A stretch of DNA of 64,000 bases, from the NCBI GenBank assembly GCA_910573755.1, contig CAJTBO010000010.1:86304-150303 (forward strand), given 5' to 3'. Origin of the DNA: Lachnospiraceae bacterium (GTDB lineage Bacteria > Bacillota > Clostridia > Lachnospirales > Lachnospiraceae). This document shows positions 1-64,000 of this stretch, piece by piece. The notes under the pieces were generated by a model. The model ran no database searches and was not told the origin of the DNA. It was given only the letters and a program-made list of their open reading frames with translations. Positions within the stretch are counted from its first letter, which is position 1. Each line of letters opens with the position of its first letter. The position numbers and the translations under genes are program-made.

Positions 1-605
1 GGATGTACATCCATTACTATTACAGCATTGAAAATGGTGCTGACGATGAGCAGGCATTCGATAAACGAATTGCCAGCCTTTGCAAAGAACTGTCAGAAGG
101 CAAATATGTTGAAAGCCATAAAAAGGCCTATGGCCAGTTCTTTGAAGTGAAGACAACCCCCAAGGGGGGACGTCAGGTTTATTATAAAGAAGATGCCATC
201 AAAGAGGCGCGTCGTTACTTTGGCTACTTTGCTTTGATTACCAATGAAAAAATGGATGCCTTTACAGCCTTGCACCTGTACAGGATGAAAGATGTTGTAG
301 AGAAAGCCTTTGGTAATCTGAAAGAACGACTTAATATGCGGAGGCTTCTGGTGTCATCTGAAAAAGGTCTTGATGGTAAAATCTTTACAGAGTTTGTTGC
401 ATTAATTCTGATATCTCATCTTGACCATAAGATGAAAAAATCAGATTTATATAAAAACTACACTCTGCATCAGTTGCTTGACGAGCTTGATGTGATTGAG
501 TGCTTTGAAGATGCAAACCATTCCTTAAGGATTGGAGAACTTCTCAATAAGCAGGCAAAAATATATGAGGCTCTCGGAGTGAAGGTACCAACCTCGTCAT
601 GTTAA
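1..605 (+). CDS. Transposase C-terminal part, IS4/IS1634-type DDE family (cut by window edge)
   Basis: The reading frame is open through the left edge and ends at a stop at 603-605, giving about 200 visible residues. They carry the C-terminal DDE transposase signature of IS4-like elements: a Y-x2-K-x3-E-x6-K pattern in the stretch around LHLYRMKDVVEKAFGNLK. The Glu there is the expected third catalytic acid; the usual Arg of the signature is Lys. The N-terminal catalytic Asp residues lie outside the window, so completeness cannot be judged. The assignment to IS1634 rather than a sister group is by general resemblance only. Confidence 0.75.
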   Translation, partial: MYIHYYYSIENGADDEQAFDKRIASLCKELSEGKYVESHKKAYGQFFEVKTTPKGGRQVYYKEDAIKEARRYFGYFALITNEKMDAFTALHLYRMKDVVEKAFGNLKERLNMRRLLVSSEKGLDGKIFTEFVALILISHLDHKMKKSDLYKNYTLHQLLDELDVIECFEDANHSLRIGELLNKQAKIYEALGVKVPTSSC

Positions 606-787
606 CTCCGAGAATCCAGGGTGTAAACAGACTTTGTGGGCCTGTTATATCAGAATGCCCGATATGCCGGGGCATTTTCAAAATCACAAAGATAATCTCA
701 GAGAGCAGGCCCGGTATAGAAAAAGAAATAAAACTCGCTTAATTGATACAAAGGGCAAAAACAGAATATTGGGGAAACCGCAGAAAT
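606..787. other. Transposase downstream region with hairpin
   Basis: No gene is seen here. A short hairpin (AATGCCC at 654-660 pairing with GGGCATT at 670-676, then TTC) could be the transposase terminator. GGGCCTG (near 638) and CAGGCCC (near 705) form a wider inverted repeat that might belong to the right end of the insertion sequence; the terminal repeats of the element cannot be confirmed from one end. Confidence 0.3.
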
Positions 788-828
788 AAAGGCATTTGGC
801 GATATTGGATACCGTCAGATGCCTTTTT
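788..828 (+). terminator. Possible intrinsic terminator
   Basis: AAAGGCAT (788-795) can pair with ATGCCTTT (819-826) and is followed by a short T run. The loop is long (about 23 nt), so this is a weak candidate. It would separate the insertion sequence from the TetR gene, which reads toward it. Confidence 0.35.
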
Positions 829-948
829 ATTGTTCATGAGTGTTGTGGCATAGGCAGGAGAATTGTTTGTGCATGAACCCTCCCCACAGAAATTTGAACC
901 CTCTGTTTCTAAAAATTTGCCCCCCCAAAGGCAAAATCAAAATGTTTA

Positions 949-1533
949 TCAGATTGGGGCATTGCATTCCACGAAGCCGTTTACACCGGCACATAGAAGC
1001 TGGTTTGATATTTTTATCATTTCTTCCAAGGGGATTTTTTTCCCATCCGCTACCCACTGGCTATACATTTCCACAGTAGAGGTCTGGATGAAATGCAGCA
1101 GGATATTTTGTTTTGGCGGCTCCAGAAGCTGGAGCCATGCGGAGTTTTTCCAAGTGGAATTCATCACATTGCTGATCATCCTGCTCCGGATATACCCATA
1201 ATTTCCGCTGCAGGTGATTTTTTCGTAGACAGACCCTTTTTCTGCGGAATAGAGAAAAAATTCACGGTTGATCTTATCCAGGTCTTCCGGTATCCGGTAG
1301 TTTTTGATTCGTTCCAGATATTCTTCTATCATTACCCCCTGCAGCTCGGCGAGCAGGTCGTCAAGGACGGAATAATACCGGTAAAAAGTTTTTTTATTGA
1401 TCCGCGCCCTTTCGCAGAGTTCTTTGACCGTAATCTTTTCATAATCCATTTCACAGATCATATCTTCAAATGTTTTCTGTATGGCGTCTATTGTTTTCTG
1501 TACCCTCAAATCTTCTGTGCCGTTGATCAGCAT
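949..1533 (-). CDS. TetR/AcrR family transcriptional regulator
   Basis: A 194-residue DNA-binding repressor of the TetR fold. The N-terminal helix-turn-helix is at about residues 30-60 (ITVKELCERARINKKTFYRYY region), followed by an all-helical, unassigned ligand domain. The start chosen is the second ATG of an ATG-AAA-ATG pair, because an AGGAGG lies 8 nt before it; an upstream in-frame ATG at 1584 has no comparable site. It is transcribed away from the truncated MATE gene at 1721, and a palindrome in the shared intergenic region is its likely operator. TetR regulators next to MATE pumps commonly repress them in response to a pump substrate; the ligand is unknown. Confidence 0.85.
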   Translation of the reverse strand: MLINGTEDLRVQKTIDAIQKTFEDMICEMDYEKITVKELCERARINKKTFYRYYSVLDDLLAELQGVMIEEYLERIKNYRIPEDLDKINREFFLYSAEKGSVYEKITCSGNYGYIRSRMISNVMNSTWKNSAWLQLLEPPKQNILLHFIQTSTVEMYSQWVADGKKIPLEEMIKISNQLLCAGVNGFVECNAPI

Positions 1534-1611
1534 TTTCATTACCTCCTTGGGATTTGTGCAACCTTTTTGCGGGAAGTGTGGCATAACTCACTTTATCAGA
1601 AAAAGCGTCCA

Positions 1612-1671
1612 TTGTTTTTGCTTCCCGATACGGATATAATAAACTGTACAGAGATAAGCAACTTGAGTTGC
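1612..1671 (+). promoter_or_regulatory. Promoter plus palindromic operator for the MATE/AKR transcript
   Basis: A sigma-A type promoter can be read as TTGTTT (1612-1617), a 17-nt spacer, and TATAAT (1635-1640). Just downstream, GCAACTTGAGTTGC (1658-1671) is a perfect inverted repeat with 6-bp arms and a 2-bp centre, sited where a bound repressor would block transcription. On the other strand TTGCTT and TTATAT, 16 nt apart, can serve as a divergent promoter for the TetR gene, so one operator could control both directions. The repressor-operator pairing is inferred from position. Confidence 0.55.
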
Positions 1672-1720
1672 ACAATATAAGAATATCACAGATAAATAAA
1701 AAAGTCAAGGAGGTCTATAT

Positions 1721-2119
1721 ATGGCAGAAAAAACAGTAACCGCGGAATTAAGCAGAAATGCCGGAGATGAAACCGCAGCGGAAAATGAGATGGGGACGCT
1801 TCCCATAGGAAAACTTTTAAGGAAGATGTCCCTGCCGTTGATCATCTCCATGCTTGTGCAGGTTTTGTATGGGCTTGTGGACAGTATGTATGTGGCAAGG
1901 CTTGGCGATTCTGCATTAACGGCAATCTCCCTTTGTATGCCCGTCCAGTATCTGGCTGTCGGCATTGGGATTGGGCTTGGTGTGGGCGTTAATTCCGTAT
2001 TGTCAAAAAAACTTGGAGAAGGGGATAAACAGGGGGTAAACCGTGCGGCGGGAAAGCGGATGGAAAGTGGTATATCAAACGCAGAAGGACAACATTCCTT
2101 ATTACTGATAAACGTGTGA
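1721..2119 (+). pseudogene. Truncated MATE family efflux transporter (N-terminal quarter only)
   Basis: The first ~108 codons encode a clear MATE (NorM/DinF-like) N-terminus: an acidic leader, the segment PLIISMLVQVLYGLVDSMYV and the conserved GLGVGVNSVLSKKLGEGD loop. Homology stops near position 2045. The frame then runs through about 24 unrelated codons to a stop at 2119. MATE proteins have about 450 residues and twelve membrane helices, so over three quarters is missing and no remainder is found nearby. A strong site (AAGTCAAGGAGG) precedes the start, so the fragment is probably still translated. The deletion brings the AKR cluster directly under the former pump promoter; no terminator is visible between them. 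Confidence 0.8.
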
Positions 2120-2149
2120 TGAATGAAAAAATTTAAGGAGGTATTTGGG

Positions 2150-3205
2150 ATGATGAAAAAAATCAGTATTTTCTTCCTGGCGCTTATTCTTATATTCAGT
2201 ATGGCCGGATGCGGTGCGGAAAGTGATCCACAGATGTCAGGACCGGCAGGCCATGTGGAATCGGAAACAGATACAGAACCGGCAGATATCACGGGGGCGG
2301 ATGAAACAGAACTTCCTTCTGATGCAGACACGGAGGATATAACAAATGATAAGGAACCGGCGGGGGAGGCCGGGGCATTTGACCTTGAGCAGGGTACAGT
2401 CCTTTTGAACAGCGGATATGAAATGCCGATCCTTGGTATCGGCTGTTTCAGGCTTTCACAGGAAGAGGCGGAAAACTCTGTCTATTGGGCACTCCGTGAC
2501 GGATACCGCCTGATCGACACGGCCCGGATATATGGAAATGAAGCCGGCGTTGGGCGTGGGATACAGAGGGCGATTGATGAAGGCTTTGTAACCAGGGAAG
2601 AAATCTTTGTAACGACCAAGATGTGGACAGATGATTACGATGACGGGGCAGCGGCAGTTGATGCATCCCTTGACAGGCTTGGACTTGATTATATCGACCT
2701 TATGATCCTCCACCACTCACAGCCGGAAAACGATGTGGAGGCATACCAGGCAATGGAACAGGCTGTTGCAGATGGGAAACTGAAATCCATCGGGCTGTCC
2801 AATTACTATGAGCCGGAGGACTTTGACCGTCTGGTGAATGCGACGACAATCGTCCCGGCACTGATCCAGAACGAAACGCATCCATACCATCAGAGTATGG
2901 AGATGAAGGAGCATATTGCCCAGTACGGGACGGTCATGGAATCCTGGTTCCCATTGGGCGGAAGGGGAAATACACAAACACTTTTTCATGATGAAACCAT
3001 CAGCAGCATAGCCGAAGCGCACGGCAAGACTTCCGCACAGGTTATCCTGCGCTGGCACCTGCAGGCGGGTAATATCGCAATCCCCGGATCAAGCAATGAG
3101 GCGCATATCCAGGAAAACTTTGAGATTTTTGATTTTGAATTATCGGAGGAAGAAATGCAGAGGATGACGGATATTGACAAGGACCAGAGATTTGCGGGTT
3201 ATTGA
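2150..3205 (+). CDS. Lipoprotein aldo/keto reductase
   Basis: A 351-residue protein with a lipoprotein signal (charged MMKK, hydrophobic core, lipobox SMAGC with Cys21), an acidic Glu/Asp/Thr-rich linker to about residue 80, and a complete aldo/keto reductase barrel to the end. The catalytic tetrad is intact: Asp123, Tyr128, Lys157 and His188. The barrel closely resembles the cytosolic reductase at 4829-5683, including the tail pattern IFDFELSEEEM. AAGGAGG at 2135-2141 lies 8 nt before the first of two adjacent ATGs, which fixes the start. An NAD(P)H-dependent enzyme anchored outside the membrane is odd, because the cofactor is cytosolic. Either another donor reduces it, the signal is not cleaved, or it acts in a different way. 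Confidence 0.85.
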   Translation: MMKKISIFFLALILIFSMAGCGAESDPQMSGPAGHVESETDTEPADITGADETELPSDADTEDITNDKEPAGEAGAFDLEQGTVLLNSGYEMPILGIGCFRLSQEEAENSVYWALRDGYRLIDTARIYGNEAGVGRGIQRAIDEGFVTREEIFVTTKMWTDDYDDGAAAVDASLDRLGLDYIDLMILHHSQPENDVEAYQAMEQAVADGKLKSIGLSNYYEPEDFDRLVNATTIVPALIQNETHPYHQSMEMKEHIAQYGTVMESWFPLGGRGNTQTLFHDETISSIAEAHGKTSAQVILRWHLQAGNIAIPGSSNEAHIQENFEIFDFELSEEEMQRMTDIDKDQRFAGY

Positions 3206-3218
3206 TAGAGGGGGCGGC

Positions 3219-4187
3219 ATGAAGACAAGATTATTAAGGGATATTGAAGTATCCGAGGTCGGCATGGGATGCATGGCGTTTTCCCACGGCTATGGGCAGA
3301 TACCGCCGGAGGAATACAGTGTGGAAGCGATCCGGAACGCCTGCCGGAACGGATGCACATTTTTTGATACCGCGGAAATCTACAGCCCGAACCTTTCCGG
3401 CATTGGGCATAATGAACGCATTGTGGGAAAAGCGCTGCATGGTGTAAGGGAACAGGTGGTGATTGCCACGAAGCTGTTCTTAAATGGATTTGAAGCGATT
3501 GGAAGGGGCTCTGTTTATAATGCAGTCCGCAGACATTTGGAAGGCTCGCTAAAGCGGCTTGGGACGGACTGGGTGGACATATATTATCTCCACAGAATGG
3601 GCGGCGTGTCCGTGGAGAAGATTGCGGAAGCTATGGGCAGGCTCATGGAGGATGGACTGATCCGTGGTTGGGGACTGTCGCAGGTAGATGTACCTGTTAT
3701 TAAAAAGGCGAACAGGGTGACGCCGCTCTCGGCAATCCAAAATATTTATTCCATGGTAGAGCGGGACGCGGAACAGTGTGTAATCCCTTACTGTCTGGAG
3801 AACAACATCGGCTTCGTCCCGTTTTCACCGATTGCCAGCGGGCTTCTTTCCGGGAAGATTACGGTGGACACACAATTTGAGAGGCATGATGATGTCAGAA
3901 ACTGGGTTCCGCAGCTTTCCAAAGCAAACATAGCGGGCAACCAGCCAATCATTGACCTTTTGAAAAAATATGCGGAGATGAAAAATGCGACCAGCGCACA
4001 GATTTCCCTGGCGTGGATGCTGCACAAATATCCAAATGTAGTCCCAATACCGGGTTCGAAAAATAAGGAGCGCATTGTTGAGAATCTGGATGCGTCCAAA
4101 GTGGAGCTGACAGACGAAGAGTTCCGCTCTCTGGAGGAAGCGCTGGATGGGTGCAGGGTATATGGCCACCGGGGATTTCACAGGTAG
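3219..4187 (+). CDS. Aldo/keto reductase (cytosolic, larger-loop subfamily)
   Basis: A 322-residue NAD(P)H-dependent carbonyl reductase with tetrad Asp50, Tyr55, Lys85 and His125. The motifs DTAEIY, ATKLF, YYLHR and the C-terminal VPIPGSKNKERIVENL cofactor loop are all present. It resembles the YajO/Tas-like or AKR11/13 type rather than its two neighbours of the 2,5-diketogluconate reductase type, so it is not a recent duplicate of them. It starts 13 nt after the lipoprotein AKR stop, behind a G-rich site (GAGGGGGC), and so is co-transcribed. The substrate is unknown. Confidence 0.88.
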   Translation: MKTRLLRDIEVSEVGMGCMAFSHGYGQIPPEEYSVEAIRNACRNGCTFFDTAEIYSPNLSGIGHNERIVGKALHGVREQVVIATKLFLNGFEAIGRGSVYNAVRRHLEGSLKRLGTDWVDIYYLHRMGGVSVEKIAEAMGRLMEDGLIRGWGLSQVDVPVIKKANRVTPLSAIQNIYSMVERDAEQCVIPYCLENNIGFVPFSPIASGLLSGKITVDTQFERHDDVRNWVPQLSKANIAGNQPIIDLLKKYAEMKNATSAQISLAWMLHKYPNVVPIPGSKNKERIVENLDASKVELTDEEFRSLEEALDGCRVYGHRGFHR

Positions 4188-4189
4188 CG

Positions 4190-4228
4190 GCCGACTGCGG
4201 CAGTTTTATAAAAACTGCCGCAGTCGGC
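4190..4228. other. Perfect 18-bp stem hairpin between AKR and flavodoxin genes
   Basis: An uninterrupted inverted repeat has 18-nt arms (GCCGACTGCGGCAGTTTT and its complement) and a 3-nt loop, directly after the AKR stop codon. No T tract follows on the plus strand, so it is not a canonical terminator. It may act as an mRNA stabiliser, a partial terminator or an attenuation element inside the cluster. Confidence 0.6.
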
Positions 4229-4277
4229 GGATAAGAAATTTTAGACAGGTAAGAAAATAAAAGATGGAGGTATTGCC

Positions 4278-4796
4278 ATGAAAAAAGTGTTGATCGCTTA
4301 TTTTTCCCACGAGGGAGAAGCCTATGTGGGAGGGAAAATTGTAAAATTGAAAATCGGAAATACAAGGGTTGCGGCACAGATGATCCATGGATTGACAGGC
4401 GGGGATGTATTCCGCATCGAAACGGAGAAACCATATCCGGATGACCATATGGAAACCGTAGAGCTGGCAAAATCCGAGCAGAATGCGAAAGCGCGCCCAG
4501 TATTGAAAGCGGATGCCCTGAAAATGGATGCCTATGATACTGTGATTCTAGGTTACCCAAACTGGTGGGGAACCTGCCCAATGGCTGTGTTCACGTTTTT
4601 GGAGGGGCATGATTTCTTTGGAAAGACAATCCTTCCTCTGTGTACCCACGAAGGCAGCGGCATGGGACGCAGCGAGGCAGATATCCAGGCAGCCTGTCCC
4701 GGCGCAAAGGTAGAAAAAGGGCTGGCGGTCACAGGAGGCAAGGTGGCACAGGCGGAGAATGATATTAGGAAATGGCTGGAGCGGTATGGATTTTAA
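4278..4796 (+). CDS. Flavodoxin (flavodoxin_4-like), cytosolic
   Basis: A 172-residue flavodoxin-fold electron carrier or quinone/nitro-reductase-like protein. It opens with the strand VLIAYFSHEG and has the second FMN-binding element GYPNWWG followed by PLCTHEGSG, typical of the flavodoxin_4 group. There is no signal sequence. The first phosphate loop is longer than in standard flavodoxins because of an insert (EAYVGGKIVKLKIGNT). The start is supported by GGAGG 7-8 nt upstream. It sits between AKR genes and is probably part of the same operon, downstream of the hairpin at 4190. A paralogue lies at 5823. Confidence 0.85.
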   Translation: MKKVLIAYFSHEGEAYVGGKIVKLKIGNTRVAAQMIHGLTGGDVFRIETEKPYPDDHMETVELAKSEQNAKARPVLKADALKMDAYDTVILGYPNWWGTCPMAVFTFLEGHDFFGKTILPLCTHEGSGMGRSEADIQAACPGAKVEKGLAVTGGKVAQAENDIRKWLERYGF

Positions 4797-4828
4797 TAGA
4801 TAGCAGATTAGGAATGGAGGAAATCAAA

Positions 4829-5683
4829 ATGAATCAGACTTATGTAACTTTAAATGATGGAAACAAAATCCCTCAATTTGGTCTTGGCGTATATATGATT
4901 CCGGGGGATGAAAACACGAAGGCGGCGTGTATGGAGGCTTTTCGCGCAGGCTACCGTCATATTGATACGGCCCATGCTTACCAGAATGAGCGTGGAGTTG
5001 GGGCTGCCATAAAAGAAAGCGGTATTCCCCGTGAAGAAATCTGGATTACCACAAAGCTCTGGCCCAGCGAGTATGGGGAGGGAAAGACGGTAGCAGCGAT
5101 TGACAAAATGCTTTCCCGGCTGGATACGGGGTATATTGACCTGCTTTTGCTTCATCAGCAGTTTGGGGATTATATCGGGGCGTGGAAAGATATGGAAAAA
5201 GCTGTTGCTGCAGGCAAGGTGCGATCCAGCGGTATCAGCAATTTTGAATCGGAGCGTCTGGAAGAACTGCTTGCTGCTGCAACAATTAAGCCTTCGGTGC
5301 TTCAGGTAGAGTGCCATCCGTATTATCAGCAGAATGAATTGAAAAAACGCATTGCATCCTGTGGCACGGTGATTGAAAGCTGGTATCCTATCGGGCATGG
5401 GGACAAGGGGCTTCTGAATGAGCCGGTGTTTACCGAACTTGCGGAAAAGTATGGGAAGAACAATGTACAGATCATCCTGCGCTGGCATATCCAGGAGGGA
5501 ACAATTGTATTCCCGAAGTCTACCAATCCGAAACATATTCAGGATAATATTGACATATTCGACTTTGAATTGACTGAGGGTGAAATGGAACGCATACGGG
5601 CTTTGGATAAAGGAGTGCGTTTCTTTAACATGAGCCTTGAAGAGCAGGAAGCCCATCTGAGTGCGTTTACGCCTGCGGATTAA
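4829..5683 (+). CDS. Aldo/keto reductase, 2,5-diketogluconate reductase type
   Basis: A 284-residue cytosolic aldo/keto reductase with tetrad Asp46, Tyr51, Lys76 and His109 and the usual C-terminal loop (PKSTNPKHIQDN). It is the soluble counterpart of the lipoprotein AKR at 2150; both share ESW(F/Y)P and an IFDFEL tail. An ATG at 4772 would overlap the flavodoxin stop, but GGAGG 7 nt before 4829 and the family-typical start (MNQTYVTLNDGNKIP) favour the start given. Small aldehyde or ketone reduction with NADPH is the family activity; the actual substrate is not known. Confidence 0.9.
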   Translation: MNQTYVTLNDGNKIPQFGLGVYMIPGDENTKAACMEAFRAGYRHIDTAHAYQNERGVGAAIKESGIPREEIWITTKLWPSEYGEGKTVAAIDKMLSRLDTGYIDLLLLHQQFGDYIGAWKDMEKAVAAGKVRSSGISNFESERLEELLAAATIKPSVLQVECHPYYQQNELKKRIASCGTVIESWYPIGHGDKGLLNEPVFTELAEKYGKNNVQIILRWHIQEGTIVFPKSTNPKHIQDNIDIFDFELTEGEMERIRALDKGVRFFNMSLEEQEAHLSAFTPAD

Positions 5684-5698
5684 AAAAGAGGTGATATC

Positions 5699-5822
5699 AT
5701 GGAATTAGAACGAATCAATATGCGGGACGAAAGCTATCAGGCTTCCGTCCAGGAAATCCACAGGTGTGGAAAACTTTGCTTTCATATCAATCAGACGGAA
5801 CCCCATTCTGAGGAAGGAAGAA
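5699..5822 (+). other. Unassigned leader reading frame before second flavodoxin
   Basis: An ATG at 5699 with GAGGTGATATC before it opens a frame beginning MELERINMRDESYQASVQE that runs out of frame into the flavodoxin and stops at 5917 with no recognisable domain. It may be the remnant of a gene whose body was lost, or an upstream peptide whose translation overlaps the flavodoxin start. I do not recognise it. Confidence 0.3.
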
Positions 5823-6377
5823 ATGGACACCGATTCCGACAGCAAAGCGGAAGGAAACTCTATTTTGGTGGCGTATTTTTCCCTTGCAGGGGAGCAGTAT
5901 GGGGTGGGCGTCATTGAGGAAGGCAATACCGCTGTTATTGCGAAAATGATTGCAGAGCAGACAGGGGCAGATGTATTTGAGATTGAAGCCGTAAATGCTT
6001 ACCCTGAAACATACGATGGACTGCTGGATGTTTCCCGGCAGGAAATGTCAGATAATGCCCGTCCTGAAATCGCTGGCATGGTGGATAATATGGAGGATTA
6101 CGATATTGTCTTTGTAGGTTATCCGAATTGGTGGAGCGATATGCCGATGATCGTCTACAATTTTTTGGAAAGCTATGATTTTTCCGACAAAACGGTAATT
6201 CCATTCTGTACGCATGGAGGCAGCGGATTGTCTGGCGCGGAAAGCACGATTGCGGACATTACGGGAGCCGAAATGATGGATGGCTTTGACATTGCCGGCG
6301 AGGCGGCGCAGAACCAGCGGGACAAAGCGGGCGAAGCAGTGACGGAATGGCTGCGGGAAGGTGGTTTTATTGAGTAA
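5823..6377 (+). CDS. Flavodoxin (flavodoxin_4-like), second copy
   Basis: A 184-residue flavodoxin-fold protein with ILVAYFSLAGEQYGVG as the phosphate-loop strand, GYPNWWSD as the second FMN element and PFCTHGGSG, all parallel to the copy at 4278. It begins with a polar acidic stretch (MDTDSDSKAEGNS) like the linkers behind lipoboxes in the neighbouring lipoproteins, yet no signal peptide precedes it in frame. It may derive from an exported flavodoxin that lost its signal. The start was chosen for GAGGAAGGA just upstream; a GTG at 5766 is an alternative. Its end overlaps the start of the next gene. Confidence 0.82.
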   Translation: MDTDSDSKAEGNSILVAYFSLAGEQYGVGVIEEGNTAVIAKMIAEQTGADVFEIEAVNAYPETYDGLLDVSRQEMSDNARPEIAGMVDNMEDYDIVFVGYPNWWSDMPMIVYNFLESYDFSDKTVIPFCTHGGSGLSGAESTIADITGAEMMDGFDIAGEAAQNQRDKAGEAVTEWLREGGFIE

Positions 6378-7371
6378 AAATAAGCAGGCAAAGAAATGCG
6401 GTATTTGTGTACTGATAATGTCTGCGATACTTTTGACATTTTCCGCCTGCGGCACTTCGGAAAAGAGGGATCAGAAGGAGCCGGTATCTGATACGGCAGG
6501 GTTTTCTGATGTGGAAAGCATTCATCAGGAAACTGCTGATGCGGAATCGGAAACGGAACAATTACAGTCCGATACAACAGAGATTAAGCTGACCTTTGGG
6601 AATGAAATTGTTTTTGCAATGATGGATAACAGTGAAACGACAAAAGCATTTTTAGAATTGCTTCCTCTGACGCTTTCCATGAACCGTTATGGAGATCGGG
6701 AATATTATGCTCCTGTCTCGGAACTGCCGGAAAACGGAGAGGATATTCCAGATTTTGAAAATGGGGACATTACTTATTTTATGTCAGGAAAATCCCCCGC
6801 TATTTTTTTCGGAAATGAAGGGAATTCCAGTCAGGGCGGTCTGATCCGTATGGGGAAGATTGCTTCGGATTTAAGTGTATTTGAGACAATGGAGGACAAT
6901 GTATCCGTGACGGTTGAAATCGCAGACAGGCAGGAAGGAGAAGTTATGCAGGAATATGATTTTTCTGTTTTTGATAATGTGGAACTGATCGGAGTGGATC
7001 TGTCTGCCATGAGCAGGGAGCAGGTGGAAGTCCTCTACCAACAGGCGAGGTATTGCCAGGCAATGACCGATGCGGATATTGATACCATGCGGGAACTTGT
7101 GCCGGAGGACATGACCTTTACGCATATGAGTGGCAGACAGCAGACGCGGGAAGAATATTTTGCGGATGTGGAGGATGGCAGTCTCCGGTATTTTACGATT
7201 GGCATTGATTCCCCGGTGGTGGAAGTAGACGGATATACTGCCTCTGTCACGTATACTTCGGTATTGAATGCCAATGCTTATGGTGCAAGGGGAACTTACC
7301 GCATGACTGGAACACACTGGTTCGAAAAATGGCAGGACAAATGGTTTCTCAGTAACGCACCTGACGAATAG
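6370..7371 (+). CDS. Lipoprotein with cyclophilin-like and NTF2-like domains
   Basis: A 333-residue lipoprotein with lipobox FSAC (Cys27) and an acidic linker to about residue 70. A cyclophilin-like fold domain follows, with hallmark (I/M)MDNSETTKAFLELLPLTL and a later GGLIRMGKI strand. The last ~115 residues look like an NTF2/SnoaL-type cone domain (ARYCQAMTDADIDTMRELVPEDMTF to GTHWFEKWQDKWFLSNA). I propose a TTG start at 6370, 6 nt after AAGGTGG; GTG 6361 is the alternative. It overlaps the flavodoxin end by 8 nt, which suggests coupled translation. Such cyclophilin-like domains often neighbour flavodoxins, but the reaction is not established. Location: outer face of the membrane. Confidence 0.75.
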   Translation: MSKNKQAKKCGICVLIMSAILLTFSACGTSEKRDQKEPVSDTAGFSDVESIHQETADAESETEQLQSDTTEIKLTFGNEIVFAMMDNSETTKAFLELLPLTLSMNRYGDREYYAPVSELPENGEDIPDFENGDITYFMSGKSPAIFFGNEGNSSQGGLIRMGKIASDLSVFETMEDNVSVTVEIADRQEGEVMQEYDFSVFDNVELIGVDLSAMSREQVEVLYQQARYCQAMTDADIDTMRELVPEDMTFTHMSGRQQTREEYFADVEDGSLRYFTIGIDSPVVEVDGYTASVTYTSVLNANAYGARGTYRMTGTHWFEKWQDKWFLSNAPDE

Positions 7372-7381
7372 GAGGTGCAGT

Positions 7382-8107
7382 ATGAGCTTACCGAAAACGA
7401 CCGATAAGAAGGAAGTATATTTTAAGAAAAGAAAACAGGCTGTGTGTATGCTGGCGGATGTAGGCATGACGGGCTTGATTCCCCTGCTTATGGCTTATTC
7501 CCTGATTGGGGAGGCTGTGCATGAATGGATGGGTATTTTCATGTTCCTGCTTTTTATCCTGCACCATGTATTAAATTTTTCGTGGTACAGAAATCTGTTT
7601 CGGGGGCATTATTCCGTTTCCCGCATATTGAAGACGATATCCGCTCTGTTTTTGATCCCGGTTATGCTGGCTTTGCCGGTCAGTGGGATCATGATGTCCC
7701 GTCATATATTTCCGGGTTTGGGCAGCAGTTTATCTCTTGTGCGGACAGTGCATCTTTTCGCCTCCTATTGGGGATTTGTACTTATGTCGCTGCATATAGG
7801 GCTTCACTGGAGGATGGCTGTCGGTATGACAGGAAACTTATGTGGCAGGAAGAAAATAGGCAGGACTGGTATTCTCCTGCTTCGTATTGCGTTTCGGCTT
7901 ATAGCACTGTATGGAGTTTATGCGTTTGTCCGCAGACAAATTGGCTCTTATATGTTTCTTCAAAACCAGTTTGTCTTTTTTGATTTTGGGGAACCCCGCA
8001 TTTTCTTTTTTATGGATTATCTTGCGGTGATGTGTTTGTTTGCGGTATGCGGGTATTATGCCGTAGGTGGGGCAGCACTGCTGGAGAAAAGGAGAAAAAG
8101 GGCATGA
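7382..8107 (+). CDS. DUF4405 membrane protein (cytochrome b-like, six helices)
   Basis: A 241-residue membrane protein with six predicted helices, starting at about residues 20, 43, 77, 112, 160 and 203. Histidines lie within or at the ends of helices (HEWMG, ILHHVLNF, VRTVHLF, SLHIGLHW), as expected for the DUF4405/flavinylation-associated cytochrome family, which is thought to bind haem and pass electrons across the membrane. It starts 10 nt after the lipoprotein gene behind AGGAGG and overlaps the next gene by 4 nt. In this cluster it is the only obvious route for electrons between cytosolic flavodoxin/AKR partners and the exported lipoproteins. That role is inference. Confidence 0.75.
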   Translation: MSLPKTTDKKEVYFKKRKQAVCMLADVGMTGLIPLLMAYSLIGEAVHEWMGIFMFLLFILHHVLNFSWYRNLFRGHYSVSRILKTISALFLIPVMLALPVSGIMMSRHIFPGLGSSLSLVRTVHLFASYWGFVLMSLHIGLHWRMAVGMTGNLCGRKKIGRTGILLLRIAFRLIALYGVYAFVRRQIGSYMFLQNQFVFFDFGEPRIFFFMDYLAVMCLFAVCGYYAVGGAALLEKRRKRA

Positions 8108-8904
8108 AAAGAATACTTGTTTTAAGCATGGCTATGCTGGCGGTACTTTTATTTACAGGGTGTGCGGGTGGAAATGGTGCAGATTCGCATATGGAAGGAA
8201 CACAGCAGATGGAATCGTCAGCCTCGGAAACGCCGGGCGTGGATTCTGATGATACAGAATCCTCACAAAATGAGCCGGAAACGGATGGAGCAGACCGGGC
8301 GGTTTTGCTTTATCAGGGACAGGCAAGCATCCGTATTGTTACGGCGGAGGGAAAGGTTATTTATGTTGATCCTTATGCGGGGGATGATTATGAACTTTCT
8401 GCGGATTTGATTCTGGTAACACACCCGCATTATGATCACAACATGGTTGATAAAGTGCAGAACCGGAATCCAGGCTGTGAGATCATCACGCAGGACGAGG
8501 CAATCCAGAATGGAGAACACCAGATATTTGACCTGGGCTATGTGACAGTGGAGGCGCTAGAAGCAGGCTATAATTCCCTGCATGATGTGAGTGATTGCGT
8601 AGGCTACATACTGACTTTTTCTGATGGAAAGTCTGTCTATGTGACAGGCGATACATCAACCACAGAGCAGATGCCGCTGCTGGCAGAAAAAAACATTGAT
8701 TATGCTTTTTTCTGTTGTGATGGAATTTATAATATGGGACTTGACGAAGCTGCGGAATGTGCGGAATTGGTTGGGGCAAAGCATAATATTCCCTACCATG
8801 TAACAGCTAAGGAGGGCGTTGTGTTTGACAGGGAACTGGCGGAGCAGTTTGAAGCGCCAGACCGTTTGATTGTGGAAGCTGGGGAAGAAATTGTAATTGA
8901 ATAA
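8104..8904 (+). CDS. Lipoprotein metallo-beta-lactamase-fold hydrolase (UlaG/YtkL-like)
   Basis: A 266-residue lipoprotein: lipobox FTGC with Cys20, a Ser/Glu/Asp-rich linker to about residue 62, then an MBL-fold domain. The metal site HxHxDH is present as HPHYDHN, followed by VYVTGDTS (bridging Asp) and a C-terminal PYHVTAKEG His. The subfamily resembles UlaG-type lactonases and other generic MBL hydrolases. The ATG overlaps the stop of the DUF4405 gene (ATGA), indicating translational coupling. It is the third lipoprotein in this operon, so at least part of the pathway is extracytoplasmic. The substrate is unknown. Confidence 0.82.
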   Translation: MKRILVLSMAMLAVLLFTGCAGGNGADSHMEGTQQMESSASETPGVDSDDTESSQNEPETDGADRAVLLYQGQASIRIVTAEGKVIYVDPYAGDDYELSADLILVTHPHYDHNMVDKVQNRNPGCEIITQDEAIQNGEHQIFDLGYVTVEALEAGYNSLHDVSDCVGYILTFSDGKSVYVTGDTSTTEQMPLLAEKNIDYAFFCCDGIYNMGLDEAAECAELVGAKHNIPYHVTAKEGVVFDRELAEQFEAPDRLIVEAGEEIVIE

Positions 8905-8932
8905 AACTTATGGAACGAATGGAGGAAACGCA

Positions 8933-10039
8933 ATGAAAAAATTTGGTTTTGGATTAATGAGGCTGCCCGTGGTAAATGGAAATTACAGTGAGGTGGATAT
9001 TCCGAAAATGACGGAAATGGTGGAGGCTTTTCTCGAAGCAGGCGGCACATACTTTGACACGGCATATCCGTATCATGGCGGCAGTAGCGAGAAAGCGTTC
9101 CGGGAAACCGTGGTAAAACGGTATCCGAGGGAGCGTTTTACCATTACGGATAAGATGCCGGTTTACATGGTACAGAAAACGGAACAGATGCAGGGGATAT
9201 TTGAAGAACAGCTAAACCGGTGCGGTGTGAAGTATTTTGATTATTACTGGCTCCATGCACTGGCTGGCACCAACTATGAGAATGTCCAGAAAGTAGGGGC
9301 ATTTGATTTTCTGGTACAGAAAAAAGAAGAAGGGAGAATCCGTCATATCGGTTTTTCTTTTCATGACTCGCCGGAACTTCTGGAGCGCATATTGAAGGAT
9401 CATCCGGAAACGGAATATGTGCAGCTTCAGTTGAATTATCTGGATTGGGACGATGCCGCGCTCCGGGCGAAGGAATGCTATGAGATTGCCACACGGCATG
9501 GCAAGCCGGTGATCGTGATGGAACCGATCAAAGGGGGTGCGCTTGCAAATATCCCGGAGAAAGCGGACGAGATATTGAAGGCACAGACACCGGGACTTTC
9601 TACGGCATCGTGGGCAATCCGTTTTGCAGCCACTCATGAAAATGTGATGATGGTACTTTCAGGGATGAGCAATATGGAACAGGTTGAGGATAACTTAAGC
9701 TACATGAAGGATTTTAAACCTTTGAGCGAAGCAGAAATGAAAGCATTGAAACAGGCTGCAGATATTATCCGTTCCGGGATTGCGATTCCTTGTACGGCTT
9801 GCAGATATTGCATCAGTGAGAGTGAATGCCCGAAGAATATTGCGATTCCGGATTATTTCGCATTATACAACGATAATAAAAATTTTAAGGGGATGGTATC
9901 ATCCATCTATTATAACAATCTGGCATTGACACACGGAAAAGCGTCGGAGTGCATCGGCTGTGGAAAATGCGAAAAACATTGTCCGCAGCATTTGCCGATC
10001 CGGGAATATTTAAAGGATGTAGCAGAAGTGTTTGGCTGA
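8933..10039 (+). CDS. Aldo/keto reductase with C-terminal 2x[4Fe-4S] ferredoxin domain
   Basis: A 368-residue fusion: an AKR barrel (residues 1-275; DTAYPYHGG, TDKMP, YWLHAL, MEPIKGG) and a C-terminal iron-sulfur domain. The latter has two Cys clusters, CTACRYC...ECP and CIGCGKCEKHCP, suited to two [4Fe-4S] centres. The family is widespread in anaerobes as putative ferredoxin-linked oxidoreductases. GGAGG 6 nt before the ATG sets the start; an earlier start at 8897 would overlap the MBL gene. It closes the redox cluster and offers a way to exchange electrons between ferredoxin and NAD(P)H or the flavodoxins. Confidence 0.9.
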   Translation: MKKFGFGLMRLPVVNGNYSEVDIPKMTEMVEAFLEAGGTYFDTAYPYHGGSSEKAFRETVVKRYPRERFTITDKMPVYMVQKTEQMQGIFEEQLNRCGVKYFDYYWLHALAGTNYENVQKVGAFDFLVQKKEEGRIRHIGFSFHDSPELLERILKDHPETEYVQLQLNYLDWDDAALRAKECYEIATRHGKPVIVMEPIKGGALANIPEKADEILKAQTPGLSTASWAIRFAATHENVMMVLSGMSNMEQVEDNLSYMKDFKPLSEAEMKALKQAADIIRSGIAIPCTACRYCISESECPKNIAIPDYFALYNDNKNFKGMVSSIYYNNLALTHGKASECIGCGKCEKHCPQHLPIREYLKDVAEVFG

Positions 10040-10262
10040 TAATAGCTAAATAAACAGGATTATAAAAATGTAATTATGCTTTGGTATGTTCTGAATGGAG
10101 GAGGTGGTAACATCAGCCGTGTATTAATTATTGAGTCCAATGAAGGAACCTTCTATATTTCTGTACCGTGTTGACCATGTGGACAAAGCAACGATAAGTT
10201 GTTTGGTTTTATCCGTGCAGACGGTCTGGATGTGATTGAAAAAATCCAGATTATATGGTAAT

Positions 10263-11087
10263 ATGGAGATACGAAAACAGGCGGGAAAGCAGGTGGAAAG
10301 ATTGACAGTGACGGATAAGCAACATCAGGAAGATTTGCAGCGTTTGCGTTTGTTAAGGCCAATCGATGATGATTTTATGCGTTGTCTTTTTAAAGATAAC
10401 ATTCCATTAGCTGAATTTGTGTTACGCATTATCACTGATAAACCTGATTTAATTATTACTGAGTGTGAAACACAGAAAGATATGAAAAGATTGGCTGGGG
10501 CACGTTCTATCTGCTTGGACGCATATGGAACGGATTCAGATGGGAAAAAATATGATTTAGAAGTCCAGAGGCAGGACAAGGGAGCAGACCCACACAGGGC
10601 AAGATATCATTCAAGCGTAATGGATATAGAAAATCTCCATTCTGGTCAGGAATTTAAAGAGTTGCCGGACACATATACAATTTTTATTATTGAAAAAGAT
10701 TTTTATGGTCAGGGCGAAGCTGTTTACCCGATTGAGAGAATCAATCTTGCAACGGGTAAATCTTTTGAAGATGGGGAGCATATCCTTTATGTGAATGGTG
10801 AATATCGTGGAGAATCCGATATAGGAAAACTCATGCACGATTTTAATTGTACCAAAGCAGATGATATGAATTTTGAATTGATGGCAAACCGAACACGATA
10901 TCTAAAAGAGAATCCGAAAGGAGTGAGTGAGATGTGTAAAATTATGGAAGATATGAGAATTGAATCTTTAAAAGAGGTTGCACTTCGTATGCTGGCAGCT
11001 GGAAAATATGCTCTGGAAGAAATTGCGAGTATTTCTGGACTTTCTCTTGATGAAGTAAAGAAATTGAAAGCCGAAAGAACAGTGTAA
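10263..11087 (+). CDS. Rpn family PD-(D/E)XK nuclease / putative transposase
   Basis: A 274-residue Rpn-type protein. RPIDDDFMRCLFKDN opens the domain, and DAYGTDSDGKKYDLEVQRQD carries the Asp...Glu-x-Gln core of the PD-(D/E)XK fold. FKELPDTYTIFI and EHILYVNGEYRG follow, then a helical tail ending in a short helix-turn-helix-like segment (ALEEIASISGLSLDEVKKL). Rpn proteins promote RecA-independent recombination in E. coli; that is family knowledge. The start is uncertain: ATG 10263 has no good ribosome site, and TTG 10302 behind AGGTGGAAAG is equally possible. A broken relative lies at 11942-12437. The 220 bases upstream hold no recognisable gene, only frames that look like remnants. Confidence 0.85.
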   Translation: MEIRKQAGKQVERLTVTDKQHQEDLQRLRLLRPIDDDFMRCLFKDNIPLAEFVLRIITDKPDLIITECETQKDMKRLAGARSICLDAYGTDSDGKKYDLEVQRQDKGADPHRARYHSSVMDIENLHSGQEFKELPDTYTIFIIEKDFYGQGEAVYPIERINLATGKSFEDGEHILYVNGEYRGESDIGKLMHDFNCTKADDMNFELMANRTRYLKENPKGVSEMCKIMEDMRIESLKEVALRMLAAGKYALEEIASISGLSLDEVKKLKAERTV

Positions 11088-11099
11088 ATAGAACTGTAG

Positions 11100-11126
11100 G
11101 CCAGGAATCTAAAAAAGGTTCTTGGC
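11100..11126 (+). terminator. Intrinsic terminator after Rpn gene
   Basis: GCCAGGAA (11100-11107) pairs with TTCTTGGC (11119-11126), one G-T pair, followed by TTATTCTT. It lies 12 nt after the nuclease stop codon. Confidence 0.5.
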
Positions 11127-11312
11127 TTATTCTTGCTGAAATTGAACTTGGACAAGAGGAATAAAAAGTCAATAAATTGTTTAGTTGTAGTGATTGACAT
11201 TGAACAAGTTATTTATGATTTCGTTAGATTAAAGTTTAGAAACAGTTTGAACAGAAACAGTAGAAATTTTCTCTCTGAAATGTAATATAGTTGTAAGAAA
11301 GGATAAAACTTT

Positions 11313-11612
11313 ATGAAATGTGAATCTACAGATTTAGAAATCGAAACAATAGTAAATCGAATAAAAAATGAAGATATGGACTTACAACCGGACTTTCAAA
11401 GAGGGGAGATTTGGACACTTCAGAAGAAACAAAAGTTAATAGATTCAATATTAAGAGGTTGGAAGATACCACCTATCCATGTAATACATAATAATCAATC
11501 CATAGATGAAGTATTAGATGGTCAGCAAAGATTAGCAGCTATACGAGATTTTTATGATAATATAATTTGTGTATCGTGGAAGATTACCAACCCATGTGCG
11601 CTGCCTGCTTGA
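11313..11612 (+). pseudogene. DUF262 (GmrSD-type) N-terminal fragment
   Basis: About 85 codons match the start of DUF262 proteins: MDLQPDFQRGEIW, a helix with LIDSILRGWKIPPIHV, and the diagnostic DGQQR motif (EVLDGQQRLAAIRDFYDN). DUF262 is the nucleotide-binding domain of GmrSD-type restriction enzymes. The similarity ends near 11565, where the sequence changes to a conjugation-gene fragment, and the frame stops at 11612. Full-length relatives have several hundred residues, so this is a broken gene. It keeps its own start behind GAAAGGATAAAACTTT. Confidence 0.75.
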
Positions 11613-11770
11613 TGAGTTTGCAAATATCGGGCAGATACCAAAATTTCTTGGGGGACAGGAGCAGACTACTCTGAAGGGATTGTCAGAAGTGTTGGGGAAA
11701 GAAACCATCGATCTGTATGATACTTCGGACACAAGGGGATCGAGCTGGCCTTATGGGCTGAATTACCAGA
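11570..11770 (+). pseudogene. VirD4/TraG coupling protein fragment with internal deletion
   Basis: Two pieces of a type IV coupling ATPase are joined in frame. LPTHVRCLLDEFANIGQIPKF is the Walker B region; it is followed at once by LGGQEQTTLKGLSEVLGKETIDLYDTSDTRG and GLNYQ, which in intact VirD4/TraG proteins of integrative elements lie some tens of residues further on. The missing middle includes the region that usually begins EKLIATIRS. The fused point reads IPKF-LGG, so the Phe could come from either side, as expected from a short-homology deletion. This is a relic of an integrative conjugative element. Confidence 0.7.
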
Positions 11771-11940
11771 ATTCCGTACCGTCTTTTTCATGATTCTTTT
11801 TTACAACGTCTTCAAAAATATTTACTTGGATTCTTTTATCAGAACCTTTTTCGCCTATGCACCTGTTACGGAACGGACAGTCTTTACATTCAGCTTTTGG
11901 ACAGCGGTACTCTTTTGTTACAGTATTTATTGTTCTATTA
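11763..11940 (-). pseudogene. IS1182-type transposase internal/C-terminal fragment
   Basis: On the minus strand the frame reads YRCPKAECKDCPFRNRCIGEKG and on to VVKKNHEKDG before a stop at 11763-11765. The Cys-rich CP-x-C-x2-CPFR-x2-C block is the typical mid-to-late segment of IS1182-like transposases. Nothing of its start or end remains; it abuts the VirD4 fragment on one side and the broken Rpn gene on the other. Confidence 0.6.
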
Positions 11941-11941
11941 A

Positions 11942-12437
11942 GCCGGTGCAGCGGAAAGAGGATACGAAGGATATGCCTGACAGTTATGTTATTTTCATTA
12001 CGGAAAATGATGTGATGAAGGGAGACTTGCCGTTATATCCGGTAGAAAGATATGTCACGATCGGAGAAAACAAAGTATTGTTTGGCGACGGTTCGCATAT
12101 TCTATATGTTAACGGGAAATACAGGGGCAATGATGAGATCGGAAAGCTGATGCATGATTTCTCATGCATCAATCCTGATGATATGAATTTTGAAGCGCTT
12201 GCCTAAAAGGCGAGGTATTTCAAGCAGGATGAGAAAGGAGTAGCAGCCATGTGCAAAATGATGGAGGATATGAGAAGGGAAGCGGCAAGGGCGGCCGAAT
12301 TAAAAAGCGCGAGGGAAACTGCGGAAAGATTGATAAAGAAGGGACAAATGGCGTTAGAAGATATTGCGGACTGTGTTCCGATATTGTCAATGGATGAATT
12401 AAGAGAAATTGAAGCAAAGGTTATGCAGTTGGCATAA
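11942..12437 (+). pseudogene. Rpn family nuclease, truncated and with an in-frame stop
   Basis: The C-terminal half of an Rpn protein is recognisable: KDMPDSYVIFITEND, GSHILYVNGKYRG, KLMHDFSCINPDDMNFEALA. A TAA at 12204-12206 then interrupts the frame, which continues unchanged as KARYFKQDEKGVAAMCKMMEDM to a stop at 12437. The intact copy at 10263 has Asn-Arg-Thr-Arg-Tyr at the equivalent place, so the stop replaces a codon such as Asn. The nuclease core upstream of position 11942 is gone. Confidence 0.8.
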
Positions 12438-12673
12438 TCAGTAAAAATTGCATATCAATAAAACAGCGTAAAGGAGTATGGAACAGTAAGTTGTAAACCA
12501 TGCGCCTTTTTTGCGTTTTAGGGCAGCTAATGTCCTGATGATAATGCGGTGTAACCCGCAGAATTCTGTGCTTTTCAGCATGGATTCTTCTGCGAGAGAT
12601 ATCTTTTTCTTGTTGGCCACCTTATTTTTGGGTGCAAAATCCCTTGCTGCTAATTTCGGAAGTACTCTTTTTC

Positions 12674-13440
12674 TTATGCAGCTTTCCATTCGAATTTATG
12701 TATTTTATCATGCAGAAAACGGTGATATTTATTTATATTTCGGCCAATCGCATACAGCATAAATTCCTTGTATACTTTTTCTGTAGATCGATAATTAAAA
12801 CGGCGAAATTTTTCGTTTTCTTTTATGTCTCCAAAGTGCCCTTCTGCCTGTATTGAGCGGATTTGGCGGTTCAGTATCCCCTTTTCGCTCTGTATATTAG
12901 CGTGGGTTTCTTCCTTTAGTTCTTCCCGGCGTTCATTGACTTTCATCACTTTATTTTTCTCTGCATCCTTTTCGGCACTATATTTATATAAACATTTTGC
13001 TTTATGCTCACATCCACTGCAGTCTGCACACCCATACACCTCATACCTCTGTGTATAAGCGTAATGAGTCCCTCTTTCTCTAACCGGCGCAGGAACTGAT
13101 AATTCAGTTCATCCAATATTTCGCCTTTCAGCTTTTTCCCTTTGAAGTCATAGAAAGTATCCCTCTTTGGTTTCTGCCCTTTGGTCAACAGGATAAACGC
13201 GAGGTCTCTCCGGCATAAATCCACAATGTGGCCAACCGCACGCACTCCGCGCATATTTGCGTAAGTAACAACAGCATACAGCATGATCGGGTTGTACCCG
13301 GTTCTTCCCTGGTCAAAATAACAGGCAAGCAGGCCTGAAAAATCTAAATCCTCCATCACTTTTTTCAGGGTATAGACTGGATCGTCGTCGGGGAAAGCCA
13401 ATTCATAGAAGATATCTACAAAGTGTTGACTTAGTTGCGA
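12674..13440 (-). pseudogene. IS1182-type transposase with large internal deletion
   Basis: The N-terminal ~125 codons (from SQHFVDIFYELAFPDDDPVYTL to LRRLEKEGLITL) and the C-terminal ~125 codons (TQRYEVYGCADCSGC to HDKIHKFEWKAA) of one transposase are present. They are joined near 13050-13062 in different frames. The middle, which carries most of the DDE catalytic core in this family, is missing. The start codon is not visible because the copy is cut at about 13440, where the sensor-kinase fragment begins. The 236 bases below 12674 are probably the 3' end of the element. Confidence 0.8.
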
Positions 13441-13751
13441 TTTTAGGTAATCTTTTGGATAATGCCCTTGAAGCGATAGAAAATGAGGAAGATAGATTTC
13501 GCTTTGTCAATTTAACAATCCGTCGCATAAATGATATGCTGGTTATCAAGGTGGAAAACGGGTGCAGTGCTGCACCTACCGAAATGAACGGAAGTTTGCA
13601 GACTTCCAAAGCAGATAAAACTGTGCATGGCTGGGGACTTCAAAGCGTCCGTGCCGCTGCTGAACACTATAACGGGACTATCGAAACAGAATACAGCGAT
13701 CAGATATTCCGCGCTGTTGTCACATTATCTTTTGAAGCAGTAAAGGCATAA
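13440..13751 (+). pseudogene. GHKL sensor histidine kinase, C-terminal fragment (AgrC/VirS-like)
   Basis: The frame opens directly with the N box (AILGNLLDNALEAIE) and ends with GWGLQSVRAAAEHYNGTIETEY, the G box region of GHKL ATPases in AgrC/VirS-type quorum or peptide-sensing kinases. About 100 residues remain; the sensor membrane domain and phospho-acceptor His are gone, cut at the IS1182 remnant. A good terminator follows at 13768. The matching LytTR response regulator is not found in the window. Confidence 0.8.
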
Positions 13752-13767
13752 TCAATCTATCGGGAAA

Positions 13768-13798
13768 GCAGACCGTCCAGGCTGGCGGTCTGCTTTTT
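13768..13798 (+). terminator. Intrinsic terminator after kinase fragment
   Basis: GCAGACCG (13768-13775) pairs perfectly with CGGTCTGC (13786-13793), followed by TTTTT. It is well placed 16 nt after the kinase stop. Confidence 0.8.
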
Positions 13799-13800
13799 CA

Positions 13801-13859
13801 TGGACAAAAACCTACCGATTATGGACAAAGCGGAAAAAATGTCGCTTTTGCAGTATGCT
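13801..13859 (+). promoter_or_regulatory. Promoter with LytTR-like direct repeats for the ABC cluster
   Basis: TGGACAAA occurs twice, at 13801-13808 and 13822-13829. The 21-bp period is two helical turns, as for LytTR-type activators. TATGCT (13854-13859) can serve as -10, with only a poor -35 (CGGAAA at 13831-13836) directly after the second repeat, the layout expected of an activator-dependent promoter. The leader then runs to the small gene at 13907. Confidence 0.5.
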
Positions 13860-13906
13860 ATGACTGTAACAGAAACTTACACACAAAACGAAATGGAGGT
13901 TATCTT

Positions 13907-14083
13907 ATGCGTCATTTTTATTTTCGATTGATTTCGGGTATTGTCTGGCTGGCTGCTGCGGTTGTTAGTGCCGTGAAAGCAAATATTTCATTTGCCGCTC
14001 TGTATGCCTCGCTGGGTATCGTATTTCTATGGTCTGCTTATTCAATTTGGAAAAAGGAAAAGGACAAAGACAAGCGGGGGTAA
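13907..14083 (+). CDS. Small two-helix membrane protein
   Basis: A 58-residue protein with ATGGAGGTTATCTT before its ATG. It has two hydrophobic segments (about residues 8-23 and 29-48) and a lysine-rich, positively charged tail (WKKEKDKDKR). It ends 4 nt before the first ABC ATPase, so it is the first gene of that operon. It is too short for a confident family; comparable small membrane proteins lead some peptide-sensing or immunity transporter operons. I do not assign a function. Confidence 0.6.
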   Translation: MRHFYFRLISGIVWLAAAVVSAVKANISFAALYASLGIVFLWSAYSIWKKEKDKDKRG

Positions 14084-14087
14084 CATA

Positions 14088-14786
14088 ATGAACAACGGGA
14101 AAATGCTTGTCCTTAATGATTTGAATGTGTGGTATACGCCGGGAAAACCTGTTCTTGAAAAATTATCTATGGAGCCGGGAACGAATGAAGTGATAGGACT
14201 GATTGGATTGAACGGAGCGGGCAAGACCACTTTTATCAAAACGCTTTCCGGGCTGCTTAACACTTTTCATGTGAAAGCTGCTTGGTGGCAGGGAAAACCG
14301 CTTCTATTCAGTGACCGGGAATTTAAGGAAGAACGGTATGTTGTTTTTGCCGAAGATCATTCATTTCAGTTTTTTACGTTCCGCGAGTATGCTTCCTATG
14401 TGGCGGCGTCTTACGGCAGGAAGTTATCTGATATTGATGAATTGATATATGGTTTTCACTTTGAAGAATACACTGATGTTTTGCTGAAAGAACTGTCAAC
14501 GGGCAATCGGAAAAAGGCTTATTTAATTACAGCTTTTGCTTTGAAGCCCAAACTGCTCATACTGGACGAGCCTGTGAATGGACTTGATTTTCAGAGTACC
14601 GAATACCTATACCGGCAGATCAGCAGCTATCGGCAATACGGAACAATCCTTTTTTCGTCCCATATTCTTGAAAGTATCTGCCTTACGTCCGACCGGGTAG
14701 CGGTATTGGAACAGGGGCGGATAAAAAGGAGTTTTGCCGGACAGGAAATCAAAGCAGAGAAAATACGGGAGGTATTATCAGAATGA
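14088..14786 (+). CDS. ABC transporter ATP-binding protein
   Basis: A 232-residue ATPase with Walker A GLNGAGKTT (near residue 45), a weakly conserved signature motif (ELSTGNRKKA instead of LSGGQ), Walker B LLILDEPVNGLD and switch His in SSHIL. The atypical signature is common among ATPases partnered with ABC-2 type permeases for peptides or lantibiotic immunity. ATG 14088 follows GGGGGTAAC. Its stop overlaps the next start (ATGA), so the frameshifted permease at 14783 is its partner. Confidence 0.85.
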   Translation: MNNGKMLVLNDLNVWYTPGKPVLEKLSMEPGTNEVIGLIGLNGAGKTTFIKTLSGLLNTFHVKAAWWQGKPLLFSDREFKEERYVVFAEDHSFQFFTFREYASYVAASYGRKLSDIDELIYGFHFEEYTDVLLKELSTGNRKKAYLITAFALKPKLLILDEPVNGLDFQSTEYLYRQISSYRQYGTILFSSHILESICLTSDRVAVLEQGRIKRSFAGQEIKAEKIREVLSE

Positions 14787-15645
14787 TTATTTTTCAAAAC
14801 CTCGGGGAACAGCTTTTCGGCGCAAAGTATGAACGTGCTGTAAAAAGCCTTATTGCTTGCATTATCCTGTTTCTTGCTATCCATACCGCAGGAATTGAAA
14901 TAGAGATTGCACCGTCTATTCTCTTGTTGTGATTATTTGTTTTATTGCGTTTACAAGTATGCTCATTTCATTTTTAAGGTTACTGAAAGTAGACGCTTAC
15001 GTTTTCTATCACCCAGTATCAGCAAAACTTCTAATCAAACACACAAAAGGGACAGGAAGCATATTTTTATATTTGCTGCGCTATCTGATAACAAACAAAA
15101 ACTATCTTTTGAATACTGCCGGATTATGCGTAATTGCTGGTGTCATGCCATTCATATCAGGGCAATTTGAGGGAGTAAATGTTATGCCGCTGGGGTTTGC
15201 CGTTCTATGCCTAAATACCCCAATCTGTATATTGCTTTCCTGTGACCCCGGTTTAGAGCAGGCAGTCCGGACACTACCGGGACAGGCAAAACGCTTTTGC
15301 ACGAATTATTGTTTTTTTATCTTTTCTGTCAATATGGCAGTAAACAGCGTGTATCTGATTAGCTGGCAAGTAGGCAAAAGCGGCGTAAATAGTACAGAAA
15401 TCATTACTGCGCTTATAATCGCGCTGCAAAGTGCTGTTTTGTCTGTCCTGTTGGAGTGGTTTTGTCCCCTCCGTAACTGGAAGATTGAAAATGATTTATG
15501 GCACCACCCGCGAAAGTATATTGTGCCGTTGATTATGTTTTTGGCTGCAGGGCTTATCAGTATGTGGTCTATAAATATATGGGTTTTGCTCTGCATTGTC
15601 ATAGCTGAAGTTTTAAGCTTATCACTTGTCGTAAGGAGGATATAG
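14783..15645 (+). pseudogene. ABC-2-type permease, interrupted by a frameshift
   Basis: Translation from ATG 14783 gives MIIFQNLGEQLFGAKYERAV, a first membrane helix and then TGA at 14930-14932. From about 14920 the neighbouring frame continues without a break (VVIICFIAFTSMLISFLRLL to LSLSLVVRRI, stop 15645) and holds the remaining helices. One base lost or gained near 14915-14930 explains this. The two parts together give about 285 residues and six or so helices. A true null mutation, a base-calling error, or recoding could all produce it; the last is least likely, as no slippery site and structure are evident. Confidence 0.75.
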
Positions 15646-15649
15646 CACC

Positions 15650-15871
15650 ATGAAAAATACAAAACGCTGTCCTAAATGCAGCTCACAAAATATTGTTCGT
15701 GTTCCCGATAACCAAAACCGACATGCCAGCGGGAACAATATTTATACTTCGACCTTTACATTGATGAAAAAAATCCCGGTTATACGCTATGTCTGCTGTG
15801 ATTGCGGATATGTGGAAAATTGGGTGGAAGCACAAAAAGAACGTGACGAAATCAAGCGCACATTTGGATAA
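15650..15871 (+). CDS. Small zinc-ribbon protein
   Basis: A 73-residue protein with two Cys pairs, CPKC near the start and CCDC in YVCCDCGYVENW near residue 50, as in a single zinc ribbon. The region between is polar. It lies 4 nt after the permease and 18 nt before the next ATPase behind AAGGAGG, so it is in the operon. The role is unknown; comparable small ribbons occur as accessory genes in Firmicutes transporter operons. Confidence 0.75.
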   Translation: MKNTKRCPKCSSQNIVRVPDNQNRHASGNNIYTSTFTLMKKIPVIRYVCCDCGYVENWVEAQKERDEIKRTFG

Positions 15872-15889
15872 TGAAAGGAGGGCTGCGAA

Positions 15890-16630
15890 ATGGAAAACAT
15901 TATCCTGCAAACACACGGAATATCCGTGAAATACGGTAATTTCCTTGCTCTTGATGATGTAAGCATTAGTCTCAAAAATAAGCATATATACGGCTTTATC
16001 GGTGAGAACGGCGCAGGTAAGACCACACTGATGAAAGTGCTGACAGGGCTGCTTTATCCGACAAACGGTGATTTTTCGCTGTTCGGGAAAAATAAACCGT
16101 GTGATATTCTGAAAATGCGCCGACATATCGGCAGTACCATTGAAGCTCCTGCCCTTTATCCGGAATACTCTGCTTACCGTAATCTTGAATTGCAGCGTAT
16201 CCTTATCGGTAATCCCGACAAGGAAATATGTGATAAGCTGCTTGGAATGGTGGGGCTGACCGAGGTTAAGGATAAGAAAGCAGGAAAATTCTCTATGGGC
16301 ATGAAGCAAAGACTTAACATAGCAATGGCTCTTGTCGGTAAGCCGAGGCTGCTTATACTTGACGAGCCGATAAACGGTCTTGATCCTAAAAACATATCCG
16401 AACTGCGCAGCTTGCTCAAAAGGCTGAATGAGGAAAATGACGTGACACTGTTCCTGTCAAGTCATATCCTTAACGAACTTTATCTGCTTGCCACTGATTA
16501 TTATATTATCCATAAGGGGAGGATAATTAAGTCGATCACCCATGATGAACTTGACAAAAAACTTTCCGTTACGGGGCAAAGCCTTGAAGAATACTTCCTT
16601 AGCATTACGGGAGGTGACAGCAATGTATAA
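15890..16630 (+). CDS. ABC transporter ATP-binding protein (lantibiotic/bacitracin-type)
   Basis: A 246-residue ATPase with Walker A GENGAGKTT, signature FSMGMKQRL, Walker B LLILDEPINGLDP and the switch His (SSHIL). The stretch GSTIEAPALYPEYSA is typical of the LanF/BcrA-like group that protects cells from lantibiotics or bacitracin. It overlaps the next gene by 8 nt. This is a second ATPase-permease pair within one operon, distinct in sequence from the first. Confidence 0.9.
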   Translation: MENIILQTHGISVKYGNFLALDDVSISLKNKHIYGFIGENGAGKTTLMKVLTGLLYPTNGDFSLFGKNKPCDILKMRRHIGSTIEAPALYPEYSAYRNLELQRILIGNPDKEICDKLLGMVGLTEVKDKKAGKFSMGMKQRLNIAMALVGKPRLLILDEPINGLDPKNISELRSLLKRLNEENDVTLFLSSHILNELYLLATDYYIIHKGRIIKSITHDELDKKLSVTGQSLEEYFLSITGGDSNV

Positions 16631-17318
16631 TCAGCTAATCATTGAAAAATACAAAGCGAAAAGATTTATTATCATGTATCTTGCGGCGATTGTTCTTGCA
16701 GCAGCAGGATTTTTCCTTGGACTTCTTAAACTCCCGGAAAATCTTGATACAGCAACGGTGTTTTCTCTTTCGATTTGCGATACATCTTTTATGTTTATCA
16801 TTTCACTTGTTGCAGCTTGGTTTGCTGGAAATGATTTTCTAAACCGAACGATACATAATGAGATAAAGGCAGGGTACAGCCGTTTTTCAGTATTTATTGC
16901 AAGAACTATTACTACCGTTATCATGGCAGTGCTGCTTCATTTAATCTATGTTTTTGCAACAGTTATTGGATTTGCTGTTAAGTACAGGTTTGACACCAGT
17001 ATATTTTCTGTAACGGATTTTGTTTGGCTGCTGGTTGTCATATTGCAGATATGTGCTAATATCTGTATCGTTATGTTTATTGTCTTTGCCCTCAGAAAAG
17101 TTACATCGGGAATAGCTGTAACAGTTGTGTTCAGCTTTGTGTCCTGCAATATCCTTAGAAACTTCATCAGCGAGAGTGTTTTCCGGCTGACATGTTTTAG
17201 CCTTGCACAAATGAGCGATAACAGAACACTTGCATTATCGGCGGTGTTTGCAGCAGCGGTGATCGTTATTTCAATGACAGCAACACACTTGGTTTTCAGA
17301 AAAGCCGAGATAAAATAA
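16623..17318 (+). CDS. ABC-2-type permease (lantibiotic immunity-like)
   Basis: A 231-residue membrane protein with six predicted helices and the conserved motif NDFLNRTIHNEI in the loop after helix 2, found in BcrB/LanEG-like permeases. The ATG is 8 nt inside the ATPase gene behind GGGAGGTGACA, so translation is coupled. Together with 15890 it should form an exporter acting at the cytoplasmic membrane. The operon ends here; no clear terminator is seen before the integrase remnant. Confidence 0.85.
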   Translation: MYNQLIIEKYKAKRFIIMYLAAIVLAAAGFFLGLLKLPENLDTATVFSLSICDTSFMFIISLVAAWFAGNDFLNRTIHNEIKAGYSRFSVFIARTITTVIMAVLLHLIYVFATVIGFAVKYRFDTSIFSVTDFVWLLVVILQICANICIVMFIVFALRKVTSGIAVTVVFSFVSCNILRNFISESVFRLTCFSLAQMSDNRTLALSAVFAAAVIVISMTATHLVFRKAEIK

Positions 17319-17371
17319 GGATTTCAGCAATGACACTACTGTTATTTTTTTGATTATATCGGAGCATAGTA
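17319..17371. other. Gap before integrase remnant
   Basis: No gene is seen. The 326 bases between the permease and the next lipoprotein hold only the recombinase relic at 17372 and a short open stretch after it (17484-17566) that I do not recognise. Confidence 0.4.
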
Positions 17372-17470
17372 AGAAACCATTTAAGGCATACCTTTTGTGC
17401 AGGATTGTGTGAAGCGGATGTAAATATCGAGGTCATTCAATCGATTATGGGGCATAAAGATATTCAATCC
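17372..17470 (+). pseudogene. Tyrosine recombinase (integrase) C-terminal fragment
   Basis: The frame reads RNHLRHTFCAGLCEADVNIEV and then IQSIMGHKDIQS. This carries the HxxR box and the GH of phage or conjugative-element integrases, with the catalytic Tyr segment lost after position 17470. There is no start. It is a leftover of the element that supplied the neighbouring fragments. Confidence 0.75.
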
Positions 17471-17644
17471 TGCGCTCGGTGGAGATATGCCGGATTTTCT
17501 GCCAGTTATGTTTGGCGCGGCATGGACATTAGATAAGATGTACAGCCGTATCAAATCGGGAAAGTGAATATACATTGTAAATGGCAGATAAAGATTGTAT
17601 AATCAAATATGTAAATCAAAGTTTATGAAAGGACGAAAAATACC

Positions 17645-18304
17645 ATGAAAAAATTGATTAGAAGTACATTAAGTGGTTTGGCAATCGTTGTTGCATTGAT
17701 AATGATATTTAATTTATCTGCCTGCGGTAAGAAAAATGATACAGAAACAAAGTCTTTGTATGCACAGGGGTTGGAGATTGTTCAACTTATGTCAGAAATG
17801 ACTCAAATTGAGGAGTATGTGGAACTTTACAGTGGAAGCAACGAGATTAAGACGATTATCCAAAATATCGGTATCGGCGATTTTTCTTCACCTAAAGCTG
17901 TGTATGCCATTTCCATTGCTGAGGATGATCTTGCTGCCATGGTGGGGAGTAACCCGGACAATGTTTCTGAAGAATTAAAGAACTATATAATGCAGAAATC
18001 TCTTGCTTCCCTGATGATGCAGATCAATGGTATGAGTAGTGTAGAGAATTTAGCTGCATCCAGTGTTTGCACTGTTGGAAAGACTTTTGTAAATGAGAAC
18101 GTCACAGAGGACGTAATTTATCTTTATGTCTACGAAAATGCCATTCCTGTTGCTGTGACTTTTACCATCGGCGAAAATCAGGCAGTATCTGCGAGTGGTA
18201 TTTTTATCATGTACGATGGTTTTACCTGTGGCTCTGCAGATGAAATCAAATCCTTCTTCAACGATATTACTGTTGATGTATCAGAGGTTCTGCCGGAAAA
18301 ATAA
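17645..18304 (+). CDS. Putative lipoprotein of unknown function
   Basis: A 219-residue protein with a signal peptide (MKKLIRSTLSG, long hydrophobic core) and lipobox LSAC at Cys27. The mature part has alternating helices and strands and no Cys cluster, enzyme motif or repeat that I recognise. It ends in DVSEVLPEK. GAAAGGACGAAAAATACC precedes the ATG. It stands alone between the integrase relic and the SOS operon. The function cannot be stated. Confidence 0.7.
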   Translation: MKKLIRSTLSGLAIVVALIMIFNLSACGKKNDTETKSLYAQGLEIVQLMSEMTQIEEYVELYSGSNEIKTIIQNIGIGDFSSPKAVYAISIAEDDLAAMVGSNPDNVSEELKNYIMQKSLASLMMQINGMSSVENLAASSVCTVGKTFVNENVTEDVIYLYVYENAIPVAVTFTIGENQAVSASGIFIMYDGFTCGSADEIKSFFNDITVDVSEVLPEK

Positions 18305-18509
18305 GAGCCTGTCCCGGAATAAGACTTGCACATAATCTGTGTAGAAATATACTTATATTTCACACTTATGCATTGGGAACACTTTTCTGAATAGGGAGTA
18401 TTATATAGCTTTTAATATTTTCTGGAAATAGGGCAGTGAGAAGCGAAAAAATTAGCCATAGATAAAATATTTGAGTGGATAAGAATTGCAGACTGGTAAT
18501 AATCTCCTC

Positions 18510-18556
18510 TTTACACAAGAACGTATGTTTGGTATATTATGAAAAAACATACGTTC
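18510..18556 (+). promoter_or_regulatory. SOS promoter with two LexA (DinR) boxes
   Basis: TTTACA (18510-18515), a 17-nt spacer and TATATT (18533-18538) form a sigma-A promoter. GAACGTATGTTT (18519-18530) lies between -35 and -10, and AAACATACGTTC (18545-18556), its exact inverse, lies at the expected transcript start. Both fit the Gram-positive LexA consensus GAAC-N4-GTT(C/T). The boxes belong to a larger inverted repeat from CCTCTTTACA (18506) to TGTAAAGAGG (18569) with one mismatch. The downstream genes are DNA-damage functions, which supports the reading. Confidence 0.85.
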
Positions 18557-18577
18557 TTATGTAAAGAGGTGAGAGAA

Positions 18578-18877
18578 ATGGAAGATCAGGTACATGATGG
18601 GGTATATCAGTCGGAGGCCGTCAATATTCCGATCCAGCTTCTGTCGGTCACAGACCGCGACGGCAGGATAACCCCTCTGTGGTTCCGGCTGGAAACAAAA
18701 GAACATGAAATCAGAAAATTCCGGATAGAGGACATTATATCTCGGGGAGAAAAGAATTATGTCGGAATAAAAGAGAAGCAGTTTGTATGTCGGATCAGGC
18801 AGAATGGGATGAGTAAAACACTGGAGATGAGATACAATACGGCAACTCAGAAGTGGAGGATATTCCAGTTTCTGTAA
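18578..18877 (+). CDS. Unknown small protein, first gene of SOS operon
   Basis: A 99-residue protein that starts behind AAGAGGTGAGAGAA, eight bases downstream of the SOS inverted repeat. The content is mixed strand and charged helix (FRLETKEHEIRKFRIEDIIS, then KYVG-like and KEKQFVCRI strands), with no membrane segment or metal motif. It sits exactly where YolD-type proteins precede UvrX-like polymerases in Bacillus, but I see no clear YolD sequence match. Its stop is 2 nt before the polymerase ATG, so the two are coupled. A polymerase accessory or mutasome partner is the natural guess. Confidence 0.75.
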   Translation: MEDQVHDGVYQSEAVNIPIQLLSVTDRDGRITPLWFRLETKEHEIRKFRIEDIISRGEKNYVGIKEKQFVCRIRQNGMSKTLEMRYNTATQKWRIFQFL

Positions 18878-18879
18878 AT

Positions 18880-20169
18880 ATGAGAACCTGTATTTTTCAT
18901 ATAGACGCAAACAGCGCATTCCTCTCCTGGAGCGCTGCATACCGGGTGAATATACTTGGGGAGAAACAGGATCTGCGCCTGATCCCGAGTATTGTCGGCG
19001 GGGATCAGGAAAAACGGCACGGGATTGTGCTCGCCAAAAGTACGCCGGCAAAAAAGTATGGCATTAAGACCGGGGAAGCCATTGTAACAGCAAGGCAGAA
19101 ATGTCCAAAGCTTGTTGTGGTGCCTCCCGATTATGGCCTGTATGTCAGTGCTTCCAGAGCACTTATCGAAAAACTGCGGCAGTATACGGATCAAGTGATC
19201 CAGTACAGTATTGATGAAGCGTGGGCGGTGTTTGACGGGTATGAAAAGCTGTACGGGTATGGGCAGATGGTGAAGCTGGCCCATGAGCTGAAAGAGGAAA
19301 TAAAAAGAGAACTGGGATTTACGGTGAATATCGGGATATCCACAAATTTTCTTTTATCAAAGATGGCAGGCGATTTTTCGAAACCGGATAAGGTGCATAC
19401 GCTGTTTCCGGAGGAGATAGAAAAGAAGATGTGGCCGCTGCCCGTCTCGGAGTTGTTTTTTGCGGGGAAAGCGACGACGGCAAAGCTGCATCGATTGGGG
19501 ATATATACGATTGGAGAGCTGGCGCGGGCGGATGAGGATATGATCCGGGCGCATTTAAAGAAGCCGGGAGAGATTATACAGGGATATGCAAAAGGGAAAG
19601 ACCTGCAGCCCTATATGTTTACACATGAGGCGAACAAGGGTTATGGAAACAGTCTCACCGCGCCGGTGGATATCGTGACAGAAGAGTATGCATGGCATCT
19701 GATGCTTTCCCTCTGCGAGACGGTGGGGATGCGGCTGCGGAGTGACCATGTGAAAATCAGCGTGGTCAGCGTGCATATCACTACCTGTGAGTTTCAATAT
19801 GCCAATAAGCAGATGCAGTTGTTGACGCCCACTGATGTGACCGAAGAAATTTATGCGGCGGCCTGCAGGATATTTAAAAAGTTGTGGGATAAAAGAACGC
19901 CGGTCAGGCAGATCGGGGTGCATACCTCAAAGGTAGAGAGCGATGCCGGAAGGCAGTACAATCTCTTTGATCTGCAGAGATATGACAGGTTGGAAATTAT
20001 GAACAGAACCATAGATAAAATCAGAGAAAAGTACGGGGAAGATGCTGTATTCAGAGCAAGTTTTTTGAAGAGCAATGTAGCCCACATGAGCGGCGGTCTG
20101 GATAAAGAGAGACGCAGCGGGGTAACATTAGGGATAGATGTGATGAACGAAAAAGTCAGGAATTTGTGA
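18880..20169 (+). CDS. Y-family DNA polymerase (UvrX/DinB/ImuB-like)
   Basis: A 429-residue translesion polymerase. The catalytic acids appear in HIDANSAFLSW and YSIDEAW (Ser-x-Asp-Glu). The helix-hairpin-helix region (ELFFAGKATTAKLHRLGI, TIGELA) and the little-finger domain follow. The tail contains QYNLFD, which resembles a beta-clamp binding motif (Q-x2-L-F). The start given is ATG 18880; a GTG at 18853 lies inside the previous gene. It is damage-induced via the double LexA promoter. It probably inserts opposite lesions with low fidelity; pol IV-like versus pol V-like behaviour cannot be told from this. Confidence 0.9.
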   Translation: MRTCIFHIDANSAFLSWSAAYRVNILGEKQDLRLIPSIVGGDQEKRHGIVLAKSTPAKKYGIKTGEAIVTARQKCPKLVVVPPDYGLYVSASRALIEKLRQYTDQVIQYSIDEAWAVFDGYEKLYGYGQMVKLAHELKEEIKRELGFTVNIGISTNFLLSKMAGDFSKPDKVHTLFPEEIEKKMWPLPVSELFFAGKATTAKLHRLGIYTIGELARADEDMIRAHLKKPGEIIQGYAKGKDLQPYMFTHEANKGYGNSLTAPVDIVTEEYAWHLMLSLCETVGMRLRSDHVKISVVSVHITTCEFQYANKQMQLLTPTDVTEEIYAAACRIFKKLWDKRTPVRQIGVHTSKVESDAGRQYNLFDLQRYDRLEIMNRTIDKIREKYGEDAVFRASFLKSNVAHMSGGLDKERRSGVTLGIDVMNEKVRNL

Positions 20170-20185
20170 GACAGGAGCGGGGGCT

Positions 20186-20782
20186 GTGTGCGGTGTATTT
20201 TATGTAGATGACGAAACAATGAGGGAGATACAGAAGATCGCCGGAAAGACAGATAAAAATGTGGCGGCAGCGGGGGATATATACCCCTCCCGGCCGGCGC
20301 TTATTCTGCGGGCGAATCATCAGGAGATGGTGTCAGCGGTATTAAAGTGGGGATATGAGGCATACGGGAAGAAAACACTGATCTTCAATGCGAGATCGGA
20401 GACGGTACGGGAACGACCGATGTTCCGGCGTGATTTTGAGGAGAGGCGCTGCCTGATTCCTGCAAATAAGTTTTATGAGTGGAAAAAGATCAACACAAAG
20501 CAAAAAGAGAAATATGAGTTTTTTACGCCGGATAGAATTCTGTATCTGGCGGGGATATATCATAAAGATCCTTTAGGTGACAGATTTACAATTCTAACAA
20601 GGGCGGCGGAAGGATGTATGGAGGAAGTCCATCATAGGATGCCGCTTATTCTTAATGAGAGGGAGATAGAAAACTGGTTATTTTCAAAAAAAGAAGCGGC
20701 AGAATTGTTGGAAAGTCATTTCATGGAGCTGCGAAAAGTACAAAACGCGAAAGAGATATATCAGCAAATCAGCCTGTTTTGA
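20186..20782 (+). CDS. SOS response-associated peptidase (SRAP, HMCES/YedK type)
   Basis: A 198-residue SRAP protein that forms a thiazolidine crosslink to abasic sites in single-stranded DNA. The GTG start is followed by TGC, placing the catalytic Cys at position 2 as the family requires. NARSET (residues 70-75), the EW pair in FYEWKKI and VHHRMPLIL carry the other active-site residues. A site AGGAGCGGGGG lies directly upstream. It starts 16 nt after the polymerase gene in the LexA-controlled operon, so lesion bypass and abasic-site protection are expressed together. Confidence 0.93.
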   Translation: MCGVFYVDDETMREIQKIAGKTDKNVAAAGDIYPSRPALILRANHQEMVSAVLKWGYEAYGKKTLIFNARSETVRERPMFRRDFEERRCLIPANKFYEWKKINTKQKEKYEFFTPDRILYLAGIYHKDPLGDRFTILTRAAEGCMEEVHHRMPLILNEREIENWLFSKKEAAELLESHFMELRKVQNAKEIYQQISLF

Positions 20783-20875
20783 ATTGAAGGTAACGATTAC
20801 TAAAAAAGAAGTAATTACATTCTACATGTTTTTTGTTTAACGTCAATTCTTTGGAATACAGTAATGTAAATGGGG

Positions 20876-20917
20876 GAATATCAGCTGAAATAGGTTGGTA
20901 TTCTCTCTCTTTTTTAT
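20876..20917 (+). terminator. Intrinsic terminator of SOS operon
   Basis: GAATATCA (20876-20883) pairs with TGGTATTC (20896-20903, one G-T), followed after TCTCTC by TTTTTT. It lies about 95 nt after the SRAP gene. Confidence 0.5.
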
Positions 20918-21119
20918 TGAGAAAAGGCTTATTTTAAGTTCACATATTTTCTATTTGCAAGGCTGAACAAGCTGAATATAATAATTATCTGATATTTGAA
21001 AATATAAAAAAAGAATAGTGATTTAATAGATGTTGTTTAGAAGGTCGGTATCTATTTGAAACATTTTCTCCACTTGTAAAAAGTGTTTACCGTTAACAGT
21101 CTGCGGTTGTCCTTTCTGG

Positions 21120-21180
21120 AAACGGAAAAGGCTATCCTCTGCTGCGAATTAGAGAATAGCCTTTTCCGTTTGTTTTTTTT
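21120..21180 (+). terminator. Long intrinsic terminator between convergent genes
   Basis: AACGGAAAAGGCTAT pairs with ATAGCCTTTTCCGTT over 15 bp, extended by CTCT/AGAG, and is followed by TGTTTTTTTT on the plus strand. It stops rightward transcription before it runs antisense into the LysM gene. The rest of the 440-base gap (20783-21221) is AT-rich and holds no gene that I can see. Confidence 0.85.
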
Positions 21181-21221
21181 GAAATTGATGACTCGTTTCC
21201 GGTGGAACTCAGAGGTGCCGA

Positions 21222-23213
21222 TCAGCCCTGCGGAATCTTCAGCACCTGCCCGATATTCAGCATATCGCCGGTCAGTCCGTTTGAGCTTTTGATCGCGCTG
21301 ACGGTGGTGCCAAATCTTTGCGCCAGCAGCCAGAGTGTATCCCCTGAGCGGACGGTATACTCAAAATACGGGGCGGCAGAGGTACCCTCAGAGGGAATTT
21401 TCAATATCTGTCCGATACTTAGATTGCTGCCGGTCAGCCCGTTCAAATTTTGGATCGCATCGACGGTTGTGCCGTACTTCCGGGCTAACAGCCAGAGGGT
21501 ATCTCCCGGACGGACAACGTATTCAAAGTACGATCCGCCGGAAGTTCCCGGCTGCGGGATTTTCAGTATCTGTCCGATATTCAGCACATCGCTGGTCAGC
21601 CCGTTCAGACGCTTGATCGCGTCAACGGTCGTGTGGTATCTTTGTGCGATCAGCCAGAGGGTATCCCCCGGACGGACAACATACTCCGTAACACCGTCAT
21701 TGATATCGGGCGGGATCACGTTATCCGCTCCCAGATAAGTATTGTACAGCGCCTGCCATGTGAGCGGTCCGACAATGCCGTCCGGTTGAAGGCCTGCCGC
21801 GCTTTGGAAGGCGGCGACAGCCTGCTGTGTTTCCCTTCCGAAATGTCCGTCCTGAGAAGGAGCCGGGATCGAGGAATTAAATTCCGCCGCCACATTCAAA
21901 AGATACTGCAGGGTGATGACGTCCTGACCTGAGGAGCCGGAGCGCAGAACCGAACCCGGCGGAACGGTCCCTATTCCAAGGGAGGTTCCCTCACTGTCCA
22001 GTTCGGCAAGTCTGGTCACGGCGGTATACAGATAGGAAAGTTTATTCCAGGTGGCTTTTCCGACCACGCCGTCGGAAGCGAGGTTGAAAATACTCTGAAA
22101 TCCGGCGACCGCCGCTCTTGTGCTTTCTCCGAATACGCCCGCCTCATCCGTGATTGCAGGAATTGCGGGGTAATTGCGGCGGATCCTCCGGAGATAAGTC
22201 TGGATCGTCTGTACGTCAAGCCCTGTGCTCCCGATCCGGAGTGCGCTGCCGGGGTAGGAAGACAATATGCCGGTTATGATATTGGTCTCCGCAATTTCGA
22301 TATCCTTCGGGTAGTAGGAGCGCAGTATCTGCAGAGGGTCAAGCCCCTGATTTGCCAGAGAGACCGTTCCCCACTGGGACATTCCCGCGCAGGTCGCGGT
22401 GGTTCCGTTGCAGAAGGATGTGAAATAAGGTGCGGTCTGTCCCCTCCTGCGGACGAATTCATTGAAGATTTCGTCTACGATCAGGTTGATGGATTCATAG
22501 GTATTGCGCCCGTATATAAAATACTGATCATAGGCGGTATTGTTTGTTATGTCAAAACTGTAGCCGCGGCTTTTGTACCATTCGGTGAAGATCCTGTTCA
22601 GCGCAAAAGTGATGATCGCATAGATATTTGCCCTCAGGGACGCAGCCGGCCAGGTCGGATAAATTTCGCTGCTGGCGACATTCTTTACATAATCGGGGAA
22701 AGATACCTGCACATTGGATGCAGATGCGTCGGGCCTGCCCAGATGTACCGTGATGGGATTCGGAATAGCCACCTGACGGAGTACCTGAGATTCCGTATCC
22801 TCCGCACCGGGGCCCTCCTGAGAACGCTGTCTGTTCATGGAGACGGCAGGGGCGCCGGTCTGAATTTCCGTTACGGTCGGAATAAACTGTTTTGCCTGCA
22901 TCGGAACAAAGGCGAGGGGCTGGATGGCTGTCTCCCCGTCCAGGATCGGAATGCCGACGATATGAATGGAATTAAAACCGTTTGCAAGAGCAAACACATT
23001 ATAACTGATATAGGGCGTTCCTGAAAAATCCGGATCCAGAGACAGAGATCTATCCAGAGTTTCCAGAGCGATCTTCGCCGTTTCCCCGCTTTCATCCGTT
23101 GTCACATGATAGGTGTGTTTTTCGTACTCGTCCATGATCCAGATATGTACCCCGCTGAGTGGGAGCGCTTCGTGCGCCGTCCGTGCCTGAACGATTAAGT
23201 AACCGGTAGCCAT
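21222..23213 (-). CDS. LysM/peptidoglycan-binding protein with SpoIID-like domain
   Basis: A 663-residue protein. Residues ~1-125 begin with an Ig-like or carboxypeptidase-regulatory-like segment. A SpoIID/LytB-like domain follows at ~150-300 (SSEIYPTWPAASLRAN...FALNRI, later AGMSQWG and LRSYYP). Two PG_binding_1 domains come next (GSTGLDVQTIQ, GSSGQDVITLQ), then three LysM repeats of ~50 residues, each with a (V/I)RPGDTLWL-like start and IGQ(I/V)LKIP end. No signal peptide is visible. The usual SpoIID pattern P-x-E-A-L is PAASL here, so the catalytic Glu appears to be missing. ATG 23213 is behind AAAGGAGG. The likely role is cell-wall or spore-coat binding. Confidence 0.85.
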   Translation of the reverse strand: MATGYLIVQARTAHEALPLSGVHIWIMDEYEKHTYHVTTDESGETAKIALETLDRSLSLDPDFSGTPYISYNVFALANGFNSIHIVGIPILDGETAIQPLAFVPMQAKQFIPTVTEIQTGAPAVSMNRQRSQEGPGAEDTESQVLRQVAIPNPITVHLGRPDASASNVQVSFPDYVKNVASSEIYPTWPAASLRANIYAIITFALNRIFTEWYKSRGYSFDITNNTAYDQYFIYGRNTYESINLIVDEIFNEFVRRRGQTAPYFTSFCNGTTATCAGMSQWGTVSLANQGLDPLQILRSYYPKDIEIAETNIITGILSSYPGSALRIGSTGLDVQTIQTYLRRIRRNYPAIPAITDEAGVFGESTRAAVAGFQSIFNLASDGVVGKATWNKLSYLYTAVTRLAELDSEGTSLGIGTVPPGSVLRSGSSGQDVITLQYLLNVAAEFNSSIPAPSQDGHFGRETQQAVAAFQSAAGLQPDGIVGPLTWQALYNTYLGADNVIPPDINDGVTEYVVRPGDTLWLIAQRYHTTVDAIKRLNGLTSDVLNIGQILKIPQPGTSGGSYFEYVVRPGDTLWLLARKYGTTVDAIQNLNGLTGSNLSIGQILKIPSEGTSAAPYFEYTVRSGDTLWLLAQRFGTTVSAIKSSNGLTGDMLNIGQVLKIPQG

Positions 23214-23381
23214 AAATAAATAAATTCCTCCTTTCAATCCTTTCGGGAAACTGTCTCTGAGACAGGCAGGACATACCGCCGCTTTACTGCCGCAGGTTTT
23301 CCGGCACAATTCCCCATATAATATAAATATGAAGAAAGTGAGATTTTAGTTACATGAAACGGGATTGTGGAGACGCCGCAC

Positions 23382-23410
23382 TTGACAAATGCCCTGATAT
23401 TAGGTACTCT
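23382..23410 (+). promoter_or_regulatory. Sigma-A promoter of the ECF S-component gene
   Basis: TTGACA (23382-23387), a 17-nt spacer and TACTCT (23405-23410). The ~55-nt leader can form two small hairpins, but no known riboswitch core is seen. Confidence 0.7.
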
Positions 23411-23471
23411 TTTGTTGGTGGAATAAAGAGTTTACTACGGAGATTTCCGCAGACTAAGGAGGAGATGTAAG

Positions 23472-24035
23472 ATGCAAAAGAAGATGTTTGAGTTTAAGAC
23501 AAAGACCATTGTGGCAACAGGCCTCGGTGCGGCGTTGTTTACTTTGCTGTTCATGTATGTGAAGGTTCCGACCGGTATTCCCGAGACGGATATCCAGACG
23601 GCTTACGGTATCGGCGCTTTCTTCGGCGCACTGTTCGGACCTATCGCGGGCGGCCTGATCGCGTTTATCGGCCATGCGCTGTCTGATTCCGTACAGTACG
23701 GTTCCGCATGGTGGAGCTGGGTTGTGGCAAGCGGGCTTGCATGCTTCGGCACAGGACTTGTTTATCCGAGATTGAAGGTGGAAGAGGGCATTTTCGGCGG
23801 AAAGGACATTATACTGTATAATATTTACCAGATCATTTCCAATGTGGTCGCATGGGTTATCGTTGCGCCGGTACTTGATATTGTGATCTACGCAGAGCCT
23901 AAGGAACTGGTGTTTAAACAGGGTATGGTGGCTGCTGCTTCCAATGCCGTTTCTGCAGGTGTGATCGGTACGATCCTGCTTCTTGCATACAGCAAGACAA
24001 GGGCGAAAAAGGGTTCCCTGACGAAGGAAGGCTGA
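23472..24035 (+). CDS. ECF transporter S component (riboflavin-type, PF07155-like)
   Basis: A 187-residue membrane protein with five or six helices. The pattern KVPTGIPETDIQTAYG, GPIAGGLIAFIGHALSD and WWSWVVASG fits the ECF-ribofla_trS family, the vitamin-binding S subunit of energy-coupling factor importers. No EcfT or EcfA gene is nearby, so it would use a shared ECF module encoded elsewhere. It has a strong site (AAGGAGGAGATG) and its own promoter. Substrate assignment to riboflavin rests on family name only; related S components take up other flavin-like or small-molecule ligands. Confidence 0.8.
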   Translation: MQKKMFEFKTKTIVATGLGAALFTLLFMYVKVPTGIPETDIQTAYGIGAFFGALFGPIAGGLIAFIGHALSDSVQYGSAWWSWVVASGLACFGTGLVYPRLKVEEGIFGGKDIILYNIYQIISNVVAWVIVAPVLDIVIYAEPKELVFKQGMVAAASNAVSAGVIGTILLLAYSKTRAKKGSLTKEG

Positions 24036-24108
24036 GTTTTTGCCGTATATGCCCGTATCGGAACAGGGTACGGGACAGAATAGAAAATGAAAAATATGGA
24101 TTGAATGT

Positions 24109-24816
24109 ATGAGAATAACCTATTTGGGACACAGCGGCTTTCTGGCGGAGACGAAGGAGCATTACCTGCTCTTTGATTACTATACCGGAAAGCTGCCGGT
24201 GTTTTCACCGGAAAAAAAGCTGACTGTCTTTGTCAGCCATAGCCATCAGGATCACTATAATAAAGAAATATTTGCGCTGCAGAACGGTCTGCATATTACG
24301 TATGTGCTGTCCGGAGACATCCGGAGAAAACGGATAGAGGAGCTTGTGCATAGAGAAAATGAACTGCTGTCCGTCAAGGCCCATGAAACCTATCGGTTGT
24401 ATGGAGATCAGATGGCGATCGAGACACTGCGTTCCACGGATATCGGTGTCGCCTATCTTGTGACCTTATCGGAGGAGGGCAGAACGTATCATTTTTACCA
24501 TGCCGGGGATTTAAATCTCTGGAAGTGGGCGGAGGAATCCAAAGCCCATAATAACAATATGGAGGCAAACTTCCGGCGGGAGATGGAACTGATCCGGGGG
24601 CGGCATTTTGATGCGGCATTTGTGCCCCTTGATCCAAGACAGGAAGATTTTGCTTTTGGCGGAATGGATCTGTTTTTGGAGACGGCGGATGCGGATGCTG
24701 TATTTCCGATGCACTTCTGGAAACAGCCGGAGATCATCCGGGCGTACTTAAAAGCGAGGCCGCAGGTGAAAAATTTGATCCTGCTGGAGGAAGAAGGCAG
24801 AACCTGTGAGTTTTAG
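24109..24816 (+). CDS. MBL-fold metal-dependent hydrolase
   Basis: A 235-residue cytosolic protein with the metallo-beta-lactamase motif SHSHQDHY, a later HAGDLNLW (metal-bridging Asp) and a final PMHFW His. It belongs to the generic UlaG-like or beta-lactamase_2 class. It differs from the lipoprotein MBL at 8104 in lacking any signal. It lies 73 nt after the S-component gene, possibly in the same transcript. The site before the ATG is weak. The substrate is unknown. Confidence 0.82.
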   Translation: MRITYLGHSGFLAETKEHYLLFDYYTGKLPVFSPEKKLTVFVSHSHQDHYNKEIFALQNGLHITYVLSGDIRRKRIEELVHRENELLSVKAHETYRLYGDQMAIETLRSTDIGVAYLVTLSEEGRTYHFYHAGDLNLWKWAEESKAHNNNMEANFRREMELIRGRHFDAAFVPLDPRQEDFAFGGMDLFLETADADAVFPMHFWKQPEIIRAYLKARPQVKNLILLEEEGRTCEF

Positions 24817-24877
24817 ATGCCTGCCAGGGCAGCCGGGATATCGATCCGGCAATACGAAAATTTGAAGAAATTATAAG

Positions 24878-24906
24878 TCATACAGGCACTTTCCCCTTCA
24901 TAAACT
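24878..24906 (+). promoter_or_regulatory. Sporulation sigma-E-type promoter of spoIVA
   Basis: TCATA (24878-24882), 16 nt, and CATAAACT (24899-24906) match the sigma-E consensus (-35 ATA box, -10 CATACA-T). spoIVA is a mother-cell gene under sigma-E in Bacillus. CATAAACTG at the -10 is repeated in inverse as CAGTTTATG (24931-24939) directly before the ribosome site. Confidence 0.7.
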
Positions 24907-24952
24907 GTTACAAGATAATGTAATCAGCAGCAGTTTATGGAGGGGATTTTGT

Positions 24953-26473
24953 ATGGAACATTTGAATACCGCGGGCGGGGCGGCAGAAACCGCAGGGAAA
25001 GACAGGGAATTTAATTTATACCGGGATATCAAATTCCGGACGGACGGAGAAATCTATTTGGGAGTGGTGGGACCCGTGAGGACCGGAAAGTCCACGTTTA
25101 TCAAACGGTTTATGGATCTGCTGGTGCTGCCTTATATGGAGAACGAGCATGAAAAGCTGCGGGCGCTGGATGAGATGCCCCAGAGTGGCACCGGAAAAAC
25201 CATTACCACTACAGAGCCGAAATTTATTCCGCAGGAGGCGGCGGAAGTTATGCTGCAGGACGGGATCAATATGAAAGTGCGGCTGGTGGACTGTGTCGGC
25301 TTTATGATCCCGGGAGCGGCGGGCGCGCTGGAGGAGGACGTGGAGCGGATGGTAAAGACACCCTGGTTTGAGGAGGAGATCCCCTTTACCCAGGCAGCGG
25401 AGATCGGGACGGAGAAGGTCATCAAGGATCATTCCACCATCGGGATCGCGGTTTTTTCCGACGGCAGTTTCGGGGAGTTCGGCAGAAACGAGTATCGGGA
25501 GGCGGAAGAGCGGACGGTGCAGGAACTGAAACAAATGGGCAAGCCCTTCCTGATCATTTTGAACTCCGCGAAGCCTTACAGCGAGGATACAAGGCTGACG
25601 GCAAAGGAACTGGAAGAGAAGTACCACGTGGCGGTGCTGCCGGTCAACTGTGAGCAGATGAAACAGGGGGATGTGCAGCAGATTCTGCAGGAGGCGCTTT
25701 ACGAATTTCCGGTATCTCAGATCGAGTTTTATATGCCCAAGTGGGTGGAGATGCTGCCGAATGACCATGAGATGAAGCAGGCGCTGATCGAGACGGTGCG
25801 GGAGCTGATGAAATCCGTCAGCACCATGCATCAGTTTATGAAACAGGAGCTGACACTGGATTGCCCTTATATCAATGCGGTGAAGCTGGAGCAGATTTCC
25901 CTTGCGGACGGCACGATCCGCATTGTGCTGGAGGTGGAGGAAAGCTATTATTATGAACTGCTCAGTGAGATGATGGGACAGAAAGTAGAGAATGAGTTCC
26001 AGCTGATGCAGATCCTGAAGGAATTTGCAGAGATGAAGCGGGAGTATGTGAAGGTGGAAGAGGCGCTGGACCAGGTCAGGAGAAAGGGATACGGTGTGGT
26101 GGCGCCGGAGAAGGGAGAGATTTCCCTGGAGGAGCCCGAGATCATCCGCCACGGTAATAAATACGGCGTGAAGATCAAGGCGGAGAGCCCTTCAATCCAT
26201 ATGATCCGAGCCAATATCGAGACGGAGATCGCGCCCATTGTGGGAACCGAGGAGCAGGCGAAGGATCTGATCGAGTACATTAAAGACGCGGAGCAGGCGG
26301 AGGAAGGTATATGGGATACCAATATCTTCGGAAAGACCATAGAACAGCTTGTGCAGGACGGCATCCACGGAAAGATCGGTATGATGGGAGATGAGTGCCA
26401 GCTGAAGCTGCAGGATACAATGCAGAGGATCGTCAACGAGAGCAACGGGAAGATGATCTGTATTATTATCTGA
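24953..26473 (+). CDS. spoIVA: Stage IV sporulation protein A, coat basement ATPase
   Basis: A 506-residue protein, near the ~490 of Bacillus SpoIVA, that polymerises on the forespore surface as the basement layer of the spore coat using ATP. The GTPase-like N-terminal domain has Walker A GPVRTGKST (residues ~40-48), a TTTEP switch region and the VDCVGFMIPGA block. The middle domain and the hydrophobic C-terminal tail (MICIII), needed to dock on SpoVM-marked membrane, are intact. GGAGGGGATTTTGT precedes the ATG. This gene shows that the organism belongs to the endospore-forming lineage. Confidence 0.97.
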   Translation: MEHLNTAGGAAETAGKDREFNLYRDIKFRTDGEIYLGVVGPVRTGKSTFIKRFMDLLVLPYMENEHEKLRALDEMPQSGTGKTITTTEPKFIPQEAAEVMLQDGINMKVRLVDCVGFMIPGAAGALEEDVERMVKTPWFEEEIPFTQAAEIGTEKVIKDHSTIGIAVFSDGSFGEFGRNEYREAEERTVQELKQMGKPFLIILNSAKPYSEDTRLTAKELEEKYHVAVLPVNCEQMKQGDVQQILQEALYEFPVSQIEFYMPKWVEMLPNDHEMKQALIETVRELMKSVSTMHQFMKQELTLDCPYINAVKLEQISLADGTIRIVLEVEESYYYELLSEMMGQKVENEFQLMQILKEFAEMKREYVKVEEALDQVRRKGYGVVAPEKGEISLEEPEIIRHGNKYGVKIKAESPSIHMIRANIETEIAPIVGTEEQAKDLIEYIKDAEQAEEGIWDTNIFGKTIEQLVQDGIHGKIGMMGDECQLKLQDTMQRIVNESNGKMICIII

Positions 26474-26608
26474 TGAACATATGACAGCGGAAAGAGAAGA
26501 GGGATAATTCGGAAGAATTTTGTAAAATATGACGGTTGTAGACATATATTGTCCATGATATACTTAGCAGCGTAGCAATTATTAAAAATTTATAAACTAA
26601 GGAAACTG

Positions 26609-26680
26609 CTTTTCGATATAATCCGAATAATATGGTTTCGGAGTTTCTACCAGATACCGTAAATATCTGACTATCGGAAG
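26609..26680 (+). promoter_or_regulatory. Purine riboswitch aptamer (guanine/xanthine class)
   Basis: The conserved core is directly readable: ATAATCCGAATAATATGG, GGAGTTTCTACC and CCGTAAA, ending in GACTATCGG. CGATA (26614-26618) and TATCG (26672-26676) form P1. The specificity position, the C of GACTAT, is C rather than U, which predicts guanine or xanthine instead of adenine. It lies about 95 nt upstream of a purine permease. Confidence 0.95.
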
Positions 26681-26701
26681 AAAAGGTACAAAAGAAGGTT
26701 T

Positions 26702-26733
26702 GCTTTTCGCCGGTATATTTCGATAAGCTTTTT
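26702..26733 (+). terminator. Riboswitch-controlled terminator
   Basis: GCTTTTCG (26702-26709) pairs with CGATAAGC (26721-26728), one T-T mismatch, followed by TTTTT. The 3' arm contains CGATA, the same word as the 5' strand of P1, so the free 3' P1 strand (TATCG) can pair with it as an antiterminator. Ligand binding locks P1 and lets the terminator form: an OFF switch. Confidence 0.75.
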
Positions 26734-26773
26734 CCTCACACATGGCGAATGCCAAAGGAGGAGAAGAAGAGGT

Positions 26774-28171
26774 ATGGAGAATTTCTTCAAAGTGAAAGAA
26801 AAAGGTTCCACTGTCAGAACCGAGGTACTTGCGGGGCTGACCACATTTATGGCGATGGCATATATCCTGATGGTAAATGCCGGTATGTTTGCCGAACTGG
26901 GCACCGTGTCCTACAATGCGATTTATATTGCCACGGCGATCTCCGCTGTGATCGGTACGATCCTGATCGGCGTACTTGCCAATCTGCCGCTGGCGCAGGC
27001 TTCCGGTATGGGCCTGAATGCATTTTTTGTTTATACCGTATGTTTCGGTTTCGGCCTGACTTATGCCAATGCGCTGGTGCTGGTGCTGATGGACGGTATT
27101 ATCTTTATTATCCTGACTGTGACAGGGCTCAGGGAAAAGATTTTCGAGGCGATTCCGAATCAGGTAAGAGTGGCAATTCCGGCGGGTATCGGCCTGTTTA
27201 TTGCTTTTATTGGTCTGCAGAATGCGGGTATCATTGTGAATGATGCGGCGACCTGCGTGAATCTGGTGTCTCTGAATGTCTTTTCAGGCACTGCCACATG
27301 GGGGTTGATTATGCCCATCCTCGTGACTTTGGGAAGCGTGATCGCGATCGCGGTGATGTCCGGGAGAGAGGTGAAGGGCGCAGTGCTTTTGGGGATTGTC
27401 GGCGGCGCGGTGGTTTACTATGTGCTGGGCTTTACAGTCCCCGGGTTTTATGAGGGATTTGGCGCGTCTTTAAGTTTTAATCCGCTGACAGCCTTTGCGG
27501 ATTTCGGTTCTCAGGCATTCGGCAAGGTATTTACGGAAGGTTTTGATTTTTCCGCATATCTGGCGGAACATACTTCCACGGAGTTGGTCGTTCTGATCAT
27601 TACGACAGCACTGGCTTTCTGTCTGGTGGATATGTTTGATACGCTGGGAACGTTATACGGCGCCTGCGCTAGAGGCGATCTTCTGACAAAGGACGGCAAG
27701 GTACCCAATATGGATAAGGCCATGCTGGCTGACGCGGTGGCAACGACCTGCGGTGCGGTATGCGGTACCTCCACTGTGACAACCTTTGTGGAATCTTCTG
27801 CGGGTGTGGCGGAGGGTGGCAGAACCGGTTTATCCTCCATGGTGACCGGCGCGCTGTTCTTTATCGCCATGTTCTTCAGCCCGGTTGCGGCGCTGGTGCC
27901 GGGCTGCGCGACAGCGGCGGCTCTGATCTATGTCGGCGTGCTGATGATGAACTGCGTGAGAAATATTGACTGGTTGAATGCGGATACGGCCGTTCCGGCA
28001 TTTTTGACGGTGGCGATGATGCCGATGGCCTACAATATTTCTTATGGCATAGCATTTGGTATTATTTCTTATATTTTTATCAGCCTGTTTACCGGGAAAG
28101 TGAAAGAAATCAAAGCCGGTACATGGGTGATCGGTGTGCTGTTTACGGTAATGTTCTTTGTGACGCACTAA
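26774..28171 (+). CDS. NCS2 family purine permease (PbuG/PbuO-like)
   Basis: A 465-residue membrane transporter with about 12-14 helices of the NCS2/AzgA-like group: TEVLAGLTTFMAMAYIL at the N-terminus, LPLAQASGMGLNAFF, and DMFDTLGTLYG followed by GTSTVTTFVESSAGVAEGGRTG, which form the substrate site. It imports hypoxanthine, guanine or adenine with protons. The guanine-class riboswitch upstream points to guanine, hypoxanthine or xanthine and to shut-off when they are plentiful. AAAGGAGGAGAAGAAG precedes the ATG. Confidence 0.93.
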   Translation: MENFFKVKEKGSTVRTEVLAGLTTFMAMAYILMVNAGMFAELGTVSYNAIYIATAISAVIGTILIGVLANLPLAQASGMGLNAFFVYTVCFGFGLTYANALVLVLMDGIIFIILTVTGLREKIFEAIPNQVRVAIPAGIGLFIAFIGLQNAGIIVNDAATCVNLVSLNVFSGTATWGLIMPILVTLGSVIAIAVMSGREVKGAVLLGIVGGAVVYYVLGFTVPGFYEGFGASLSFNPLTAFADFGSQAFGKVFTEGFDFSAYLAEHTSTELVVLIITTALAFCLVDMFDTLGTLYGACARGDLLTKDGKVPNMDKAMLADAVATTCGAVCGTSTVTTFVESSAGVAEGGRTGLSSMVTGALFFIAMFFSPVAALVPGCATAAALIYVGVLMMNCVRNIDWLNADTAVPAFLTVAMMPMAYNISYGIAFGIISYIFISLFTGKVKEIKAGTWVIGVLFTVMFFVTH

Positions 28172-28205
28172 AATCCCGGCTTATCAGACGGAAAGAAAAC
28201 TGAAA

Positions 28206-28243
28206 CAGGGCGGCGGGCAGATATTGACTGCTCCGCCGCCCTG
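28206..28243 (+). terminator. Terminator of purine permease transcript
   Basis: CAGGGCGGCGG (28206-28216) pairs perfectly with CCGCCGCCCTG (28233-28243), with an inner GCAG/CTGC extension and TCTGTTAT after it. It is a very stable stem with a weak T tract. Confidence 0.7.
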
Positions 28244-28330
28244 TCTGTTATCATTCCATATCCTGCGCCCTGCGGGGTGGTGTCACCGCTGTTCCTGCCA
28301 CAAGATACTACGCATAAATGTAAAAACTTC

Positions 28331-28381
28331 TTGACTTTTTTTGCCGGGCGTATATAATAGAATGTAAAGATATCTTTACAT
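28331..28381 (+). promoter_or_regulatory. Promoter with 20-bp perfect palindromic operator
   Basis: TTGACT (28331-28336), 16 nt, TATAAT (28353-28358), then ATGTAAAGATATCTTTACAT (28362-28381), a perfect 20-bp palindrome at the start site. The third base onward of the transcript would be covered by a bound dimer. The only DNA-binding protein in the transcript is the XRE gene at 28819, so autoregulation is likely. The remaining gap from 28172 to here holds only the permease terminator. Confidence 0.7.
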
Positions 28382-28484
28382 TTTGAAATTGGATATGACA
28401 GATAATAAACAGGTTCATATTAAGCTGCCATACTTTAAGCGGCGATACGAAATGGCGTTACATGGCAGATGGGAGGTGCGGGTT

Positions 28485-28814
28485 ATGAAGAAAATGGATG
28501 AGATGGACAGAAACATTCAACTGCGTTCCAAGGAATGGGGCTATCATACGGCTATGCTGGCGCTGGCGGGCTGGTCGCTTTTTAACAGTTTTCGGACGCT
28601 TACAGAAGGCATGGCATACAATCCGCTGCCGGGGCTTATCTTATGTGCCGCTGTGTGTATACAGGGCCTGTCCCAATCGATGATCAAACGGAAGATGATC
28701 GCCGGCGATGAGGAGTACCGGGAACCAAACAGGCTTTTATGGGGAATCATTTGCGCGGTGATCGCCGCCGTGGTTGTTGTATCTGTGGGCACATATTTTA
28801 TGATGAGAGTATAA
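28485..28814 (+). CDS. Small membrane protein paired with XRE regulator
   Basis: A 109-residue protein with a charged N-terminus (KKMDEMDRN) and three hydrophobic stretches (about residues 20-35, 45-62 and 82-103). GGGAGGTG lies 6 nt before the ATG at 28485; a longer version from 28383 is possible but lacks a good site and overlaps the operator region. It is followed 4 nt later by an XRE regulator. Such membrane-protein/HTH pairs are common in Firmicutes and the membrane partner may hold or sense for the regulator; that is inference. Confidence 0.7.
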   Translation: MKKMDEMDRNIQLRSKEWGYHTAMLALAGWSLFNSFRTLTEGMAYNPLPGLILCAAVCIQGLSQSMIKRKMIAGDEEYREPNRLLWGIICAVIAAVVVVSVGTYFMMRV

Positions 28815-28818
28815 AAAT

Positions 28819-29046
28819 ATGCGGAATATGATAAAGCGGCTCAGAAAAGAAGCGGGGCTTCGTCAGGAAGATATGGCAAAGGAACTGGGCGTGAGCAGAC
28901 AGACGATCATAGCTATCGAGAACGATAAATACAATCCGACACTGGAACTGGCGATGAAGATCGCAAGATTATTGGGGCGCCGGGTGGAAGAGATATTTTT
29001 TTTGGAGGAAGGAAAGGATGAAAGGAATGGAACTGAAAAATTTTAA
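28819..29046 (+). CDS. XRE family transcriptional regulator (HTH_3)
   Basis: A 75-residue protein made almost wholly of one Cro/C1-type helix-turn-helix (IKRLRKEAGLRQEDMAKELG, then VSRQTIIAIENDKYNP) and a short acidic-basic tail. It closely follows the pattern of small regulators with sequence SRQTI-AIE-KYNPTLELA that partner membrane proteins. Its 3' end overlaps the DUF1349 gene by 29 nt. The likely target is the palindrome at 28362-28381. Confidence 0.88.
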   Translation: MRNMIKRLRKEAGLRQEDMAKELGVSRQTIIAIENDKYNPTLELAMKIARLLGRRVEEIFFLEEGKDERNGTEKF

Positions 29047-29638
29047 GTGGATCCGGGAGCCGGAAAGTTACAGAATCCATGAGGACAAAATTGAGATCGT
29101 CACAAAACCGCATACGGATCTGTGGCAGAGAACGTATTATCATTTTCAGAATGACAATGCACCCGTTTGGCAGATGGAAACGGAGGAAAAGTACTTCAGC
29201 TTTGTCGTGAAGACAGATTTTACAGGAAGCTGTCACAGGTTCGACCAGTGCGGGATCGTGATGTATCTGGACAGTGAAAACTGGCTGAAGGGTTCTGTGG
29301 AATATGAAAACGACAGGTTTCAGCATCTGGGAAGTGTTGTCACAAACAACGGATATTCAGACTGGGCGACTACGGAGATAGACGCATCCGTTAAAACCAT
29401 GTGGTATCGTCTGAGCCGGAGGGAAGACGATTATTGCATTGAGTGTTCCTCTGACGGGATCACATTTCACCAGATGAGAGTATGCCATATGTTTAAAGGG
29501 AAGGGAAAGATTGCGTTTGGCATTTATGCGTGTTCTCCGGAAGGATCATCTTTCAAGGCGGTTTTTACAGATATGCAGATGACGGAATGCCGGTGGATGG
29601 CGCATGACGGACAGAAGCCGGATGAAGGGTGTCAGTGA
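29018..29638 (+). CDS. DUF1349 domain protein (concanavalin-like fold)
   Basis: A 206-residue single-domain protein with the DUF1349 pattern: WIREPESY start, TDLWQRTYYHF, FDQCGIVMYLDSENWLKGSVE, SVVTNNGYSDW and YACSPEGSSFKAVFTDM. The domain has a beta-sandwich fold seen in sugar-binding or glycosidase-linked proteins, but no enzymatic activity is established for stand-alone copies. There is no signal peptide. It starts inside the XRE gene behind GGAGGAAAG, so it is part of that operon. Confidence 0.85.
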   Translation: MKGMELKNFKWIREPESYRIHEDKIEIVTKPHTDLWQRTYYHFQNDNAPVWQMETEEKYFSFVVKTDFTGSCHRFDQCGIVMYLDSENWLKGSVEYENDRFQHLGSVVTNNGYSDWATTEIDASVKTMWYRLSRREDDYCIECSSDGITFHQMRVCHMFKGKGKIAFGIYACSPEGSSFKAVFTDMQMTECRWMAHDGQKPDEGCQ

Positions 29639-29697
29639 GCAGTGTATAAATTTATTGTCGGGGCTGTATCTACTTACGGGAAGGCAGCCGGAAAGGG

Positions 29698-29744
29698 AAA
29701 CTCCGGATATGGGCGGAACTGCAGGCACTGGAATCCGGAGTTTT
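29698..29744 (+). terminator. Intrinsic terminator of XRE/DUF1349 operon
   Basis: AAACTCCGGAT (29698-29708) pairs perfectly with ATCCGGAGTTT (29733-29743), followed by TG. The stem is strong and the loop GC-rich; it separates this operon from the opposing gene at 29843. Confidence 0.65.
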
Positions 29745-29842
29745 GAAAAAGTAAGGGCCTTTGAGGGAAAAAACAGGCTGTTTGAGGGACTGTCTATATG
29801 GGAAGAGAACGATACCGTAAGCTGCAGGGGACTTATCCGGCT

Positions 29843-30124
29843 TTAGGCGCGGTTTGCCCGTCCGGAAAAGCTGTTATCCTCATCCAGACGTTCCTGAAAC
29901 TGTTTTTCCCTCTCCACGGCATCTTCGCTTGCCAGATCCATATATTTGATAAAAATATCCTCCACGGCCATCTGCTTTTCCATAGCAAGTTCCTGCATAA
30001 TGGGACGGAGTTTCTGGAGCTGGAAAGAAATAGGCGTTTTCTGCGGGTCTGTGTCAAAATCTTCCAAAGCCTTTTCGGCATAGTTTCTGATGCGGTTGAA
30101 CATTTCTCTTTCTTCACTTGTCAT
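29843..30124 (-). CDS. Hypothetical protein, helical
   Basis: A 93-residue, highly charged, all-helical protein (MTSEEREMFNRIRNYAEKAL, then KQFQERLDEDNSF) with no membrane segment or metal site. The start is taken at ATG 30124 behind AGAGGAGAATCTAAT; a longer form to 30175 has no better site. It is transcribed divergently from the DUF1015 gene. No function is recognised. Confidence 0.6.
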   Translation of the reverse strand: MTSEEREMFNRIRNYAEKALEDFDTDPQKTPISFQLQKLRPIMQELAMEKQMAVEDIFIKYMDLASEDAVEREKQFQERLDEDNSFSGRANRA

Positions 30125-30356
30125 ATTAGATTCTCCTCTTGTATTAATATCTATCGTTCTTATTATCCGGCGCAACTTTTACAATTCTTCCATTATTTTA
30201 TCACTGAAATTATTGTGTTGCAAAGCATATTTTGTTAAACTGATAATAATTGTTAACAGTCTGGCTTTCGGCTCCTCTGTTACAATAGCTGCAGCAGTCC
30301 GGCATTCGGCTTTGCTGCTGCATATCATCACTATAACAGATAAGGCGGATACGGAT

Positions 30357-31694
30357 ATGGCGGATATCAGAAGGTTTCGGGCGGTGCGGCCCATACCGGA
30401 GAAGGCGGCGCAGATCGCGGCGCTTCCCTACGATGTTTATAACAGAAAGGAGGCGGCGGAAATTGTAAAACGGAATCCGGATTCTTTTCTGGCGATCGAC
30501 AGGGCGGAGACTTCCTTTGACGAGAGCGTGGATACCTACGATGAGCGGGTGTACATAAGGGCGAAGGAGTTACTGGAGGAGCGGATCGCGGCGGGCGATT
30601 TTGTGACGGAGGAAGTGCCCATGTATTATATTTACGCCCTGACGATGGAGGGGCGTACCCAGCATGGATTTGTCGCCTGCGCTTCCATTGACGATTATGA
30701 GGATCAGGTGATCAAAAAACATGAAAATACAAGGGAGGATAAGGAGAAGGACAGGATTCATCATGTGGATATCTGCAACGCCCAGACCGGTCCTATCTTT
30801 TTAGCCTACAGGCAGACTCCGGCGCTCCGGGAGATCATGCGGAAAAAGACGGCGGAGAGGACGCTTTACGACTGGGTTTCCGAAGACGGTATCAGGCATC
30901 AGGTATGGCAGGTGGCGGATGCGGAGAGCCAGCAGGGAATCCGGGAGGCGTTTGAAAAGATGGATGCGGTTTATATCGCGGACGGGCATCACAGGTGTGC
31001 TTCGGCGGTGAAGGTCGGTTTAAAGCGCCGGGCGGAGCAGCCGGATCACACAGGGGAGGAAGAGTTTAATTTTTTCCTGTCCGTGCTGTTCCCGGAGGAG
31101 GAACTTTGTATTCTGGATTATAACAGGGTGCTGAAGGATTTAAACGGGATGGATGAGGAAGAACTGCTTCGGAAGCTGCAGGCGGATTTTGAAGTGGAAA
31201 AATTGACTGAAATGTTAGAAAAGGGAGATATAAAACGGGAAGAGGCTGCCGGAAAGGAAGAGAAGGCGGAAGGATGTAAGGAAGATGAAAGCAGTGTAAA
31301 AAAGGCGGCGGACATCCGCAGACCCGCAAAAAAAGGTGAGTTTTCCTGTTATGCAGGCGGAAACTGGTACAGACTGAGGGCAAGGTCCCATTGTTTTTCG
31401 GATGATCCGGTGGAAAATCTGGATGTCTCTATTTTGCAGGCAAGGGTATTTAGGCCGCTCTTTGGCATTGAAGATCCAAAGAAGGATAAACGAATTGACT
31501 TTGTGGGAGGGATCCGGGGGCTGGATGAACTGGAAAGGCGGTGCAGGGAGGACTGCAGGGCAGCCTTTGCACTGTATCCCACGGATATCCGGGAACTTTT
31601 CGCGGTGGCGGATGCAGGGCGCCTGATGCCGCCGAAATCCACTTGGTTTGAGCCGAAGCTGCGGAGCGGGCTGTTTATTCATAGGCTGATGTAA
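30357..31694 (+). CDS. DUF1015 family protein
   Basis: A 445-residue protein with the DUF1015 hallmarks: a start of MADIRRFRAVRP, LPYDVYNRKEA, the central HENTREDKEKDR, DGHHRCASA and a final MPPKSTWFEPKLRSGL. These are possibly kinase-like and often lie near serA/serC; here the neighbours differ. A charged insert of ~55 residues (about 280-330, rich in Lys and Glu) is unusual. Frames upstream of ATG 30357 are open for 89 codons but hydrophobic and improbable, and the ATG has TAAGGCGG 8 nt before it. The function is unproven. Confidence 0.88.
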   Translation: MADIRRFRAVRPIPEKAAQIAALPYDVYNRKEAAEIVKRNPDSFLAIDRAETSFDESVDTYDERVYIRAKELLEERIAAGDFVTEEVPMYYIYALTMEGRTQHGFVACASIDDYEDQVIKKHENTREDKEKDRIHHVDICNAQTGPIFLAYRQTPALREIMRKKTAERTLYDWVSEDGIRHQVWQVADAESQQGIREAFEKMDAVYIADGHHRCASAVKVGLKRRAEQPDHTGEEEFNFFLSVLFPEEELCILDYNRVLKDLNGMDEEELLRKLQADFEVEKLTEMLEKGDIKREEAAGKEEKAEGCKEDESSVKKAADIRRPAKKGEFSCYAGGNWYRLRARSHCFSDDPVENLDVSILQARVFRPLFGIEDPKKDKRIDFVGGIRGLDELERRCREDCRAAFALYPTDIRELFAVADAGRLMPPKSTWFEPKLRSGLFIHRLM

Positions 31695-31829
31695 GCGGAA
31701 GAATTATGAAATATAAGATATAAATGATAAAATGCAAATAATGAATTATAGAAATGAAAAATAAACTATAAAAAATAAACCATAAAAATCAAACCATTCA
31801 GAGCGGAATGTATTGACAGGAGGGGTATC

Positions 31830-34130
31830 ATGCAGGAAAAATTGTATAAGTTAATGGACTGGCGGTTTATCGAAGGAATCGTATATTCGGAGGAGGACAA
31901 TCCCCACAGGCTGCTGGGCGTGCACAGAATGGGGGCATATCTGGTTTTTCAGGCATTCATGCCGGGAGCGGTTTCCGTGAATGTGCTGCTGCGGGAGGAG
32001 AAAAAGATCCTGCCTATGGAGATGGCGGATGAGGCGGGATATTTTGCGGCGATGATGTTCTATCGGAAGATCGGCGCGTACCAGTATGAGGTATCTTATG
32101 AGGACGGCAGAAAGGTCGTTGTGGAGGATGCCTATCGTTTTCTGCCGCAGATCGGCGCGTCGGATACGGATAAACTGGAGGCGGGAATCCATTATACCCT
32201 GTATGAAAAACTGGGCGCCCACCTGACGGAGAATAACGGAGTGAAGGGCTGCGGGTTTGCGGTATGGGCGCCGAATGCCCTGCGGGTTTCTGTTGTCGGC
32301 GATTTCAACGGCTGGGACGGCAGAGTGCATCAGATGCGGCGGCTCTGGGACAGCGGAATCTTTGAGATTTTTGTGCCGGAGGCGAAGGAGGGAGACTGTT
32401 ATAAATTTGAGGTCAAGGTAAAGGGCGGGCTGACTTATCTGAAGGCAGATCCCTATGCCTTCGGGGCGGAGGGCGGCACAGACGGCGCATCCGTGATCAG
32501 GGATATCCGGAATTTTGTGTGGCATGATGAAAAGTGGCTGAAGGAGCGGAAGGAAAAACAGGCGGAAACGGCGCCGCTCAATATTTACGAACTGCATCTT
32601 GGCAGTTTCGGGATGGAGAAAACAGAGGACGGCAGGGAGGCTGCCCTGCCGGATTACAGAGAAATCGCGCAGAAGCTGGTTCCCTATGTGAAGGAGATGG
32701 GATATACCCATGTGGAATGTATGCCGGTGATGGAGCATACGGAAAATGACCTCTGGGGATATGAGACTACAGCCTATTATGCGCCTGCCTCCCGATATGG
32801 AGTGCCGGCGGATTTCCAGTATCTGATTGATGAACTGCACAGGGAGGGAATCGGCGTGATCCTGGACTGGGTGCCGGGGTGGTTCCCGAAAAACAACGAG
32901 GGGCTTTCCGACTTTGACGGCACCTGCCTTTATGAGCATCTGGACCCGAAGAAGAAAAATCATCCGTTCCGGGATGTGAGGCTGTATAATTACGGCCGCA
33001 ATGAAGTGAAAAACTTCCTGATTGCGGGCGCGCTGTTCTGGGTGGAGAAATACCATGCGGACGGCATCCGCATGGCTTCTGTGGACAGCATGCTCTATCT
33101 GGATTACGGGAAGGGAGACGGAGAGTGGATCCCGAATATGTACGGCGGCAATGAAAATCTGGAGGCGATCGAGTTTATCAAACATCTGAATTCCATGATG
33201 AAGAAGAGAAACCCCGGCGTTCTGATGATTGCGGAGGAATATTCCGCGTGGGCGGGCGTGACCGGGTCGCTGAAAAAGGACGGTCTGGGTTTCGACTATA
33301 AATGGAATACGGACTGGACAAAGGATTATCTGGAGTATATCAAATATGATCCCTATTTCCGCGCCCATCATCAGGAAGAGTTGACGCTGAGCATGGTCTA
33401 TGCCTACAGCGAAAAGTTTATTCTGCCCTTCGGGCATGATACGGCATCAAAAGGGGCATTATATCGAAGAGTACCGGGCAAGGCGGAAGATAAGCTGGCG
33501 GGGCTCAGGCTGACCTATGCCTATCAGATGGCCCATCCGGGCAAAAAACTTCTGTTTATGGGGCAGGAACTGGGAGAGAAAGAGGCGTGGCAGGCGGGCG
33601 TCATACCGGCGGATATGCTGACGGTATCGGAGGAAGAAAGCGGGCACGGTGAAGAAGACATCGTGTCACCTGAAATGGATAAAGCGGTTTCCTGGGCGTT
33701 ACTGCAGGAGGAGGGACATGAGGAACTCCAGAATATGGTAAAGGAACTGAACCGTTTTTATCTGACGCACCCGGCGCTGTATCAGGATGACAATAAGGCG
33801 TCCGGCTTCCAGTGGGTGGACTGCATCGACCATGAAAACTGTAAGCTTACCTTTATCAGAAAAGCGGGAAAACAGAAAGCGGGATCGGAGGAACTTCTGG
33901 TGGTCTGCAATTTTGCCGGCATAGACAGGGAAGTGCAGATCGGCGTGCCCCATATGGGAAAATATAAGGAGATCTTTAACACAGACGATGTGCATTACGG
34001 CGGCCAGGGCTATATCAATCCCCGGGCGAAGAAAGCCGTGGCGAAGAAGGCGGACGGATGCGAGCAGTCCATCAGGATCAAGATGGCTGCGCTGAGCGTC
34101 AGCATCTGGCAGGTGACGGAAGCGGTGTGA
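31830..34130 (+). CDS. glgB: Glycogen branching enzyme homologue, probably inactive
   Basis: A 766-residue protein with the full GlgB architecture: an N-terminal region, CBM48 (GFAVWAPNALRVSVVGDFNGW, ~142-162), a GH13 barrel and an all-beta C-domain. Three of the four GH13 motifs deviate. Region I reads DWVPGWF at 346-352 (His of DWVP-x-H-F is Trp351). Region II reads DGIRMASVDSM at 411-421, with Ala416 where active enzymes have the nucleophile Asp. Region IV reads GHDTAS (Glu replaced by Thr538). Region III AEE (468-470) is intact. Without the nucleophile, normal transglycosylation should not occur, so this may be a regulatory or glycogen-binding pseudoenzyme. Strong start: GACAGGAGGGGTATC. 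Confidence 0.88.
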   Translation: MQEKLYKLMDWRFIEGIVYSEEDNPHRLLGVHRMGAYLVFQAFMPGAVSVNVLLREEKKILPMEMADEAGYFAAMMFYRKIGAYQYEVSYEDGRKVVVEDAYRFLPQIGASDTDKLEAGIHYTLYEKLGAHLTENNGVKGCGFAVWAPNALRVSVVGDFNGWDGRVHQMRRLWDSGIFEIFVPEAKEGDCYKFEVKVKGGLTYLKADPYAFGAEGGTDGASVIRDIRNFVWHDEKWLKERKEKQAETAPLNIYELHLGSFGMEKTEDGREAALPDYREIAQKLVPYVKEMGYTHVECMPVMEHTENDLWGYETTAYYAPASRYGVPADFQYLIDELHREGIGVILDWVPGWFPKNNEGLSDFDGTCLYEHLDPKKKNHPFRDVRLYNYGRNEVKNFLIAGALFWVEKYHADGIRMASVDSMLYLDYGKGDGEWIPNMYGGNENLEAIEFIKHLNSMMKKRNPGVLMIAEEYSAWAGVTGSLKKDGLGFDYKWNTDWTKDYLEYIKYDPYFRAHHQEELTLSMVYAYSEKFILPFGHDTASKGALYRRVPGKAEDKLAGLRLTYAYQMAHPGKKLLFMGQELGEKEAWQAGVIPADMLTVSEEESGHGEEDIVSPEMDKAVSWALLQEEGHEELQNMVKELNRFYLTHPALYQDDNKASGFQWVDCIDHENCKLTFIRKAGKQKAGSEELLVVCNFAGIDREVQIGVPHMGKYKEIFNTDDVHYGGQGYINPRAKKAVAKKADGCEQSIRIKMAALSVSIWQVTEAV

Positions 34131-34216
34131 AAAACAAAAGCATCTGCGGAAAGACAAAATCAGGATAATATTGATCGGGAGCAGATTTACCGGAAAAAGG
34201 AAAAGGAGCAGCAACA

Positions 34217-35080
34217 GTGGAAAATACGGAATTTATCTCGGAAATTACAGAAGGAAATTTGAAGCCGGGCGTGATCGAGGAATTTTTAAATGAACTGCCC
34301 TCTAAAGCATTGAATTTCGGTATGAAAGTATTGCTTTGTATTGTGCTTTTCCTGATCGGGGTGAAGATCATTCAGCTTGTCAGGAAGATGCTGCGAAGAT
34401 CCATGGAGAAGGCGGGGGCGGAGGAGGGCGTGCGCTCCTTCGTGGACTCTTTTGTGAAGGCGGCTTTGTATGTGCTGCTCGGCTTTGTGCTGCTGTCCTG
34501 GTTCGGTGTGGATACGGCGAGTATCGTGGCGCTGGTGGGTTCCGCCGGCGTTGCCATCGGGCTTGCCATTCAGGGGAGCCTCTCCAATCTGGCGGGCGGG
34601 GTGCTGATCATGTTGTTAAAACCCTTTAAGGTGGGGGATTTTATCAGGGAAGACACCCACGGCAATATGGGAACCGTGACGGAGATCCAGATTTTTTATA
34701 CGAAGCTGAGCACGGTTGACAATCAGGTGGTGGTCCTGCCTAACGGCAGCCTTGCCAACACAAGCCTTACCAACGCATCCGGCAACAGAGAGCGGCGTAT
34801 GGATGTAAAGGTCGGCATCTCTTATGCGGCGGATCTGAAAAAGGCGAAGGAAGTGCTGTTTTCTTTGCTGGAAGAGAATGCGCAGGTGATAAAAGAGATG
34901 GAATACCGGGTGTTTGTGGACGAACTGGCGGACAGCGCGGTCATCTTGAATATGCGCTGCTATTTCCCGCAGGAGGTTTTCTGGGAGGAGAAATGGCGGA
35001 TGACGGAAAACGCCAAGCTGGCGCTGGATGAGGCGGGTATCGAGATCGCTTATCCGCAGCTGGATGTGCATATGAAGTAA
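34217..35080 (+). CDS. Small-conductance mechanosensitive channel (MscS family)
   Basis: A 287-residue MscS: two to three membrane helices, the pore helix VALVGSAGVAIGLAIQGSLSN (about residues 96-116) with the Gly/Ala packing pattern, LAGGVLIMLLKPFKVGDFI, and the beta-domain VLPNGSLANTSLTN. It releases solutes during hypo-osmotic shock. The start codon is GTG with AAAAGGAGCAGCAACA before it. It lies 86 nt after the glgB-like gene. Confidence 0.93.
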   Translation: MENTEFISEITEGNLKPGVIEEFLNELPSKALNFGMKVLLCIVLFLIGVKIIQLVRKMLRRSMEKAGAEEGVRSFVDSFVKAALYVLLGFVLLSWFGVDTASIVALVGSAGVAIGLAIQGSLSNLAGGVLIMLLKPFKVGDFIREDTHGNMGTVTEIQIFYTKLSTVDNQVVVLPNGSLANTSLTNASGNRERRMDVKVGISYAADLKKAKEVLFSLLEENAQVIKEMEYRVFVDELADSAVILNMRCYFPQEVFWEEKWRMTENAKLALDEAGIEIAYPQLDVHMK

Positions 35081-35246
35081 TGCGGTGGATACAACAAGGC
35101 GGATACCATAAGGCCGGCTGCACGGCGCATTAAATACTGTGAAGCCGGCGCAGCAGGCGGGGAAGGCATTTGCCGCATGGTATGGGCAGAGAGGCGGCCA
35201 TATACGGCAGTGACTTGTATCGCAGCAGGATAATGATGCTGCCCGG

Positions 35247-35603
35247 CTATGATTCCATGGCTTTTTTATCCTTTTCTTTTTTTCTTGCCAACAGAAAATA
35301 GTACAGAAAGTACTGTTCTTCGGCGGGAAGACGGCGGATTTCGAGAATCAGGTCGTGTACCAGTTTGGAGTCGGGAGCGGAGCCGGCATCAAAAAATTCT
35401 CTCAGGGTAATTTCAAAATAGTCGCAGATTTTATAAAGCGATGTTATGGAGGGCAGTGATTTGCCGGAACTGATGGACTGAATATAACCTTTGCTGCGGC
35501 CGATATCCTGACTCAGTTTATATTCTGATATATCTCTTGCAAGTCTTAATTCTGTAATTCTATCCTGTACAAATTTAGGATTGGTTATCTTTTCTTTCTT
35601 CAT
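35247..35603 (-). CDS. XRE family regulator with C-terminal extension
   Basis: A 118-residue protein with an N-terminal Cro/C1 helix-turn-helix (ITELRLARDISEYKLSQDIG, GRSKGYIQSISSGKSLPSI) followed by ICDYFEITLREFFD and an ~45-residue helical C-terminus (SKLVHDLILEIRRLPAEEQY). No ribosome site precedes the ATG at 35603, but a TATAAT ends 6 nt before it. It is transcribed away from the C39-like peptidase gene. The target is unknown. Confidence 0.85.
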   Translation of the reverse strand: MKKEKITNPKFVQDRITELRLARDISEYKLSQDIGRSKGYIQSISSGKSLPSITSLYKICDYFEITLREFFDAGSAPDSKLVHDLILEIRRLPAEEQYFLYYFLLARKKEKDKKAMES

Positions 35604-35609
35604 GACTAA

Positions 35610-35615
35610 ATTATA
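35610..35615 (-). promoter_or_regulatory. -10 element giving a possible leaderless mRNA
   Basis: On the minus strand TATAAT is followed after 6 nt by the ATG of the XRE gene, so transcription would start at or next to the A of the start codon. The -35 is weak (TTATCT at 17 nt). Confidence 0.4.
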
Positions 35616-35801
35616 CTATTTCTGCTTGTAACAGATAACTTTTCAAAGTTGTTTTTAATCATATAAAAGGCGAAAATGAACTAATTAAACTGGTGATTCT
35701 TAAATTGGAAGAGCACAATAAATATTTTAAAGAGAAATGAGAACAGCTGACAAGATGATTTTTTTGAACACCAATTTCAGGATGGGCTTTAAAGGAATAC
35801 T

Positions 35802-35924
35802 ATGGAAACAGATATACTTTCAAACGATAAAACGGAAGTTACGGTCTGGCAGATTGCGATTGAGAAAAACAGGCATCCTATGTATAATGTAATAAGAAAG
35901 AGCAGCAAAGTGTGTTCAATGTAA
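35802..35924 (+). CDS. Possible 40-residue peptide
   Basis: An ATG after TTTAAAGGAATACT opens 40 codons (METDILSNDKTEVTVWQIAI start) ending at 35924, before the peptidase gene. It is polar and not similar to anything I recognise. The rest of the 370-base divergent region (35604-35975) holds no further gene. Confidence 0.3.
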   Translation: METDILSNDKTEVTVWQIAIEKNRHPMYNVIRKSSKVCSM

Positions 35925-35975
35925 TTGCGCAGGATGCGGCAGGCCGCACAGCCCTGTGGCAGGAAAGGGGGAAAA

Positions 35976-36611
35976 ATGATCCGGCGGAAACATAATGAGG
36001 TTAAATCTCCGGCTTTGCCGAAAGCGGCAGTAATGTTCGGCGTTCTGCTGATCATAACAGGTTTCTTGTATGTTCGGCTGCGCAATGGCACCCAGATAAA
36101 GGCGCCTCGGGAGGAAGAGATATTGTCTGAGACAGAACCGGTTTTATACAGACAGGATGATGAAAGATGGGGGGAGGACAGGCTGGGGGATTCCCGGTTT
36201 ACCATGCGTTCTTCCGGCTGCCTTGTGAGCAGTATCGCTTCCGCGGTTTCTATGGAGAGCGGTATGGAAGAGACACCCGGCGCGCTGAATGAGAAATTTT
36301 CCGACAGACAGGTGTATGACAGTGAAGGGAATCTGCAGTGGGAGCAGTTGAATGCTCTGGGAGAGTACCGTGTTGATGTATATCGGGAGGTTACATCAGA
36401 AGTGATAGATACGTGCCTCTCAGAAGGCGGATATCCGATTGCCAGAGTGCGGATGTATGCGCTGGGAAATATTCATTATGTGCTGATCGTGGGCGTGCAG
36501 GACGGGGAATACCTGTGTATGGACCCGCTGCAGGATAAGCTTATGAAACTCTCTTCCTACGGAAACAGAGTATACGCGCTCCGGTGCGTGTCTTTGGCAT
36601 CCGGCAGGTGA
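35976..36611 (+). CDS. Membrane-anchored C39-like cysteine peptidase
   Basis: A 211-residue protein with an N-terminal signal anchor (residues ~15-32, VMFGVLLIITGFLYV) and an extracytoplasmic papain-like C39_2 domain. The Cys is in SSGCLVSSIAS (preceded by YRQDDERWGEDRLG), the His in GNIHYVLIVG and the Asp in CMDPLQDK, giving the triad. The start ATG 35976 follows GGAAAGGGGGAAAA. It could process peptides or cell-wall-linked proteins; it lacks the ABC module of bacteriocin C39 exporters. No substrate is apparent from the neighbours. Confidence 0.8.
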   Translation: MIRRKHNEVKSPALPKAAVMFGVLLIITGFLYVRLRNGTQIKAPREEEILSETEPVLYRQDDERWGEDRLGDSRFTMRSSGCLVSSIASAVSMESGMEETPGALNEKFSDRQVYDSEGNLQWEQLNALGEYRVDVYREVTSEVIDTCLSEGGYPIARVRMYALGNIHYVLIVGVQDGEYLCMDPLQDKLMKLSSYGNRVYALRCVSLASGR

Positions 36612-36675
36612 TCACAGGTCCATCAGTTCTTTTATTGTAACAGGATAAATGCGGGAAAAGGAGGGAAACAAAACA

Positions 36676-37527
36676 ATGAAAAACTATCGTGCGGAATTGA
36701 CAGGGGTATTCGGTGATCCGGTGGACGATAACCCTACCGGCGTGGTGGAGGAAGCGGCGTTTGCGGCAAAGGGGCTGAATTACCGCTATCTGACGATCAG
36801 GGTGCAGCCGGACGACCTTGAGACGGCAATGGCGGCTGTCCGTGTGCTGGGCATGAAGGGGATCAACCTCACCATGCCGCACAAGGTAAAAGTGCTGTCT
36901 TATCTGGATGAGCTGAGCGAGGCGGCTTCAATCATCGGCGCCGTGAATACCGTGATCCATAAGGACGGCAGGCTTTACGGCGAAAATACGGACGGGAAGG
37001 GATTTGTCACCGCGCTGGGAAATGCAGGGATTGCGTTGGAGGGAAAGCGTGTTACGATGCTCGGAGCCGGCGGCGCGGCAAGGGCGATCTGCGTGGAATG
37101 CGCCCTAAACGGGGCAGAGCACATTACCGTTATCAACCGGAATGCGGAGCGGGGAAGCGAACTGGCGGCACTGCTCAATGAGAAAACAGGATGCAGGGCA
37201 AAGTTTCTGTCATGGGAGAAGGGGATGAAGGTTCCGGCGGATACGGAAATACTGATCAATGGTACTTCGGCAGGCTTTTCACCGAATGTAAACGACAGGC
37301 CGGATATCGATTATCTCACTGTTACGGAAAAGATGTGTGTCTGTGACGTGGTGTTTCAGCCGGCGGAGACCGTTTTCCTGAATGAGGCCGCAAAACGGGG
37401 CGCCAAAACCGTGACGGGGCTTGGGATGCTGGTACAGCAGGCGGCGCTGAATTTTGCGCTCTGGACAGATGAGGAGGCGCCTGTCAAAGTGATGGAGGAA
37501 GCGCTTCGCAGGGAAACGGACTGCTGA
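36676..37527 (+). CDS. aroE: AroE-like shikimate/quinate dehydrogenase
   Basis: A 283-residue NADP-dependent dehydrogenase. The catalytic Lys (TMPHKVKV, ~Lys68) and Asp (ENTDGKGF, ~Asp106) and the Rossmann loop GAGGAARAI are present. The substrate-binding Ser-x-Ser of canonical AroE (near residue 15, S-x-SP) is replaced by DDNPTGVV, as in AroE-like paralogues that need not make shikimate. GGAGGGAAACAAAACA precedes ATG 36676. No other aro gene is near, so a role in a different quinate-like conversion cannot be ruled out. Confidence 0.82.
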   Translation: MKNYRAELTGVFGDPVDDNPTGVVEEAAFAAKGLNYRYLTIRVQPDDLETAMAAVRVLGMKGINLTMPHKVKVLSYLDELSEAASIIGAVNTVIHKDGRLYGENTDGKGFVTALGNAGIALEGKRVTMLGAGGAARAICVECALNGAEHITVINRNAERGSELAALLNEKTGCRAKFLSWEKGMKVPADTEILINGTSAGFSPNVNDRPDIDYLTVTEKMCVCDVVFQPAETVFLNEAAKRGAKTVTGLGMLVQQAALNFALWTDEEAPVKVMEEALRRETDC

Positions 37528-37559
37528 TCCGTCCGGCAGGCGGTGCAGAGAGGAAAGAT

Positions 37560-38774
37560 ATGAGATTTCTACATTTAGGAGATTTACACTTAGGGAAAAC
37601 ACTGAGCGGTTTTGATCTGATCGAGGACCAGAGGTATATCCTCGATCAGATTCTTCGTATTGCGGAGAAAGAATCCATAGACGGCGTATTGATCGCGGGG
37701 GATGTGTATGATAAATCCGTTCCGAGCGAGGCGGCTATGAGGCTTTTGGATCATTTCCTGATCGAACTGGCAAAAAAGGAAATAAAGGTGTTTATGGTGA
37801 GCGGGAACCATGATTCGGATGATCGATTGAATTACGGAAGCGCTCTGTTTGCATCAAATCAGATATTCATATCGGCTGTCTTTGACGGAAAACTCCATAA
37901 GCAGAGTTTTGCAGACGGGGATGCGGAGATTACCGTATATATGCTTCCGTTTGTAAAAGCTTCCCAGGTAAGGCATTATTTCCCGGAGGAAGAGATAGAA
38001 GATTACGATGATGCCGTCCGGGCGATTATAAGAAATACGCCCGTAAACAAAAAAAATAAAAATATCCTGGTGGCACATCAGTTTGTTGCAGGGCGGGGAG
38101 AGGACCCGGCGCTTGCAGGTTCCGAAGGCGTCGGAACGCAGAGTGTGGGTATGGTTGAAAAAATCGGATATGGCTGTTTCGATGATTTTGACTATGTGGC
38201 ATTAGGCCATATTCATTCACCTCAGCGCGTCGGGAGAGATGAGATCCGATATGCGGGCTCTCCGCTTAAATATTCGCTCGGCGAAGTGAATAATGAAAAG
38301 TCGGTTCCCCTCATTACGGTATCGGCAAAGGAGAGGGTTCAGGTAGAACTTGTTCCCTTAAAACCGATGAGGGATATGAGGCGGCTGAAGGGGACGATGA
38401 AGGAACTGCTGGATAAAAAGAATGTAAAGGCACCGGAGGATTTTATTTATGCAACATTGACAGATGAGGATATCATAAATGATGCGATGGGAATATTCCG
38501 GCAGATCTATCCGAATACGATCCGGATCGACTACGATAATTCGCATACAAGAGAGATCGAGCAGGTGGACATCAGCAGGATCGCCCAAAACAGATCATTC
38601 ACGGAACTGATCGGGGATTTTTACAGGCTGATGTATGGCTGTGAGATTACAGAAGAAGAAATGGATGTCATGAGGACGGCAGCACGAGAGGCAGGTGTTA
38701 TCAATGAAGCCAGTGAAACTGATCATAAGCGCGATCGGTCCCTATGCGGGGGAACTTCCGGAAATAAAGTTTGA
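37560..38774 (+). CDS. sbcD: Exonuclease SbcD (Mre11-like)
   Basis: A 404-residue manganese nuclease subunit. All phosphoesterase motifs are present: GDLHLGK (residues 7-13), GDVYDKS, SGNHDSD, HQF and GHIHSPQ. It works with SbcC on DNA hairpins, ends and protein-blocked breaks. It starts 33 nt after aroE behind GAGAGGAAAGAT. Its last 71 nt overlap sbcC, and its C-terminal tail (DHKRDRSLCGG) is translated from sbcC's opening codons in another frame. Confidence 0.96.
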   Translation: MRFLHLGDLHLGKTLSGFDLIEDQRYILDQILRIAEKESIDGVLIAGDVYDKSVPSEAAMRLLDHFLIELAKKEIKVFMVSGNHDSDDRLNYGSALFASNQIFISAVFDGKLHKQSFADGDAEITVYMLPFVKASQVRHYFPEEEIEDYDDAVRAIIRNTPVNKKNKNILVAHQFVAGRGEDPALAGSEGVGTQSVGMVEKIGYGCFDDFDYVALGHIHSPQRVGRDEIRYAGSPLKYSLGEVNNEKSVPLITVSAKERVQVELVPLKPMRDMRRLKGTMKELLDKKNVKAPEDFIYATLTDEDIINDAMGIFRQIYPNTIRIDYDNSHTREIEQVDISRIAQNRSFTELIGDFYRLMYGCEITEEEMDVMRTAAREAGVINEASETDHKRDRSLCGGTSGNKV

Positions 38775-41700
38775 TGCCTTTGAGGAAAAGGGACTGTTTT
38801 TGATATCCGGAGACACCGGTGCGGGGAAAACTACCATATTTGATGCCATATGTTTCGCGTTATACGGGACGGTCAGCGGAACATACAGGGATACAAAAAA
38901 TTTGAGAAGCGAATACGCCGGGGATGCTGCGAAGAGTTATGTGGACTTTTATTTTTCGCATCAGGGGCGCGAATTCCATGTCTTCAGACAACCGTCCTAT
39001 GAAAGGAAAAAACAACGCGGCGCCGGTGTGATATTGGAAAAGGAAAAGGCGATCCTTTATGAAGAGGGGCAGGTGCCGATAGAGGGGCTGACCCAGGTGA
39101 ACCATGCCGTAAAGGAACTGCTGCATATCGACGAGAAGCAGTTTAAGCAGATCGTGATGATCGCGCAGGGGGAATTCTGGAATTTGCTAAACGCTAAAAC
39201 GGATCAAAGAACGGAGATCCTGCGTACGATATTTTCGACGGACGGCTATAAAAATATAGAGTACAAATTGAAGGATCGAATGGACGCAGGCTGCGGGCGG
39301 AGAAGAAGGGCTGAGGACAGCATTATCCAGCATGTTTCGGAGGTGGCGGCTGAGGAAGGGGATGCGCTCTCTGAGGAACTGGAGGAACTTAAAAGCAGGG
39401 CGGCGCGTTCCCGGAGCGCATGGAATCCGGATGAGATCCTGGATGTAACGGAGCGGCTGATCTTCTCCGGCAGGGAAAGATTAAAGTGCATGAGTGCAGA
39501 TCTGAAGAAAGCGGAGGCGGAACTGAAGAAGAATCATGAGAAGCTTGCGCTGGCGAAGATCAATAACGGTTTTATCGAGAAAAGGGATAAACTCGAAAAA
39601 GAAAAAGAGGAGCTTGAAAAAAGAAGGACAAAAATGGAGGAAATGATCCAGCTTTTGGAGAAACAAAAGAGAGCCACCCGCAACGTGAACCCCTCTTATG
39701 ACGCATGGGCTAAAAAATCAGAGGAGGTATCCCTTATCCAGAAGCAGATTGAAACAACGAAAGCCGCTCTGGAGGCTGCCGCTGCGGCGCTGAAACAGGC
39801 TGAGGATATACTTGACGGCATCAAAAAACAGGAACCGGAGGTTGACAGATTAAAGCAGATAATCAGCAGGATCGACGGAGAGGAACAGAAATACCGGGAG
39901 AAAGAGGGGCTGGAGGGAAAGCGGAAAGAACTCGAAAAACTCGAACAGGATATCGGCGAAAAAGAGGCGGAGCTGAAAGAATGCGGGAAATCTCTCAGGG
40001 AGAAGATAGGAGCCCTTCATAAAACGGTAAAGGAATTAAAGGACAGGCCCGCCGGGCTCGCGGAGGCAAAAGGCGAGGGGGAAAAGCTGACAAAGCTTTC
40101 GGCGGATTTAGATGCCATAACAGATGATCAGATCCCGGAAAGAGAAAAGAGGAAAAAGGCGCTTTCCGAAAAACAGAATATCTTTTTGAAGGCGCGTAAA
40201 AAATATGAGGAAGCGGGCATAAGAAGAGAGGAGGCGGAACGCCTTCTCGAAGACAGCAGAGCCGGTATTTTGGCGGAGAAGCTTGTGGAAGGAGAGAAAT
40301 GTCCGGTGTGCGGATCGGTGCATCATCCGGAGCCCGCAAAGCTGAAGGAGGCTTTCGTTTCGGAGGAGGATTTAAAAAAACTCCGGATAAAAGAGTCTGA
40401 ACTTCAGGAGAAAAAGAACCGTGCAAACATGGAGGCGGAGATTGCAAAGACATCTCTGGAGGAATTCGAGGAGCAGCTTAAGATAACGATACTGGACAGC
40501 CTTGCAGATCCGTTTCTGAACATGGATATGGAGAAAGAGCCCCTCGAGGAGCTGATCAGAGCGGTAAAGGAGGCAAAAAAGCAGGTTGAGACGATGGCAA
40601 AGGAGCACACTGAAAAATACAACGCTCTCAGCAGGGATTGTAAGACTCTTGAGAAGGCTGAAAAGGATCTCGAAACCGCGCAGGGGGATGAAACAGAGAA
40701 GCTTAATCTGGAAAAAGAAGAACTGGATAAAGACAGACAGAAAATAAGGCAGGAACTGACGGAAACGAAAGCTGCTTTAAAGACGCTTGAGAAATTGAGT
40801 TTCCCGGATTGGGAAACGGCAAAAGTCGAGAGAGAACAGGCAGAGACAAAGAAAAACAGGATTCTGGAGGATATCGCGGAGGCGGAGGAGGAAAAGAAAA
40901 AAGCCGATAAGAATGCCGTTGCCGCCGCGTCAGAACTGAAGACCTTAAAGGGCAGCCTGAAACGGCAGAGAGAGGATGAAGAGGCTTTAAAAAAGAAGCT
41001 GGACAAAGAGGTCGCCGCAAACGGATTTACTTCCGCGGAGGAAATGCTGAGATATGTCATGAAGGAAGAAGATATGGCATCGGCGGATAAGGTGATCCAT
41101 GAATATGACAGGGCTGTTGCGACAAATAAAAAACAGCTTCTGGATGCCGAGGCGGATGCAAAAGGGAAAGAGGTGACTGACATTGAAGCGCTGAGAGCGG
41201 TGTGTGATGCGCAGAGTGCAGAGACAGACTTGCTCAGGAAGAACTGCAACAACTGCGAAAACAGGATAAATACGAATGAAGAGAAATACAGAAGCATCCT
41301 TGACAGGAAGGGAGAGTTGGAAAAAGCCCGCAAAGAGAATGCAATCTGTGAGCGGCTTTATCATCTGGTCAGAGGCACCACCCAAAACGGCAAGATCACA
41401 CTGGAGCAGTACATACAGGCGGCAGGATTTGACGGGATCATCGCCGCCGCAAACAAGCGGCTGCTGCCGATGAGCAGCGGGCAGTACGAACTGTACCGTC
41501 AGGAGGATTCCCTGGGGAGGAAAAGTAATAATTTCCTTGACCTTGAGGTGCTGGACAATTATACGGGACACAGAAGGCCCGTGGGAAACCTTTCCGGCGG
41601 GGAAAGCTTCAAGGCATCGCTGAGCCTCGCTCTGGGGCTATCCGATACCGTGTCCTCTAATCTCGGCGGTGTGCAGATGGATGCGCTCTTTGTGGATGAA

Positions 41701-41886
41701 GGCTTTGGAACGCTGGACCGGAAATCGATAGACAGTGCGATGGAAATTTTGATCAATCTGACCGGAAGCAACAAGCTGGTGGGGATCATCAGCCACAGGG
41801 AAGAACTTACGGAGAATATTCCGCAGCAGATCAGGGTTGAGAAGACAAAAGACGGGAGCCGGATCAGCGTGGAATGCGGCTTGTAG
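38704..41886 (+). CDS. sbcC: Exonuclease SbcC (Rad50-like ATPase)
   Basis: A 1060-residue SMC-like ATPase: N-lobe with Walker A SGDTGAGKTT (near residue 40), Q-loop AQGEFW, long coiled coils (about 180-500 and 560-840) rich in Lys/Glu, a zinc hook CPVCG near residue 533, and C-lobe signature LSGGESFKASLSLALG with Walker B ALFVDEGFGTLD. It opens and tethers DNA ends for SbcD. The start is at ATG 38704 within sbcD. The coils account for long antisense open frames on the opposite strand, which are not genes. Confidence 0.96.
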   Translation: MKPVKLIISAIGPYAGELPEIKFDAFEEKGLFLISGDTGAGKTTIFDAICFALYGTVSGTYRDTKNLRSEYAGDAAKSYVDFYFSHQGREFHVFRQPSYERKKQRGAGVILEKEKAILYEEGQVPIEGLTQVNHAVKELLHIDEKQFKQIVMIAQGEFWNLLNAKTDQRTEILRTIFSTDGYKNIEYKLKDRMDAGCGRRRRAEDSIIQHVSEVAAEEGDALSEELEELKSRAARSRSAWNPDEILDVTERLIFSGRERLKCMSADLKKAEAELKKNHEKLALAKINNGFIEKRDKLEKEKEELEKRRTKMEEMIQLLEKQKRATRNVNPSYDAWAKKSEEVSLIQKQIETTKAALEAAAAALKQAEDILDGIKKQEPEVDRLKQIISRIDGEEQKYREKEGLEGKRKELEKLEQDIGEKEAELKECGKSLREKIGALHKTVKELKDRPAGLAEAKGEGEKLTKLSADLDAITDDQIPEREKRKKALSEKQNIFLKARKKYEEAGIRREEAERLLEDSRAGILAEKLVEGEKCPVCGSVHHPEPAKLKEAFVSEEDLKKLRIKESELQEKKNRANMEAEIAKTSLEEFEEQLKITILDSLADPFLNMDMEKEPLEELIRAVKEAKKQVETMAKEHTEKYNALSRDCKTLEKAEKDLETAQGDETEKLNLEKEELDKDRQKIRQELTETKAALKTLEKLSFPDWETAKVEREQAETKKNRILEDIAEAEEEKKKADKNAVAAASELKTLKGSLKRQREDEEALKKKLDKEVAANGFTSAEEMLRYVMKEEDMASADKVIHEYDRAVATNKKQLLDAEADAKGKEVTDIEALRAVCDAQSAETDLLRKNCNNCENRINTNEEKYRSILDRKGELEKARKENAICERLYHLVRGTTQNGKITLEQYIQAAGFDGIIAAANKRLLPMSSGQYELYRQEDSLGRKSNNFLDLEVLDNYTGHRRPVGNLSGGESFKASLSLALGLSDTVSSNLGGVQMDALFVDEGFGTLDRKSIDSAMEILINLTGSNKLVGIISHREELTENIPQQIRVEKTKDGSRISVECGL

Positions 41887-41894
41887 GGAAGAGA

Positions 41895-41990
41895 AGGAAC
41901 CGGCTGACGAATGAAGGCCTGCTGCTTTGGCGCCGGGCAGAGGAAATTCTGCAGATGCTCCCGGATCTGATTCGGAATTTCCATCAGAAC
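41895..41990 (+). pseudogene. LysR-family regulator N-terminal fragment
   Basis: Directly after the sbcC stop, a frame reads RNRLTNEGLLLWRRAEEILQ, the end of the LysR wing and the linker helix (LTxEGxxLxxRAEEIL). Both the DNA-recognition helix before it and the effector domain after it are absent. This is a relic cut at both ends. Confidence 0.65.
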
Positions 41991-42027
41991 CGCACTTACA
42001 TTTTTGGTTCAGGCGGGATGCTTTGTC

Positions 42028-42162
42028 ATGGAACCAGATATCTATGCCCTTTCCAAAGCCGGCTTCAGTGAAGAGCGGATTGAGGAAATTATATCCACTT
42101 GCCAAGCCAGAGATTGCCAAAGTATAGCATATCTTCCCATCGAAAACGGCCAATTGCTTTGA
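42028..42162 (+). other. Unidentified 44-codon open frame
   Basis: A frame beginning MEPDIYALSKAGFSEERIEE and ending at TGA 42160-42162 shows a plausible protein composition (helical, charged), but there is no ribosome site before its ATG. It may be the tail of another lost gene. It lies between the LysR relic and the fab promoter. Confidence 0.3.
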
Positions 42163-42173
42163 ATAGCTAAAGA

Positions 42174-42264
42174 TTTGATTATAAAAATACTTGACAATCA
42201 AATAAAACGGCTATATACTTTGAGGGTCAAATATAAATAATTTCAAACTATTTGATGATTCAAA
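42174..42264 (+). promoter_or_regulatory. fab operon promoter with FabT-like boxes
   Basis: TTGACA (42191-42196), 17 nt and TATACT (42214-42219) form a strong sigma-A promoter. Around it lie TTTGATTATAAAA (42174-42186; one base from TTTGATTATCAAA), TTTGAGGGTCAAA (42219-42231; perfect 5-bp arms, at the start site) and TTTGATGATTCAAA (42251-42264; perfect 5-bp arms, just before the ribosome site). These resemble the FabT operator of streptococci. A MarR/FabT-like gene ends this operon. Confidence 0.8.
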
Positions 42265-42280
42265 CTTTGAAGGAGAAATT

Positions 42281-43246
42281 ATGTCAGCAGTGATTTGTGG
42301 AACAGGTTCCTATGCACCAGCCTATCAGATGAATAATGACGAGATCGCAAAGCTGGTGGAGACGAATGATGCCTGGATACGGGAGCGGACAGGGATAAGA
42401 CAGCGTCATATCGCGAAAACGGAGACCACTACATATATGGCGGCGCAGGCTGCCGGGCGGGCGCTGGAAAATGCGGGGATTTCCCCGGAAGAGATCGAAC
42501 TGATCATAGTGGCGACCCTTTCCTCAGATGTGATATTACCCTGCACGGCATGTGAGGTACAAAGGGAGATCGGCGCGAAGAGGGCGGCCTGCTTTGATAT
42601 GAATGCCGCCTGCAGCGGTTTTACTCTTGCCTATAATATGGCGGACGCCTTTTTTGAGGCGGGGCAGTATCAGACGGCACTGATCGTGGCGGCGGAAAAG
42701 CTGTCCGGCCTGACGGACTGGACGGACCGGAATACCTGTATTTTGTTCGGTGACGGAGCCGGAGCGGCGGTACTGAAAAAAGGAAAAGGAAGGCATTATT
42801 TTTCCGTCACCCATTCCGACGGGGAAAAGGGCTGGGCGCTGACCTGTAAAAACCGCCTTGCCGTTACGGGAAAAGAGCCGCTTTCCAGAGAATATTTCAT
42901 CGATATGAACGGACAGGAGATCTTCAAGTTCGCAGTCCGCAAGGTGCCGGAACTGATCCGGGAGATTTTGCGGGAAAACAATGTGGAACAGGAAGAAATC
43001 ACATGGTTTGTGGTGCATCAGGCAAACTGCAGGATACTGGAATCCGTGGCAAAGCATCTGGGAGAGCCTTCCTGGAAATTCCCGATGAACCTGCAGCACT
43101 ATGGCAATACCTCATCGGCAAGCATACCGATCCTGCTGGATGAGATGAACCGGCAGGGAAAACTGAAAAAAGGGGATAGGATACTGATCGCCGGCTTTGG
43201 CGCAGGGCTGACCTGGAGCGGAAATATCCTTGACTGGGAGATGTAG
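42281..43246 (+). CDS. fabH: 3-oxoacyl-ACP synthase III (FabH)
   Basis: A 321-residue initiating condensing enzyme that joins acetyl-CoA (or a branched primer) to malonyl-ACP. The catalytic triad is complete: Cys111 (NAACSGF), His246 (VHQANCRI) and Asn276 (HYGNTSSAS). The start is a clear ATG behind GAAGGAGAAATT. It is the first gene of the eleven-gene fatty acid operon, right behind the regulated promoter. Confidence 0.96.
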   Translation: MSAVICGTGSYAPAYQMNNDEIAKLVETNDAWIRERTGIRQRHIAKTETTTYMAAQAAGRALENAGISPEEIELIIVATLSSDVILPCTACEVQREIGAKRAACFDMNAACSGFTLAYNMADAFFEAGQYQTALIVAAEKLSGLTDWTDRNTCILFGDGAGAAVLKKGKGRHYFSVTHSDGEKGWALTCKNRLAVTGKEPLSREYFIDMNGQEIFKFAVRKVPELIREILRENNVEQEEITWFVVHQANCRILESVAKHLGEPSWKFPMNLQHYGNTSSASIPILLDEMNRQGKLKKGDRILIAGFGAGLTWSGNILDWEM

Positions 43247-43423
43247 GAGTGCCGGCAGTAAGAGACCTGATGAAAATGAGATTTTTTGCAGACAGGTTCC
43301 TGTTCCCAGGAAAGTTCCTTTTTGTCAGGGGTGACGGAAAGGACGGCCGGGCGGCGCGAACCATAAAACGGAATGATGCCCGGAATCTATCCGGTTTATC
43401 AGAATAAAAAGAAAAGTAAAGGA

Positions 43424-43449
43424 GTCTGAAAACAGGAACGCTTTCAGAC
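43424..43449 (+). other. Hairpin before acpP
   Basis: GTCTGAAA (43424-43431) and TTTCAGAC (43442-43449) form a perfect 8-bp stem in the 229-nt gap between fabH and acpP. There is no T tract. It may protect the 5' end of a processed acpP message, which is needed in excess. The rest of the gap holds no convincing gene. Confidence 0.5.
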
Positions 43450-43475
43450 AACGTAAAATGATGGAGGATAAGACA

Positions 43476-43703
43476 ATGGTAGAAAAAATCAGAGAGATCG
43501 CAGCACAGAATTTGAGCATGGATATGGAGACAGTGACGGCAACGGCGAAGTTTAAAGAGGATCTGGAAATCGATTCACTGGATCTGTTTGAGTTGACTAT
43601 GGCGCTGGAGGAGGAGTTCGGGATCGAGATTCCGGCGGAAGATCTGGAACATCTTACCTGTATTGAAGAGGTGGCAAAATATATCGAGGAACATCAGGCG
43701 TAA
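43476..43703 (+). CDS. acpP: Acyl carrier protein
   Basis: A 75-residue acidic four-helix protein; Ser34 in EIDSLDLFEL receives the phosphopantetheine arm. It carries all fatty acid intermediates in the cytosol. ATG 43476 is chosen over an upstream ATG at 43458 because GGAGG (43462-43466) is well spaced for the later one. Confidence 0.95.
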   Translation: MVEKIREIAAQNLSMDMETVTATAKFKEDLEIDSLDLFELTMALEEEFGIEIPAEDLEHLTCIEEVAKYIEEHQA

Positions 43704-43717
43704 AGCGGAGGCGGCAG

Positions 43718-44656
43718 ATGAAGACGGAAATAACAAAGCTTTTGGGAATCCGGTATCCGATCATTCAGGGCGGTATGGCATGGGTGGCGGAATACCATCT
43801 GGCATCGGCTGTTTCAAATGCCGGAGGCCTGGGGCTGATCGGTGCGGCGAATGCGCCTGCGGACTGGGTCAGAGACCAGGTGCGGAAGATGAAGGAACTG
43901 ACGGATAAGCCTTTTGGCGTTAATATTATGTTGATGAGTCCCAGCGCCGATGAAGTGGCAAAGGTGATGGTGGAAGAAAAGGTGCCGGTTGTGACTACCG
44001 GTGCAGGAAATCCGGAAAAGTATATCGGCATGTGGAAGGAAGCGGGAATAAAGGTGATCCCGGTGGTGGCTTCCGTTGCCATGGCGAAGAGAATGGAACG
44101 CGCCGGTGCGGATGCAGTGGTGGCGGAAGGCTCGGAAGCGGGCGGACATATCGGGGAGACCACGACCATGGTGCTGGTGCCCCAGATTGCGGACGCCGTG
44201 CAGATACCCGTTATCGCGGCGGGCGGCATTGCAGACGGCAGAGGAATCGCGGCGGCGTTTATGCTGGGCGCAAAGGGCGTACAGATGGGAACGCATTTTG
44301 TCGTGACTGATGAATGTCAGGTACATGAAAATTACAAGGAACGTATCCTGAGGGCAAAGGACATTGATACCCGGGTGACAGGCAGGAGCACGGGACATCC
44401 GGTGCGGGCGCTGCGCAATGAAATGACCAGAAGATATCTGGAACTGGAGGGAAAAGGCGCATCCTTTGAGGAACTGGAACTTTTGACGCTGGGCGGGCTG
44501 CGCAAAGCGGTGGTGGAAGGCGATGTGAAGACCGGAAGCGTTATGGCGGGACAGAGCGCGGGTATGGTAAAGGAATCCATGAGCTGCAGGGCGCTGATAG
44601 AAAAACTGGCTGCCGAGGCGGAGGAACTGTTGAAAGGAACAAAGATCTATGAGTAA
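43718..44656 (+). CDS. fabK: Enoyl-ACP reductase II (FabK), FMN-dependent
   Basis: A 312-residue flavoprotein of the FabK/2-nitropropane dioxygenase fold. It has GIRYPIIQGGMAWVAE at the start, TTGAGNP, the conserved His in EGSEAGGHIGE, IAAGGIADGRGI for FMN phosphate and MGTHFV. It carries out the last reduction of each elongation cycle and replaces FabI, as in streptococci and clostridia; such strains are insensitive to FabI inhibitors such as triclosan (family knowledge). It starts 14 nt after acpP and overlaps fabD by 8 nt. Confidence 0.94.
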   Translation: MKTEITKLLGIRYPIIQGGMAWVAEYHLASAVSNAGGLGLIGAANAPADWVRDQVRKMKELTDKPFGVNIMLMSPSADEVAKVMVEEKVPVVTTGAGNPEKYIGMWKEAGIKVIPVVASVAMAKRMERAGADAVVAEGSEAGGHIGETTTMVLVPQIADAVQIPVIAAGGIADGRGIAAAFMLGAKGVQMGTHFVVTDECQVHENYKERILRAKDIDTRVTGRSTGHPVRALRNEMTRRYLELEGKGASFEELELLTLGGLRKAVVEGDVKTGSVMAGQSAGMVKESMSCRALIEKLAAEAEELLKGTKIYE

Positions 44657-45569
44657 ACTTGCATACCTTTATCCCGGGCAGGGCGTACAGACCGCCGGCA
44701 TGGGAAAAGATTTTTATGAAAACAGCGCACTTTCGAGAGCGGTGTATGACGAGGCTTCCGAAGCGCTGCAGCTTGATATGAAGGAACTCTGCTTTGAAAA
44801 AAATGACCGTCTGGACCTGACGGAATACACCCAGGCGGCTCTTGTCACCACCTATCTTGCTGTCACAAGGGAACTGGAAAGCAGAGGTATCCGTGCGGAT
44901 ATGACAGCCGGGCTTTCCCTCGGGGAATACGCGGCTATCGCGGCAGCAGGTGCCATGACGGATCTGCAGGCGGTGAAGCTTGTGAGAAAGCGCGGCATCC
45001 TGATGCAGAACACGGTGCCTGCCGGTGAGGGCGCCATGTGCGCAGTCCTTGCGCTGGATGAAAAAGTGATCGAACAGGTACTGGAAGGGATGGAAGATGT
45101 ATCCATCGCCAACTATAACTGTCCGGGACAGATCGTGATCACCGGGAAAACAGCGCAGGTAGGTGCGGCGAAAGAAAGACTGGAAGCACAGGGCGCAAGG
45201 CGCTGTATCTTATTGAATGTCAGCGGCCCGTTCCATTCGCCGCTGCTGAAGGCGGCAGGGGACCAATTGTTTTCGGAGATGGAGAAAATGGAGTTCGGGC
45301 AGTTGTCCATTCCCTATATCACCAATGTAACGGCACGGAAGGTGACAGATGCAAAAGAGATCAAACCGCTTCTTGCAAAACAGGTTTATTCACCGGTGCA
45401 GTGGATGCAGAGCGTGAGAACCATGCTGGAAGAGGGCGCGGATACCTTTGTGGAGATCGGGCCGGGCAGAACCCTTGCGGGCTTTATGAAAAAGATTGCA
45501 CCGGAAATGAAGGTATATCAGGCTGCAAAGTGGGAAGATCTGGAGAAAATATCCGCGGAACTGGGATAA
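44649..45569 (+). CDS. fabD: Malonyl-CoA:ACP transacylase (FabD)
   Basis: A 306-residue acyltransferase. YPGQGVQTAGM opens the fold, the nucleophile is Ser90 in AGLSLGEYAA, and the partner His is in NVSGPFHSPLL (about residue 197). It moves malonyl groups from CoA to ACP. It overlaps fabK by 8 nt, so translation is coupled. Confidence 0.95.
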   Translation: MSKLAYLYPGQGVQTAGMGKDFYENSALSRAVYDEASEALQLDMKELCFEKNDRLDLTEYTQAALVTTYLAVTRELESRGIRADMTAGLSLGEYAAIAAAGAMTDLQAVKLVRKRGILMQNTVPAGEGAMCAVLALDEKVIEQVLEGMEDVSIANYNCPGQIVITGKTAQVGAAKERLEAQGARRCILLNVSGPFHSPLLKAAGDQLFSEMEKMEFGQLSIPYITNVTARKVTDAKEIKPLLAKQVYSPVQWMQSVRTMLEEGADTFVEIGPGRTLAGFMKKIAPEMKVYQAAKWEDLEKISAELG

Positions 45570-45607
45570 ATACCATCAGCCCGAACAAAGACAGGAGTTC
45601 AAATAAT

Positions 45608-46348
45608 ATGTTAAAAGATAAAACAGCGGTGATCACCGGCGCGTCCAGAGGCATCGGAAGGGCGATCGCGGTCCATATGGCGGAACTTGGCGCGCAGGTA
45701 GTCATCAATTATAACGGATCGGAAGAAAAAGCGAAGGAAGTACAGAAAGAAATTATAGAGGCAGGCGGCAGGGCGCACATTTACAAATGCAACGTGGCTG
45801 ATTTCAAAGAGTGTGAAAACTTTGTAAAGGAGATCACCGCAAAGTTCGGCAGAATAGATATTCTGGTAAATAACGCAGGCATCACAAAGGACGGCCTGCT
45901 GATGAGCATGTCGGAGGAAGCCTTTGATCAAGTGCTGCGTGTCAATCTGAAAGGCGCTTTCCATATGATCCGGTTTGTTTCCCGGCAGATGCTGAAGCAA
46001 AAAAGCGGCCGTATCATCAATATGGCGTCGGTGGTCGGCGTATCAGGCAATGCGGGGCAGGCAAATTATGCAGCGTCCAAAGCCGGCGTGATCGGGCTGA
46101 CGAAATCCGCGGCAAAGGAACTGGCATCCAGAGGCATTACTGTAAATGCCATTGCGCCGGGCTATATCAGCACGGATATGACGGGGCAGCTTAAGGATGA
46201 AGTGAAGGCTCAGATCGCATCCGCCATTCCGCTGGGCACGCTGGGTGATCCGGAACAGGTGGCTTACGCGGCGGCATTTCTGGCATCCGATCAGGCGTCC
46301 TATATCACAGGGCAGGTGCTGCATGTAGACGGCGGAATGGTCATGTAA
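45608..46348 (+). CDS. fabG: 3-oxoacyl-ACP reductase (FabG)
   Basis: A 246-residue short-chain dehydrogenase with the NADPH loop TGASRGIGRAI, NNAGITKDGL, catalytic Ser in MASVVGVSG and Tyr/Lys in YAASKAG, and a C-terminus ending LHVDGGMVM. The start is ATG 45608 behind ACAGGAGTTCAAATA; the frame is open further upstream but inside fabD. It performs the first reduction of the elongation cycle. Confidence 0.96.
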   Translation: MLKDKTAVITGASRGIGRAIAVHMAELGAQVVINYNGSEEKAKEVQKEIIEAGGRAHIYKCNVADFKECENFVKEITAKFGRIDILVNNAGITKDGLLMSMSEEAFDQVLRVNLKGAFHMIRFVSRQMLKQKSGRIINMASVVGVSGNAGQANYAASKAGVIGLTKSAAKELASRGITVNAIAPGYISTDMTGQLKDEVKAQIASAIPLGTLGDPEQVAYAAAFLASDQASYITGQVLHVDGGMVM

Positions 46349-46491
46349 GCGGCGGCAGTTCAGACTAAATACAGGAAAGAGGGAAGCCATGTCCTGCCGG
46401 AAGCGGCATTTTTCCTGTACTCGGCATAAGCGCGCGGAGATGCGCAAAAAGGATCGTTGCGCGGCAGAACATAAAACAGATGGAGGTAACC
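46349..46491 (+). other. fabG-fabF spacer with inverted repeat
   Basis: TACAGGAAA (46370-46378) and TTTCCTGTA (46411-46419) can pair in this 143-nt spacer. No terminator T tract follows, so transcription should continue to fabF. Confidence 0.4.
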
Positions 46492-47730
46492 ATGAAAAGA
46501 CGAGTAGTTGTAACAGGGCTTGGAGCAGTGACGCCGATCGGAAATTCTGTACAGGATTTCTGGACCTCTGTGAAAAAAGGGACAGTGGGCATCGGTGAGA
46601 TCACGAAATTCGATACCGCAGACTATAAAGTGAAACTGGCGGCGGAAGTGAAAGGTTTCGATGCAAAGGAACATATGGACGCAAGAGCGGCAAGGCGTAT
46701 GGAACCATTTTCCCAGTATGCGGTGGCGGCCGCAAAGGAAGCTTTTGAGGATGCGGGGCTGAATATGGAACAGGAAGATGCGTTCAGAGCCGGTGTGATC
46801 GTCGGTTCCGGGATCGGCAGCCTGCAGGAAGTGGAGCGGGAGTATGAGAAGATACTGACAAAAGGGCCTGCCAGAGTAAATCCGCTGATGGTGCCTCTGA
46901 TGATCTCCAATATGGCGGCGGGCAATATTTCCATTCAGCTTGGGCTGAAAGGAAAATGTACCAATGTGGTAACAGCCTGTGCGACCGGCACCAACTGTAT
47001 CGGAGACGCGCTCCGCGCCATTCAGTACGGAGATGCGGATATCATGCTTGCCGGCGGCACGGAGAGCAGTATCTGTCCTACCGGTGTGGCGGGATTTTCC
47101 AGCCTCACGGCGCTCTCCAAATCCTCAGACCCTCTCAGGGCATCCATTCCCTTTGACAAAGAGCGGGACGGCTTTGTGTTGGGAGAAGGCGCCGGCGTCG
47201 TGGTGCTGGAGGAGCTGGAACATGCGAAAAAAAGAGGGGCGCATATTTATGCGGAACTGGCGGGCTACGGCTCGACCGGTGATGCCTACCATATTACGGC
47301 GCCGATGGAGGACGGCAGCGGTGCGGCGAAGGCGATGGAGATAGCGATGCAGGAAGCGCAGGTTGAGCCTTCCCGGATCGACTATATCAATGCTCACGGA
47401 ACCAGCACCCACCATAACGATCTGTTTGAGACAAGGGCGGTCAAACTGGCATTCGGGGAAGCGGCGAAGAAGGTGCAGATCAATTCCACAAAATCCATGA
47501 TCGGCCATCTGCTGGGCGCGGCAGGCGCGGTGGAGTTTATCGTCTGCGTCAAGAGCCTGCAGGATCACTTTGTCCACCAGACGATGGGAACAACGGAAAC
47601 AGAGGAAGAATGCGATCTGAATTATACACTGGGAGCGCCGGTGGAGAAGGAACTTCATTATGTCATGAGCAATTCCCTCGGGTTCGGCGGTCATAATGCC
47701 TCCCTTGTTTTGAAGGAATATAAAGAATAG
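46492..47730 (+). CDS. fabF: 3-oxoacyl-ACP synthase II (FabF)
   Basis: A 412-residue elongation condensing enzyme. The triad is Cys (VTACATGTNCIG, near residue 163), His (NAHGTSTHHND, near 303) and His (SMIGHLLGAAG, near 340). ATG 46492 follows GGAGGTAACC. It is the main chain-elongating synthase and governs the ratio of chain lengths. Confidence 0.96.
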   Translation: MKRRVVVTGLGAVTPIGNSVQDFWTSVKKGTVGIGEITKFDTADYKVKLAAEVKGFDAKEHMDARAARRMEPFSQYAVAAAKEAFEDAGLNMEQEDAFRAGVIVGSGIGSLQEVEREYEKILTKGPARVNPLMVPLMISNMAAGNISIQLGLKGKCTNVVTACATGTNCIGDALRAIQYGDADIMLAGGTESSICPTGVAGFSSLTALSKSSDPLRASIPFDKERDGFVLGEGAGVVVLEELEHAKKRGAHIYAELAGYGSTGDAYHITAPMEDGSGAAKAMEIAMQEAQVEPSRIDYINAHGTSTHHNDLFETRAVKLAFGEAAKKVQINSTKSMIGHLLGAAGAVEFIVCVKSLQDHFVHQTMGTTETEEECDLNYTLGAPVEKELHYVMSNSLGFGGHNASLVLKEYKE

Positions 47731-47760
47731 AATATAAAATTTATACAGGAGCGATCATCT

Positions 47761-48168
47761 ATGGAAATGGAGCATCTTATCAAACTCATTGAAGCGGTAT
47801 CTCATTCCGGACTCTCCAGATTCGAGTATGAGGAATCCGGTGTGAAGATACACATGGAAAAGCCCGAGACCGTGCAGGTGAGCAGTGTGCAGGTACAGAC
47901 TGAGGTATCGGAACAGATACAGGAGGCGGCAGAAGATCAGGTGATCACCTGTCCGCTGGTGGGTATTTTCTATGCGGCGCCGGAGGAAGGGGCAGAAGCC
48001 TTTGTGAGTGTCGGGGATTCCGTCAAAAAGGGCCAGACGCTTGCCATCGTAGAGGCAATGAAACTGATGAATGAGATTGAGAGCGAATACGATGGTGTTG
48101 TGACGGAAGTGCTTGTTCAGAACGGGCAGGCGGTGGAATTCGGACAGCCGCTGTTTAAGATCAGATAA
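47761..48168 (+). CDS. accB: Biotin carboxyl carrier protein (AccB)
   Basis: A 135-residue protein with a helical N-terminus, a Val/Gln/Glu-rich linker and the biotinyl domain at about 58-135. The biotin-accepting Lys is in EAMKLMNE and the hammerhead fold is complete (CPLVGIFY, VEFGQPLFKI). It carries CO2 between AccC and the carboxyltransferase. It starts 30 nt after fabF behind ACAGGAGCGATC. Confidence 0.95.
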   Translation: MEMEHLIKLIEAVSHSGLSRFEYEESGVKIHMEKPETVQVSSVQVQTEVSEQIQEAAEDQVITCPLVGIFYAAPEEGAEAFVSVGDSVKKGQTLAIVEAMKLMNEIESEYDGVVTEVLVQNGQAVEFGQPLFKIR

Positions 48169-48192
48169 AATCACCGAAAACAGGAGCATGAA

Positions 48193-48621
48193 ATGAAACA
48201 TTTGGACATTAAACAGATACAGGAGATCATTCCCCACAGACATCCCTTTTTACTGCTCGACTATATAGAGGACTATGAACCGGGACAGTATGCGGTGGGA
48301 TATAAGTGCGTTTCCTACCGGGAGGAATTCTTTGCGGGACATTTTCCGGCGGAACCCGTGATGCCGGGGGTACTGACACTGGAGGCGCTGGCGCAGGCAG
48401 GCGCGGTGGCGATATTAAGCCTTGAGGAAAATCAAGGAAAGACCGCTTATTTCGGCGGCATTAAAAACTGCAGATTCCGCGGAAAAGTCGTGCCGGGGGA
48501 TAAACTTCGTCTGGAGACAAAGATCATCAAACAGAAAGGGCCGCTGGGGATCGGGGAGGCGATTGCCAGCGTGGACGGCAAAGTGGTGGTCAGTGCGGAA
48601 TTATCTTTTATGATAGGCTGA
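48193..48621 (+). CDS. fabZ: 3-hydroxyacyl-ACP dehydratase (FabZ)
   Basis: A 142-residue hot-dog-fold dehydratase with the catalytic His in PHRHPFLLLD and the Glu in AGHFPAEPVMPGVLTLEALAQ (written in two motifs: GHFP and PGVL..EALAQ). It removes water in the third step of the cycle. With no FabA or FabN visible in this operon, FabZ is the only dehydratase here. It sits between accB and accC, as in related clostridia. Confidence 0.95.
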   Translation: MKHLDIKQIQEIIPHRHPFLLLDYIEDYEPGQYAVGYKCVSYREEFFAGHFPAEPVMPGVLTLEALAQAGAVAILSLEENQGKTAYFGGIKNCRFRGKVVPGDKLRLETKIIKQKGPLGIGEAIASVDGKVVVSAELSFMIG

Positions 48622-48628
48622 AAGGGAT

Positions 48629-49984
48629 GTGAGCATCAAAGTGATCAAGAAAATTTTAATCGCAAACAGAGGAGAGATCGCAGTGCGCATAATCCGCGCC
48701 TGCAGGGAAATGGGGATCGCCACGGTGGCGGTATACTCGGAGGCGGATCGGGAGGCGCTTCACGCAAAGCTGGCGGACGAAGCCATCTGTATCGGGGAGG
48801 CGCCTGCCTCGGAAAGCTATCTGAGTATGGAGCGCATTATCAGCGCGGCGGTGGTCTCGGGAGCGGATGCGGTGCACCCGGGGTTCGGATTTTTGTCGGA
48901 GAACAGCAGGTTTGCGGATCTGTGCAGACAGTGCGGCATTACCTTTATCGGGCCCGCTGCGGAAGTCATTGAAAAACTGGGCAATAAACAGGAAGCCAGA
49001 AGGACAATGACGGAGGCAGGCGTCCCGGTGGTTCCAGGGACGGAGGAAGCGCTGGAGGACTGGCAGGAAGCTTTCGGGGCGGCAGAAAAGACCGGTTATC
49101 CGATGATGATAAAGGCGGCTCTCGGCGGCGGCGGAAAAGGAATGCGGGAAGTGTATGATCCGGCGGATTTCGAGGAAGCCTTCCGGACAGCGCAGAAGGA
49201 AGCGCTGGGGGCTTTCGGGGACGGCAGGATGTATCTGGAACGTCTGATCAAGAATCCCCGCCATATCGAATTCCAGATTCTGGCGGACAATTACGGAAAT
49301 GTAGTGCATCTGGGAGAGCGGGACTGTTCGATCCAGCGGAATCATCAGAAACTGATCGAGGAAGCGCCCAGCATGGTACTGACGGATAAACTCAGGGAGA
49401 AGATGGGAGAGGCCGCAGTGAAGGCGGCGAAGGCGGCAGGCTATGTAAACGCCGGAACCATTGAATTTCTGCTGGATAAGGAAAATCATTTTTATTTTAT
49501 GGAGATGAATACCCGTATTCAGGTGGAACATCCCGTGACAGAGTGGGTGACGGGCGTGGATCTTGTGAAAGCCCAGATCAAGATCGCGGCAGGAGAAAAA
49601 CTGGAATTTACCCAGAAGGATATCAGGATACAGGGACACGCCATCGAGTGCAGGATCAATGCCGAAAATCCGGAAAAAGGGTTTATGCCGTCGCCGGGAA
49701 CAATCCAGGATATGTATCTGCCCGGCGGAAAGGGCATCCGCATCGATACGGCGGTTTACAGCGGCTATACGATCCCGGTCTGGTATGATTCCATGATCGC
49801 AAAACTGATCGTCTGGGGCAAGGGCAGGAAGGAAGCCATACGGAAGATGCAGAGCGCGCTGGGTGAGGTGATCATCGAGGGCGTGGATACCAATGTGGAC
49901 TATCAGTATGAGATTCTGCACAATCAGGATTATCTGGACGGAAATATTGACGTGGAATTTATCCGGAGGATTTCCGCGCAGTGA
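48629..49984 (+). CDS. accC: Biotin carboxylase subunit (AccC)
   Basis: A 451-residue ATP-grasp enzyme: KKILIANRGEIAVRI start, ALGGGGKGMREV glycine loop, HPGFGFLSEN, EMNTRIQVEHPVTE with the catalytic Arg/Glu, and CRINAEN. It carboxylates biotin on AccB using bicarbonate. The start is uncertain: GTG 48629 is only 2-3 nt from AAAGGGA, while GTG 48641 is 13 nt from it and gives the usual N-terminus (M-IKKILIANRG). Confidence 0.93.
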   Translation: MSIKVIKKILIANRGEIAVRIIRACREMGIATVAVYSEADREALHAKLADEAICIGEAPASESYLSMERIISAAVVSGADAVHPGFGFLSENSRFADLCRQCGITFIGPAAEVIEKLGNKQEARRTMTEAGVPVVPGTEEALEDWQEAFGAAEKTGYPMMIKAALGGGGKGMREVYDPADFEEAFRTAQKEALGAFGDGRMYLERLIKNPRHIEFQILADNYGNVVHLGERDCSIQRNHQKLIEEAPSMVLTDKLREKMGEAAVKAAKAAGYVNAGTIEFLLDKENHFYFMEMNTRIQVEHPVTEWVTGVDLVKAQIKIAAGEKLEFTQKDIRIQGHAIECRINAENPEKGFMPSPGTIQDMYLPGGKGIRIDTAVYSGYTIPVWYDSMIAKLIVWGKGRKEAIRKMQSALGEVIIEGVDTNVDYQYEILHNQDYLDGNIDVEFIRRISAQ

Positions 49985-50082
49985 CAGGACTGCGGGTGTG
50001 GAATGCGGCGGGAATTGATTGCCGTGCAGATCGCGGTGATATGAAAATATGAATCTGAGCGTTATATATAGGAGTATAAAAT

Positions 50083-51819
50083 ATGAAGCTGGATAATATG
50101 TTCAAAAAAAGTCAGAATCTATCTTTGAACGAAGGGGAAAAGGAACAAAAGTCCGAGGTACCGGAAGGGCTTCTGCGGAAATGTAACCTCTGTAAAAAAG
50201 TTATTCTGACAGAAGAAGTCGAGAACGGATATTATATCTGTCCCAAGTGCGGCGGTTACTATCATGTCCCCGCCATGGAACGGATCAGGATGATTACGGA
50301 CGAGGACAGCTTTGAGGAATGGGACAGGGAGATGCGGCCTGTAAATCCCATGCGGTACAAAGGATATCTGGAAAAACTGAAACTCCAGCAGGAAAAGACG
50401 GGCTTAAAGGAAGCGGTGGTGACCGGAAAGGCAAAGATAGACGGCGAAGAGGTTGTGCTGGGCGTCTGTGACGGACGGTTTCTGATGGCGAGCATGGGGG
50501 AAAATGTCGGTGAGAAAGTCGCCAGAGCAGTGGAGAGGGCGACAAAGGACCGGCTTCCCGTAGTGATATTTACGGCATCCGGCGGCGCCAGAATGCAGGA
50601 GGGCATCGTCTCTCTGATGCAGATGGCAAAGACCTCGGCGGCGCTGAAAAGACACAGCGAAGCAGGACTTTTATATATCAGTGTGCTGACAGATCCCACA
50701 ACGGGCGGCGTAACAGCAAGCTTTGCCATGCTGGGAGATATCATTCTGGCAGAACCCGGGGCGCTGATCGGCTTTGCCGGGCCGCGGGTAATTGAGCAGA
50801 CTATCCGGCAAAAACTCCCGAAGGGATTTCAGCGCTCGGAATTTTTACTGGAGCACGGTTTTCTGGACGGGATCGTGGAACGAAAGGCACAGAAGGAAAC
50901 CTTGTCCCGGATCATAAAGTTTCATAAAAAGCAGGAGATGACGGAAAATATCCAAAAAAAATCTCCGGCGGAACAGACGGATAAAGAAAAAGGCATCGAA
51001 AAAACAGACGGAGGAACAGAAGAAAAAAGAAAAAAACGTATAGAGGCATGGGAACGGGTACAAAAATCCCGAAAAAGCGACCGGCCTTCCGGCAGTGATT
51101 ATATCCGTGCGCTGTTTACGGATTTTACAGAACTCCACGGGGACAGATACTACGGGGACGATGCGGCGATCGTAGGCGGTATTGCCAGATTCCACGGGAT
51201 GCCGGTGACGGTGATCGCGCAGGAAAAGGGCAGCAATACCAAAGAAAATATTCTTCATAATTTCGGCATGCCGAAACCGGAGGGATACCGGAAGGCGCTG
51301 CGCCTGATGAAGCAGGCGGAAAAATTCGGGAGGCCGGTGATCTGTTTTGTGGATACGCCGGGGGCCTTCTGCGGCATTGAAGCGGAGGAGCGGGGGCAGG
51401 GAGAGGCCATCGCCCGCAATATCTATGAGATGTCTGCTTTGGGCGTCCCGGTGCTTTCGGTGGTAGTAGGCGAGGGAGGAAGCGGCGGCGCGCTGGCGCT
51501 TGCAACTTCTGACGAGGTCTGGATTCTGGAAAATGCGATCTACTCTGTTTTGTCGCCGGAAGGTTTTTCCAGTATTCTATGGAAAGACAGCAGTAAGGCA
51601 AAGGAAGCGGCGAAGGTAATGAAAATGACGGCGGAAAACCTGTATAAGCAGCAGATTGTGGAGCAGGTGTTTGAGGAGCCGGAAGAGTTGACAAAAGAAA
51701 ATCTGGCTGTTGTAACGGATAAAATGGATGCGGCTATGCTGGAATTTATGAAGACTTATGGCGCTTTGTCAAAAGAGGAACTCAGGGAGCACAGATACCG
51801 GCGTTTCAGGAGAATGTAA
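50083..51819 (+). CDS. accDA: Fused acetyl-CoA carboxylase carboxyltransferase beta-alpha (AccD-AccA)
   Basis: A 578-residue fusion. Residues 1-285 are AccD, with an N-terminal zinc finger (CNLC...CPKC, ~35-57) and [10 protein letters not shown] Lys/Glu-rich linker follows (~286-325). Residues ~326-578 are Acc[45 protein letters not shown] and [10 protein letters not shown]. The two chains are separate in most bacteria; joining them fixes 1:1 stoichiometry of the carboxyltransferase. It transfers CO2 from biotin to acetyl-CoA to form malonyl-CoA. The start ATG is behind TATAGGAGTATAAA. Confidence 0.94.
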
Positions 51820-51945
51820 AGAACGCCGGACGGTACGGAAAATAAAAAAGAATAGTTTATATGTTGCGGGGTGATTTGGAACGGCTGGGACAAGATGAGA
51901 AAAAGACGGCCGGACCGGGTGATTTTTCTGAAAAGAGGTAGTGCC

Positions 51946-53010
51946 ATGGGTATAAAACCGTTGAAAATAGGCAATTTAACAGTAGAAAAACCGATCATAC
52001 AGGGTGGAATGGGGGTCGGTGTCAGTCTCGGGAATCTGGCAGGGGCTGTGGCGAAGGAGGGCGGTATCGGCATTATTTCCGCCGCCCAGATCGGTTATCG
52101 GGAGCCGGATTTTGACAGAGATCCCGTGGCGGCAAACCTGCGCGCGATCAAAAAGGAGTATGAGAAGGCGAGGGAAATTGCGCCAAAGGGCGTGATTGGT
52201 TTTAATATCATGGTGGCGCTGCGGCATTATGAGGACTATGTACAGGCTGCGGCAGATGCCGGGGCGGATCTTATCATTTCCGGAGCGGGGCTTCCTACGG
52301 AACTGCCAAGACTGGCAGGCGAAAGCGGAGTAAAGCTTGCCCCGATCGTGTCCGGCGCCCGTTCCGCAGGCGTGATCCTGAAACTCTGGGACAGAAAATA
52401 TAACAGGGTGCCGGATCTGCTTGTGATCGAGGGACCGAAGGCGGGCGGGCATCTGGGATTTACAAAAGAGCAGCTTGCGGATTATCTGGAGAACGGCGCG
52501 GGTGACTTTGATGAGGAGATCCGCAAGATCCTTGCGGTCGTAAAGGAGTACGGAGACCGGTATCAGAAAAAGATCCCGATCGCCATAGCAGGCGGGATTG
52601 AAAACAGAGAACAGGCGGAACATGCTTTTTCGCTGGGGGCGGATGCGGTGCAGGTGGCGACCAGATTTGTGACCACTGAGGAATGTGATGCGGATATCCG
52701 TTATAAAGAAACTTATCTGCAGGCCGAAAAAGAGGATATCATTATCGTAAAAAGTCCGGTGGGTATGCCGGGAAGAGCAATCCGCAATGCGTTTATGGAT
52801 CGGGTAGATGCGGGGGAAAAGATACCTCACTCGGCATGCCACGGCTGTCTGCGCAGCTGCAATCCGGCGGAGATACCCTATTGCATCACGGATGCGCTGA
52901 TCAATGCCGCAAAAGGGGACGTGGAACATGCCCTTTTGTTCTGCGGCGCCTATGCCTATAAGGCGGAAAAACTCGAGACGGTAAAAGAAGTGATGGATTC
53001 CCTGATCTGA
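51946..53010 (+). CDS. FabK-like / nitronate monooxygenase family flavoprotein
   Basis: A 354-residue relative of FabK with the FMN barrel, the conserved His in EGPKAGGHLGF, IAIAGGIENREQAE and VATRFVTTEECD. It is longer than the operon's first FabK (354 vs 312) and has a Cys-rich C-terminal stretch (ACHGCLRSCNPAEIPYC) that the first copy lacks and that could bind metal. ATG 51946 follows AAGAGGTAGTGCC. It ends the operon and could be a second enoyl reductase, a nitronate monooxygenase or an isomerase-like partner; the sequence alone does not decide. Confidence 0.85.
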   Translation: MGIKPLKIGNLTVEKPIIQGGMGVGVSLGNLAGAVAKEGGIGIISAAQIGYREPDFDRDPVAANLRAIKKEYEKAREIAPKGVIGFNIMVALRHYEDYVQAAADAGADLIISGAGLPTELPRLAGESGVKLAPIVSGARSAGVILKLWDRKYNRVPDLLVIEGPKAGGHLGFTKEQLADYLENGAGDFDEEIRKILAVVKEYGDRYQKKIPIAIAGGIENREQAEHAFSLGADAVQVATRFVTTEECDADIRYKETYLQAEKEDIIIVKSPVGMPGRAIRNAFMDRVDAGEKIPHSACHGCLRSCNPAEIPYCITDALINAAKGDVEHALLFCGAYAYKAEKLETVKEVMDSLI

Positions 53011-53018
53011 AAAATCTT

Positions 53019-53075
53019 TTGAACGGAATATTATTTTATTGTATACTCTTACCATCAAAAATTCAGATTTTATGA
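53019..53075 (+). promoter_or_regulatory. Promoter and operator of the fabT-like gene
   Basis: TTGAAC (53019-53024), 17 nt and TATACT (53042-53047) form a promoter that begins 8 nt after the preceding stop codon. An imperfect 21-bp palindrome (53055-53075; outer arms TCA and TGA, inner AAA/TTT and TC-A-GA centre, two mismatched pairs) covers the start site and could be the regulator's autoregulation site. Confidence 0.65.
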
Positions 53076-53180
53076 ACTGGTTTGTTATTTTGATCGGGAC
53101 GGGGATGAAAAAGCACGGAATACGGCGGAGGAAGAAAAGCTTTATTTTGTGTTATGAGCAGAAAAGGATAACGGAAAGCA

Positions 53181-53630
53181 ATGGAAGATGCATATAAAAA
53201 AATTAATGATATACTGGTCCAGCTGGTGAATGAGATCTGGGAACTGGAAGCTAAGGCAATCATTACGGATGAATTTAAAGATATCACGAATAACGATATG
53301 CATGTGATCGAAGCGATCGGTCTGGAAGAAGGAAGGAACATGTCCTATGTGGCAAAGAAGCTGAATATTACCATGGGCTCTTTGACTACAGCGGTCAATC
53401 ATCTTGTCAAAAAAATGTATGTGGAGCGGAACCGCAGCGAAGAGGACAGAAGAGTGGTTCTGGTAAAGCTTACGGAAAAGGGGGTTGCGGCGTTTCGGCA
53501 TCATGAGGAGTATCACCATCAGATGACAGAGGCGGTGCTGGAGAAGCTGGATGAGGCGGATATGCCGGTTCTGATGAAGGTGCTGGATGCGCTGAATGAG
53601 TTTTTCAGAGGGTACGGAAAACAAAAATAA
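53181..53630 (+). CDS. fabT: MarR family regulator, FabT-like
   Basis: A 149-residue winged helix-turn-helix protein: DMHVIEAIGLEEGRNMSYVA, KLNITMGSLTTAVNHLVKK recognition helix and the wing RNRSEEDRRVVLVKLTEKG. Its size, the recognition helix pattern and its place at the end of a fab cluster fit FabT, the acyl-ACP-responsive repressor of fatty acid synthesis in lactic acid bacteria and clostridia. It has its own promoter and can therefore be made independently. Its likely targets are the TTTGA-N-TCAAA boxes at 42174-42264. Confidence 0.88.
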   Translation: MEDAYKKINDILVQLVNEIWELEAKAIITDEFKDITNNDMHVIEAIGLEEGRNMSYVAKKLNITMGSLTTAVNHLVKKMYVERNRSEEDRRVVLVKLTEKGVAAFRHHEEYHHQMTEAVLEKLDEADMPVLMKVLDALNEFFRGYGKQK

Positions 53631-53698
53631 AATTATGTCTTGCCAAAACGCTGAAAACCTACTATAATAGTGTTTGTGTTCAAAACGAATACGGGAAT

Positions 53699-53771
53699 GC
53701 TGGAATAGCGCAGTCGGTAGCGCAACTGATTCGTAATCAGTAGGTCGAGGGTTCAAGTCCCTTTTCCAGCT
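53699..53771 (+). tRNA. tRNA-Thr (anticodon CGT)
   Basis: A full cloverleaf can be folded: acceptor GCTGGAA with TTCCAGC, anticodon stem ACTGA with TCAGT, loop TTCGTAA (anticodon CGT, codon ACG) and T-arm GAGGGTTCAAGTCCCTT. The discriminator base is T and CCA is not encoded (CTTCG follows), so CCA must be added after transcription. Confidence 0.95.
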
Positions 53772-53782
53772 TCGCAGAAAAG

Positions 53783-53825
53783 AGTGCCAAAATCCTTTGA
53801 ATCTATTGGATTTTCGGCACTTTTT
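53783..53825 (+). terminator. Terminator after tRNA-Thr
   Basis: AGTGCC (53783-53788) and GGCACT (53816-53821) form the base and AAATCC/GGATTT the inner stem, followed by TTTT. Confidence 0.85.
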
Positions 53826-53959
53826 GCGTAGTATTTAAAGTGAATTTTAGGTAGATGCAGCGATCATTCCTTGTACCGGTTCTTCTTTGGATTTTTAATG
53901 GCAGGAGCAGTAAAGGTCAGTAATAAAGATAAGTAATAGTACAGAAGGAAAATTATATA

Positions 53960-54342
53960 TGGGAAGATAAAAGCAGATATAGCCCATATACTGAGTGAAC
54001 TGTGCAAGAGGAAAGGAATAGAAATTATAGCGGCAGAAGTATGTCCGGATCATATACACATGTTTGTAAGGATTCCACCAAAGTACAGCGTATCAGAGAT
54101 AATGGGATATCTGAAAAGGAAAGGTTCGCTGGTGATATTTGAAAGGCATGCCAATTTAAAGTACAAGTATGAAAACCGCCATTTTTGGTGCCGTGGATAT
54201 TATGTCGATACAGTAGGTAAAAATGCGAAAAAATCGAAGAGTACATAGAAACCAGTTAAAAGAAGATTTGGAATATGACCAGATGACGTTAAAAGAGAAC
54301 ATTGACCCGTTTACGGGTGAGCCGGTAGAAAAGGGCAGATAA
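53960..54342 (+). pseudogene. IS200-type transposase (TnpA, HUH/Y1) remnant
   Basis: Codons for KIKADIAHILSELCKRKG, then CPDHIHMFVRIPPKYSVSE, carry the HUH metal motif (DHIHMF). WCRGYYVDTVGKNAKK leads to the region with the catalytic Tyr. The first ~45 residues are missing, and two frameshifts (in the A-run near 54230 and near 54246) separate the tail RNQLKEDLEYDQM to EPVEKGR. It is therefore dead. It lies 190 nt after the tRNA. The stretch 53826-53959 shows no gene. Confidence 0.85.
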
Positions 54343-54358
54343 AAAGGCTCATTTGAGT

Positions 54359-54374
54359 GCCCGCTGAAGCGGGC
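54359..54374. repeat. IS200-like right-end hairpin
   Basis: GCCCGCTGAAGCGGGC folds into a 7-bp stem with a 2-nt loop, 16 nt after the transposase stop. IS200/IS605 elements carry such subterminal hairpins as TnpA recognition sites. A matching left-end hairpin was not found, consistent with loss of the left end. Confidence 0.5.
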
Positions 54375-54460
54375 GAATAGGAGTTAGTGTAAATATTTAC
54401 AGGTAAATTCATAAACTTACTGATCAAGGCAGAATAGAAGACAGGATGTAAAAGGGTGCC

Positions 54461-55252
54461 CTAAAGCACCCTTTTCTTATACCAGTGTTCCGCAAACTGC
54501 AGAATCAGATAAAGCAGCATGGCGATCATACAGAGGATGACGATGGAAGTGATGACCATGGACATCTTGAAGGTCTGGCTGCCGTAAATGATCAGATAGC
54601 CCAGTCCCCGCCTTGCGGCAAGGAATTCTCCGATGATAACGCCGACCAGGGAAAGGCCGATGTTGACTTTCATCGTACTTAAGATCAGCAGGATATTGGA
54701 AGGCAGGACGACCTTGTTAAAGATCTGCTTCCGGCTGCCGCCTAAGGTGGTGATCAGCTTGCATTTTTCCGGTTCCGTCAGGGCGAAGCCGGTGTAGAGG
54801 CTGATGATGGCGCCGAAAACGGCGACGGAGATGCCTGCCACGATAATGGTCTTTATGCCGGTGCCCAGCCAGACGATAAACAGCGGGGCGAGGGCAGACT
54901 TGGGCAGGGAGTTTAAAACCACAAGATAAGGCTCTAAAACGGCGGAGATCTTATCCGAGTACCAGAGCAGGGTTGCCGCCAGCATGCTGATGCCGAAAAC
55001 CAGCAAAAAACTTAAAAGGGTTTCCAGAAGCGTGATGCCGATATGGCCCAGCAGGCCGTTTTCCTGATACAGGGTAACAAAACTCTTACATACTCTGGAG
55101 GGGCTTGAAAAAAAGAAGGGATCGATCAGGCCAGTGTTCGCGGATACTTCCCAGACAAGGAGAAATACCGCGATGATACAAAGCCGTGCCAGAAAGATTA
55201 TCCGGTGGCTGCGTTTATGTTTTCTGATATATTGTTCCTGCAGTGTCATCAT
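54461..55252 (-). CDS. ABC importer permease (NitT/TauT or HMP-thiamine type)
   Basis: A 263-residue permease with six helices and the EAA loop pattern TLGGSRKQIFNKVVLPSNI, of the BPD_transp_1 family used for sulfonate, nitrate or thiamine-precursor uptake. The first of two adjacent ATGs (55252) is chosen because GGGAGG lies 6 nt before it. It overlaps the ATPase gene by 38 nt. No periplasmic-type binding protein is encoded beside it, so either a remote one is used or the system is incomplete. Substrate unknown. Confidence 0.88.
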   Translation of the reverse strand: MMTLQEQYIRKHKRSHRIIFLARLCIIAVFLLVWEVSANTGLIDPFFFSSPSRVCKSFVTLYQENGLLGHIGITLLETLLSFLLVFGISMLAATLLWYSDKISAVLEPYLVVLNSLPKSALAPLFIVWLGTGIKTIIVAGISVAVFGAIISLYTGFALTEPEKCKLITTLGGSRKQIFNKVVLPSNILLILSTMKVNIGLSLVGVIIGEFLAARRGLGYLIIYGSQTFKMSMVITSIVILCMIAMLLYLILQFAEHWYKKRVL

Positions 55253-56006
55253 GCAATTCCTCCCATAACAGATTGAAATAAGTCTTAAATTCCGGTGCGT
55301 TCCGCGCCGCCAACATGCTGTCATCGGGCAGTGTCAGGCGGATCGGGATCTGTATCTTGACAGAAGCGGGACGGTTTGATAAAACAATGACCCTGTCGGA
55401 GATGGAGATCGCTTCCGACAGATCGTGGGTGATCAGCAGCGCCGTTTTTTTCTCCGCCCGGATGATGCGGCTGATATCCGCCGATACCTGCAGGCGGGTC
55501 TGATAGTCCAGGGCGCTGAAAGGTTCATCCAGAAGAAGGAGTTCGGGCTCCAGCGCCAGCGTCCTGATCAGTGCGGCACGCTGTTTCATGCCGCCGGAGA
55601 GCTCGCTGGGACGTTTGTCGCGAAAGTCCCAGAGACCGTAGTCTTTCAGATAATTGTTTACTTTAGCAAGTTTTTCGGGGATGCAGAGATGATTGATCTC
55701 GAGCCCCAGGATCACGTTTTTATAGATGCTGCGCCACTCAAAGAGATGGTCGTGCTGCAGCATATAGCCGATCTTCGGGCTCTCGTCCTTTTCCAGCATC
55801 GGAAAAAGGATCTTTCCGGATTCGGGGGTGAGGAGTCTCGCGATCAGAGATAACAGCGTGGATTTGCCGCAGCCGCTTGGCCCCACGATCGCAATAAATT
55901 CGCCTTTTTTTACGGAAAACGATATATCGGTAAGCGCACAGGTCTCCCCGTGCATACCATGGTAGGCGTAGGATAAATGGTCAAGGGAAAGATACGAGGT
56001 TTCCAC
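55215..56006 (-). CDS. ABC importer ATP-binding protein (SsuB/TauB/ThiZ-like)
   Basis: A 263-residue ATPase with Walker A GPSGCGKST, Q-loop MLQHD, signature LSGGMKQR, Walker B LLLLDEPFSALD and switch His LLITHD. The C-terminal part is longer than the core fold. The start is GTG 56006, behind AAAGGAGCGCTTTTT. It is the first gene of the two-gene importer. Confidence 0.9.
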   Translation of the reverse strand: METSYLSLDHLSYAYHGMHGETCALTDISFSVKKGEFIAIVGPSGCGKSTLLSLIARLLTPESGKILFPMLEKDESPKIGYMLQHDHLFEWRSIYKNVILGLEINHLCIPEKLAKVNNYLKDYGLWDFRDKRPSELSGGMKQRAALIRTLALEPELLLLDEPFSALDYQTRLQVSADISRIIRAEKKTALLITHDLSEAISISDRVIVLSNRPASVKIQIPIRLTLPDDSMLAARNAPEFKTYFNLLWEELHDDTAGTIYQKT

Positions 56007-56415
56007 AAAAAGCGCTCCTTTGTTTTAAAAAGTTATATATTATTCTATGTGGGATGATGAAAAAGGTGTGGGTATTGTCAATTTTTGTTGGCAGGACGGC
56101 GCTGACAGGGAATATATTTGATTCAAAAAGTTTTACATGAGTTTGAAAAGCAGAACCGAGGAAAAACGCATACCGTCATGGGAGTGCGGCATTTCTTGTA
56201 TCAAATAGATTGTTATGGTAGAATCAGAAGGGTATGAATGGAAAATGAAAGGAATCTGCCGGAGATACCGATCGCAATGGATGAGAGGGACTGTGACCTG
56301 ATCAGTTCTAATGCTGCGCAGGCACTTTTGCGGAGGCTGCTTTGGGAAAAATCGTACTGACGGCATCGCTGTATTGATTGAAATAGTCTGATTTTTAATT
56401 CGGAGGTGTAATCTT
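56007..56415. other. Intergenic region, no clear gene
   Basis: This AT-rich divergent region should hold the promoters of the importer (minus) and the next gene (plus). TTGACA occurs on the minus strand (near 56072), but its best -10 (TAGAAT) is too far. A 40-codon frame (56238-56360, MENERNLPEIPIAM start) lacks a ribosome site. I see no riboswitch. Confidence 0.4.
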
Positions 56416-56897
56416 ATGAAAAAATACTGTCTACCGGTAGTTATGCTTGTCTTGTTTGAGACAATAGCATTGACGTTGTGGCTGACAAAAGATAATTTGT
56501 TTTATCTGTACAATTTCAGTTACATAGGAATATCGATTTCTCTGGGAATATTTTTGTATATCAGGGAATATAGGAATGCCCGCCGGATTGCGCAGCTTCT
56601 GGTGGGATGCTATATGCTTGTTTATTTGGGGTTGATCTGCGGGGAGAATATGCAGATCGAAGGTTTCAGGTACTATCTTTTTACCGGGGTATTTGAGGCG
56701 GCAACGATCCATTATGCCGTTGCGAAACTCTTCGGGTCAGGTGTGATAAGGAGAAATGTGTTTCTTGCGGGAAATGTAAAAAGGTTTGTTCGATGGATGT
56801 GGATATGACGGATAATTCCAGAAAACGAAAAAACGGCACGGAATGTATTCTTTGTTTTGCGTGTGTGAGGAATTGTCCTGAAAAAGCACTTAAATAA
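56416..56897 (+). pseudogene. 4Fe-4S membrane protein (NapH-like) with internal deletion and frameshift
   Basis: The first ~110 codons encode a membrane domain with four helices (LPVVMLVLFETIALTLWL, ..., TGVFEAATIHYAVAKLFG). In related proteins a second membrane part with Cys motifs follows the LFG. Here it is lost; the same frame ends after 20 unrelated codons, while another frame from 56745 reads DKEKCVSCGKCKKVC and CILCFACVRNCPEKALK, the C-terminal 2x[4Fe-4S] ferredoxin piece, to stop 56897. A deletion that also changed the frame explains both parts. Confidence 0.75.
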
Positions 56898-56917
56898 TAG
56901 AGAGACGGAGGCTGAGT

Positions 56918-58030
56918 ATGAGAAGGGAAGCGAAAGAATGTAAGCAGTGCGGCAGGACGATCTATTTTGACGGAATCTGTGTCTCCTGCCGGGCGGAAAA
57001 TGAGCGGAACAGGATATTGGCACTGTCGCAGGAGGAGATCACTGTGGCCATCGGACAGATATGCCGGGAAATAGAGGAGAAAGGGAAACTGGACAGGGAA
57101 AGCGGCCTGTTTATGAAATTGCTCGATTACAGAGATATCGATACGTCTGAAATAGCGGAAACGGCGTGGAAAAAGAACCTGTTCCATCCCTGCGAAATGT
57201 ATAAGGATGCGCCGGACCATGTGATAGTGGCAATGATGGAGAAGATAAAACAGGATGATATCCCTTCGATGCTGGCGAACCGGCTGCTGAGGTGCCTTGC
57301 TGTCCGGGGTGGGGAGGAAGTATTTAAGCTGTTTCTGGAGTTGGAAAAGAATCCCCGGAAGTGGCAGGAAAAGCTGTATGTCTCTCCTTCCCGTTATGCG
57401 GTGGAAGGGGGCTGGTCTTTTGACGGCGAAGGCAGGAAGCTTCGGACAAATTTTGACAAATGTTATCCGATGGTGAAAGGGACGGCTGAGAAAAAAATGC
57501 GCAGTCCCGTGAAGATCGGCACAAGGACAAAAGAGAAATGTTTAAGGTGCGGCTGCGGGATCGTGAATCTGATGGAAATCGACGGCAGGGACCCGCGGCT
57601 GGATTTTCTCGGGATCGACAGTGTGGTCAAAGCGAAATGCTGTCCCAACTGTTTTGAATTTTCGGAGGGGGATTACTGCAGATATACCATAGACGGGGAG
57701 AGCGAGATCGTCTATGCCGAAGACGCATATGAGATGGAAGATTATCTGGGGGAGAGGGGGCTTGCGGAACTTACTTCGAATACCTATGTTTTAGGGGAGA
57801 GGCCCGTTCCGCCGAGATATGCGGCGGATTGGGAGGGCGGCTCTTCGATCGGCGGTTTTGCGTTCTGGATTCAGGACTGCGATATCAGGCTTTGCCCCGA
57901 CTGCGGAAAGCCCATGAAATATCTGGCTCAGATTCAGTGGGATACGGTGCTGGATGCGATGGAGGGGAATGCTTATATTGAGATCTGTAAGGACTGCCGG
58001 ATCATGGCGGTGCTGCATCAGCAGACGTGA
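56918..58030 (+). CDS. Zinc-ribbon protein, DUF1963/YwqG-like
   Basis: A 370-residue cytosolic protein with Cys pairs throughout: CKQCG and CVSC at the N-terminus, CLRCGC (~208), CCPNC (~245), CPDCGKPM (~330) and CKDC (~360). The last third, with GGSSIGGFAFWIQD and MKYLAQI, recalls the DUF1963/YwqG fold. A helical repeat-like segment (60-170) precedes it. The function is unknown; such proteins occur near polymorphic toxin systems, but no toxin is seen here. The start is behind GACGGAGGCTGAGT. Confidence 0.7.
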   Translation: MRREAKECKQCGRTIYFDGICVSCRAENERNRILALSQEEITVAIGQICREIEEKGKLDRESGLFMKLLDYRDIDTSEIAETAWKKNLFHPCEMYKDAPDHVIVAMMEKIKQDDIPSMLANRLLRCLAVRGGEEVFKLFLELEKNPRKWQEKLYVSPSRYAVEGGWSFDGEGRKLRTNFDKCYPMVKGTAEKKMRSPVKIGTRTKEKCLRCGCGIVNLMEIDGRDPRLDFLGIDSVVKAKCCPNCFEFSEGDYCRYTIDGESEIVYAEDAYEMEDYLGERGLAELTSNTYVLGERPVPPRYAADWEGGSSIGGFAFWIQDCDIRLCPDCGKPMKYLAQIQWDTVLDAMEGNAYIEICKDCRIMAVLHQQT

Positions 58031-58197
58031 ATCAGGGTGATATTTGCGGGTCGGTCTGCAGCAGATTGTCTGTGTATGATAAAGTGGAAAGCATACAGGA
58101 AGGAGCATGTCTGTAAGAGCGGTTTTATTTGTGTAAGGCTGCTCGCAGAGCATGTGTTATTGTTTGAACAAACACGGGAGAAGGCAGGAGGATTGAT

Positions 58198-58545
58198 ATG
58201 AAAAAATGGTATGATGAAGAGTATGAATTTGAAATTGAGGTGATAGATTTTCTGCGCGGCGACCACACGGAACGTTATTGCAGAAACGGGGAAGAGATCG
58301 GGGATAAGTATACCTGTACTTACGGCTGTCCTGTCAATGCCCAGGGATATGGGATCTGTTCCAAAACAATGGCGATGCTGTATCCGATCATGGAGGCGGT
58401 CAGGAGCGGCGGAAATCTGGAGAATGTCGGCGGAGACGGAAAGTACAGCAAAGTGATCGTCTGTCCTGACGGGTGTGTCATGTTTCGGATCACGGCGAAA
58501 CCGCTGGGGAATGAGAACTTTTTTAAAGGGGGATTTTTTGAGTGA
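58198..58545 (+). CDS. TIGR04076 family protein
   Basis: A 115-residue protein. Its pattern of Cys and Asp residues (YTCTYGCP, YGICSKTMAMLYPIMEAV, VIVCPDGCVMFRI) fits the TIGR04076 family of small, possibly metal-binding proteins of unknown function in anaerobes. A GTGA overlap links it to the next gene. GGCAGGAGGATTGAT precedes the start. Confidence 0.75.
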   Translation: MKKWYDEEYEFEIEVIDFLRGDHTERYCRNGEEIGDKYTCTYGCPVNAQGYGICSKTMAMLYPIMEAVRSGGNLENVGGDGKYSKVIVCPDGCVMFRITAKPLGNENFFKGGFFE

Positions 58546-58808
58546 ATGCAGAAAATGAACTGCTGTATCATCTGGATCAACTGCATACAACCGAGTTGGG
58601 GATAGAAAGGATAAAAAGAAATTTATCTTTAGATACCGATCAGGTGGTCGAATGGTGCAGGGAAAAAATCAGTGCGCCGGAGGCGGTGATAACAAAGAAC
58701 GGAAAAAACTGGTATGCGGATGCAGGCGATTGCATTATTACAATAAATTCTTATAGCTATACGATTATTACGGCACATAAAAAAGGAAAGAGCGGGAGGC
58801 GGCTGTGA
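58542..58808 (+). CDS. DUF3781 domain protein
   Basis: An 88-residue protein with LHTTELGIERIKRNLSLDT, VVEWCREKI, GKNWYADAGDCIITINSYSYTIITAHK, the DUF3781 pattern. The start codon is GTG, overlapping the TIGR04076 stop by 4 nt. The function is unknown; in other genomes it often neighbours GNAT or TIGR04076 genes. Confidence 0.8.
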   Translation: MNAENELLYHLDQLHTTELGIERIKRNLSLDTDQVVEWCREKISAPEAVITKNGKNWYADAGDCIITINSYSYTIITAHKKGKSGRRL

Positions 58809-58815
58809 AAAAATA

Positions 58816-59462
58816 TTGCGGATCATGTGTATAGTATGCGTATGCATTACCGGCTGTGCCTGCGTTTATCTGGTATTCTGCTATCAGAATACTTCGGCGG
58901 GACGCAAGCCCGATCGATACGGCGCTGTGATTGAACAGGTGCACAGTACCGTCGATAAGGACGGGGACGGCATAGATGACCAGTCGGATATTTTGCAGGG
59001 AGCACTGGAATATATCGCCGGGAAGCCAAAATATAAAAGCCGGTATTACCAGACGGGATATCCGGATGACGAATATGGCGTGTGTACAGATGTTGTGGCG
59101 AATGTACTGAAAAGCGTGGGATATGATCTGATGGAACTGGTGCAGAAGGATATAGCGGAAAATCCGGAGGATTATCCGCTTGAGGAGCCGGATGCCAATA
59201 TCGATTTCAGGCGAGTAAAAAATCTGAAAGTGTTTTTTGCCCACACGGCATCTCCCTGACTACTGATGTGGATGAAATTGAAGAGTGGCAGGGCGGGGAT
59301 ATTGTGATCTTTCATAATCATGTGGGCATCGTTTCGGATCACAGAAACAAAAACGGAGTTCTCTATGTCATTCATCACAGTAATCCGGTACAGGATTCCT
59401 ATGAACAGAATATTCTGGAGATAAGATCTGATATAGTGGGGCACTACAGGATGAGCAGGTGA
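58816..59462 (+). pseudogene. DUF1287 protein, frameshifted
   Basis: The first frame carries a membrane/signal segment and DUF1287 content: STVDKDGDGIDDQSDILQGA (with an EF-hand-like DxDxDGxDD loop) and GVCTDVVANVLKSVGYDLMEL, ending with a stop at 59257-59259 after FFAHTASP. The homologous continuation HGISLTTDVDEIEEWQGGDI, IFHNHVGIVSDHRN and VIHHSNPVQ is in another frame, to 59462. An indel near 59238-59250 is implied. Reading the two together gives a complete domain with the expected Cys and His, which are probably an amidase-like active site. No start codon with a good site is seen. Confidence 0.78.
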
Positions 59463-59516
59463 TGCCGCCGGCAGGGAAAATTGATCATAAATATATTGCA
59501 GTGGGAGTGAGGTAAA

Positions 59517-60041
59517 ATGATCATATTGATAACAGGCGCATCCCACACGGGAAAGACGGCGCTGGCACAGAGACTTCTTGAAAGGTACGGATATCCTTAC
59601 CTCTCCATAGACCATCTGAAGATGGGTCTGATTCGCAGCGGGAACACGATGCTTACCCCTGTGAGTGACGAAGAGGCGCTGACGGATTATTTGTGGCCGA
59701 TCGTATGCGGTATGATCAGGACAGCAATTGAAAACAAGCAGAACCTTATCGTGGAGGGATGTTATATCCCCTTTAGCTGGAGGGAAGATTTTGAGACGGA
59801 ATATCTGGCAAAGATCAGGTTTTACTGTCTTGTTATGAGCGAAAAATATATCCGAAACCATTTTGATGATATCAGGAAATTTGCGAATGTTATCGAAGAG
59901 CGTTTGTATGATGAGGAGTGTACGCCGGAAATGATATGCAGGGATAATGCCAAAATACTGGAGCAGTGCATCAGGCACGGGATGGATTATATTTTGATCG
60001 ATGAGGAGTATCAGGTTGAAATAGAGGTTTCTCCTGTTTGA
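59517..60041 (+). CDS. P-loop kinase-like protein (AAA_33/adenylate kinase-like)
   Basis: A 174-residue protein with Walker A TGASHTGKTAL at the N-terminus, DHLKMGL, and a later VEGCYIP and helical lid-like region (MSEKYIRNHFDDIRKFANVIEERL). It has the size and fold of small-molecule kinases such as shikimate, gluconate or 2-phosphoglycerate kinase-like proteins, or zeta-toxin-like kinases. GAGTGAGGTAAA precedes the ATG. The substrate is not identifiable. Confidence 0.75.
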   Translation: MIILITGASHTGKTALAQRLLERYGYPYLSIDHLKMGLIRSGNTMLTPVSDEEALTDYLWPIVCGMIRTAIENKQNLIVEGCYIPFSWREDFETEYLAKIRFYCLVMSEKYIRNHFDDIRKFANVIEERLYDEECTPEMICRDNAKILEQCIRHGMDYILIDEEYQVEIEVSPV

Positions 60042-60071
60042 ATATCCTGAAGAAAGCGCAAGTGAAAACTG

Positions 60072-60188
60072 TCCGGTGCTAATATTTATGCAAAAGAATA
60101 TGAGTTATACTTGCCGGATAAGAAAGTGCTGCAACGAAAGTTAAAAGAATGGCTTGACGAAGAACAGGACAAAAACAATGAGGTATAG
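60072..60188 (+). pseudogene. DUF1016 (YhcG-type nuclease) C-terminal fragment
   Basis: A 38-codon tail reads SGANIYAKEYELYLPDKKVL then QRKLKEWLDEEQDKN, typical of the end of DUF1016/PDDEXK_nuclease proteins. The nuclease domain before it is missing. The following 277 bases up to argH are AT-rich, with no gene recognised. Confidence 0.6.
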
Positions 60189-60465
60189 AAATCTTTCCGT
60201 TTCTTCAGGGATCTGTGGATTTTTTGCGTTATATTACCTGTGCTTGACCTGAAATATTTATTGTAATAAATCGAATTTAATTGAATGAAATTTTGGAGAC
60301 CGGTCACGAAACAATTGTCAGATAAATGAATTTGTGGTAAGATTATGCGGAACTGAAAATGGCAGGCGGCACCCGGGCGGGTATCGGGAAGATACATATT
60401 ATTCTGGCAAAATACAGATCCGGCGTGTGCTTAAAAAATTAAGAAGAAAAGGACAGTGTGAAAAT

Positions 60466-61845
60466 ATGGCACAGTTGTGGGGCGGAAGGTTTACAAAAGA
60501 GACAGATAAACTGGTCTATGCGTTTAATGCCTCGATCGGCTTTGATAAGCGGCTTTTGCGGCAGGATATCGAGGGCAGTATGGCCCATGTAAAGATGCTG
60601 GGAAAGCAGGGAATCCTGACCGAAAAGGAAACGCAGGAGATTACGCAGGGGCTTGCCTCCATACAGGAGGATGTGGAGAGCGGAGAGCTTGTGATAGATG
60701 AAAGCTATGAGGATATCCACAGCTTTGTGGAGGCGGTGCTTACCGAAAGAATCGGTGATGCAGGGAAAAAGCTTCATACCGGGCGCAGCAGGAACGATCA
60801 GGTGGCTCTTGATATGCGGCTTTATACAAGGGAGCAGGTGCTGATAACGTCGGAACTGCTTACGGAACTGCTGAAGGTGATCGTCAGGATCATGGAGGAG
60901 AATCTGGATACTTATATGCCCGGATTTACCCATCTGCAGAAAGCCCAGCCGCTTACACTGGCACATCATCTGGGCGCTTATTTTGAGATGTTCCAGCGGG
61001 ACCGGCTGAGAATGGGGGATATCCTTGAACGGATGAATTTCTGTCCGCTGGGGGCAGGGGCGCTGGCCGGGACGACCTATCCTCTGGACCGGGATCATAC
61101 GGCGCAGCTTATGGGATTTAAAGGCCCCACTTTGAACAGCATGGATTCCGTGTCAGACCGGGATTATCTGATAGAGTTTTTATCGGCGCTGAGCATTGTA
61201 ATGATGCATCTGTCGAGGTTTTCGGAGGAGATCATTATCTGGAACAGCGATGAGTACCGGTTTATCGAAATCGATGATGCCTATTCCACCGGATCTTCGA
61301 TCATGCCCCAGAAAAAGAATCCGGATATCGCGGAACTTGTCCGGGGAAAGACAGGAAGGGTCTACGGGGATCTGATGGCGCTTTTAACGGTGATGAAAGG
61401 ACTTCCGCTTGCTTATAATAAAGATATGCAGGAAGATAAGGAGGCGGCGTTTGATGCCTTTGATACGGTGAAGGACTGTATTTTGCTGTTTACGGGGATG
61501 CTGGATACGATAAAGTTCCGGAAAGAGAGGATGGCACAGAGCGCCATGAAGGGATTTACCAATGCCACGGATGCGGCGGATTATCTGGTGGGAAAGGGCG
61601 TGCCCTTCCGGGAGGCACACGGCATCGTGGGCAGGCTGGTACTTTATTGCATCGAGAAAAATACGTCTATTGATGCGTTGCCCTTAGAGGAGATGAAGGA
61701 GATCAGCGACCGGTTTGAAGAGGATATTTATGATGCGGTTTCCTTAAAGGCCTGTGTGGAGAGACGGCTGACCATCGGGGCGCCGGGCAGGGAAGCGATG
61801 GAGAAGGTGCTTGCGGTATACAGGCAGTGTCTGAAAGATAATTGA
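60466..61845 (+). CDS. argH: Argininosuccinate lyase
   Basis: A 459-residue fumarase-superfamily lyase releasing fumarate and arginine in the last step of arginine synthesis. [20 protein letters not shown] opens it; [13 protein letters not shown], the catalytic Ser loop [12 protein letters not shown] and the conserved [10 protein letters not shown] are intact. ATG 60466 follows AAAAGGACAGTGTGAA; the open frame upstream to 60334 has no support. argG is not adjacent, which is unusual; argH stands alone here. No terminator is obvious before asd. Confidence 0.97.
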
Positions 61846-61973
61846 AAAATCAGCAGATACCGTACAGTGCACGAAGTGATTTACGGGCGAATGTTTTAAT
61901 CGACCGGAAATTGCTTTAGAGTCATGTGTACTGGAAGGTCATCTGCGGTACTAATAATAAGAGGAGAAAAATT

Positions 61974-63059
61974 ATGAGTGAAAAATTGCGTGTAGGAATT
62001 TTAGGCGGAACAGGTATGGTGGGACAGCGGTTTATTTCCCTGCTGGAGGACCATCCGTGGTTTGAGGTGGCGGTCATTGCGGCAAGCTCCCGTTCGGCGG
62101 GCAAGACCTATGAGGAAGCCGTGGGCGGCAGATGGAAAATGAAGACACCGATGCCGGAGAAAGTGAAACATATCGTTGTCATGAATGTCAACGAAGTGGA
62201 GAAAGTGGCAGCCGGAGTGGATTTTGTATTTTCTGCAGTGGATATGAGCAAAGACGAGATCAAGGCGATCGAAGAAGCTTATGCGAAGACAGAGACGCCG
62301 GTTGTTTCCAATAACAGCGCCCACAGATGGACGCCGGATGTGCCGATGGTAGTGCCGGAGATCAATACGGAACACTTTGAAGTGATCGAGGCACAGAAGA
62401 AACGCCTTGGCACAGCGAGAGGGTTTGTGGCGGTAAAACCCAACTGTTCGATTCAGAGTTATGCGCCTGTGCTGACGGCGTGGATGGAATATGAGCCTTA
62501 TGAAGTGGTGGCGACAACATATCAGGCGATCTCCGGTGCGGGAAAAACCTTTCAGGACTGGCCGGAGATGGTGGAAAACGTGATTCCGTATATCGGCGGC
62601 GAAGAGGAAAAGAGTGAGAAAGAGCCTTTGCGCATCTGGGGTAAGGTGGAAGGCGGCGTGATCGTGCCCGCGGAAAGCCCTGTGATCACCTGTCAGTGCG
62701 TGCGTGTGCCGGTACTGGATGGACATACGGCAGCAGTATTTGTGAAGTTCAGAAAGAAAGCCACAAAAGAGCAATTGATCGAAAAATTGAGAAACTTCTC
62801 CGGTGAGCCTCAGAAACTGGAACTGCCCAGCGCGCCGAAGCAGTTTATCCAGTATCTGGAAGAGGACAACAGGCCCCAGGTGAAGCTGGATGTGGATTTT
62901 GAAAAAGGAATGGGTATCAGCGTGGGACGTCTTCGTGAAGACAGTGTCTATGACTGGAAATTCATCGGCCTTTCCCATAACACAGTGAGAGGTGCTGCGG
63001 GCGGCGCTGTGCTCTGCGCCGAAATGCTCAAAGCAAAAGGATATATCACAAAGAAATAA
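61974..63059 (+). CDS. asd: Aspartate-semialdehyde dehydrogenase
   Basis: A 361-residue NADP-dependent enzyme of the archaeal/yeast-like subgroup (longer than the ~335-370 bacterial type). GGTGMVGQRF is the Rossmann loop, the catalytic Cys is in KPNCSIQSY (about residue 157), the His in GHTAAVFV, and the C-terminal NTVRGAAGGAV is conserved. It supplies semialdehyde for lysine/DAP, threonine and methionine. ATG 61974 follows AAGAGGAGAAAAATT. There is no leader riboswitch. Confidence 0.95.
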   Translation: MSEKLRVGILGGTGMVGQRFISLLEDHPWFEVAVIAASSRSAGKTYEEAVGGRWKMKTPMPEKVKHIVVMNVNEVEKVAAGVDFVFSAVDMSKDEIKAIEEAYAKTETPVVSNNSAHRWTPDVPMVVPEINTEHFEVIEAQKKRLGTARGFVAVKPNCSIQSYAPVLTAWMEYEPYEVVATTYQAISGAGKTFQDWPEMVENVIPYIGGEEEKSEKEPLRIWGKVEGGVIVPAESPVITCQCVRVPVLDGHTAAVFVKFRKKATKEQLIEKLRNFSGEPQKLELPSAPKQFIQYLEEDNRPQVKLDVDFEKGMGISVGRLREDSVYDWKFIGLSHNTVRGAAGGAVLCAEMLKAKGYITKK

Positions 63060-63075
63060 ATTGTTGTATCTGTGA

Positions 63076-63226
63076 TTTCTCTGCCATAGAAGACGGCGGG
63101 AAAACAGATACGGGACTGGAAAACAAAAACAGTATCTGTTAGTACGGCATCCAGAGGAATTGCAGACGGTGAGGCGTCTGCGGTTTCTCTGCCCGAAAGA
63201 TGGCGGGTACAGATACGGGACTGGAA
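63076..63226 (+). repeat. Direct repeat upstream of topB
   Basis: TTTCTCTGCC and CAGATACGGGACTGGAA occur in order at 63076-63122 and again at 63184-63226, with similar spacing (variable middle with GGCGGG). The unit is about 45 bp and the period about 108 bp. GCAGAC/GTCTGC (63162-63181) forms a hairpin between them. The second copy ends on the topB start codon. Confidence 0.7.
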
Positions 63227-63227
63227 T

Positions 63228-64000
63228 ATGAAGAGTTTATTTATTGCGGAGAAGCCCAGTGTGGCGCAGGAATTTGCGAAGGCGCTGAAGCTGAATATGA
63301 CAAGGAAAGACGGCTATCTGGAATCGGAAAGCGCGGTGGTGACCTGGTGCGTAGGGCATCTTGTGACGATGAGTTATCCCGATGCCTACGATGAAAAATA
63401 TAAGAAATGGTCACTTGATACGATTCCGTTTATTCCGGAGGATTTTTTATATGAAGTGATCCCGGGAGTGGCGAAGCAGTTCAAGATCGTCAGCGGGCTT
63501 TTGAACAGGAAAGATATTACGACCATTTATGTCTGTACCGACTCCGGGCGGGAAGGGGAATATATATACCGTCTGGTGGAGCAGCAGGCAGGGGTAAAAG
63601 GAAAAACGAGAAAAAGAGTCTGGATCGACTCCCAGACCGAGGAAGAAATACTGCGGGGCATCAAGGAAGCAAAGGATCTGTCGGAATACGACAATCTCTG
63701 TGCTTCCGCTTATTTGCGCGCCAAAGAAGATTATTTGATGGGGATCAATTTTTCCCGGGCGCTGACTTTAAAGTTCGGATATTCCGTGAAAAATTATATG
63801 AATACCGATAAGTGCGTGGTGTCCGTGGGCAGGGTTATGACCTGTGTACTGGGCATGGTGGTGAGCCGGGAGCGGGAGATCAGGAATTTTGTCAAGACTC
63901 CTTTTTACCGGGTGCTGGCGGATGTAGATTTAGAAGGAAAGCAGTTTTCCGGGGAATGGAGAGTCTGGGAGGAATCGAAATATGCGGGTTTTCCGGGCCT
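63228..64000 (+). CDS. topB: DNA topoisomerase III (TopB), 5' part
   Basis: The first ~257 codons of a type IA topoisomerase run off the right edge. MKSLFIAEKPSVAQEFAKAL opens the Toprim domain; VCTDSGREGEYIYR contains the acidic metal-binding DxD-type site with Glu, and ASAYLRAKEDYLMGINFSRAL with SVGRVMTCVLGMVV begins the cleavage domain (its Tyr lies beyond the window). This is the decatenating/chromosomal type or a plasmid/ICE-derived copy; that cannot be told here. Ribosome site weak (GGGACTGG). Confidence 0.93.
   Translation, partial: MKSLFIAEKPSVAQEFAKALKLNMTRKDGYLESESAVVTWCVGHLVTMSYPDAYDEKYKKWSLDTIPFIPEDFLYEVIPGVAKQFKIVSGLLNRKDITTIYVCTDSGREGEYIYRLVEQQAGVKGKTRKRVWIDSQTEEEILRGIKEAKDLSEYDNLCASAYLRAKEDYLMGINFSRALTLKFGYSVKNYMNTDKCVVSVGRVMTCVLGMVVSREREIRNFVKTPFYRVLADVDLEGKQFSGEWRVWEESKYAGFPG

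Follow-up and report, generated by a model that had tools for sequence, protein, structure and literature searches.

A recurring DUF4405-flavodoxin gene island with an exported aldo/keto reductase in a Lachnospiraceae bacterium: a possible electron line to the cell surface

Introduction

What would an aldo/keto reductase (AKR) do outside the cell, beside a membrane cytochrome and flavodoxins? AKRs are usually regarded as cytosolic NAD(P)H enzymes. The question is raised by a gene island at 2150-10039 on the plus strand of a 64,000-nucleotide stretch of contig CAJTBO010000010.1 (a gut-type Lachnospiraceae bacterium, GCA_910573755.1), which is called the window here. An earlier note on this DNA had read the island as a partly exported redox unit that moves electrons across the membrane.

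Results

Layout of the island

As listed below, nine same-strand ORFs were found in the island, and profile searches gave them the domain types that the earlier note had claimed. Flanking features and remnants are included.

949..1584, minus strand, divergent TetR-like regulator (PF00440, 23.2 bits, slightly below the cut-off of 24)
1721..2119, plus strand, remnant of a MATE transporter gene (PF01554 4.7e-15, first half of the profile)
2150..3205, plus strand, AKR lipoprotein of the exported AKR clade (PF00248 3.5e-44; lipobox MAGC)
3219..4187, plus strand, AKR without leader (PF00248 1.2e-66)
4278..4796, plus strand, Flavodoxin_4 without leader (PF12682 1.7e-26)
4829..5683, plus strand, DkgA-type AKR without leader, outside the exported clade (PF00248 1.5e-45)
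5699..5817, plus strand, 5′ end left over from a gene whose counterpart in relatives encodes a hexapeptide acyltransferase (alignment to L049 and L051)
5823..6377, plus strand, Flavodoxin_4, lipoprotein leader lost, predicted cytosolic (PF12682 1.9e-29)
6370 (TTG) or 6361 (GTG)..7371, plus strand, lipoprotein with Cyclophil_like2 and DUF4440 (PF18050 8.9e-22, PF14534 3e-12)
7382..8107, plus strand, DUF4405 six-helix membrane cytochrome (PF14358 3.5e-11)
8104..8904, plus strand, MBL-fold lipoprotein, Lactamase_B_3 (PF13483 1.4e-11)
8933..10039, plus strand, AKR fused to a 2x[4Fe-4S] domain, AKR-Fd (PF00248 2e-43, PF13187 1.7e-8)

Export was called with our own lipobox rule and by eye, and three lipoboxes (MAGC, FSAC and FTGC) were read by eye in the island. 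The tight packing described before holds for most junctions but not for two gaps, of 90 bp (4188-4277) and 139 bp (5684-5822). The 90-bp gap contains a strong hairpin at about 4189-4229 (-38.2 kcal/mol, z -8.0), which was rejected as a conserved terminator, as it is not kept in the related loci L048, L049 and L051 on inspection by eye. The ORF at 3-605 resembles a transposase by eye; it matched no Pfam family and was not called one. Megablast with 949-10039 against a plasmid and a phage collection gave no match.

Two deletions in the window copy

The island was compared with five close relatives, loci L048-L052, in which the TetR-like regulator is 98-99% identical. All five carry full-length copies of the MATE gene, whose 3′ part was removed from the window by a deletion with its junction at about 2049-2055. 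Comparison with L048, L049 and L051 revealed another deletion, of about 610 bp, which took the signal peptide of the flavodoxin at 5823 and joined the acyltransferase remnant, whose counterpart in the relatives falls in hexapeptide cluster c10, to that flavodoxin. In these three loci the same flavodoxin carries a leader and a lipobox and is a predicted lipoprotein. The linker-like start noticed earlier at 5823 is present, but it is the leftover of a lipoprotein, and the claim that this flavodoxin is exported fails in this genome while describing its relatives.

Because the flavodoxin at 5823 lacks a leader, the proposed electron line is damaged in this genome, and the surface branch of the window copy is broken unless another flavodoxin serves it. 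An intact lipoprotein flavodoxin is encoded on contig C4 of the same genome, beside a truncated DUF4405 gene, and both other DUF4405 copies of the genome are broken. Lesions in the window copy and in three of the five close relatives (L050, L051 and L052) suggest that the system may be dispensable. Intact reading frames, with 89-100% identity to L048, L049 and L051, are seen in the window for the regulator, DUF4405, all four AKRs and both the cyclophilin-like and the MBL lipoprotein.

The cytochrome and the cyclophilin-like lipoprotein

The putative haem ligands of DUF4405, His47, His61, His124 and His138, are kept in 80/80, 80/80, 81/81 and 81/81 aligned rows, respectively. Its predicted model (pLDDT 88.8) has six long helices. 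As to a fold in common with solved di-haem b cytochromes (cytochrome b561 / formate dehydrogenase gamma), Foldseek gave no match to the model at E<=0.001, and the VIA-align rows mix b cytochromes, ion channels and one designed protein.

The model of the cyclophilin-like lipoprotein had a mean pLDDT of 49.1 and was left out of the fold search. Its Cyclophil_like2 part weakly matches the TM1367-like cyclophilin-like proteins (2nnz, 2ka0 and 1zx8; E 2e-6 to 1.1e-3), solved proteins that are titled hypothetical or uncharacterized; unlike them, the window protein is predicted to be exported and carries a DUF4440 domain.

Recurrence around DUF4405

Co-occurrence was counted in 80 DUF4405 loci, within five same-strand genes unless noted. 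A flavodoxin lies near DUF4405 in 68 loci, a lipoprotein flavodoxin in 57 and an AKR in 43. Flavodoxins make up 151 of the 723 near genes compared with 10 of 417 far genes. Of the 12 loci without a flavodoxin within this distance, four or more lie near a contig end. The island is a recurring unit: the neighbourhood check proposed in the earlier note found DUF4405 with a flavodoxin, and in part with an AKR, in distant genomes within Bacillota and in some Pseudomonadota. AKR-Fd is confined to the five close relatives (5/80 loci) and MBL to these and L055 (6/80), so the exact composition of the island is narrow. ApbE genes lie near DUF4405 in 4/80 loci. Regulators of the TetR, LysR or MerR type recur as well, as do MATE, CMD, cupin and several AKRs, in combinations that vary.

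In 6/80 loci a 2x[4Fe-4S] protein is encoded no more than three same-strand genes away from DUF4405. Such proteins are not enriched near DUF4405 (6 of 453 near genes and 6 of 417 far genes), which makes the donor step of the proposed electron line weak. AKR-Fd was accordingly rejected as a general DUF4405 donor and is kept as a local guess.

L055, a diverged locus from Clostridia, retains most of the island set (identities: TetR 52%, AKR 82%, lipoprotein-type AKR 73%, DUF4405 47%, MBL 60%). Here the flavodoxin (72%) and the cyclophilin-like plus DUF4440 part (56%) are fused in one lipoprotein, and a free 2x[4Fe-4S] protein, matching the tail of the AKR-Fd protein (8933-10039), follows DUF4405. 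A Pseudomonadota plasmid brings together LysR, a flavodoxin with a twin-arginine leader, AKR, cytochrome P460, DUF4405 and a further AKR. The AKR beside the Pseudosulfitobacter flavodoxin lacks a leader, Citrobacter has the order flavodoxin-DUF4405-cupin-CMD, and in three of the four rhizobial DUF4405 neighbourhoods inspected cytochrome P460 stands in the flavodoxin's stead.

A clade of exported AKRs

In the AKR tree, from which two fragments (L144:7271-7927 and L158:64-576) had been left out beforehand, the exported AKRs form one branch with support 100/97 that holds 33 of the 36 N-extended rows. By our lipobox rule the 2150-type AKR has a lipoprotein leader in the window and in L048-L052. 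Lipoprotein AKRs account for 7 of the 88 AKR genes in the DUF4405 loci, five of them from the close relatives. The AKRs at 2150 and 4829 had been presented as an exported and a cytosolic pair; one is indeed a predicted lipoprotein and the other lacks a leader, but they fall in separate branches and are therefore not a recent duplicate pair.

The AKR at 2150-3205 has the loop PGSSNEAH and keeps the tetrad D-Y-K-H, which is kept in all 36 N-extended rows; the nicotinamide-side residues S, Q and W are kept in 35 of them. The lysine of P-K-[S/T], or a lysine or arginine after PGS, occurs in none of the 36 N-extended AKRs versus 21 of 22 non-extended ones. We take D-Y-K-H to be the AKR tetrad and the loop to be the NADPH 2′-phosphate site, as in AKR structures. 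DkgA/YvgN-type AKRs (PF00248; solved as 1vp5, 3o0k and 1a80) belong to the same family and share the tetrad and the nicotinamide-side residues. The exported AKRs differ from them in being lipoproteins or otherwise exported by prediction, in having PGS[S/T/G/Q] in place of PK[S/T], and, in other genomes, in being fused to flavodoxin or cyclophilin-like domains.

The exported domains are fused in pairs, as Flavodoxin_4 with AKR, Cyclophil_like2 with AKR and Flavodoxin_4 with Cyclophil_like2, and some fusions carry the extracellular-type domains SLH and Big_2. The L147 fusion has a twin-arginine leader by eye, and in L132 an MBL lipoprotein adjoins the flavodoxin-AKR ORF. No DUF4405 is seen in the 13 retrieved stretches with a flavodoxin-AKR ORF, several of which are on short contigs. 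DUF4405 of this kind is commoner in genomes with an exported AKR (9/22 versus 35/273, Fisher p=0.0018; 8/21, p=0.0052, without the window's own genome). None was detected in 13 of the 22 genomes, which indicates that the exported AKR does not strictly depend on DUF4405.

Discussion

Relation to published systems

The DUF4405-flavodoxin part of the island is already published. DUF4405 cytochromes clustered with exported Flavodoxin_4 were described by Huang, Meheust, Barquera and Light (2024; PMC11334425), and haem b binding was measured there for an Oscillospiraceae DUF4405. The published cytochrome is of a six-helix haem-b type with four conserved His, and the window DUF4405 shares the six helices and the four His; the exported Flavodoxin_4 of the published cluster has its counterpart in L048, L049 and L051 but not in the window. 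The statement that no such system had been described was therefore too strong. The words "aldo", "cyclophilin" and "lipoprotein" occur nowhere in the main text of PMC11334425.

Flavin-based extracellular electron transfer in Listeria (PMC9973259) likewise has extracytosolic flavin proteins fed from inside, but there an ApbE-like enzyme links the flavin covalently to the protein; the term "aldo-keto" is not used in PMC9973259. The island has no apbE; a single copy was found in the genome, on contig C2. A flavinylation-like motif is absent from both window flavodoxins and from the lipoprotein flavodoxins of the five close relatives. By a rule that was widened after inspecting inserts, a flavinylation-like insert was found in 25 of the 104 lipoprotein flavodoxins from the 80 loci and in none of 44 short flavodoxins that lack a lipobox; the latter control is weak, as 31 of those 44, along with 11 of the 104, could not be classed. 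The strict motif D..[ST]G[AS][ST] was found in 0/178 flavodoxin ORFs.

None of the titles and abstract openings listed in literature searches dealt with AKRs that are exported, with fusions of flavodoxin and AKR or with the present gene set. The exported AKR appears to be the new element, in a well-supported clade and often fused to flavodoxin.

A possible electron line and its rivals

The sequences themselves show how the island is built and which products have export leaders, the four-His pattern of DUF4405, the recurrent clustering, the exported AKR clade and the fusions in pairs. We give an even chance to the reading that the island carries electrons across the membrane to redox enzymes at the surface and ends in carbonyl reduction by the exported AKR. 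Electrons would pass from a cytosolic Fe-S donor, for which AKR-Fd is one candidate, to the two-haem DUF4405, which would hand them on to the FMN of lipoprotein flavodoxins outside the membrane; these, together with the cyclophilin-like/NTF2-like lipoprotein, would supply the exported AKR, and the latter would reduce a carbonyl-type compound at the cell surface. The direction in which electrons run, their donor and their transfer from flavodoxin to AKR are inferred, as is the substrate. The partly exported transmembrane unit proposed earlier is supported by the recurrent co-occurrence, but export of the flavodoxin at 5823 is lost here. More tentatively, and at somewhat less than an even chance, Bacillota may have a hitherto undescribed extracellular AKR class that has given up cytosolic NADPH and is reduced instead by an FMN flavodoxin, either fused to it or a separate partner, which is fed across the membrane via DUF4405 or another cytochrome.

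Several other readings, not all mutually exclusive, have to be weighed. The exported AKRs could be nicotinoproteins or NADH users whose bound nicotinamide is re-reduced by flavodoxin, which would entail loss of NADPH-phosphate recognition with the nicotinamide pocket kept. S, Q and W (35/36) and the phosphate-loop basic residue, absent in 36/36, fit this, and the twin-arginine leader of L147 could carry a bound cofactor across; most leaders, however, look Sec-type, and Sec-type leaders export unfolded proteins, while the residue roles are carried over from AKR structures, so that we regard it as somewhat unlikely. It is unlikely that the line ends at the exported flavodoxin, as a terminal reductase for respiration or detoxification (quinones, nitro compounds or other outside acceptors) with the AKRs acting separately. 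DUF4405 and lipoprotein flavodoxin are the most constant pair (57/80), lipoprotein AKRs are rarer in those loci (7/88), and other exported partners (FGE-like, cyclophilin-like and cytochrome P460) swap in; yet leader-bearing flavodoxin-AKR and cyclophilin-AKR fusions in several families tie the exported AKR to flavodoxin.

An electrophile or xenobiotic stress cassette, in which regulated, independent oxidoreductases and an efflux pump share no electron line, would account for the recurring regulators, MATE, CMD, cupin and several AKRs in variable composition, and the hairpin at about 4189-4229 could divide the window copy into separate transcription units. We hold it quite improbable, as the lipoprotein flavodoxin adjoins a haem cytochrome and exported domains are fused. 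It is rather doubtful that in this lineage the island is an insert in decay that no longer has a function: the two deletions in the window, the further lesions in L050-L052 and the two other broken DUF4405 copies speak for decay, but the regulator, AKR, cyclophilin-like, MBL and DUF4405 genes are open at 89-100% identity and C4 still encodes an intact lipoprotein flavodoxin.

A lineage of AKRs attached to the surface, as lipoproteins or by an anchor, and fused to flavodoxins would imply another hydride source, or bound nicotinamide, outside the cell. If the proposed electron line is true, carbonyls would be reduced at the surface by the cell's own electron pool, without NADPH export, and with electrons from the cytosol gut Clostridia could reduce carbonyls from the diet, the host or drugs there. 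DUF4405 cytochromes would also gain candidate partners that are open to ordinary biochemistry, because single-chain flavodoxin-AKR fusions exist.

Gene content of the island

As the earlier note had described, nine genes lie on one strand between window positions 2150 and 10039, all at the positions claimed. The near-touching ends that it reported were found at most junctions, but two gaps measure 90 and 139 bp. Lipoboxes were read by eye in three of the products.

Genes of the island (one strand; Pfam domains) and its flanks
949-1584, divergent from the island: TetR-like gene
1721-2119: short MATE ORF, directly preceding the first AKR
2150-3205, island strand: aldo/keto reductase (AKR), lipoprotein
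start 3219, island strand: AKR
start 4278, island strand: Flavodoxin_4
start 4829, island strand: AKR
start 5823, island strand: Flavodoxin_4
start 6361/6370, island strand: Cyclophil_like2 and DUF4440
7382-8107, island strand: DUF4405
start 8104, island strand: Lactamase_B_3 (MBL)
8933-10039, island strand: AKR carrying a dicluster Fe-S domain (AKR-Fd)
10076-10146: cut 5′ part of a gene
10236-11087: PDDEXK_2 gene, after the cut gene

In the stretch separating the TetR gene from the MATE remnant, two inverted 6-bp arms around a 2-bp centre (1658-1671) make a possible TetR operator. A strong hairpin (−38.2 kcal/mol, 4189-4229), located in the gap that separates the second AKR from the first flavodoxin, was not kept in three close relatives. 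The gene cut at 10076-10146, its junction read by eye, runs on in the relatives L048, L049 and L050, where it is 124-159 aa long; its L048 copy has a Trans_reg_C domain. ORF 3-605 matched no Pfam family, and the name transposase is not used for it.

Recurrence around DUF4405

A scan with a five-row DUF4405 alignment gave 199 confirmed loci, of which the best 80, with record titles, were kept. They were annotated with home-made profiles, which called DUF4405 in 80/80. The search for recurrent co-occurrence was run within five same-strand genes of DUF4405; a flavodoxin was found in 68/80 loci (a lipoprotein flavodoxin in 57/80) and an AKR in 43/80, counts to be read with profiles partly seeded from the same loci, five of which are near-copies. 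The other neighbours were LysR (28), CMD (24), FGE-like (23), MATE (21), cyclophilin-like (19), DUF362 (16), MBL (6), AKR-Fd (5) and apbE (4). Flavodoxins made up 151 of 723 near genes versus 10 of 417 genes lying eight or more genes off within these loci, and AKRs 58 versus 14. At least 4 of the 12 loci with no flavodoxin in range lie near a contig end. As background, any Flavodoxin_4 match occurred in 79/120 genomes of the family, mostly one to five each. The whole cyclophilin-like/DUF4440 lipoprotein is rare, 40/200 family genomes matching it, mostly over one domain. An FGE-sulfatase-like domain was fused to an exported flavodoxin in 22 ORFs (e.g. L120:3254-4768).

The best single argument that the parts may form one unit is a diverged locus (L055) in a Clostridia MAG, which to judge by its isolate name comes from rabbit. 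Counterparts retained in the locus are TetR (52%), the leaderless AKR (82%), the lipoprotein-type AKR (73%), DUF4405 (47%) and MBL (60%). One 552-aa lipobox protein combines the flavodoxin, cyclophilin-like and DUF4440 domains, and a free 2x[4Fe-4S] protein directly after DUF4405 matches the Fe-S tail of the window AKR-Fd (30% over 94 aa, 4e-11). The leader of its lipoprotein-type AKR is in a different frame from the enzyme; a repeat in the linker (L055:3469-4626) accompanies the frame break.

Damage in the window copy and its relatives

The same island was found in 5/80 loci (L048-L052, titled Lachnospiraceae or 'Bacterium', with record names that suggest a mouse-gut origin), most genes showing 89-100% protein identity to the window. 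Compared with L049, the window is without ∼1.47 kb in and after MATE, which is full-length in all five relatives, and without ∼0.61 kb ahead of the second flavodoxin. The latter deletion removed the bulk of an acyltransferase gene together with the flavodoxin leader, which explains the linker-like start noticed earlier at 5823. L050 and L052 have a flavodoxin 1/2 hybrid region; MBL is shortened in L050, the cyclophilin-like gene has a frame break in L051, and the cyclophilin-like and DUF4405 genes are truncated in L052. Four of the six close copies are thus damaged; no lesion was seen in L048 and L049 among the genes compared.

The window's genome has two further DUF4405 loci, both broken (L129:9064-10921, L130:10974-11968). 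On contig C16 the broken DUF4405 adjoins a further AKR-Fe-S gene, which shares just 24% identity with the one in the window. On contig C4 a truncated DUF4405 adjoins an intact lipoprotein flavodoxin, in the order LysR, MerR, flavodoxin, DUF4405, MATE, flavodoxin, AKR.

Other phyla

Among nine chosen neighbourhoods, a flavodoxin adjoined or lay near DUF4405 in four: Pseudosulfitobacter, Citrobacter (flavinylation-type motif by eye), and Salmonella and Pasteurella, in both of which its annotation is a short protein. On plasmids of Pseudomonadota, the Pseudosulfitobacter locus has, in this order, LysR, a twin-arginine-leader flavodoxin, a leaderless AKR, cytochrome P460, DUF4405, AKR and a hydrolase, and Achromobacter carries AKR, a twin-arginine flavodoxin, AKR and a cupin. 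Cytochrome P460 is annotated in place of the flavodoxin in 3/4 rhizobial neighbourhoods and may replace it as exported partner. The Priestia neighbourhood has neither. P460 genes adjoin DUF4405 on the Pseudosulfitobacter and rhizobial plasmids (L180, L182, L183, L189).

The exported AKR

The lipoprotein AKR was searched in 295 genomes of the order, and 27 stretches were fetched. Matches occurred in 127 genomes, mostly short leaderless AKRs; the closest relatives among the matches listed have long frames. Flavodoxin and AKR were joined in 14 ORFs from 12 genomes; in L144 a stop cuts the AKR portion. Pfam found both domains in all eight of these examined (a partial flavodoxin in L132), SLH or Big_2 domains on three fusions, and also Cyclophil_like2 with AKR in two proteins and Cu_amine_oxidN1 with AKR in one. 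An export leader was read by eye in 12/14, that of L147 being twin-arginine; of the other two, L151 runs off its contig and the front part of L132 is not in frame. Phylum-wide, a near full-length fusion occurred in at least 4/398 genomes (64-71% identity), and 6/6 further loci had, by eye, a lipoprotein-like leader and the loop described below for the N-extended rows.

The 58 AKR domains placed in a tree included 36 N-extended rows; 33 of these and one short row formed a single branch (100/97), and on this tree the remaining three N-extended rows are a second origin. D-Y-K-H is kept in 36/36 N-extended rows and S, Q and W in 35/36. A K in P-K-[S/T], or K/R after PGS, was found in 0/36 of them versus 21/22 non-extended rows, and two solved AKR relatives have PK[T/S] at the phosphate-loop site, unlike the N-extended rows. 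The D-Y-K-H tetrad, S/Q/W and loop residues are assigned the roles that they have in AKR structures. The open-access literature searched yielded no study of such exported AKRs.

A second lipoprotein AKR of the window's genome (46% identity) adjoins an FMN_red-type gene. On an IMG/VR contig (L159:1-2584), a serine recombinase gene (Resolvase and Recombinase) adjoins an AKR gene of the lipoprotein type (86% identity); the frame of the latter begins at the contig edge, inside AKR, and this AKR gene may be an integration site for a prophage.

DUF4405 of this kind (E≤1e-10) was detected in 9/22 genomes judged to hold an exported AKR versus 35/273 others (Fisher p = 0.0018; 8/21 and p = 0.0052 minus the window's own), a rough test, the 22 being identified by hand among the matches listed and some of the nine DUF4405 matches partial. 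The other 13 were without detected DUF4405 of this kind; strict dependence of the exported AKR is therefore disfavoured. Exported AKR, DUF4405 and lipoprotein flavodoxin share one stretch in L048, L049, L051, L099, L126 (AKR on the opposite strand), L134, L137 and L156, and in L055 with the AKR frame break.

The DUF4405 cytochrome and the proposed pathway

His 47, 61, 124 and 138 of DUF4405 are kept in 80/80, 80/80, 81/81 and 81/81 alignment rows. The structure model has six long helices (pLDDT 88.8), and formate dehydrogenase gamma and cytochrome b561 came near the top of the fold comparison. Because ion channels score like these b cytochromes, the haem assignment leans on haem b binding as measured for another DUF4405 (PMC11334425).

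Fusions tie the exported AKR to the flavodoxin; its tie to DUF4405 consists of some shared loci together with a modest genome-level association. Within the transmembrane electron pathway proposed in the earlier note, we infer that flavin would feed the exported AKR, and likewise the electron direction, donor and substrate; the part that is supported is DUF4405 with the exported flavodoxin as the core of the system.
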